This document shows positions 1-24,819 of a stretch of 24,819 nt of DNA, piece after piece. The stretch is from positions 1 through 24,819 of IMG/VR virus record IMGVR_UViG_3300025647_000248; one strand, given 5' to 3'. A program made the translations under genes and the position numbers. The number at the start of each line of letters is the position of its first letter. Within the stretch, counting starts at the first letter, position 1. The notes beneath the pieces were generated by a model. The model had not been told where the DNA came from and did not search any database. It worked only from the letters and a program-made list of their open reading frames with translations. The stretch is from a virus.

Positions 1-260
1 ATTTTCAAATTGCAAATACGTGTTGTACAGATTATGGTCCTGCGGGGTATAGCACTGAGCAACGAACACCTTTTGTCACTGAAATGCGGGCATCCCCAAC
101 TGCCGCTCAAGGGAGTACGGGGTCAACTTCACACTACAACTCGTCTTCAAACTCACTTACCGTTGAAGATTTAAGACACGCACGTGCAAATGCTGCGTGT
201 GCATCAACGGGAAGTTATTCTTCTCGCTTTTTAAATTGGCAGTTTTCGGCGGAGTTATAA
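1..260 (+). CDS. C-terminal end of a virion protein, probably tail (partial)
   Basis: An open frame enters from the left edge (first full codon at position 3) and stops with TAA at 258-260, giving about 85 residues with no in-window start. The segment is rich in Ser, Thr, Asn and Ala (for example [19 protein letters not shown]) and ends in WQFSAEL. Such composition is common at the ends of phage tail or fibre proteins, and the gene immediately downstream resembles small proteins that follow tail genes. No domain is recognisable from this fragment, so the tail assignment is inference. The stop lies one base before the next ATG, so the two genes are probably translated together. Confidence 0.6.
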
Positions 261-261
261 A

Positions 262-426
262 ATGTTTAAAAAATTTCCAAACGATATTGAAGGCAAAGAG
301 ATTCGCGGTGTTTGCCGCCTGTCCGACAACGCCTTCATCCCCTTTGACCCCGCCAACACAGACTACCAAGAGTACCTGAAGTGGCTAGACGAGGGTAATA
401 CACCAGAGCCTGCGGACGAGGTGTAA
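262..426 (+). CDS. Small tail-associated protein with [11 protein letters not shown] motif
   Basis: A 54-residue protein, ATG at 262-264 and TAA at 424-426. Its second half carries a motif familiar from short phage proteins and from the C-termini of some tail proteins: [19 protein letters not shown] followed by NTPEPAD. I know this motif as a recurrent module next to tail fibre genes, but its biochemical role is not established. It begins one base after the preceding stop and ends three bases before the next ATG, so it belongs to the same transcript as the tail end and lysis genes. It is small and probably soluble (no membrane segment). Confidence 0.7.
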
Positions 427-429
427 CCA

Positions 430-633
430 ATGGAAAATTTAAACCCAGTAGAGTATGGGAAACTATTGGCTAAGGTGGAGGGGTTAGAAGCTAAGGTGAA
501 CAGTATGGATGCTGACATCAAAACACTTCTAGCTCTAGCCAACCAAAGCAAAGGTGGTTTCTGGATGGGGATGACCATAGCATCTATTGCTGGGGGATTT
601 CTTACATGGCTCTCACAACATTGGATGAAATAA
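430..633 (+). CDS. Small coiled-coil plus single-helix membrane protein (holin-like candidate)
   Basis: A 67-residue protein. Residues about 8-38 form a heptad-like amphipathic helix (LLAKVEGLEAKVNSMDADIK). Residues about 43-62 form one hydrophobic segment (GFWMGMTIASIAGGFLTWL), followed by a short C-terminal tail ending in Lys. An N-terminal coiled coil with one C-terminal membrane helix recalls XhlA-type haemolysin/holin accessory proteins and other small lysis-cassette proteins. It sits at the head of a run of membrane proteins leading to the endolysin, which supports a lysis role. A structural or superinfection role cannot be excluded. The stop abuts the next ATG directly. Confidence 0.6.
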   Translation: MENLNPVEYGKLLAKVEGLEAKVNSMDADIKTLLALANQSKGGFWMGMTIASIAGGFLTWLSQHWMK

Positions 634-1110
634 ATGGACCCCATTAGTCTCTTCATGGCAGCTACGGCAGCTTTTAACACCGTTAAGAAGCTCGTAGAAG
701 CTGGCAGAGAAGTAGAAGATGTCTTAGGGCAAATCGGTACTTGGATGGGCAAGGTCAGTGAGCTACAGGCTGCTGACAATAAGAAACCAAGTATCTTTAA
801 GCGTATCGGTGGTGGTAAATCCGTGGAACAAGAAGCCATGGAGCAACTCCAGCGCCGTGAGGCCGTACGTAAGCAACACCTTGAACTTATGTCTATGGTG
901 AAGCTTGCCTACGGTCCTCAGGCTTTTGACGACCTTATGCACATGCAGCGTCAGATTAAACTGAAGCGTGAGCGTGAGCTTATCCATCAGCAACAGCGTA
1001 GGCGTGACATGATGTGGTATGCCTTAGCCGCTGTTGTTATTGCTGTTGCTGGCTGGGCAATGTGGGGAATGATTGCCACAGCAATTGAGTGGAAACAGAA
1101 CGGAATCTAA
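634..1110 (+). CDS. Tail-anchored membrane protein of the lysis region, unknown function
   Basis: A 158-residue protein. The N-terminus has a short hydrophobic/Ala stretch (LFMAATAAF). The centre is long, charged and helical, with many Gln, Arg and Lys residues (residues about 75-125). One strong membrane segment lies near residues 127-149 (MWYALAAVVIAVAGWAMWG). The long cytoplasmic helix anchored by a C-terminal helix is a shape I associate with conserved unnamed proteins next to holins in marine podoviruses. It may be an inner-membrane spanin-like or holin-partner protein; the lipoprotein gene that follows makes an i-spanin/o-spanin pair conceivable, but the topology (C-terminal anchor) is not the classical one. 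The stop TAA overlaps the next ATG by one base. Confidence 0.6.
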   Translation: MDPISLFMAATAAFNTVKKLVEAGREVEDVLGQIGTWMGKVSELQAADNKKPSIFKRIGGGKSVEQEAMEQLQRREAVRKQHLELMSMVKLAYGPQAFDDLMHMQRQIKLKRERELIHQQQRRRDMMWYALAAVVIAVAGWAMWGMIATAIEWKQNGI

Positions 1111-1304
1111 TGGTTAAACTTTTGTACATCTTTGCAGGCCTTGTGACAGTCAGTGCAGTATTCCTTATTGCTGGCTGTGAAGATCGTTATCGGTATGCTT
1201 GCCAAGACCCAGCAAACCATAAGAATCCTGAGTGCCAACATCCTGCCTGTGAGGCTAGTGGTACTTGTACTGATTACTTAATAACACCATCGGAGATGAA
1301 ATGA
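1110..1304 (+). CDS. Small lipoprotein, candidate outer-membrane spanin
   Basis: A 64-residue protein starting at ATG 1110-1112. An upstream in-frame GTG at 1089 would add seven residues ahead of the signal peptide, so I prefer the ATG that overlaps the previous stop. Residues 1-22 are a hydrophobic signal ending in a lipobox (I20-A21-G22-C23), so lipid attachment at Cys23 is predicted. The mature part is only about 42 residues and has several further Cys residues (CQDPANHKNPECQHPACEA). Short Cys-containing lipoproteins in lysis cassettes often act as o-spanins, which is my functional inference; disulfide-linked structure in the periplasm is plausible. It ends in an ATGA overlap with the next gene. 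Confidence 0.65.
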   Translation: MVKLLYIFAGLVTVSAVFLIAGCEDRYRYACQDPANHKNPECQHPACEASGTCTDYLITPSEMK

Positions 1305-1537
1305 AAGATGCTTCTTTAGACGATATACTAAGGTTTATCGTAGGTGTTGTAATGGCAATTACTCTAGTGGGTATTGTAGGTGTAGTACTTTATAGTCTAG
1401 TCTTTGTGACACAGCCTATAGACGTTCAGGCACCTAACGATGCAGAATTCTTTAAACTTGTGAACCCCATAGCTACATTTATTGTAGGTGCCCTTAGCGG
1501 TATTATGGTAGGCACAAAGAGCACCAAGGGGGACTAA
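1301..1537 (+). CDS. Two-helix membrane protein, holin-like
   Basis: A 78-residue protein with two clear membrane segments: residues about 11-34 (FIVGVVMAITLVGIVGVVLY) and about 54-72 (PIATFIVGALSGIMVG). They are joined by a polar loop with QPIDVQAPNDAEF, and there is a short charged tail (TKSTKGD). Two helices with short charged ends is a class II holin-like layout. The neighbouring gene encodes a second, better recognised holin, so this could be a second holin, an antiholin or an unrelated accessory protein. It is translationally coupled to both neighbours (ATGA upstream, TAATG downstream). Confidence 0.6.
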   Translation: MKDASLDDILRFIVGVVMAITLVGIVGVVLYSLVFVTQPIDVQAPNDAEFFKLVNPIATFIVGALSGIMVGTKSTKGD

Positions 1538-1944
1538 TGTTACCATTAGCAGGACTATTAGACATTGGCAGTAAGCTGGTTGATAAGCTTATTCCAGACC
1601 CTGAGGCTAAGGCTAAAGCTCAGGCAGAGCTGATTAAGATGCAGCAGGATGGTGAGCTGGCTAAAATGGCTAACGACACCGACCTATACAAAACAGAGCA
1701 AAACAACCTCACAGAGCGTCTTAAGGCTGACATGGGTAGTGACTCATGGTTGTCCAAGAATATACGCCCTATGACCCTTGTAGCGATTCTGGTGGGGTAT
1801 TTTACCTTCGCCATGATGTCTGCTTTCGGTAAGGATGCAAACCAAGCCTACGTAGAACTCTTAGGTCAGTGGGGTATGCTCATTATGAGCTTCTACTTCG
1901 GTGGACGTACCCTTGAGAAGATCATAGATATGAAGAAAAAATAG
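1537..1944 (+). CDS. Three-helix holin, GTA holin-like
   Basis: A 135-residue protein. It has an N-terminal amphipathic segment (GLLDIGSKLVDKLIPDPEAK), a charged Gln/Lys/Glu-rich helix at about 28-66, then the hallmark W-L-S-K-N-I-R-P-M sequence before the membrane part. Hydrophobic segments follow at about 78-93 and 106-122, and the protein ends in a Lys-rich tail. The pattern (PDPEAKAKAQAEL near the N-terminus, NIRPMTL before the membrane domain, C-terminal GGRTLEKI) matches the family named holin of 3TMs for gene-transfer release (GTA_holin_3TM), known from Rhodobacter GTAs and many marine phages. It would permeabilise the inner membrane to release the peptidase encoded downstream. Confidence 0.8.
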   Translation: MLPLAGLLDIGSKLVDKLIPDPEAKAKAQAELIKMQQDGELAKMANDTDLYKTEQNNLTERLKADMGSDSWLSKNIRPMTLVAILVGYFTFAMMSAFGKDANQAYVELLGQWGMLIMSFYFGGRTLEKIIDMKKK

Positions 1945-1946
1945 CC

Positions 1947-2144
1947 ATGTTCTGGATACCCGTTGCCTTTGTCTGTCTCGTAAATGATACATGTTCTTTT
2001 TACCATGGCGGTATCTCCATATCCATAGAGCAGTGTCATGCGGAGAACAAGAAAGCTGTTGTAGTTATGCAACGGGATGCTGATGTAAAAGCCTTCAGGA
2101 CTGACTGTCTTGAGATTAAACCAAAGGGGACTGATTCTGTATGA
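1947..2144 (+). CDS. Small Cys-containing protein with hydrophobic N-terminus, lysis region
   Basis: A 65-residue protein. The first 12 residues are hydrophobic (MFWIPVAFVCLV) but lack an N-terminal Lys/Arg, so export is uncertain. Four Cys residues (10, 16, 30, 54) could form disulfides if it is exported. The central part is IEQCHAENKKAVVVMQRD. I recognise similar short proteins in phage lysis regions but know no function. Wedged between holin and endolysin, and with its stop overlapping the endolysin start (ATGA), it may take part in or regulate lysis; that is inference from position only. Confidence 0.5.
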   Translation: MFWIPVAFVCLVNDTCSFYHGGISISIEQCHAENKKAVVVMQRDADVKAFRTDCLEIKPKGTDSV

Positions 2145-2605
2145 AACTGACTGATAACTTTTCACTGGCTGAGATGACCAAGAGCGATACAGCCCTTAGG
2201 TTAGACATGGATAACACCCCGGGTCCTGAGGAAATCGACAACATGACTCGACTTTGTGAGGTTGTTCTCCAGCCCGTTAGGAACCACTTTGGTAAGGGTG
2301 TAAAGGTTAATTCTGGTTTCCGTCACCCTAATGTCAATGCCAAGGTGGGCGGTAGTAAGACTTCGGACCACTGTAAGGGCATGGCAGCTGACATTGAGAT
2401 TCCCGGGGTTGCTAATGCAGACCTAGCTAAGTGGATTGTGGATAACTTGGAGTTTAGACAGGTAATACTTGAGTTCTATACTCCTGGAATTCCAGACTCA
2501 GGATGGGTACATGTTAGTTATAATCCCAGTGATAATAAGAAACAAGTACTCACAGCAACCAAAAAGGAAGGAAAGACTGTTTATCTTAACGGTCTGATTG
2601 CATAA
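2141..2605 (+). CDS. Endolysin, peptidase M15 family (Zn-dependent peptidoglycan peptidase)
   Basis: A 154-residue single-domain protein of the Peptidase_M15_3 / D-Ala-D-Ala carboxypeptidase-like family, which hydrolyses peptide bonds in peptidoglycan. Sequence hallmarks are NSGFRHPNVNAKVGGSKTSD followed by HCKGMAAD, giving Zn ligands His77 and Asp84 (SxHxxGxAAD type), and GWVHVSY with the third ligand His124. The N-terminal FSLAEMTKSDTA is the usual beginning of these phage M15 proteins. Length is typical. There is no signal peptide, so it should need the holin upstream to reach the cell wall. This fixes the whole cluster at 430-2605 as a lysis cassette. Confidence 0.9.
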   Translation: MKLTDNFSLAEMTKSDTALRLDMDNTPGPEEIDNMTRLCEVVLQPVRNHFGKGVKVNSGFRHPNVNAKVGGSKTSDHCKGMAADIEIPGVANADLAKWIVDNLEFRQVILEFYTPGIPDSGWVHVSYNPSDNKKQVLTATKKEGKTVYLNGLIA

Positions 2606-2606
2606 G

Positions 2607-2864
2607 ATGAAAGACTCAAGACTAACTCGTGCTGGTGTATCTGGCTACAACAAACCTAAGAAGACGCCAAGTCATCCGACCAAAAGTCACGTAGTTGTGG
2701 CTAAAGATGGTGATCAAGTTAAGACTATTCGGTTTGGACAACAGGGAGTCTCAGGTAGTCCTGAGGGTTCTGCACGGAACAAATCGTTTAAGGCTCGACA
2801 TGCCAAGAACATTGCTAAAGGCAAGATGAGTGCTGCTTATTGGGCAGACAAAGTAAAATGGTAA
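2607..2864 (+). CDS. Small basic phage protein (DUF6321-like)
   Basis: An 85-residue, strongly basic protein. An in-frame TTG at 2598 precedes it, but ATG 2607 lies one base after the endolysin stop and gives the conserved beginning, MKDSRLTRAGVSGYNKPKKT. Conserved-looking pieces are the TPSHPTKSHVVVAK segment, IRFGQQGVSGS and the C-terminal KARHAKNIAKGKMSAAYWAD. I recognise this as the family annotated DUF6321 in marine phages, of unknown function. The high charge and absence of Cys suggest nucleic-acid or virion-DNA binding, but that is a guess. The next 111 bases hold a promoter region, so this gene probably closes the lysis transcript. Confidence 0.75.
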   Translation: MKDSRLTRAGVSGYNKPKKTPSHPTKSHVVVAKDGDQVKTIRFGQQGVSGSPEGSARNKSFKARHAKNIAKGKMSAAYWADKVKW

Positions 2865-2872
2865 AAAAGTAC

Positions 2873-2901
2873 TTGACAAAAAGACAAAAATATGGTATAC
2901 T
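2873..2901 (+). promoter_or_regulatory. Near-consensus sigma70 promoter for the structural block
   Basis: TTGACA at 2873-2878, a 17-base spacer, and TATACT at 2896-2901: five of six -10 bases and all six -35 bases match the bacterial housekeeping consensus. The transcription start should fall near 2908. It is the only sizeable non-coding gap (2865-2975) on the + arm, and the downstream genes run without a break to 13588. AGTACTT occurs three times around it (2868-2874, 2927-2933, 2966-2972). The last copy sits between the ribosome binding site (AGGAG, 2963-2967) and the ATG at 2976. Confidence 0.85.
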
Positions 2902-2917
2902 ATATACATTAGTATAC
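2895..2917 (+). promoter_or_regulatory. Dyad at promoter start region, candidate operator
   Basis: GTATACTA (2895-2902), seven bases, then TAGTATAC (2910-2917) form a perfect 8-base inverted repeat that covers the -10 box and the predicted start. Nested within it is TATAC-ATTA-GTATA (2903-2916), beginning two bases after the -10. The same nested element with the same spacing is found at the - strand promoter near 21523. A protein bound here would compete with RNA polymerase; alternatively the sequence is an extended start-site preference. AT-rich palindromes can arise by chance, so function rests mainly on the second copy. Confidence 0.5.
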
Positions 2918-2975
2918 TTAGGTTAAAGTACTTAGTATTTAAACATAAAGATAATAAACCTTAGGAGTACTTAAG

Positions 2976-3146
2976 ATGCCGCTTAAGAAGGGTAGTAGCA
3001 ATAAGACAGTCAGTGAGAATATTCGTAAAGAAGTAAAGGCTGGCAAACCACAGAAGCAGGCAATTGCCATTGCAATGTCTAAAGCAGGCCGTAGTCTTCC
3101 TAAGAGAAACATGAGAGCTAAGAAAAATGAAGCACACCGTAGGTAA
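2976..3146 (+). CDS. Small basic protein (DUF6496-like)
   Basis: A 56-residue protein, ATG 2976, TAA 3144-3146. The sequence [20 protein letters not shown], then [18 protein letters not shown], is a pattern I recognise from many phages and prophages (annotated DUF6496 or hypothetical). It is Lys/Arg-rich with a short predicted helix. It has a good ribosome binding site (TTAGGAG, nine bases upstream) and is the first gene after the strong promoter, so it should be among the most expressed + arm genes. Its last 20 bases overlap the start of the next gene in another frame. Function unknown; it may be a decoration or DNA-binding protein. Confidence 0.75.
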
Positions 3147-3477
3147 GACACTAACTGCCGGAGCAGCAAACACACTGTTCACTGTGCCTAATGGTTTTAA
3201 GGCTGAGGTGACACTGTTGTTTATTTCCAACGCCACAGGAAACAACAAACTGGTTAGTGCTTATTGGCAGCATGCTCATGATGCTAGTCATCAGATCAAG
3301 ATTATTGACAACTACTTACTGGCTGCAACTGAGTTTATCAAGTTTGATGGTTCTAGTATCATCATGCAAAGTGGAGATTCTATTGTTATTACCACAGAGG
3401 CTGGTAGTTCTATGAGCGGTATAGCTACTTTTAACTTATACAAAGAAGCGGCTACATACGCTTTTGACGGAGAATAA
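3127..3477 (+). CDS. Beta-rich virion protein, unknown function
   Basis: A 116-residue protein starting inside the end of the preceding basic gene (20-base overlap). The alternation of short hydrophobic strands and Gly/Asn turns ([38 protein letters not shown]) suggests a beta-sandwich, as in small capsid-decoration, head-fibre or neck proteins. No Cys and no membrane segment. I recall similar proteins as unnamed virion proteins between head-tail genes of marine podoviruses but cannot name a family. Its position just ahead of tail assembly genes supports a structural role. Confidence 0.6.
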
Positions 3478-3478
3478 G

Positions 3479-4132
3479 ATGGCTCAGACAAGCTATGAAG
3501 AGTATTTAGCTGGAATCATGGGTAACATGCAACCCGGACGAGGAATGCTTTCTCCGGCTCCTATGGCTATGCCTGACATCTCAGCTATTCAGTCTGCAGT
3601 GCAGAATGTTGGCAATGTTAACCAAGGGTATGTCGCTCCTGCTCGTACTGACCTTGCTAAGTTTCGTACGGACTTTGAAGAAGGTCGTCGAGCTGTTGCT
3701 GAAGACATCTTAGCGCAATCTTTAGGTGTTGCTCCTACAGGTGGAATGATGTCTGGTGGTGACCGTGCTGTAGAACTAACAGACGCACAGAAAGCTTACT
3801 TTGACATTGAGACTCCTGCTGAACGTGACTTTAGGATGCAACAACTACAACGTTCTGTTACTCCCGGGTGGTTACAAGCTGTCTTAGGTATCGGTGCTCC
3901 TGTCCTCTCAGGTTTGCCTAACTACAATATCCGTAGTGAAGAAGTAAAACGAGCACTTGCTAGAGAAAAAGCTGCTTACGATAATGCCATGGCTTCTTCT
4001 AATATAAGCTGGGATTCAAACGCATATGGCGGTGGAGGTGGCTATGTTAACTCAGAAGGCAACGCTCCCGGCGCATCTCCCGGTGAAGTAGGCAATGCTT
4101 CTTTTTCTGGTGATGTAGGCTACGATCAATAA
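3479..4132 (+). CDS. Virion-region protein with Gly-rich C-terminus, unknown
   Basis: A 217-residue protein. An in-frame TTG at 3464 lies upstream, but ATG 3479 starts right after the previous stop and gives MAQTSYEEYLAGIMG. The N-terminal half is rich in Met, Pro and Ala and resembles flexible scaffold-like or linker sequence (MLSPAPMAMPDISAIQ). Residues about 103-165 include a more structured helical stretch (LTDAQKAYFDIETPAERDF) and a hydrophobic loop (WLQAVLGIGAPVLSGLP). The last 45 residues are Gly/Ser/Asn-rich (AYGGGGGYVNSEGN). I do not recognise a family. Position suggests a head-tail or internal virion component. Confidence 0.55.
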   Translation: MAQTSYEEYLAGIMGNMQPGRGMLSPAPMAMPDISAIQSAVQNVGNVNQGYVAPARTDLAKFRTDFEEGRRAVAEDILAQSLGVAPTGGMMSGGDRAVELTDAQKAYFDIETPAERDFRMQQLQRSVTPGWLQAVLGIGAPVLSGLPNYNIRSEEVKRALAREKAAYDNAMASSNISWDSNAYGGGGGYVNSEGNAPGASPGEVGNASFSGDVGYDQ

Positions 4133-4143
4133 CAGGATAACAA

Positions 4144-4803
4144 ATGACATACATTCAATTAGTAAACTCTGTTCTCCGACGACTCCGGGAAAGTGAAGTA
4201 ACCACTGTACAAGGCGCTGGTAACTCTAATGCTTATGCCCGACTAATTGGTGACTTTGTAAACGAAGCTAAGAGTCAAGTCGAAAATGCTTGGAAGTGGA
4301 GTGCCTTACGCCGTACATTAACAGCAACTACTGTTGATGGTACTTTTAACTATGAGCTTCAAGGAAGTAAAAATAACTTCCAAGTGCTTAGTGTCTTAAA
4401 CGACACAAGTGACATTGTCATGTTATACAAGGACGCTGACTGGTTTAACGAAGCTTTCTTGTTGACAAACCCACAGCGTGGTATTCCTACGTTCTATAAC
4501 TTTAACGGTGTTAGTGCTGACGGTGATACTCAGGTAGACATCTATCCAATTCCTGATGGTGCCTACACACTTCGGTTTAACGTGGTGTTGCGTAACGTGC
4601 CTTTGTCAGGTGACTCTGACCCCATGGAAATCCCATCTCGTCCTGTTATCCTTCTAGCCACAGCGATGGCAATTGAGGAACGTGGTGAAGATGGTGGACA
4701 ACAAAGCATGAATGCTTATGCTGCTGCTCAGTCTGCTTTAGCTGATGCGGTGGCTCTGGATGCTGGTCGTCACCCCGAAGAAACTGTTTGGTATAGTGTA
4801 TGA
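4144..4803 (+). CDS. Head-tail adaptor / tail tubular protein A-like
   Basis: A 219-residue protein. The opening TYIQLVNSVLRRLRES, followed by a helix and VNEAKSQVENAWKWSALR, is the signature of adaptor proteins of short-tailed phages (T7 gp11-like or SU10 adaptor-like). In these a helical N-terminal part binds the portal ring and a beta-rich middle (FNYELQGSKNNFQVLSVLND; VDIYPIPDGAYTLRFNVVL) forms the upper tail tube. Length fits the family (about 190-230). The C-terminal helix (LLATAMAIEERGEDGGQ) is also typical. It is followed in an ATGA overlap by the nozzle-like gene, the expected order for adaptor then nozzle. Confidence 0.75.
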   Translation: MTYIQLVNSVLRRLRESEVTTVQGAGNSNAYARLIGDFVNEAKSQVENAWKWSALRRTLTATTVDGTFNYELQGSKNNFQVLSVLNDTSDIVMLYKDADWFNEAFLLTNPQRGIPTFYNFNGVSADGDTQVDIYPIPDGAYTLRFNVVLRNVPLSGDSDPMEIPSRPVILLATAMAIEERGEDGGQQSMNAYAAAQSALADAVALDAGRHPEETVWYSV

Positions 4804-6353
4804 AACAGATTGAAACACTTTCTATTGTTGCCCCCGGTTTCTTCGGTCTAAACACTCAAGAAAGTGGTGTTACTATCTCCCCTAACTTTGCTCAATTAAC
4901 AGACAACGTTATTATTGACAAGTACGGCCGCCTAGGTGCTCGTAAGGGTTGGGTGATGCAGACCACTTCAGGTTCTTCTGCCCTCTCTGGTAATCCTGTG
5001 CGCTTCATGATGGAGCATGTGAACGCTGATGACAGTACGGAGGTTATCTCTGCTGGTAATAACAAACTGTTTGCTGGGGGTATTGGTGCTGCTTTAACAG
5101 ACATTACTCCAGCTCTTTACACGATTACAGATAACGATTGGAACGGTGCTTCACTGAATGACACCGCCCTGCTGGTTCAATCGGGCCATGAGCCAATTGT
5201 TTATAGTGAGGCAGGGTCACCCCTAGCCAAGACAATTACAGACGCTACAGGGTTGTCTCAGAACTTTGGAGTGGCATATCCTAGTGGAGTTATTGCTGCT
5301 TGGGGTCGCTACTGGGTTCATGACAAAGATTACATCTACTGGTCAACAGACATTGCTGACAGTGATTTCCCTGCCTTCAATGGTGGTTCTAGTGGCTTCT
5401 TGAATATTGCCTCTATCCTTCCAGATAATGCGGATGACATTGAGGCTATTGCTACTCATAACAATTTCCTAATCATCTTCTGTAAGCATAACATTGTTAT
5501 CTATCAGGGTGCAGAGAACCCCATTAGTACAAACTTTGGTTTACAGGATGTTATTGTCGGTGTAGGCTGTATTGCTAAACGTAGTGTACAGAACACAGGT
5601 AATGACCTAATCTTCTTGTCTGACACTGGTATTCGTTCGTTGGGTCGGGTTATTCAAGAAAAGTCCTTGCCTATGCGGGATTTGACCAAAAATGTCCGTG
5701 ATGACTTTATTAAGGATGTTATTGCTGAAAACGCTGCTTATGGTAGTTTAGATAAAGTAAGCAGTGCTTATTCAGAGATTAACGCCTTCTACCTTATATC
5801 TTTTCCTGCAACCTCGACTGTCTACTGTTTAGACATGAGAAGTCCTTTGGAAGATGGTGCAGCTCGTGTCACAGTGTGGTATGAGTACCCTGCCTATTCT
5901 TTCTTACGTTTGCGTAACAGGGACTTGTTAGTTGGCAAGGTAAACGGTATTGGTAAGTATAGTGGGTATTCAGATAATAATGAAAGCTTCCGGCTTCGTT
6001 ACTTCTCTCACTATGTAGACTTTAACAGCCCAACGACAAACAAAATTCTTAAGCAGATTGGTGTTACTGTTCTAGGAGGTTCTAACCAACAGTTTACAAT
6101 TAAGGTTGGTGTGGATTACGAAGCAGCATACCGCTCCTATCCTTTTGTTATTCAGGTGGGTAATGTCTTTGAGTATGGTGTCTCTGAATATAACATAGCT
6201 GAGTTTAATGCTGGTGTTGTGTTAGATAAAATTAAAAGTAGCGTTGGTGGTGCTGGTACTTCTATCCAAATTGGCTTTGAGGCTGATGTTAATGGATCAG
6301 AATTGTCAGTGCAGAAGATTGACGCATTTGTTAAAACTGGAAGGATTGGCTAA
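4800..6353 (+). CDS. Tail tubular protein B / nozzle-like protein
   Basis: A 517-residue beta-rich protein. It opens with IETLSIVAPGFFGLNTQESG and SPNFAQLTDNVIIDKYGRLG, sequences I associate with nozzle or stabilisation proteins of podoviruses. These form the distal tail tube below the adaptor. Repeated Gly/Asp turn segments and aromatic strands (AWGRYWVHDKDYIYWSTD; HNNFLIIFCKHNIVIYQG) suggest a propeller-like fold at residues about 60-400. A C-terminal beta domain ends in FVKTGRIG. The start overlaps the adaptor stop and the stop overlaps the next start (TAATG), so stoichiometric co-expression is likely. Confidence 0.75.
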   Translation: MKQIETLSIVAPGFFGLNTQESGVTISPNFAQLTDNVIIDKYGRLGARKGWVMQTTSGSSALSGNPVRFMMEHVNADDSTEVISAGNNKLFAGGIGAALTDITPALYTITDNDWNGASLNDTALLVQSGHEPIVYSEAGSPLAKTITDATGLSQNFGVAYPSGVIAAWGRYWVHDKDYIYWSTDIADSDFPAFNGGSSGFLNIASILPDNADDIEAIATHNNFLIIFCKHNIVIYQGAENPISTNFGLQDVIVGVGCIAKRSVQNTGNDLIFLSDTGIRSLGRVIQEKSLPMRDLTKNVRDDFIKDVIAENAAYGSLDKVSSAYSEINAFYLISFPATSTVYCLDMRSPLEDGAARVTVWYEYPAYSFLRLRNRDLLVGKVNGIGKYSGYSDNNESFRLRYFSHYVDFNSPTTNKILKQIGVTVLGGSNQQFTIKVGVDYEAAYRSYPFVIQVGNVFEYGVSEYNIAEFNAGVVLDKIKSSVGGAGTSIQIGFEADVNGSELSVQKIDAFVKTGRIG

Positions 6354-7273
6354 TGGCTCAATATGTAAAAGCTACAAACTTTGCGAGTAAGGATGCGTTA
6401 CTCTCAGGCGACCCCAACAAGATTGTTAAGGGTGCTGAGGTTGATGATGAGTTTAACAACATTCAAACAGCAGTGAACAGTAAGGCTGATACCCTTAGCC
6501 CAACACTGACTGGTACTCCTTTGGCTCCTACGGCAACTGCTGGCACTAACACCACACAGGTGGCTACTACTTCTTTTGTTAAAACAGCAGTAGATAACGC
6601 TACAGGTTCTCTAGGAACAATGAGCACCCAGAATGCAGCTTCTGTGGCTATTACTGGTGGCGCTATTTCTGGAATTACTGACTTAGCCGTGGCTGATGGA
6701 GGTACTGGTGCTTCTACTGCTGCTAATGCTCGTACTAACTTAGGTGCAGCAGCTATTGATTCTCCAGCTTTCACAGGTACACCAACAGCCCCTACTGCTT
6801 CATTTGGAACAAGCACAACACAAATTGCTACCACAGCTTTTGTGCAAGCAAATATTTCAGGTGCTTACCCTGTGGGTTCTATCTATATTAACGCATCAAA
6901 CGCAACTAACCCCGCAACCTTACTAGGTTTTGGCACTTGGGTTGCTTTTGGTGCTGGTAAGGTAATGGTTGGTTTTGATGCCGCTGACCCTTCGTTTGCT
7001 ACAGCAGAGGGAACTGGTGGTAGTAAAGATGCTGTTGTTGTCAGTCACACTCACAGCATAACAGACCCCGGTCACGTTCACAGTGGTGTTCCTATTGTCA
7101 ACAGGGATATTTTTGATGGTGGTCCTTTTAATTATAATGCTGACTTTTATGACCAGTATCAAAACACTAATACAGCAACTACTGGTATTAGTATTAACTC
7201 AACAGGCTCCAGCGGCACTAATGCTAACTTACAGCCATACATAACAGTCTATATGTGGAAGCGTACAGCATGA
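6353..7273 (+). CDS. Short tail fibre with gp10-like C-terminal domain
   Basis: A 306-residue protein. Residues 1-45 are an N-terminal attachment-like segment (KGAEVDDEFNNIQTAVN). Two related modules follow, at about 49-77 (SPTLTGTPLAPTATAGTNTT) and 137-165 (SPAFTGTPTAPTASFGTSTT). Between them lies the fibre motif GGTGASTAANARTNLGAA (116-133). Residues about 171-306 look like the T4 gp10 C-terminal/collar family: YPVGSIYINASNATNP, FGTWVAFGAGKVMVG, HTHSITDPGHVHSG (possible metal-binding His cluster) and the typical ending LQPYITVYMWKRTA. The protein is compact for a fibre and is probably a trimeric receptor-binding or short tail fibre. Confidence 0.8.
   Translation: MAQYVKATNFASKDALLSGDPNKIVKGAEVDDEFNNIQTAVNSKADTLSPTLTGTPLAPTATAGTNTTQVATTSFVKTAVDNATGSLGTMSTQNAASVAITGGAISGITDLAVADGGTGASTAANARTNLGAAAIDSPAFTGTPTAPTASFGTSTTQIATTAFVQANISGAYPVGSIYINASNATNPATLLGFGTWVAFGAGKVMVGFDAADPSFATAEGTGGSKDAVVVSHTHSITDPGHVHSGVPIVNRDIFDGGPFNYNADFYDQYQNTNTATTGISINSTGSSGTNANLQPYITVYMWKRTA
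6497..6847 (+). repeat. Two in-frame copies of a fibre module
   Basis: Bases 6497-6583 and 6761-6847 encode two related 29-residue modules of the fibre, sharing the frame SPxxTGTPxAPTAxxGTxTT then Q(V/I)ATT(S/A)FV. They are 264 bases apart and match well in protein, less in DNA. Such duplicated fibre modules allow length change by recombination. There is no sign that the repeat extends outside the gene. Confidence 0.75.
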
Positions 7274-7575
7274 TAGACATTGTGCATCATTTTTCTGATG
7301 GGTTGTATGCTAAGGAAACATTTATCCCTTACGATACCTTTTTAATGCAACATAAGCACACATACGCCCATATGTCAATATTAGCTAAAGGGCGTGTATT
7401 GGTTAAAGTAGATGATGATGTTACAGAGCATGAAGCACCAGCTTGTATAAATATAGAGGCTAACAAACACCATAGTGTAAAGGCACTAGAAGACAGTATT
7501 TGGTACTGTATTCACGCAACGGAAGAAAAAAACATTGATAAGATCGACGAAGTGTTGATCGCCAAAGGAGAGTAA
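7270..7575 (+). CDS. Cupin-like small protein beside the tail fibre
   Basis: A 101-residue protein. A GTG at 7255 would give a longer form, but ATG 7270 overlaps the fibre stop (ATGA) and starts the conserved-looking MIDIVHHFSDGLYAKE. The sequence reads as a single small beta-barrel of the cupin type: FLMQHKHTYAHMSILAKGRV, with HKH and a later His providing metal-ligand-like residues, then APACINIEANKHHSVKALED and WYCIHATEE. Similar cupin-like proteins follow fibre genes in many marine phages. Whether it binds metal, a sugar or the fibre is unknown; an enzymatic role is not shown. It may be a fibre-tip or assembly protein. Confidence 0.65.
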   Translation: MIDIVHHFSDGLYAKETFIPYDTFLMQHKHTYAHMSILAKGRVLVKVDDDVTEHEAPACINIEANKHHSVKALEDSIWYCIHATEEKNIDKIDEVLIAKGE

Positions 7576-7576
7576 T

Positions 7577-8863
7577 ATGGCATGGATGGCACCAGTAGCA
7601 GGAGCTGTAATAGGCGGCTTATTCCAAAGTAATGCCGCTAGTAAAGCGGCGGGAGCACAACAAGCTGCTGACGCTGCACGTTTAGCTGAAGAGAAACGAG
7701 TACGTGAGCAACTTCGGTTAGACACGGAAACCCAACGTGCAGTAGCAGACCAAGCGTTTGCTGACTACAATGCGGGACTTATCTCCTATGCCGAAGCACA
7801 ACAAAAAGCTGCTCAGGCAATGGGACAGGTTCAAAGCTCCATTGGTCAGAGTCAACTTTCTGATACCGCTAAAGCGATGGAATTGGCTAAGTTTCAGCCA
7901 TACTCAATCCGCACAGGTACGGGTTCTACCTTCTTCGACCAAGGCACAGGACAGGCTGGTTTCGCATTGTCACCTGAGACCTATGGTTATCAGCAGGACC
8001 TCTACAGGAAGGCTGGTGAGGCTGCTGGGGCTATTCAGGCAGACCCCACAGCTGCTGCTGCTCAATATGTAGCTCAACAGCAAGGTCTCCTGCAGCCCGG
8101 ACGACAAGCAGAGGACATTGCCTTACGTAATCAACAACTCAGTCGTGGTCGTATTGGTATGGGCATCTCTGGTGAAGCTGCTGGCGCTGGCGCTGGCGGT
8201 ATGGTTAACCCAGAGCAATTCTCTCGTGACCGTGCTCGTGCCCTAGCAGATGCTCAGATTGCAGCACAAGGTACTCAGGCTGGACAAGCACAACAAATGA
8301 ATCAGCTAAATTTAGCTAGTGGTTTGTTTGGTGCTGGTTTGCGTCCTGAAGAATCAGGTCTTAACATGCTTACTCAAGGTTCTAACATCGGTAGTCTGGC
8401 TCAGGGTGCTGGTCAAGCTCAAGCTAACCTCTACGGCTCTGGTATGGCTAATGTGTACAATAGTATGCTTGGCGCTGCTGGAAGAGCTCAAGAAGCTGCT
8501 CAGTATATTCCCCAAGCTAATCTCACAGGTGCTCAAGAAGCTTACAACCGTCAGCAGACTTACTTGGGTAGTCTGCAAGGAAATATGCTGCCATATCAAT
8601 CAATGACAATGCCACAGGCGACAGTGCCGGGTAGTGCATACATGATGGCTGGTTTGGGTAGCGGTTTGATGAACGCTGGTATGCAGGGTATTAACCGAAT
8701 GATTAACCCCATTCAACCAACAACCCAAGCAGCTACAGGAGCTTCCTTAGGTGGTGGTTTACAACCTTCTGGCATGTTAACAGGGGGTTCTTTTGTACCG
8801 GGCATGCCTGTTGATTACAGATTAAGCACAGTACCGGGTGCAAGCTTTGGTGGTCTTCGATAA
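7577..8863 (+). CDS. Internal virion / DNA ejection-type protein, Ala/Gln-rich
   Basis: A 428-residue protein. The N-terminal Ala/Gly segment (MAWMAPVAGAVIGGLFQSNA) could insert into membrane and is followed by a charged helix (AARLAEEKRVREQLRLD). Much of the rest is Ala, Gln, Gly and Met-rich helical sequence. Residues about 230-300 have repeated Ala-Gln runs (AQGTQAGQAQQMNQLN), and the C-terminus is low-complexity (ATGASLGGGLQPSGMLTGG). This composition and position after the tail genes are typical of podovirus ejection proteins carried in the capsid, such as T7 gp14-like. No enzyme domain is seen. First of four consecutive ejection-type genes. Confidence 0.6.
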   Translation: MAWMAPVAGAVIGGLFQSNAASKAAGAQQAADAARLAEEKRVREQLRLDTETQRAVADQAFADYNAGLISYAEAQQKAAQAMGQVQSSIGQSQLSDTAKAMELAKFQPYSIRTGTGSTFFDQGTGQAGFALSPETYGYQQDLYRKAGEAAGAIQADPTAAAAQYVAQQQGLLQPGRQAEDIALRNQQLSRGRIGMGISGEAAGAGAGGMVNPEQFSRDRARALADAQIAAQGTQAGQAQQMNQLNLASGLFGAGLRPEESGLNMLTQGSNIGSLAQGAGQAQANLYGSGMANVYNSMLGAAGRAQEAAQYIPQANLTGAQEAYNRQQTYLGSLQGNMLPYQSMTMPQATVPGSAYMMAGLGSGLMNAGMQGINRMINPIQPTTQAATGASLGGGLQPSGMLTGGSFVPGMPVDYRLSTVPGASFGGLR

Positions 8864-8880
8864 TTTTAACAGGAGCGACA

Positions 8881-10242
8881 ATGGCTACAAGTATTTTAAG
8901 TCTCTTCGGTAACGAAGTTGATCCCTTTGCACAACAGCAACAAGCCTTTCAGCAGCGACTGTCACAAGCGACTGACCCTCGAGCATTCATAGCAACCGTA
9001 GGTTCTAACCTAGGTGGTCAGCTGGGCGGTATTGCGTCAAACCTTCTTGGTGGTCCCTCACGTGAACAAAAGATTCAGAAGATTTATCAAGCCGTAGGGA
9101 ACATCTCAGACCCCCTAGGACAGGCTCAGGAAGCTTATCGTTTGTTCCAACAGGAAGGCATGCCAAAAGAAGCCCAAATGGTCCTTGAGTCCATCCGTGA
9201 GTTGCAGAAGGAAGCAGATGCAAATACAAGAGAAGCGGCTAAACTTAAAGCCAGAGAAACACTTGCTTCATCTCTTAGTACTTTAGACCCAACAAATCCA
9301 GATGACCAGTTAAAGCTAGCTACATTAGCTGCACAAGCTGGTGAAGGTGCTATGGCAGGCAATGCGTTCACTACTGCTGGCACACTAAAGAAAACTAAAG
9401 CAGAACTGGCAGCGGAAACTGAATCAGCTAAAAATAGAACCAAAGCTGTTAAAGGAATTAAAAAAGATATACCCCCAGAAGTTGCAGATATGATAGGAGC
9501 TGATAAAGCAATATTTGCTAAGTTCGTAGATGCAACTCTCTTAGCTAAAGATGAGAAAAATAAAACTGAAATTAAAACAGTAGGAGAAAGAGTACAACTT
9601 ATTACATATAATCCTACTAACGGTAATGTTGTCCGTACTCAAGATTTGGGAGCAGCTCCAAAACCAGCTAAGAATGTAATTACGATTGATCAAAGAGGTC
9701 AAGGCAAGTATGCAGAAACTGTAGGTGCTAAAACTGCCGAAGAAGATGTTGCTTTTGTTAGTACAGTAGAGAAAGCAGCTGATACTTTACCAAAGATCAA
9801 TGAAACACTAAAACTACTTAAGACAGGCGATATAACAACAGGTTTTGGTGCTGAATTTCTCTTAAACGTGAATCGTGTGCGTTCTCAGCTAATGGCAGAC
9901 AAAAAAGCAGGGAAAACCGTAACCGATACACAAGTATTAGACGCAATGTTGGGTTCTGAAGTGTTCCCAATGATTGATGCTCTTGGTATTGGTGCTCGTG
10001 GCTTGGACACACCAGCTGAACGTGAGTTCTTACGTGGTGTCTTTACAGGTACCATTCAAATGAATAAGGAGACATTGGTTAGACTTACCGAAATTCGTAA
10101 GAATGTTGCAGAACGAGCAGTATCAAAGTTTAATAAACGTTTGGGCGAAGGCTACTTTAAAAAATATGAGGAAGCTCTAGGCCGCAATCTAAAACCTATA
10201 GAACTTCCTGCCCAAGAACCCACTGTCTCCAACTGGGAGTAA
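8881..10242 (+). CDS. Internal virion protein, conserved helical C-terminal domain
   Basis: A 453-residue protein with a good ribosome binding site (AGGAG, eight bases before ATG 8881). Residues 1-60 are Gln/Gly-rich (DPFAQQQQAFQQRLSQATD). Residues about 60-170 are helical with TPR-like Ala/Leu spacing. A long helical domain runs from about 290 to 430 (VEKAADTLPKINETLKLLKT; LGIGARGLDTPAEREFLRGV; ETLVRLTEIRKNVAERAVSK). I recall that last region as a recurrent conserved block in large virion proteins of unrelated phages; its function is not known to me. It probably forms part of the ejection complex. Confidence 0.55.
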   Translation: MATSILSLFGNEVDPFAQQQQAFQQRLSQATDPRAFIATVGSNLGGQLGGIASNLLGGPSREQKIQKIYQAVGNISDPLGQAQEAYRLFQQEGMPKEAQMVLESIRELQKEADANTREAAKLKARETLASSLSTLDPTNPDDQLKLATLAAQAGEGAMAGNAFTTAGTLKKTKAELAAETESAKNRTKAVKGIKKDIPPEVADMIGADKAIFAKFVDATLLAKDEKNKTEIKTVGERVQLITYNPTNGNVVRTQDLGAAPKPAKNVITIDQRGQGKYAETVGAKTAEEDVAFVSTVEKAADTLPKINETLKLLKTGDITTGFGAEFLLNVNRVRSQLMADKKAGKTVTDTQVLDAMLGSEVFPMIDALGIGARGLDTPAEREFLRGVFTGTIQMNKETLVRLTEIRKNVAERAVSKFNKRLGEGYFKKYEEALGRNLKPIELPAQEPTVSNWE

Positions 10243-10244
10243 AC

Positions 10245-11798
10245 ATGCCTAAAAATATAACAGTTACGTTTGATGATGGGTCTTCCCACGTTTACCAAAA
10301 TGCACCGGATACAGTAACGCCTGACGAAGTTGAACAAAGAGCTTCTCAGGAGTTTGGTAAAAAAGTAGTTAGCATGGATGGTGGAAAACAACCAGAGCCA
10401 CCCCCGCCCCCTCCAGAACCCATGGGTAACCTTGAGTCTGCTGCCACTCTTGTTGGCGGCATGCCTGAGCGCATAGGTTCTGCTATGGAAGCTCGTAAGA
10501 AGGAAATGGTAGACGTAATGCAGACGCCTAGTCGTTTTCCTTTTGAAAGAGAACTGCAAATGATAGGCAAGGGGATTGCAGGACCTATGCTAGATATTGC
10601 AGGAGAGACTGTTTCTACAGGTGTAGGAGCAGCTGCTGATGTGGCTAATCCTGAGATTCGTCGGGGTTTTAATGACTTGATGAATGGCATCACAAACTCT
10701 GAGTTTGCTAAACAAGCCATAGACTTTTACATGGCTTTAGACCCCCAAACACGCAGGACAGTTGAGTCTGCATTTAACATTGCCAACGTGCTGGCTCCTT
10801 TCAAACTCAAAGCAAAGAAGGGTGCTGGTTTCTCAGATACTCTTAAGGAAGGCATGACTGTTGTTGACAGGCAGAAAGACCTTAAGCGCACAATGTTAAG
10901 GAGAATGTTCCAGTCTGAGCGTTCTAAAGAAAACATTGCATTTGACCTCACCAACGGTACTGCTGACTTAGACAACATGGTGGATAACCTTTTAGACATT
11001 AAGGGTGTTTCTCCTCTGTATGTGCCAGAGCGTAACATGGCTGCTCTCAATAAACACATGAATACTCTTGAGGCACGTATCCAAGGACAGCTGGGTTCTT
11101 TTGACAAGACAGGTAGATTTGTTCGTAATGTTAAGAACTCGTTTAACGACCTACTAGCAGACACCATTAACACATCACCGACACTACGAGAACAGGGTCT
11201 TAAGCCAGCAGTTAAAGCTGAGGCTCAAAGGTCAATCATGCGTAAGGTTGATGGTATCATTACTAACCTAAAAGAAGCAAAGATAGAACCTAACAGCCTG
11301 AAGGGTCTTCTTGAGCTACGCAGAAGGCTTGACAAGGTACTATCTTCTAAAGACTTCAATAAGCTGTCTGATGTAGACAAGAGCAAGCTGGCTTTGGAAA
11401 AGCAGATCGTTATGGATATGCGTGGGAAGATCAACGACACCATTAGTGGTTTTGCAGAAGAGTTTGCTCCTGAAAACGAAACCATTAAAACACTTTTAAA
11501 GAAACAGAGTGCTACTTATGGTGCTACCAATAACTATGTCACTAAATCAGCAAGAAATTTAGCTAACTTGACAGAGCAAGGTGCGATTGCGAAGGCTCTT
11601 TCTAACCATCCTATTTTGGTCTACAGAGCACTACAGAACCAAGGGGCTTCTCCTACGGTGGCTGCTATCTTGGCTGCGCCTTCAGCTATTAACCTTGGTG
11701 GTGAAGTCTTTGGTGCCGCAAGACGACAACTGTCTGGTGCTAGGGCACCGCTAATCCGTGGAGGTATGTTTTACGGTCAGGAAGAGGAGCAACGATAA
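10245..11798 (+). CDS. Internal virion protein with Pro-rich linker
   Basis: A 517-residue protein. The N-terminal about 45 residues form a small domain (KNITVTFDDGSSHVYQNAPD then TPDEVEQRASQEFGKKVV) that I associate with the fronts of phage internal proteins. A poly-Pro linker (QPEPPPPPPEPMG, residues about 49-61) follows. The remainder is helical and charged (residues about 200-450), with no membrane segment as strong as in the first ejection gene. The C-terminus has Ala-rich hydrophobic sequence (SPTVAAILAAPSAINLGGEV). No transglycosylase motif was found. The stop overlaps the next start (TAATG). Confidence 0.55.
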   Translation: MPKNITVTFDDGSSHVYQNAPDTVTPDEVEQRASQEFGKKVVSMDGGKQPEPPPPPPEPMGNLESAATLVGGMPERIGSAMEARKKEMVDVMQTPSRFPFERELQMIGKGIAGPMLDIAGETVSTGVGAAADVANPEIRRGFNDLMNGITNSEFAKQAIDFYMALDPQTRRTVESAFNIANVLAPFKLKAKKGAGFSDTLKEGMTVVDRQKDLKRTMLRRMFQSERSKENIAFDLTNGTADLDNMVDNLLDIKGVSPLYVPERNMAALNKHMNTLEARIQGQLGSFDKTGRFVRNVKNSFNDLLADTINTSPTLREQGLKPAVKAEAQRSIMRKVDGIITNLKEAKIEPNSLKGLLELRRRLDKVLSSKDFNKLSDVDKSKLALEKQIVMDMRGKINDTISGFAEEFAPENETIKTLLKKQSATYGATNNYVTKSARNLANLTEQGAIAKALSNHPILVYRALQNQGASPTVAAILAAPSAINLGGEVFGAARRQLSGARAPLIRGGMFYGQEEEQR

Positions 11799-13588
11799 TG
11801 GCTACAGGACTGCAGAACCCTTTCTTTGTTCCAGAGGAGTTTGATATAAACGCTGTAGAGCCTAATGTTTTAACTAATGATTATTTAGTAAAAAACATAA
11901 ACAGACTCTCTGATAGGTTTAATACTATCGACAAAGCTTATCCTGATGACTTCTTAGGATACGCCCAACGCGCTCAGGAAGGCGGTAGTGCTGTTCTTGG
12001 GCAAGCTGGTAAGATGACGGGTGATGCGTTAAGCAGCCTTGGGGGCGCTGCCATGAAGATTATAGGTACTGTAGCAGACATGGCTACACCTGATGCGCTT
12101 ACAGACCCTTTAATAAACGCTACAAAAAGCGTAGCTTCTGCCATTAAGAATGCACCTACAGTCCAAGAAGGCATGAAGATTGCTAGTCAGTGGTATGGTT
12201 CTCTACAGCCAGCACAACAGCGTATGCTTGGTGACTTAGGGAACATGACTAACATGGTTGGTGCGTCTACTGTCGTTCCTTTCACAAACCCTGCTCTTAA
12301 GGGTGGTGGTATGACAGCCTTTTCAAACCTCATACCCGGGAAGTATGGAGCATCAACATTAAGCATGTCTGTTCCTGAACAAAAGTTGGTAGAAGGTGTA
12401 ACCAAACTAGCTGAGAAAGGTGGAGCGCCTTTGACTGCTTCTCAGAAACAAAACATTGAGACAGGCTTAGGTCGTGTCATGGGTTTTGGCAGATGGGCTG
12501 CTGAAGGCGCTACGAACGCAATAACATATTACTTCAACCCAAAAGCAAAAGCTTTGTATGAAGAACAGGGAATAGGTCCTTTGGTAACACAAATGGCTAA
12601 GACAGCTGGGACCGATGAAGATGCTATTAAGAAACTAATGGCTCAGGGCATGTATAACAGACACATTATCAAGCAGTCTGGACGGGAAGGTGTAGTTTCT
12701 CCGCAAATGCAAGCCATTGGTAACTTTGGTGTGCTGGCTGAGTCTACAACAGCTAAACCCGGTGTATACAAGGAGATGGCTAAACCCTTCGACCAAGCAA
12801 ATATTCCAGATATAGATTTCGATGCCTTTGAATCACATATCCGTAATGCTTGGAAAGATGGGATGGCTTCGGATGCAAACATAATTCTTAAGGGGTCTGC
12901 ACAACTATCAGGACAACACTCTAGGGACCTTTGGCATTCTCCTGTCTACAAAACGCTGACTAAAGCTTTTGATGACATTGAAAATGTACCCGGAATGAAG
13001 TACAGGTTTGATAACGATGATCAGCTTAGGGATTATCTTAAGAAGTATGTAGATGAAACTTCAGTAGAGTCTAGTCTCACCGCAAGCACGAAGCACATGT
13101 TAAAAACAAAAGGTCGTGGGGAAGAGCTTAGAAGGAAACACTTTAATATTATTCCTGAAGACCAGCTGACTCCTGAAATGAAAGCTGCTGGTGGTGTGTG
13201 GATTAAAGACGGTTTTCCCGGCACATCAATTACAGAAGGCGGTGTTAACGGTATTTATAAAGTAGATAAAAACTGGAACGTGACAATGGTCATTTCAGAC
13301 GAACACAACTACTTTGAGAAGTTTACCAAACCAGTCCTGCCGAATAATCAAATGATGGTATCTATGCCGTTCTCAAAGAACATAGCGATGCAGAAGTTGT
13401 TGCCAAAAGCCTCTAAAGAAAAGTTTGGTTTTGAAGGCAAGAACTTTGGTATGCTGGGTGGAGACGCCAGTAAAGAAAAAGCTTTAGGTATTATAGCAGA
13501 TATAAATCAAGCTTCACCTACAGCCTTCGGTACTGCAAGACAGGCAAGCGGCTTGTTTAACACTTACGTTAGACCAACAGAAGAATAA
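11798..13588 (+). CDS. Largest ejection-type virion protein, unknown C-terminal domain
   Basis: A 596-residue protein and the last gene of the + arm. The N-terminal third has hydrophobic Ala/Gly helices (LSSLGGAAMKIIGTVADMAT) as in ejection proteins. From about residue 260 the sequence changes character. It becomes charged and aromatic with few repeats, including DEDAIKKLMAQGMYNRHIIK, SGQHSRDLWHSP, GVWIKDGFPGTSITEGGVNG and VTMVISDEHNYFEKFTKP. That part looks like one or more folded, possibly enzymatic domains, but I cannot match it to a family and see no certain catalytic motif. It is followed after two bases by the shared terminator. Confidence 0.55.
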   Translation: MATGLQNPFFVPEEFDINAVEPNVLTNDYLVKNINRLSDRFNTIDKAYPDDFLGYAQRAQEGGSAVLGQAGKMTGDALSSLGGAAMKIIGTVADMATPDALTDPLINATKSVASAIKNAPTVQEGMKIASQWYGSLQPAQQRMLGDLGNMTNMVGASTVVPFTNPALKGGGMTAFSNLIPGKYGASTLSMSVPEQKLVEGVTKLAEKGGAPLTASQKQNIETGLGRVMGFGRWAAEGATNAITYYFNPKAKALYEEQGIGPLVTQMAKTAGTDEDAIKKLMAQGMYNRHIIKQSGREGVVSPQMQAIGNFGVLAESTTAKPGVYKEMAKPFDQANIPDIDFDAFESHIRNAWKDGMASDANIILKGSAQLSGQHSRDLWHSPVYKTLTKAFDDIENVPGMKYRFDNDDQLRDYLKKYVDETSVESSLTASTKHMLKTKGRGEELRRKHFNIIPEDQLTPEMKAAGGVWIKDGFPGTSITEGGVNGIYKVDKNWNVTMVISDEHNYFEKFTKPVLPNNQMMVSMPFSKNIAMQKLLPKASKEKFGFEGKNFGMLGGDASKEKALGIIADINQASPTAFGTARQASGLFNTYVRPTEE

Positions 13589-13590
13589 AA

Positions 13591-13614
13591 AAAGGGGTCC
13601 TAAGTGACCCCTTT
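13591..13614. terminator. Bidirectional intrinsic terminator between the convergent arms
   Basis: AAAGGGGTC (13591-13599), a six-base loop, and GACCCCTTT (13606-13614) form a perfect 9-base stem. On the - strand the stem runs into seven Ts then ATTC, a strong terminator for the replication operon. On the + strand it is followed by AGTTTATTTAG, a weaker U-tract. The stem sits 2 bases after the + arm stop (13588) and 7 bases beyond the RNR stop codon (13622-13624), so it serves both operons and limits antisense read-through. Confidence 0.9.
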
Positions 13615-13621
13615 AGTTTAT

Positions 13622-15514
13622 TTAGATTTCACAGACCCCTGACACACATGCCAGCTGCTGGGCACCTTCCACGTTGTCGTCTGTCTCGATAAAATCGTTC
13701 CAGTCAACCTCAGGAGGCATTGCAGCCAGTAGCTTGTTGTAGGTCGCCTCATCAATCTCCTCGTAGGGTGCTTGGCGATAACTACCACCATCCCACGGCA
13801 GGAAACTAATGCCGCTAATCTCATCGAAGTGTTCCCACACCCAAGCACCTACAGCAGGCCAGTCGTCTTCTTTGACGTATACGGTCACAGAGGGCTTGTG
13901 CTCACACCAGTGACGCTGGTAGGCTAACCAGAGCTTCAGGTGTGTGAAACTATCCAAGTCGTCACGAACCACACAGCCCTCAGGTGCCTTCATAGGGAAA
14001 CTGAAGATCGTGGTGTCATTAGGCTTCATTACGTCTGCTTCGTTGGGGATTCCTTTTTCCTTAAGAAACGCTGTAATGGGGTCTTTATTATCGTTACGAA
14101 CTCGTCTAATATAGTAAGCACTATGGCGAGCATGGATGCCACTAGCAGAATCAACAAGCTGACTGACAGTACCACTAGGCTTAACACATGTGATAGAAGC
14201 TGAGGGAGGAATTGAGAGAACACTAGCAAACTCCTTGTTAGTTTCCACAGCCAAGGAACGCATGCTCTCGAGTCGATCCTTCAAGCCTGAATCATCAACG
14301 TTGTTCAGCAAAGGGCAATCCAAGATACCTGTGATTGACACGCCCAACAGACGCTCTTCTTCGGTATTCTTCTTCCACACATGACGCAGGTACGGGAAGT
14401 CCGTCAGGGTAGACTGGAAGGTACCTAGGATTGTCGCAAGTTGAACCTTACGTGCCAACATAGCCTCTGTGTCATCCACACGGGCAACAACCTCTGTCAG
14501 GTTACAGAACTGGTACGGACGGAGAATAATCTCTGAACATGGGTTAGTACCGAAGTCATAACTAGAGTCCCTACGTCCCAGTTTCTCCACGGTGGTCTTA
14601 GCAGCTGCACGAGAGAAGATACCACGCTCACCGCTGTGTGACTGGTACAGGGATAACCATTCAGTCAGGAACTCGCCTACAGTGGGCTTCTCGTTGTAAC
14701 TGGCGCTATTGTTTGCCAGAGCACGTTGACCATCACGTTCCCACCAGCTGCCTGCTTTAGCATGACGCATACGGTCATCTGTCAGGTCAGATAAACTAAT
14801 CATGGCTGAACGGCGAACACCACCCACCACAACTACTTCACCAATCTTACACATGATGTCGTGGCACTCAAGGCTGGTCAGCTTACGACCTGCAGCACCT
14901 TTGAACTTACCGACAACAAACTTGAACAGGTCTTCCAGTGGTCCGGGACCTGACGCACGACCACCAAAGGTCTTCAGTCGAGCACCCGCAGGACGTACCT
15001 TGGATACATCCCATGTCGGGATTTCACCAGAGTACAACAGAGCAATTAACTGACGAAGGCTTTTAGCCCAGCCTGCTTTACTATCACGAACCACGATGTT
15101 AGTGTGGCTGTTAAACAACAATGCTGGTACTTCAGGCAGCTTGTTGACGTACTTGCTTTCGACACTAAAGCCTACACCTGTACCACACAGGAGGATATAC
15201 ATGGCTTCGTCAAACGATTTAACGTCATCCACGGGCAAGTAGCTGCAGTTGTACCCTGCGGTATTGTCACGGTCCAAAGCCTCACCAGCGGTCATTACAG
15301 CCCGCATAGAAGGCATTACTTCACGGTTCAGGATGGCAGCATGAAGTTCTTCGTGAAGCTCCTCAGGCATCACATATCCATGCTTAGAGGACAGCTGCTT
15401 ATCGATGAACGTCATGTAGCGGTTGACCGTCTCAGGCCAGTGCTCACGGCGTTGTTTGTCATCTAGGAAGCGGCTGTAGCGGCTTTTGGCGATAAAAGTT
15501 TCGTATGTATTCAT
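13622..15514 (-). CDS. Adenosylcobalamin-dependent ribonucleoside-triphosphate reductase (class II, monomeric)
   Basis: A 630-residue enzyme that reduces ribonucleotides to deoxyribonucleotides using a B12-derived thiyl radical. The frame is open up to 15553, but ATG 15512-15514, preceded by AAAGGAAC, is the sensible start (MNTYETFIAKSRYSRF). Catalytic features are FGTNPCSEI with Asn324, radical-site Cys326 and Glu328; Cys90 (NTAGYNCSY) and Cys337 (QFCNLTEVV) as the substrate-reducing pair; and C-terminal CVSGVC with shuttle cysteines 623 and 628. Spacing of 326/337 and 623/628 equals that of C408/C419 and C731/C736 in Lactobacillus RTPR. At 630 residues it is shorter than that 739-residue enzyme. 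Last gene of the - operon, ending at the shared terminator. Confidence 0.92.
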   Translation of the reverse strand: MNTYETFIAKSRYSRFLDDKQRREHWPETVNRYMTFIDKQLSSKHGYVMPEELHEELHAAILNREVMPSMRAVMTAGEALDRDNTAGYNCSYLPVDDVKSFDEAMYILLCGTGVGFSVESKYVNKLPEVPALLFNSHTNIVVRDSKAGWAKSLRQLIALLYSGEIPTWDVSKVRPAGARLKTFGGRASGPGPLEDLFKFVVGKFKGAAGRKLTSLECHDIMCKIGEVVVVGGVRRSAMISLSDLTDDRMRHAKAGSWWERDGQRALANNSASYNEKPTVGEFLTEWLSLYQSHSGERGIFSRAAAKTTVEKLGRRDSSYDFGTNPCSEIILRPYQFCNLTEVVARVDDTEAMLARKVQLATILGTFQSTLTDFPYLRHVWKKNTEEERLLGVSITGILDCPLLNNVDDSGLKDRLESMRSLAVETNKEFASVLSIPPSASITCVKPSGTVSQLVDSASGIHARHSAYYIRRVRNDNKDPITAFLKEKGIPNEADVMKPNDTTIFSFPMKAPEGCVVRDDLDSFTHLKLWLAYQRHWCEHKPSVTVYVKEDDWPAVGAWVWEHFDEISGISFLPWDGGSYRQAPYEEIDEATYNKLLAAMPPEVDWNDFIETDDNVEGAQQLACVSGVCEI

Positions 15515-15963
15515 TGTTCCTTTTCTCTTTTCTTTTTCCAGCGGGTGCACCAAGCACTTAGGCGTTTAAACTGTTCAGCATCTTCTTCGTCCATTTTGAT
15601 TGTTCCTCGAGACCCTTCAAAGCTCCAGTTAAGACCTTTGTCTGTGTCGAGATAAGCCCCTGAATTGATGATTCCATATGCTTCTGCAAATCTAATGGCT
15701 GATTTGGACTTAAAGATAGCGAGTATAGTCTTTCTAACAATACATTCTGGAGTGCGCTGTATTGTTTTACTGCTGCTACAGTATTGTCGCCAATCATTTT
15801 CAACCCATCCATTGCCTCTTTTAGCCCAAAATTGTTTTCTTCCGACATAGTATTCTCCGTTCTCCATTTCAATTAAGTAAATAAAACCTAAGAAGTCCTC
15901 AAGCCGACTTACGTAGTTTGTGATGTTTGTCGCATTCTTCCATCTTAGGTTACTCTTCAGCAT
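15511..15963 (-). CDS. GIY-YIG-like endonuclease (possible homing nuclease)
   Basis: About 150 residues if started at ATG 15963, which has AAGGAG ten bases upstream; an alternative ATG at 16002 would overlap the upstream gene more deeply. Residues 26-46 read GFIYLIEMENGEYYVGRKQF then W: F27-I28-Y29 and Y39-V40-G41 correspond to the GIY and YIG elements. They are followed by ENDWRQYCSSSKTIQ and ILAIFKSKSAIRFAEAYGI, the layout of phage-type GIY-YIG proteins with the FW...DW.Y.SS block. The C-terminus is NWSFEGSRGTIKMDEED and a basic tail. The stop overlaps the RNR start (ATGA), so the gene is coupled to RNR. It may be a mobile nuclease or a domesticated one. Confidence 0.65.
   Translation of the reverse strand: MLKSNLRWKNATNITNYVSRLEDFLGFIYLIEMENGEYYVGRKQFWAKRGNGWVENDWRQYCSSSKTIQRTPECIVRKTILAIFKSKSAIRFAEAYGIINSGAYLDTDKGLNWSFEGSRGTIKMDEEDAEQFKRLSAWCTRWKKKREKEQ
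15558..15848 (-). CDS. Overprinted 96-codon ORF inside the GIY-YIG-like gene (candidate)
   Basis: In a different frame of the same strand, an ORF starts at ATG 15848 with an ideal ribosome binding site (GGAG, six bases upstream) and ends at 15558. It begins MSEENNFGLKEAMDGLKMIG and continues with amphipathic, Leu-rich helical sequence (KQYSALQNVLLERLYSLSLS; SIQGLISTQTKVLTGALKGL). It is free of the odd composition usual in shadow frames and recalls small helical bundle proteins. The ATGA coupling to RNR favours the GIY-YIG frame as the ancestral gene, so this would be a second, overprinted product. No homology can be claimed; it may be chance. Confidence 0.35.
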   Translation of the reverse strand: MSEENNFGLKEAMDGLKMIGDNTVAAVKQYSALQNVLLERLYSLSLSPNQPLDLQKHMESSIQGLISTQTKVLTGALKGLEEQSKWTKKMLNSLNA

Positions 15964-16120
15964 CTTCTGCAAACTCCTTTTCAAAGAAGTCTGCCATGTC
16001 AACGATATGATCTGTCAACACCTCGACTAGCTCCTCTGTGGTCACCTTAAGAACATCTACCAGAAGGTCTGGATCGTATGTCTCTACGATTTTCTCTTTT
16101 AGTTCTTCTATGGTAAACAT
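15950..16120 (-). CDS. Small acidic protein, unknown
   Basis: A 56-residue protein, ATG 16118-16120, TAA at 15950-15952. The sequence MFTIEELKEKIVETYDPDLL, then VDVLKVTTEELVEVL, is strongly acidic and helical. I recall very similar short proteins with YDPDxLVDVLxxTTEELL from marine phage genomes, of unknown function, often near replication genes. Its start overlaps the stop of the upstream gene (TGATG arrangement), and its final bases overlap the chosen start of the GIY-YIG-like gene. Stop/start coupling on both sides indicates it is a genuine member of the operon. Confidence 0.7.
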   Translation of the reverse strand: MFTIEELKEKIVETYDPDLLVDVLKVTTEELVEVLTDHIVDMADFFEKEFAEDAEE

Positions 16121-16392
16121 CAGTTTGCTAGCTCCCCACCTACCTCAAAGTCTTCCAGATCGATGTCTTCATCAACATCAAGATCGTCCTCAAGAACAAC
16201 TGTGCGATCCAGTGCTGCCATGAACTCCTCAAGGTCTCCCTGAAGGTCATCAAGGCTCAGGCCCCTTGGGAAGGCAGCGGTTGCCCCTATGCCCACCAAG
16301 TCACCCTCTGAATCGTACACGGCATCCCTAAAGGTCATGAAGCCGTTGCTCTGTTGATACACGATCATCTTGTTTAAAACAGCTCTTGTCAT
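16120..16392 (-). CDS. Acidic small protein with Asp/Glu-rich tail, unknown
   Basis: A 90-residue protein. The N-terminal part has alternating strands (MTRAVLNKMIVYQQSNGFMT then FRDAVYDSEGDLVGIGATAA), like a small beta/alpha fold. The C-terminal 30 residues are almost entirely acidic (LEDDLDVDEDIDLEDFEV). Acidic tails in phage early proteins can mimic DNA or recruit partners, but nothing here proves that. The start overlaps the exonuclease stop (ATGA) and the stop overlaps the next start, so it is in the same translational chain. I do not recognise a named family. Confidence 0.65.
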   Translation of the reverse strand: MTRAVLNKMIVYQQSNGFMTFRDAVYDSEGDLVGIGATAAFPRGLSLDDLQGDLEEFMAALDRTVVLEDDLDVDEDIDLEDFEVGGELAN

Positions 16393-17237
16393 TTTCCAAT
16401 CTCCGGTACTTTAGGTTCGTTTACGACTTTCACCAAATGCTTTGGACCATTGTAATACAAGAATGTTCTTAACTCTGGGTAGCAAGCCTTTTTGTATTGA
16501 CAGTAGGAACAACCTAAGGAAAGTTTTAGGTTTCCAGACTTTCCATCCTCTTCGGAATCGTAACACAAGTCTGGTGGCGTATCCGATTCCACAGCCTTTT
16601 TTAGTGCAATGATTTTCTCTTCAATATCTTCCTTCAACTTAGGATGGTCGGTATTCTCGAGGTCATACTCTAGCCAAGTAAGGTGTCCATTCTGCTTATC
16701 CATGGCAAGCCAAGCAATCTTGGTATCACCTTGGGACTTCGCATATGCCTTCAGCTGATCAATGTATCCAAAAGCATCGTTGTCCACCAGTGTGCCATCT
16801 TTGAACTTCTTGAAGCTGTATGAGCTTGTACTCTTTACATCCATCAAGGTGCCATCGATACGTCCATCCATGTGTCCAACAATACCAGCGACCTCACAGC
16901 GTTTCTGCTCATCGGTCACCTTGTGCCCTGAAGCCTTCACGAGGAACAGCAGCATCTCTTCAATGATGTGTCCGTACATGAACTTCAGGTGCATGTTGGG
17001 TGTCATCTCTTCCTTCTCAGTACCCCGCATGAGGTTCCAAAGGTACAGAGGGGTCTTCCCAACATTCGACAGCCTGAGGGTGCGGTTGTCTGACTTGTAT
17101 TCAGATAGTTGGCGCTTCATGATCTTCTTCATGGACTCGCCGAACTCGTGAATAAGGTAGTCAATGTTGACATCCTCAGGAACTTTCTTGGTATCTAACA
17201 ACTTGTATATGTCGTCGATTAGTGTGTCTGTGCCCAT
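16389..17237 (-). CDS. PD-(D/E)XK exonuclease, Cas4/RecB-like with Cys cluster
   Basis: A 282-residue nuclease. RecB-family motifs in order are GHMDGRIDG (residues 121-129, acidic metal ligands Asp124/Asp128), LMDVKSTSS (Asp133-x-Lys135) and the later Gln161 of YIDQLKAYA. The C-terminus has Cys243-x2-Cys246-x5-Cys252, the spacing of the Fe-S cluster of Cas4/AddB nucleases, plus Cys225 further upstream. The N-terminal Cys normally completing the cluster is not at the expected place (RLSNVGKTPLYLW). Such proteins in marine podoviruses probably do the end-processing done by T7 gp6. It overlaps polA by 19 bases, marking it as part of the replication set. Confidence 0.8.
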   Translation of the reverse strand: MGTDTLIDDIYKLLDTKKVPEDVNIDYLIHEFGESMKKIMKRQLSEYKSDNRTLRLSNVGKTPLYLWNLMRGTEKEEMTPNMHLKFMYGHIIEEMLLFLVKASGHKVTDEQKRCEVAGIVGHMDGRIDGTLMDVKSTSSYSFKKFKDGTLVDNDAFGYIDQLKAYAKSQGDTKIAWLAMDKQNGHLTWLEYDLENTDHPKLKEDIEEKIIALKKAVESDTPPDLCYDSEEDGKSGNLKLSLGCSYCQYKKACYPELRTFLYYNGPKHLVKVVNEPKVPEIGK

Positions 17238-18943
17238 GTTTCTCCAATCTTAAAATCACCGTCCAGAGGACATCTTAGGTTAAGCTTTACGCCTGCCGCT
17301 TTTATACATTCGACTGCCAGCCATCCGAACTTCTGTGCTTGATCTTCACGAACTTCAGCCTGTATTTCATCATGGATGTTACCCACAAATTTATACTGTA
17401 TATTATATATTTTAGCATACTCATCCAGAATTGTCAATGCCTTTTTCATTACAACAGCCCCTGCTGACTGTAACAAAGTGTTTAAGGCTGCGTGTGGACT
17501 TCTGACCCAGAGTCGTCGTCCGTCCAACCCAGTGAGATAGCCACGGTTAGCAGCTGTTCCAACTCTGTCTCGTAGATTTGCAAGAGCTGGCGTATTTGAT
17601 AGAAACTTTTCTTTAAGTCGTCTACCAGCTCCTGCTGATCCTCCGGTGATAGTACCAATTTTTGCATCTCCGGCGCCATATAGAAATGCGTATATAAAAG
17701 TCTTAGCCTGATCTCGTGTAGCGAGTCCTGCAGCTGTTTGGTTTGCTGTGTGTATGTCTCCATGCAAAATTTCCTTTGTGTACGCTGCGTCATCCATGTA
17801 GTGCGCCAGCATACGTAGTTCAAGACCAGAGGCATCACAGCCCACCAACTTGTAGCCCTTAGGCACAATCCAACATGACCGACACTCTTTACCGTAGGGG
17901 CTGTAGCCTGCGGGCACCTGTGCCATGTTAGGGCTATTGTGCGTCATACGTCCTGTGACTGCACCGATAGCATTAACATAACCATGCACACGACCATCGT
18001 CTTCTACGGCATCGACCCAAGACTCCACCTGTGCGATACGCTTCTGGACCAGCAGGTACTCGCCAATCAGCTGTGCCTCTGGTATGTCTTTCACGTTGCT
18101 CAGAACCTTTTCGTCCACGATAGGCTGACCGTTGTCAGTAAACTCCTTAGGTTTCCATCCGAACCATTGGAGATACTTACCGATCTGCTGTCTGGAACCT
18201 AGGTTGAAGTCAGGGTAGTCAATACGGCTAAAGGAACCGCCAACGAGAACATAGCTATCACCAAGGAACTTAAGACCCACGTTAGACAGGCTGCCATCTT
18301 TCTTGTACTTGGGAGCAATCTCCTTGACAAAAACAGGTAGCGGTCTGAAGGTATCCCTGACGGTAGTTTCAAGTTCAAGCTTCTTTTCATATAACGTTCC
18401 CAGTAGTTCCATTGCCTGCCTTTGATCCAGCAGCCAACCATTCTCGATCTGACCTGCAATCACTCGCTGCACATCGTGCTCGAGAGCAATGCTCTGGTCA
18501 CCAAAGGGCTTCAGCTTGTCTGTCAACCAGTTGTACGTGGCATGGGTCACTTGTACGTCTTGTACACAGTAGTCCACCATCTCCTGCGTCAGCTGGCTCC
18601 AGTCATCGTAGTCACCCTTGTGCAGCTTCAGTCGTATTCCCCACTCTCTGAGGCTGTGTCCTCCTTCCAGAGAAGGGTTATATAGTCTCGAGAGTACCAG
18701 AGTGTCTGTAAGTCGTACAGAGGAACTATCAAATCCCAAGAGGCGGTCGAGAACACGTACATCGTAGGCAATAATGTTGTGCCCGATAATGTGTGTAACA
18801 CCGCCCAAGAACTCTTTGAGTGACTCACGGGTAGGGTTCCTCAAAATCGAAACTTCGTTGGTATCCACATCCTTGGTTACGACTACCCAGACCTTCTTGG
18901 GTTTCAGCCCGTCCGTCTCGATGTCCAGAATAACTTTTCTCAT
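17219..18943 (-). CDS. polA: DNA polymerase I family (family A) with 3'-5' exonuclease
   Basis: A 574-residue replicative polymerase. Exonuclease motifs are DIET (Asp7, Glu9), GHNIIAYD (Asn56 to Asp61) and YCVQD (Tyr125 to Asp129). Polymerase motif A is GCDASGLELR (Asp370). The O-helix is RDQAKTFIYAFLYG (Arg410, Lys414, Tyr418, Tyr422). Motif C is HDE (524-526). Tyr418 aligns with E. coli Phe762 and T7 Tyr526. At 574 residues it is much shorter than T7 gp5 (704), and I see no obvious thioredoxin-binding insertion. A ribosome binding site (AGGA) precedes ATG 18943. The HNH gene overlaps its first 119 bases, and its 3' end overlaps the exonuclease gene. Confidence 0.93.
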   Translation of the reverse strand: MRKVILDIETDGLKPKKVWVVVTKDVDTNEVSILRNPTRESLKEFLGGVTHIIGHNIIAYDVRVLDRLLGFDSSSVRLTDTLVLSRLYNPSLEGGHSLREWGIRLKLHKGDYDDWSQLTQEMVDYCVQDVQVTHATYNWLTDKLKPFGDQSIALEHDVQRVIAGQIENGWLLDQRQAMELLGTLYEKKLELETTVRDTFRPLPVFVKEIAPKYKKDGSLSNVGLKFLGDSYVLVGGSFSRIDYPDFNLGSRQQIGKYLQWFGWKPKEFTDNGQPIVDEKVLSNVKDIPEAQLIGEYLLVQKRIAQVESWVDAVEDDGRVHGYVNAIGAVTGRMTHNSPNMAQVPAGYSPYGKECRSCWIVPKGYKLVGCDASGLELRMLAHYMDDAAYTKEILHGDIHTANQTAAGLATRDQAKTFIYAFLYGAGDAKIGTITGGSAGAGRRLKEKFLSNTPALANLRDRVGTAANRGYLTGLDGRRLWVRSPHAALNTLLQSAGAVVMKKALTILDEYAKIYNIQYKFVGNIHDEIQAEVREDQAQKFGWLAVECIKAAGVKLNLRCPLDGDFKIGETWAQTH

Positions 18944-19220
18944 TCTTCATCCTAATATGCTCCAATCTATGACAGTTGGAACAGAGCACTACACACTGGT
19001 CTGCTTCTGCTACCACTTCTGATTTTGCACCTGAGACACCGCGCCATGCCTTGTACTCCAAAGCCATCGTCTTGACCACATCCGCTGGATGGTGGAAATC
19101 AAGAACTGCCTGTGGGTACTTCCTCTTACAGCACGAGCATATAAGCTTGCATCTTCTTAAAAGATAAAGCCCTCTGTTACGGTTCCCAGTTTTGTCCCAC
19201 TCACGGGTCTCAGAACTCAT
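18825..19220 (-). CDS. HNH endonuclease (free-standing, probably homing)
   Basis: A 131-residue protein lying between the primase-helicase and polA. Zinc-site and HNH motifs are Cys28-x2-Cys31, LDFHH with His43/His44, and CSNCH (Cys80, Cys83, His84) followed by His88. This is the architecture of small phage HNH nucleases. The start overlaps the helicase stop. The C-terminal about 40 residues have no family character (SYSGHRDGRAETQEGLGSRN) and lie over the polymerase start in another frame. Insertion beside a polymerase gene is a favourite site for homing nucleases; the enzyme would nick or cut unoccupied relatives. A domesticated role in packaging or repair is less likely. Confidence 0.8.
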   Translation of the reverse strand: MSSETREWDKTGNRNRGLYLLRRCKLICSCCKRKYPQAVLDFHHPADVVKTMALEYKAWRGVSGAKSEVVAEADQCVVLCSNCHRLEHIRMKNEKSYSGHRDGRAETQEGLGSRNQGCGYQRSFDFEEPYP

Positions 19221-20832
19221 CTTCTGCAGATGCCGCCTTGACCTCTGGTGGAACTCCGGTCTCCAATCGACCTGTACCCTGATTATAGTACAACCAGCCA
19301 GCAGGTCCTGTCATGCCAGTCCTCCGGCACTTCACCAGCTGCACGAAGGTACTGTTCTTGGCGTACTCATCCTCTGCCATCTTGTCACGACTCAGTAGAA
19401 TCGTATTGAAGGCGATCTGGTTGATACTGCCTGAACCCTTCAGGTCATACTCAGACACGTTGTGTGGCTGCGAGGCGCTTGGCTTACGCATGTGGGACAC
19501 CACAATGATAGCCACGTTGGTCTCCTTCGCCAGCTTCAAAAGGCGGTCCATAAAGTCATCTATGACCTCGTTGGTGTTGCTGGAGACACCTGCCTGCAGC
19601 GGGTCAATGACTAGGATATTACATCCGTTGCCTTTGACCATGGAACGAAGCTTAATGAACAGCTCATCGGCATCCACGGCACCAAAGTGGTCCAGAAGGT
19701 ATATACGACCATCGGTAATGATGTCGGACTTGTACTTGGATAGATCATGGTCCTCCAGATTCTCAAATGAGAAGTTCAGGTTGTTGTGAATTGTCAACAG
19801 GTTCTTCACTGCTTCGCCTTTGGAAGCCTCGAGGAACGCACAGCCAATGTTCAGGTCGGTGTTCTTCCACAGGTGGTACGTAATCTCGTTCACCATGGTT
19901 GTCTTACCGACACTGGTCAGGGCACCCAACACAGTAATCTCACCCGCTGCGATACCACCGTTCATCATCTGGTTCAATTGACCAAAGGACTCTGGGAAGG
20001 GAATGATCTGCTCCTTACCCATCTTCAGGAAGTCTTCCCAAGCCTCCTCCAGCGTAATCACGCCAGTCATGACATACGCCTTAGCGTTCCACCACTCCTG
20101 CATGAAGGCTTTTGCTTTGCCGTTCTTCAGGTAGTCACAAGGGTCCTTGAACTCCTCTAGGTTGACGATCTTTGCCTTGTTTGGCGATAGGATTTGAGCG
20201 CACTCTTCAGCCGCTGCGCGACCCGGCTCATCCGAATCAAACGCAATGATGACGTTCTCAAATCCTTCAAGCCACTCCAGATTACGTTGGAAGTCCTTTT
20301 TAGCGCCAGCCGCACCTTTAGAGACGCTAACAACAGGCCAACGCGAACCCAGTAGCTCATATGCCGCCATCGCGTCCAACTCGCCTTCAACAACTGTGAC
20401 ATACTTTCCCTCATTACTAAATAATTGTTGACCAAACAGTGTGTTTGACTTCATGTCACCGCTGGTCGTGAACCGCTTGTCACGCAGCACACGGACCTTT
20501 ACGCCACACTGTGCACCCTTCCTGTCGAAGTATGGGTAGTAGTGCTTGATAGCCTCTGATGTGCCAACCTTGAACTCTGATGTCACGCCATACTTCTTGG
20601 CGGTGTCCATAGAAATCTTACGGTCAGCGATACCTGAGACCACCCCATGCTGCTCGAATGAGCGTTGGGTAGGGAAGTCCACTACTTCCGCTTGTTCCCC
20701 TGAAGGAAAATAGCTATTACAGCCAAAACAGTAGCCATGCCCATCGTCGTACCTCGCTAGGTTGTCCTTGGAACCGCACTTGGGGCAAGGCTCATGTTTT
20801 ACGAAATTAGCTTCAGTTTTATAACTTTGCAT
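19210..20832 (-). CDS. Primase-helicase, T7 gp4-like
   Basis: A 540-residue bifunctional replication protein. The zinc-binding domain has Cys16/Cys19 and Cys35/Cys38 (CPKCG ... CFGC). TOPRIM primase motifs are VVEGELD (Glu149, Asp153) and FDSDEPGR (Asp199, Asp201). The C-terminal RecA-like helicase has Walker A GALTSVGKTT (Lys310, Thr311), Walker B ILVIDPLQA (Asp410) and a SHMRK sensor (His447). Length and domain order match T7 gp4 (566 residues). It should synthesise primers for and unwind ahead of the polymerase encoded two genes on. It starts 41 bases after ssb, across a hairpin, with AGGA upstream of ATG 20832, so its level may be set below that of SSB. Confidence 0.93.
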   Translation of the reverse strand: MQSYKTEANFVKHEPCPKCGSKDNLARYDDGHGYCFGCNSYFPSGEQAEVVDFPTQRSFEQHGVVSGIADRKISMDTAKKYGVTSEFKVGTSEAIKHYYPYFDRKGAQCGVKVRVLRDKRFTTSGDMKSNTLFGQQLFSNEGKYVTVVEGELDAMAAYELLGSRWPVVSVSKGAAGAKKDFQRNLEWLEGFENVIIAFDSDEPGRAAAEECAQILSPNKAKIVNLEEFKDPCDYLKNGKAKAFMQEWWNAKAYVMTGVITLEEAWEDFLKMGKEQIIPFPESFGQLNQMMNGGIAAGEITVLGALTSVGKTTMVNEITYHLWKNTDLNIGCAFLEASKGEAVKNLLTIHNNLNFSFENLEDHDLSKYKSDIITDGRIYLLDHFGAVDADELFIKLRSMVKGNGCNILVIDPLQAGVSSNTNEVIDDFMDRLLKLAKETNVAIIVVSHMRKPSASQPHNVSEYDLKGSGSINQIAFNTILLSRDKMAEDEYAKNSTFVQLVKCRRTGMTGPAGWLYYNQGTGRLETGVPPEVKAASAEDEF

Positions 20833-20849
20833 CGTTTTATCCTAAGTTA

Positions 20850-20863
20850 GGGGCCGAAGCCCC
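20850..20863 (-). other. c(UUCG)g hairpin between ssb and the primase-helicase gene
   Basis: On the - strand GGGGC-TTCG-GCCCC forms a 5-base GC-only stem closed by C-G around a UUCG tetraloop, one of the most stable RNA hairpins. No U-tract follows (TAACTTAGG), so it is not a good intrinsic terminator. It more likely blocks 3' exonucleases on ssb mRNA and/or reduces flow into the next gene. Confidence 0.75.
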
Positions 20864-20872
20864 ATTAGACCC

Positions 20873-21247
20873 TTAAAACTCCTCCGCAGTGGTCGCCTGT
20901 TCAGAGAACTCGAGGACTTTGACCGCAGACAGGTATGGTGAGATACCGTGGACAGGGTGTGGTTTACCTGCGGTCCACTTGAGACGGACCTTGGAACCAT
21001 ACTTAAGATCGGATGCGGGGATTTCGTTACCCTCAGGATCGTAGACAGGAACCTGATACTTGGTAGCGAACTTGCGCTGTGCCTTGCCTTGGTACTCCTT
21101 CAGCTTGATTCCCATGTTCTCCAAGGCGACTGCCTCTTCATCGTCCATGGTCAAAGTTAGTGAGTACTTACCTGTGTCTTGACCGTTGTACTTGTCGGTC
21201 TCTGTCAGGTTAACGAAAGCAGCAATGCCATTGGTGTAGTTTGCCAT
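20873..21247 (-). CDS. Single-stranded DNA-binding protein, T7 gp2.5-like
   Basis: A 124-residue protein. An OB-fold-like series of strands is visible: YTNGIAAFVNLTETDKYNG, GKYSLTLTMDDEEA, KYQVPVYDPEGNEIP and YGSKVRLKWTAGK. The C-terminus is acidic and ends in aromatic Phe (TTAEEF), the partner-binding tail typical of gp2.5 and bacterial SSBs. It is the gene directly before the primase-helicase, as expected for this role. It has the strongest ribosome binding site seen on this arm (AGGAGG before ATG 21247) and its own promoter at 21303-21332, so it should be made in large amounts. It is half the size of T7 gp2.5 (232), so it is a compact version. Confidence 0.8.
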   Translation of the reverse strand: MANYTNGIAAFVNLTETDKYNGQDTGKYSLTLTMDDEEAVALENMGIKLKEYQGKAQRKFATKYQVPVYDPEGNEIPASDLKYGSKVRLKWTAGKPHPVHGISPYLSAVKVLEFSEQATTAEEF

Positions 21248-21282
21248 GATTACCTCCTATAAGATCGTGGCTCAGTTGAAAA

Positions 21283-21296
21283 ACGACCGAAGTCGT
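21283..21296 (-). other. 5'-terminal c(UUCG)g hairpin of the ssb transcript
   Basis: On the - strand ACGAC-TTCG-GTCGT makes a 5-base stem with a UUCG tetraloop, followed by TTTTC. The -10 box of the nearest promoter ends at 21303, so transcription should begin at about 21296, the first base of this stem. A stem at the extreme 5' end protects mRNA from 5'-end-dependent decay. For transcripts arriving from the upstream promoter the same stem plus U-run could act as a weak terminator. Both readings are inference. Confidence 0.65.
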
Positions 21297-21302
21297 AGTA
21301 AA

Positions 21303-21332
21303 AGTATATCACAAGTCGGAAGACCTTGTCAA
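21303..21332 (-). promoter_or_regulatory. Sigma70-like promoter for ssb and the replication operon
   Basis: On the - strand TTGACA (21332-21327), an 18-base spacer and TATACT (21308-21303). The -35 lies inside the last codons of the 59-residue basic gene, and the -10 follows its stop directly. Predicted start is near 21296. It lacks the ATAC-N4-GTAT dyad found at the other two promoters. Confidence 0.8.
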
Positions 21333-21488
21333 GACATCCTCTTCAAGTTCTTGAAAGACCTCACCCTTAAGTTTATTCTTAAGTTTACTTCTTTTATACT
21401 CTTTCTTTGGAGAAACTATGTTTTTACTCTTATGTAGTAAATCCATATATTTCTTCATATAGTTTCTTTCCTTAGGTTTATTATACAT
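21309..21488 (-). CDS. Small Lys-rich protein, unknown
   Basis: A 59-residue protein with ATG 21486-21488 and TGA 21309-21311. It begins MYNKPKERNYMKKYMDLLHK and is very basic (about 15 Lys), with an acidic C-terminal patch (EVFQELEEDVL). The ribosome binding site GGAG sits ten bases upstream. It is the first gene after the promoter at 21523-21551, so it should be expressed early and strongly. I do not recognise a family; small basic early phage proteins often bind nucleic acid or host RNA polymerase, but that is only analogy. Its AT content is higher than that of neighbouring genes, which fits either low constraint or a regulatory stretch only partly coding. Confidence 0.55.
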   Translation of the reverse strand: MYNKPKERNYMKKYMDLLHKSKNIVSPKKEYKRSKLKNKLKGEVFQELEEDVLTRSSDL

Positions 21489-21507
21489 AAAGATAATCTC
21501 CTTTGGT

Positions 21508-21521
21508 TATACTTATGTATA
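21508..21521 (-). promoter_or_regulatory. ATAC-N4-GTAT dyad at an early promoter, candidate operator
   Basis: On the - strand TATAC-ATAA-GTATA begins two bases after the -10 box of the promoter at 21523-21551, exactly the offset seen for TATAC-ATTA-GTATA on the + arm promoter. From the -10 onward the two sequences agree at 18 of the first 21 positions. This points to a common regulator or a common start-region preference for the two opposing transcription units. Confidence 0.5.
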
Positions 21522-21522
21522 T

Positions 21523-21551
21523 ATTGTATCACATATCATCCTCCTTGTCAA
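21523..21551 (-). promoter_or_regulatory. Sigma70-like early promoter within the 3' end of a zinc-ribbon gene
   Basis: On the - strand TTGACA (21551-21546), a 17-base spacer and TACAAT (21528-21523). The -35 and spacer overlap the last codons of the 53-residue Cys-rich gene. Predicted start near 21516, inside the dyad. It reads into the 59-residue basic gene and, if the hairpin at 21283-21296 is passed, into ssb. Confidence 0.8.
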
Positions 21552-21690
21552 CCGTGTTGTCTTCCCCATCGTCAAATGTCTCGTAAACATACTGTAAGCA
21601 TTCAAAACACATGTCAGTGTACTCCCCTCGACTGTCTTTAAAAGTTGACTCTTTGTCACTCAAGGCTTTGTTACATGCTAAACACCTCAT
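21529..21690 (-). CDS. Small zinc-ribbon-like protein
   Basis: A 53-residue protein, ATG 21690, TGA 21529-21531. Two CxxC pairs, MRCLACNKALSD and MCFECLQYV, are separated by about 20 residues, the arrangement of a zinc ribbon. An acidic tail follows (DDGEDNTVDKEDDM). A strong GGAGG precedes the start by five bases. I recall similar MRCxACNKxLxD proteins in T7-like marine phages; their function is not known to me. A role in protein-protein or nucleic-acid contact, for instance with host transcription machinery, is plausible but unproven. Confidence 0.7.
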   Translation of the reverse strand: MRCLACNKALSDKESTFKDSRGEYTDMCFECLQYVYETFDDGEDNTVDKEDDM

Positions 21691-21745
21691 AAAATACCTC
21701 CAGAAGGCCTCAGAACGGCCTGTGTTGCGTTTTTAGGACCTTGTC

Positions 21746-21763
21746 CATACCTAGGTATACCTA
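21746..21763. promoter_or_regulatory. Overlapping palindromes, third ATAC-N4-GTAT site
   Basis: ATACCTAGGTAT (21747-21758) and TAGGTATACCTA (21752-21763) are two perfect 12-base palindromes that overlap by seven bases, so the site reads as TACCTA-GGTA-TACCTA. On the - strand TATAC-CTAG-GTATG at 21759-21746 is the same dyad class as at the two promoters. I see no sigma70 boxes at the matching distance here. It lies in the 86-base gap (21691-21776) before the zinc-ribbon gene, which also holds an AGGCC-N7-GGCCT stem (21706-21722). Candidate operator. Confidence 0.45.
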
Positions 21764-21776
21764 AGACCTTAAAATG

Positions 21777-22010
21777 TCATGTGCTCCTCCTTTCTGCACC
21801 TGACAACTCAGCCATCCTAGCCAACAAGTTGTTAAGCGGTTCTGTCATCATCGCCCTACAGCAACTAACAACGATTGGGTTAAAGTCTTTTCCGCTATCA
21901 CTCTCTTCTACACGGTTAAGGTACTTTTCAAAGAACTCTTTAACCAACCCTTGTAGCTCTAACGCTCTCTCTTCATTCTGCATTTCAGCAGCTATCTGTT
22001 TTTGATTCAT
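21777..22010 (-). CDS. Small helical early protein, unknown
   Basis: A 77-residue protein. The frame is open to 22097, but ATG 22010 with GGAG eight bases upstream, two bases-scale beyond the previous gene, is the best start (MNQKQIAAEMQNEERALELQ). It is almost fully helical and charged, with Cys-Cys near the middle (SCCRAMMTEPLNNLLARMAE). No membrane segment. I do not recognise the family. It lies in the chain of early genes upstream of ssb and is followed by the palindromic gap. Confidence 0.6.
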   Translation of the reverse strand: MNQKQIAAEMQNEERALELQGLVKEFFEKYLNRVEESDSGKDFNPIVVSCCRAMMTEPLNNLLARMAELSGAERRST

Positions 22011-22024
22011 GTTGTGATCTCCGC

Positions 22025-22162
22025 TCAAAATAACGCCTCCTCTGTCTCTTGGATCAGGTCCTGAAGACGCAACATGGCAGCCTTCCTGACGACCCACTCA
22101 GGTTTTATACCGAAGGGGTTAAAACAACGTCCTGTCCGTGAACAGAACCCGTAGTACTCCAT
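22025..22162 (-). CDS. Very small protein with CFNPFGIKPEW motif, unknown
   Basis: A 45-residue protein, ATG 22160-22162, TGA 22025-22027. It starts MEYYGFCSRTGRCFNPFGIK and continues with a helix (VVRKAAMLRLQDLIQETEEA). Two Cys residues six apart. The ribosome binding site is weak (GTGAAAAGC), but the start lies only five bases after the preceding stop, so coupling could supply initiation. It is too small to assign a role. Its position fills the gap between two better supported early genes, and the codon pattern is coding-like. Confidence 0.5.
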   Translation of the reverse strand: MEYYGFCSRTGRCFNPFGIKPEWVVRKAAMLRLQDLIQETEEALF

Positions 22163-22167
22163 GCTTT

Positions 22168-22350
22168 TCACTGGTTTTCCTCCTCCCAATCTAAAAATTC
22201 CTCCTGCTCATAAGCATCCATTTGTGCAAAAGTACTAAAGTGCACCTCTTGACAGCAACTAAAAGTTGTACGTTGTGTACCACAATAGTTACAGTATTCA
22301 GTAGAATCGTTCATGAACTCATCACGTAGTTCTTCTCGTGTCATTTTCAT
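22168..22350 (-). CDS. Small Cys/His protein, zinc-binding-like
   Basis: A 60-residue protein. After a charged helix (TREELRDEFMNDSTEY) come Cys20-x2-Cys23, Cys32-Cys33 and His37 (CNYCG ... SCCQEVHF), which could bind one zinc. The C-terminus is acidic (DAYEQEEFLDWEEENQ). Its start overlaps the upstream stop (ATGA). This is one of three Cys-cluster miniproteins on this arm; I know no function. Such proteins in phage early regions sometimes bind host enzymes, which is analogy only. Confidence 0.6.
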   Translation of the reverse strand: MKMTREELRDEFMNDSTEYCNYCGTQRTTFSCCQEVHFSTFAQMDAYEQEEFLDWEEENQ

Positions 22351-22790
22351 AGCTTCTCCAGTTCCTTAGATACCAGTGTAGCGTATCCTGCGATGTCCTT
22401 CCATGAATCCTCATAGTAGGGGTCTCCGCAGCAGATACGTGCCAACTTGTTGCAGATCATGTCCATGGACTCCTGCTGGTAATGCTCCATCTCCTGCCAT
22501 GCTGAAGATGTGTGGCAAATGTCCTTGAACATCTGTGATGTCATGGCGACCTTGCGGTACTCACCATAACGTTTCCCACGGGCTTCTAGGACCTCATCAA
22601 TGTCCATGTCTGTGGCTTCCATCTCATCAGTCACCTGCTCTTTGTACACTCCCATATCAACTCCTCTCAACGCTTTGTCGTACTTGTCTACTGCGTCCTG
22701 TAGGGCTAGGTTATGTGTCTTACCGAACCCTAAGAACTCCTGATAGGCGCAAGCCCATAGGTCCTCTTTTACCTTCTTACACTCATACAT
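22347..22790 (-). CDS. DUF6378-like phage protein
   Basis: A 147-residue protein. The frame is open to 22832, but ATG 22790 (MYECKKVKEDLWACAYQEFL) is placed at the end of the upstream gene and is the better start. Residues about 1-50 form a small first part. Residues about 65-147 match the pattern I associate with DUF6378: DEVLEARGKRYGEYRKVAMT, then MDMICNKLARICCGDPYYED and SWKDIAGYATLV. That domain is widespread in phages, its function is unknown, and it is often encoded near nucleotide-metabolism genes such as thyX. Its stop overlaps the next start. Confidence 0.75.
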   Translation of the reverse strand: MYECKKVKEDLWACAYQEFLGFGKTHNLALQDAVDKYDKALRGVDMGVYKEQVTDEMEATDMDIDEVLEARGKRYGEYRKVAMTSQMFKDICHTSSAWQEMEHYQQESMDMICNKLARICCGDPYYEDSWKDIAGYATLVSKELEKL

Positions 22791-22983
22791 CTTCGTCCTC
22801 CTTCCATTTCTGTGCGGTGTCGCAGGTTCCAAAGCCAGTCTCCAGTACCATACAGTACCTGAACTTCTCTGTCACCTGACCTTCACCATAATCGTACCGT
22901 TCAGTCTCATGGTAGCAGTGCAGGCAGTCCATACATGGACCACCGTCCTGATACACCTCATTCACGTATTTGTAATCGTTCAT
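22783..22983 (-). CDS. Cys-rich small protein, unknown
   Basis: A 66-residue protein starting at ATG 22981-22983 (the open frame continues upstream to 23145 without a plausible start). It has Cys17-x2-Cys20-x2-Cys23 (CMDCLHC) and later Cys residues in RYCMVLETGFGTCDTAQKW, enough for one metal site. It overlaps the upstream gene by four bases (ATGA) and the next gene by eight. No family recognised. The clustering of three Cys-rich miniproteins within 1.5 kb is itself notable. Confidence 0.6.
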   Translation of the reverse strand: MNDYKYVNEVYQDGGPCMDCLHCYHETERYDYGEGQVTEKFRYCMVLETGFGTCDTAQKWKEDEDV

Positions 22984-23093
22984 GGGCACTGCGCCAGTTG
23001 AATGTACACCATATAGTAGGAACCTAAAGCAGCCCCTACCAGTGCTCCGAACATGGCGACAACCATACATGACGCCCAGTGAATCAGTTTCAT
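22980..23093 (-). CDS. Single-helix membrane miniprotein
   Basis: A 37-residue protein, ATG 23091-23093, TGA 22980-22982, with an excellent AGGAGG four bases before the start. The sequence MKLIHWASCMVVAMFGALVG, followed by AALGSYYMVYIQLAQCP, is one membrane-spanning helix with Cys at both ends. It is too short for gene finders but is supported by the ribosome binding site and the ATGA overlap downstream. Early phage membrane miniproteins may modify the envelope or exclude other phages; nothing here shows which. Confidence 0.65.
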   Translation of the reverse strand: MKLIHWASCMVVAMFGALVGAALGSYYMVYIQLAQCP

Positions 23094-23102
23094 AACACCT
23101 CC

Positions 23103-23720
23103 TTAAAACAATGATGGCAGGGCTGATTTTAACACATCTCGACACTTCTCTGCAACGTCTCTGTGCTCCTTCTGAGTCTCAGGTCCCGTACGTACGTCTA
23201 TGTAGTGCATCCATGACCGCACAGTTCCTGCCATGTACATGCGTGACATCGTGAGACCCTCAGGCAGCAGCTTACGTGCCACCTCCTTAGCAATGCCTTT
23301 CTCGAGTGCCATCTTGTACAACATATCGGCTTCGTGACCCATACGCACCTGCATGTTCCTCCACCACTGGCTCAGATACTCATCGTTGGCTTCTAGGCTG
23401 TTCTGGCGGTTCTTCTGGTCCTGCAGCCTTGGCTCGTCAGGTTCAGCGAACCCTTGCACCTCTGCGTACCGTTGACTAAATTCCTGAAAACTAAAGGACC
23501 TGTGTCGGAGTATCTGGCGGGCTATGTCTCTGGTGGTGTTGATCTCGAGACAGACCGAAGCCATCTCGAAGGGTGACCAGTGTTTGTGCTCCTGTAGGTA
23601 CTTGAGCAGCTTAGGGGCTGTATCGTTGTTGGTTTGGTTCGCAGGGTTCGACACCCTCGCACAGTAGGCAATGGTTGCTTCTGCGTTGGGTGTTGCCCAT
23701 ATCATGTGTACGCTGTTCAT
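23103..23720 (-). CDS. thyX: FAD-dependent thymidylate synthase ThyX
   Basis: A 205-residue enzyme that methylates dUMP to dTMP using methylenetetrahydrofolate, FAD and NADPH. The ThyX signature RHRSFSFQEFSQRY spans residues 72-85 (RHRx7SxR type). The N-terminal ATPNAEATIAYCARVSNP and the C-terminal Arg-rich RTGPETQKEHRDVAEKCRDV are also family-like. Length is typical of phage ThyX (about 200-230). It lies in the early part of the - arm and pairs functionally with the cobalamin-dependent RNR at the far end of the same arm, giving the phage independent dTTP supply. Confidence 0.92.
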   Translation of the reverse strand: MNSVHMIWATPNAEATIAYCARVSNPANQTNNDTAPKLLKYLQEHKHWSPFEMASVCLEINTTRDIARQILRHRSFSFQEFSQRYAEVQGFAEPDEPRLQDQKNRQNSLEANDEYLSQWWRNMQVRMGHEADMLYKMALEKGIAKEVARKLLPEGLTMSRMYMAGTVRSWMHYIDVRTGPETQKEHRDVAEKCRDVLKSALPSLF

Positions 23721-23722
23721 GT

Positions 23723-24142
23723 TTATTTATCCTTTACTGTGTATTCAATGCGGTAGTCCAGTGGTTCGCCCAGTTCGTTGATGGCAGACCTTAGCTGTTG
23801 GCATACTCGATCTATATGGTCTATGCTCAACATGCAGGACATCTCCTCTGTCAGGTCTATGGTCCCTATTGGTTCATCGTCTCGACTGCTAAAAGTCACT
23901 TTTACTGTGTTCATGCTTCGTTTTCCCTTTGCTTCTTGTTTAAATTCCATACCTTGATTGAACAGGCACAGTGCATCAAAGATATTACATGCGTACTCGT
24001 GCCTCTCCTGTAGCTGGTCCCACTCCACATCAGCGATGTAGTCCCGCAGGAAAGCCCTCACGGCTTCCTCGTTGGCGTAGGCAATGTTTTGGTTATACGC
24101 AGCGACAAACGCCTCTATGTGCTGCTTGCTGTACGTTTTCAT
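23723..24142 (-). CDS. Two-part early protein, possible fused pair
   Basis: A 139-residue protein started at ATG 24142, which overlaps the upstream stop (an upstream in-frame extension to 24172 exists). Residues 1-76 are helical (HIEAFVAAYNQNIAYANEEA). Residues 77-139 begin with an internal Met, MNTVKVTFSSRDDEPIGTID, and look like a separate beta/alpha unit ending in PLDYRIEYTVKDK. The bases around the internal ATG at 23914 (ACGAAGCATGAA) repeat exactly the start context at 24142, suggesting a former gene boundary or an internal start. Function unknown. Confidence 0.6.
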   Translation of the reverse strand: MKTYSKQHIEAFVAAYNQNIAYANEEAVRAFLRDYIADVEWDQLQERHEYACNIFDALCLFNQGMEFKQEAKGKRSMNTVKVTFSSRDDEPIGTIDLTEEMSCMLSIDHIDRVCQQLRSAINELGEPLDYRIEYTVKDK

Positions 24143-24360
24143 GCTTCGTCCTCCTCGAACATTGATGCCCACTCTTCAGGCGTTGTGCCTGTCAAAATAA
24201 ACTCTCGCTGCTCAGGGGTCAGCATGTAGAACACATCCTGAATCATGAGGTTTTCAGCCTTCCAGCGGTTGTGCAGTATACCGTAGACCCTCTCAGTCAG
24301 CGGTAGGGTCATGGTGTGGGGTTTCCCTGTAAGGCGGGACACCTTGAATAGTTCCATCAT
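24139..24360 (-). CDS. Small early protein, unknown
   Basis: A 73-residue protein with two possible ATG starts in tandem (24360 and 24357) after AAAGGAAAAAAG. Sequence: MMELFKVSRLTGKPHTMTLP, then RVYGILHNRWKAENLMIQDV, and a C-terminal MLTPEQREFILTGTTPEEWA. The last piece (TPEQREFILTGxTPEEW) is a motif I recall from short phage proteins of unknown function. It is acidic at the C-terminus. The stop overlaps the next start (ATGA). Confidence 0.65.
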   Translation of the reverse strand: MMELFKVSRLTGKPHTMTLPLTERVYGILHNRWKAENLMIQDVFYMLTPEQREFILTGTTPEEWASMFEEDEA

Positions 24361-24467
24361 CTTTTTTCCTTTGATTCCAGCCAGTCAGCGACCAGCGCCA
24401 AGATTCCGAACAGTCCCGACACGCAGGACACGAACAGGACCATTAGGATAACATCGTCTAGGGTCAT
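24357..24467 (-). CDS. Single-helix membrane miniprotein
   Basis: A 36-residue protein, ATG 24465-24467, TGA 24357-24359. It is MTLDDVILMVLFVSCVSGLF followed by GILALVADWLESKEKR: a short acidic N-terminus, one hydrophobic helix and a basic tail, implying N-out/C-in or simple inner-membrane insertion. Its stop falls within the tandem ATGATG of the next gene, and its start overlaps the upstream stop, which supports real translation. No family known. Confidence 0.6.
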   Translation of the reverse strand: MTLDDVILMVLFVSCVSGLFGILALVADWLESKEKR

Positions 24468-24691
24468 GCTGCCTTCTCCTTCAAAATGAGCTTGTCCTCT
24501 TCCACAGTGAACGCATCACTGTACGTGATCAACCCTACGTCCAGCAGGGCGCGCTTGTAGCCGAAATACTCCCCTCTGGCTTCGTCTACGGCATCACCCA
24601 TCATGTCCACGCCTTCCAGTACTGCCAAGTGATTCACCTGATACTTGAACCACAGTCCACGCAGGCGGGTTAGTGCTCGTTCTTTGGTCAT
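24464..24691 (-). CDS. Small early helical protein, unknown
   Basis: A 75-residue protein. The frame is open to 24796, but ATG 24691 has GGAG nine bases upstream and starts MTKERALTRLRGLWFKYQVN. It continues with EGVDMMGDAVDEARGEYFGY and ends in EEDKLILKEKAA. It is helical with a mid-protein acidic stretch, no Cys and no membrane helix. Only 13 bases separate it from the upstream stop. No family recognised. Confidence 0.6.
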   Translation of the reverse strand: MTKERALTRLRGLWFKYQVNHLAVLEGVDMMGDAVDEARGEYFGYKRALLDVGLITYSDAFTVEEDKLILKEKAA

Positions 24692-24704
24692 TGCATGTTC
24701 TCCT

Positions 24705-24819
24705 TCAGTTGCTTTTACGAATTTGATAAACATCGGAACCGCTGGCTGTGACGAACTCTCCGATCTGCAGCATCCACTCGAAGGTCTGACGCACAAACAC
24801 GTTGTCCACCTCTTCCAGT
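24705..24819 (-). CDS. C-terminal end of an unidentified early protein (partial)
   Basis: An open frame enters from the right edge and stops with TGA at 24705-24707. The visible 37 residues (LEEVDNVFVRQTFEWMLQIG, then EFVTASGSDVYQIRKSN) are mixed helical and carry no known motif. It shares the operon with the downstream early genes, 13 bases from the next ATG. The start lies outside the window. Confidence 0.5.
   Translation of the reverse strand, partial: LEEVDNVFVRQTFEWMLQIGEFVTASGSDVYQIRKSN

Follow-up and report, generated by a model that had tools for sequence, protein, structure and literature searches.

UUCG hairpins on either side of a phage ssb gene: a stem conserved before the primase gene and a lineage-restricted stem at a predicted transcript start

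Do two UUCG hairpins that bracket a phage ssb gene form a stability cassette, and could they uncouple the level of single-stranded DNA-binding protein (SSB) from that of the primase-helicase encoded downstream? Both proposals were made in a first-pass annotation of IMG/VR virus record IMGVR_UViG_3300025647_000248, the 24,819 nt of which (positions 1-24,819) are referred to here as the window. We have followed the two hairpins, designated the 5' stem and the 3' stem, through the window and its relatives.

The locus and its two stems

In the window, a 24.8-kb phage fragment, the plus strand carries structural and late-type genes and the minus strand a replication module that encodes thymidylate synthase, SSB, primase-helicase, DNA polymerase, a Cas4-domain exonuclease and ribonucleotide reductase. 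The minus strand reads, in order, P1, a 59-aa ORF, P2, the 5' stem, ssb, the 3' stem and the primase gene (Table 1); ssb and the primase gene are arranged as first annotated. The ssb product matches PHROG 112 with an E value of 5.8e-9, across 39 residues only, and has no Pfam or PDB match. The 59-aa ORF has no Pfam match.

Table 1. Positions of features in the window and, where a contig is named, in relatives
Feature	Position	Strand	Remark
Terminator-like stem	13591-13614		9 bp, A/T runs on both sides
DNA primase/helicase gene	19210-20832	-	540 aa; PHROG 239, E 1.1e-164
AGGA, primase Shine-Dalgarno sequence	20840-20843	-	6 nt 3' of the 3' stem; read from sequence
3' (intercistronic) stem	20850-20863	-	GGGGC-UUCG-GCCCC; no U-tract
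ssb	20873-21247	-	gp2.5-like ssDNA-binding protein, 124 aa
AGGAGG, ssb Shine-Dalgarno sequence	21253-21258	-	read from sequence
5' stem	21283-21296	-	ACGAC-UUCG-GUCGU; at predicted +1 of P2
P2	21303-21332	-	sigma70-like, extended -10, TTGACA-18-TATACT; predicted +1 at 21296
59-aa ORF	21309-21488	-	upstream of ssb; 3' end overlaps P2
P1	21523-21551	-	sigma70-like, TTGACA-17-TACAAT; upstream of 59-aa ORF and ssb
Small CxxC ORF	21690-21530	-	
Noncoding leader	21691-21768	-	roughly 75 nt, before small CxxC ORF
Terminator-like stem	22129-22148	-	between two early ORFs
Extra 59-aa ORF of L018	L018 3116-3295		
AT-rich imperfect stems upstream of ssb	L147 443-582; L156 406-517; L133 979-1082; L164 427-534		distant relatives

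Two c(UUCG)g stems do bracket ssb, as the first-pass annotation had it. Each is a perfect 5-bp helix whose UUCG loop is closed by a C-G pair, and across both strands of the whole window these are the only UUCG loops with at least five Watson-Crick pairs. Dinucleotide shuffles (n = 300) contained a mean of 0.11 such stems and reached two in only 1 of 300, which argues against one reading of the locus that takes both stems for ordinary intergenic structure: the 5' stem would be a product of chance or transient insertion and the 3' stem a relic or passively conserved spacer. The motif CTTCGG alone is enriched in the window (18 copies vs 6.5 expected), and most copies lack a stem of at least 5 bp. 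In the noncoding 5.9% of the window, as defined by the gene list of this analysis, the 3' stem ranks second in predicted strength among perfect stems. The strongest lies between the convergent late and early arms and resembles a bidirectional terminator; a further terminator-like stem was seen farther upstream on the minus strand (Table 1).

The 3' stem folds with a predicted energy of -9.6 kcal/mol and a pairing probability of at least 0.99 in its sequence context. The 5' stem (-5.0 kcal/mol) meets a rival pairing, GGUCGU/ACGAUC, at -5.7 kcal/mol, and its pairing probability ranges from 0.07 to 1.0 depending on the length folded. Length also decides the winner when the 5' stem competes with a longer fold in which the ssb Shine-Dalgarno sequence is covered. 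In the fold of 21296-21247, the CUUC segment otherwise joins this longer stem, and such modeling allows the ssb leader to be pictured as a two-state switch: the 5' UUCG stem would lock away the CUUC segment so that ssb stays translatable, a ligand such as SSB could tip the balance, and the 3' stem would then fix the ssb/primase ratio. We consider this reading highly improbable.

Relatives, promoters and the limited spread of the 5' stem

Two tblastn-confirmed scans of IMG/VR yielded 13 close contigs, in which primase is 85-100% and ssb 81-100% identical, and a large number of more distant contigs. Scans with an ssb alignment, a 59-aa ORF alignment and a leader pattern found no near-clade contigs beyond the 13, and in cellular genomes none of 34 pattern matches was confirmed as a relative. 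The 81 rows examined consist of 14 near-clade rows (the window, L008 and L013-L024) and 67 others. None of the 67 carries a UUCG stem of comparable strength near ssb or primase; three (L044, L045, L052) have one 2.4-3 kb away, and six (L083-L088) begin inside the primase gene, where the presence of the stem cannot be judged. Two of these six, L085 and L087 (primase 85 and 88% identical), accordingly lie outside the stem comparison. Most of the related loci whose primase is 63-70% identical leave no gap for a stem, since ssb overlaps or directly adjoins the primase gene, and the UUCG stem is absent there.

Within the near clade, the UUCG form of the 5' stem is present in five of 14 rows only, the window and the near-identical L013-L016. 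Eight rows (L017, L019-L024 and L008) are without it, and their leader is shorter by about 13 nt or more; L017 keeps P2, yet has no 5' stem. In a ninth row, L018, the stem is replaced by a sequence-unrelated one, GUAGC-AUCCC-GCUAC, whose first base has exactly the position of the first stem base in the window, 7 nt after the -10 element; by background, a stem start is expected at 0.7% of positions. Retention of the 5' stem in close relatives was thus not borne out. Its confinement to one near-identical lineage would suit ordinary intergenic structure, whereas the unrelated stem at the same +1 offset in L018 speaks against it. L018 is basal to the other near-clade rows in both gene trees, and the simplest history suggested by these sequences is that the ancestor had a stem at the P2 start, which two lineages kept and the rest lost; two separate gains are possible. 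As judged by comparison of these rows, the 5' stem is a lineage-restricted stem at a 5' terminus that is itself predicted.

The 5' stem starts exactly on the predicted +1 of P2, and in this respect the proposal that it opens the predicted ssb transcript is upheld. P1 is as good a promoter match as P2, its -35 region TTGACAAGGA is invariant across the 14 rows of alignment A1, and it predicts transcripts starting ~220 nt farther upstream. Both P2 hexamers are kept in the window, L013-L016, L017 and L018; L019 retains the -10 only, and P2 is degraded in L020, L021, L023, L024 and L008. Since P1 is conserved while P2 is degraded in most rows, ssb is probably transcribed from P1 in all near-clade phages and additionally from P2 in some, which does not favor transcription of ssb starting at the 5' stem. 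A phage RNA polymerase, if present, would make these sigma70 promoters doubtful; with the T7 polymerase protein as the query, none was found in nine virus records, mostly fragments, and the T7 control was found (1/1).

Given the predicted P1 transcripts, the 5' stem and its U-run (ACGACUUCGGUCGUUUUUC) might also act as a weak intrinsic terminator directly upstream of ssb in place of a stabilizer. The UUUU directly after the stem fits this reading, as does the same core in L103 and L104, where a longer stem and U-run after a ribonucleotide-reductase gene look terminator-like. We nevertheless consider it rather unlikely: only four U residues follow a 5-bp stem that the terminator scan did not call, the counterpart in L018 has no U-run, and termination at this point would deprive ssb of transcripts from the conserved P1. 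The exact promoter-plus-hairpin pattern was found in six contig stretches of IMG/VR, four from this lineage and two from L103 and L104, which share one stretch of unrelated T4-like DNA. The L103/L104 copy was rejected as an occurrence of the same module elsewhere, as it resembles a terminator.

Other features of the upstream region were observed. The noncoding leader before the small CxxC ORF occurs throughout the near clade (14/14 rows; the L017 copy is cut by the contig end) and is predicted to fold; in some relatives, CCUAAAA/UUUUAGG covers the Shine-Dalgarno site. L013 and L014-L016 are near-identical downstream of about window position 21770 and differ directly upstream of this leader, which resembles a mosaic junction. 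In distant relatives, long AT-rich imperfect stems (CTTAAG/CCTAGG-rich) lie in gaps upstream of ssb and are far stronger than shuffles (Table 1).

Conservation and placement of the 3' stem

None of the 14 near-clade rows lacks the 3' stem, and these rows represent four distinct ssb-primase gap sequences. The 14-nt hairpin is identical in three of the four, with the rest of the gap differing in sequence and length, and ssb third codon positions differ by 44-45% among these three gap types; a hairpin unchanged through such divergence is hard to reconcile with ordinary intergenic structure. In the fourth sequence, that of L018, the stem is GGGAC-UUCG-GUCCC, in which one G-C pair has become A-U through alteration of both sides and one outer pair has been gained. 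The compensatory change called for by the first-pass annotation was therefore seen once, but the count over four sequences was equaled or exceeded in 326 of 500 shuffles, a comparison without power, and this lack of significance is compatible with ordinary structure. Pairing probability in context was 0.99-1.0 in all seven loci tested.

Placement ties the 3' stem to its downstream neighbor. From the end of the stem to the primase AUG is 16-17 nt in 7/7 loci tested, and the distance from the ssb stop to the stem varies from 5 to 11 nt. In L018, the only contig of the near clade with an extra 59-aa ORF (no Pfam match), this ORF starts on the ssb stop codon (TGATG) and the 3' stem comes after the ORF, not after ssb. 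The fixed spacing to the primase AUG and the intervening L018 ORF indicate that the 3' stem belongs to the boundary before primase.

The same spacing makes a role in the primase leader the main rival to a role in ssb mRNA stability. The stem would then set primase translation, as a stable plug immediately before the Shine-Dalgarno sequence; in variants of this reading it would separate primase from terminating ssb ribosomes or mark the edge of the ribosome-binding site. Such a role fits the fixed AUG spacing and the L018 arrangement, in which the stem stays with primase, as well as or better than protection of ssb mRNA does. However, blocking the pairing of the stem in the local fold barely shifts predicted Shine-Dalgarno accessibility (0.395 vs 0.370), and the constant spacing, drawn from four distinct sequences only, is partly just Shine-Dalgarno spacing. 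We regard the primase-leader role as possible but doubtful.

A special association of gap hairpins with ssb found no support. In a sample of 107 de-duplicated gaps (of 331), the nine gaps after ssb, which include three ORF-caller errors in which primase overlaps ssb (L029, L123, L181), were compared with 98 others; the median z was -1.46 vs -0.59 (rank test p = 0.13), and the share of gaps at p of 0.05 or below was 0.22 vs 0.24. In the wider ssb family, unrelated strong stems occupy the post-ssb gaps of L132, L158, L175, L145, L080 and L081, those of L145 and L175 having U-runs like true terminators, and the stems of L067, L089 and L121 are weak. Because similarly strong stems occur in other gaps of the same phages, nothing here is specific to ssb, and these genomes seem to carry hairpins in their gaps quite generally. 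This is a point in favor of ordinary intergenic structure, a reading that we nonetheless judge unlikely overall, given the rarity of two such stems by chance, the unchanged 3' stem and the L018 counterpart of the 5' stem.

Known systems and a tentative explanation

CUUCGG hairpins between genes of T4 and other phages have been known since 1988 (Tuerk et al., cited in PMC8948821), and a stem with a GTTCGG loop is reported upstream of the phage 7-11 sigma gene (PMC8948821). Both stems described here resemble this class in having a c(UUCG)g loop on a short Watson-Crick stem, on the sense strand and in an intergenic gap, where the phage hairpins are predominantly found. They differ from it in their settings, a predicted +1 for one copy and a link to the primase start for the other, and they belong to an unrelated lineage of uncultured phages. 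An Rfam scan of the window gave no matches at E up to 1. Neither stem has the form of an intrinsic terminator, a GC stem followed by a U-run: UAACUUAG follows the 3' stem and only UUUU the 5' stem.

In E. coli, the galE hairpin, with 8 bp and a 4-nt loop, is reported to block exonuclease and to set polarity within its operon (PMC11925234). Like the 3' stem, it is near a cistron boundary and is not an intrinsic terminator; it leaves stable upstream mRNA. The galE hairpin, as described in that source, is mutation-tested and lies about 120 nt past the galE stop, inside the next gene, whereas the 3' stem, a candidate for such a block, has 5 bp and lies in an intergenic gap. At the other end of the message, a hairpin appended to the 5' end reportedly hinders RppH and can stabilize mRNA (PMC3997798). 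The 5' stem resembles the ompA and papA 5'-terminal stem-loops (Emory, Bouvet and Belasco 1992, in PMC3997798) in its predicted position at the very 5' end of an mRNA; unlike them, it has a start site that is only predicted, meets a competing fold and is not conserved clade-wide.

The closest parallel by gene is T4 gene 32 (ssb), the mRNA of which is described as the most stable T4 mRNA (PMC3014915). There too, a strong hairpin comes soon after the ssb stop of a message with reported special stability. The T4 hairpin, however, looks like a true terminator (GGGGACC/GGUCCCC followed by U6), unlike the 3' stem, and gene 32 uses a pseudoknot and RNase E processing. According to PMC8948821, a 5' CUUCGG hairpin stabilizes the gene 32 mRNA. 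In the T4 record (L187), a search of the 747 nt that precede gene 32 found no UUCG stem of at least three pairs, and the only such stem, with A-U/G-U-type closing pairs, is downstream in another gene; gene 32 was therefore rejected as direct precedent for a 5' stem of the CUUCGG kind. T7 gene 2.5 (L186) has no UUCG stem with more than three pairs. The literature search, which left most subscription journals uncovered, found no paper on CUUCGG or UUCG hairpins with phage SSB, intergenic primase or intergenic mRNA stability. The present instance is new, but not the notion that an ssb gene may be flanked by special RNA structure.

The explanation that we favor, tentatively and with slightly less than even confidence, is that the 3' stem marks a conserved mRNA boundary between cistrons and protects the ssb part of the message, and that the 5' stem is a second, optional element. 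After a cut, Rho-dependent termination or decay of the primase part, 3'-to-5' exonucleases entering a polycistronic message from its downstream part would halt at the 3' stem, so that the upstream ssb portion would outlive the primase portion, and the SSB:primase ratio may change as a result. Because the sequence after the 3' stem, TAACTTAG, has no U-tract, the stem is not an intrinsic terminator, and since the terminator scan did not call it either, a decay boundary is favored. The stem-bearing gap also takes the place of the ssb/primase overlap of related lineages, so that primase is translated from its own Shine-Dalgarno site. Where P2 is active, the 5' end of the ssb message would be base-paired, so that decay dependent on that end would be slowed; by analogy with the appended hairpin, this may come about through hindrance of RppH.

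Conservation of the 3' stem in every near-clade row and its identity across diverged ssb genes count for this explanation; its spacing to the primase AUG and the ORF between ssb and stem in L018 count against it. The proposed stability cassette survives in part. A conserved 3' stem without a U-tract is placed to separate the fates of the ssb and primase messages, and a 5' stem does sit at a predicted +1, but the 5' stem is lost in most of the near clade, P1 is better conserved than P2, the 3' stem is spaced to primase and gap hairpins are common.

The locus offers a compact natural test of how an abundant, stoichiometric SSB may be uncoupled from a scarce primase-helicase within one operon and without a terminator. 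Among its relatives are natural variants: the 5' stem is present in some and missing from others, as is P2, and one has an inserted gene.
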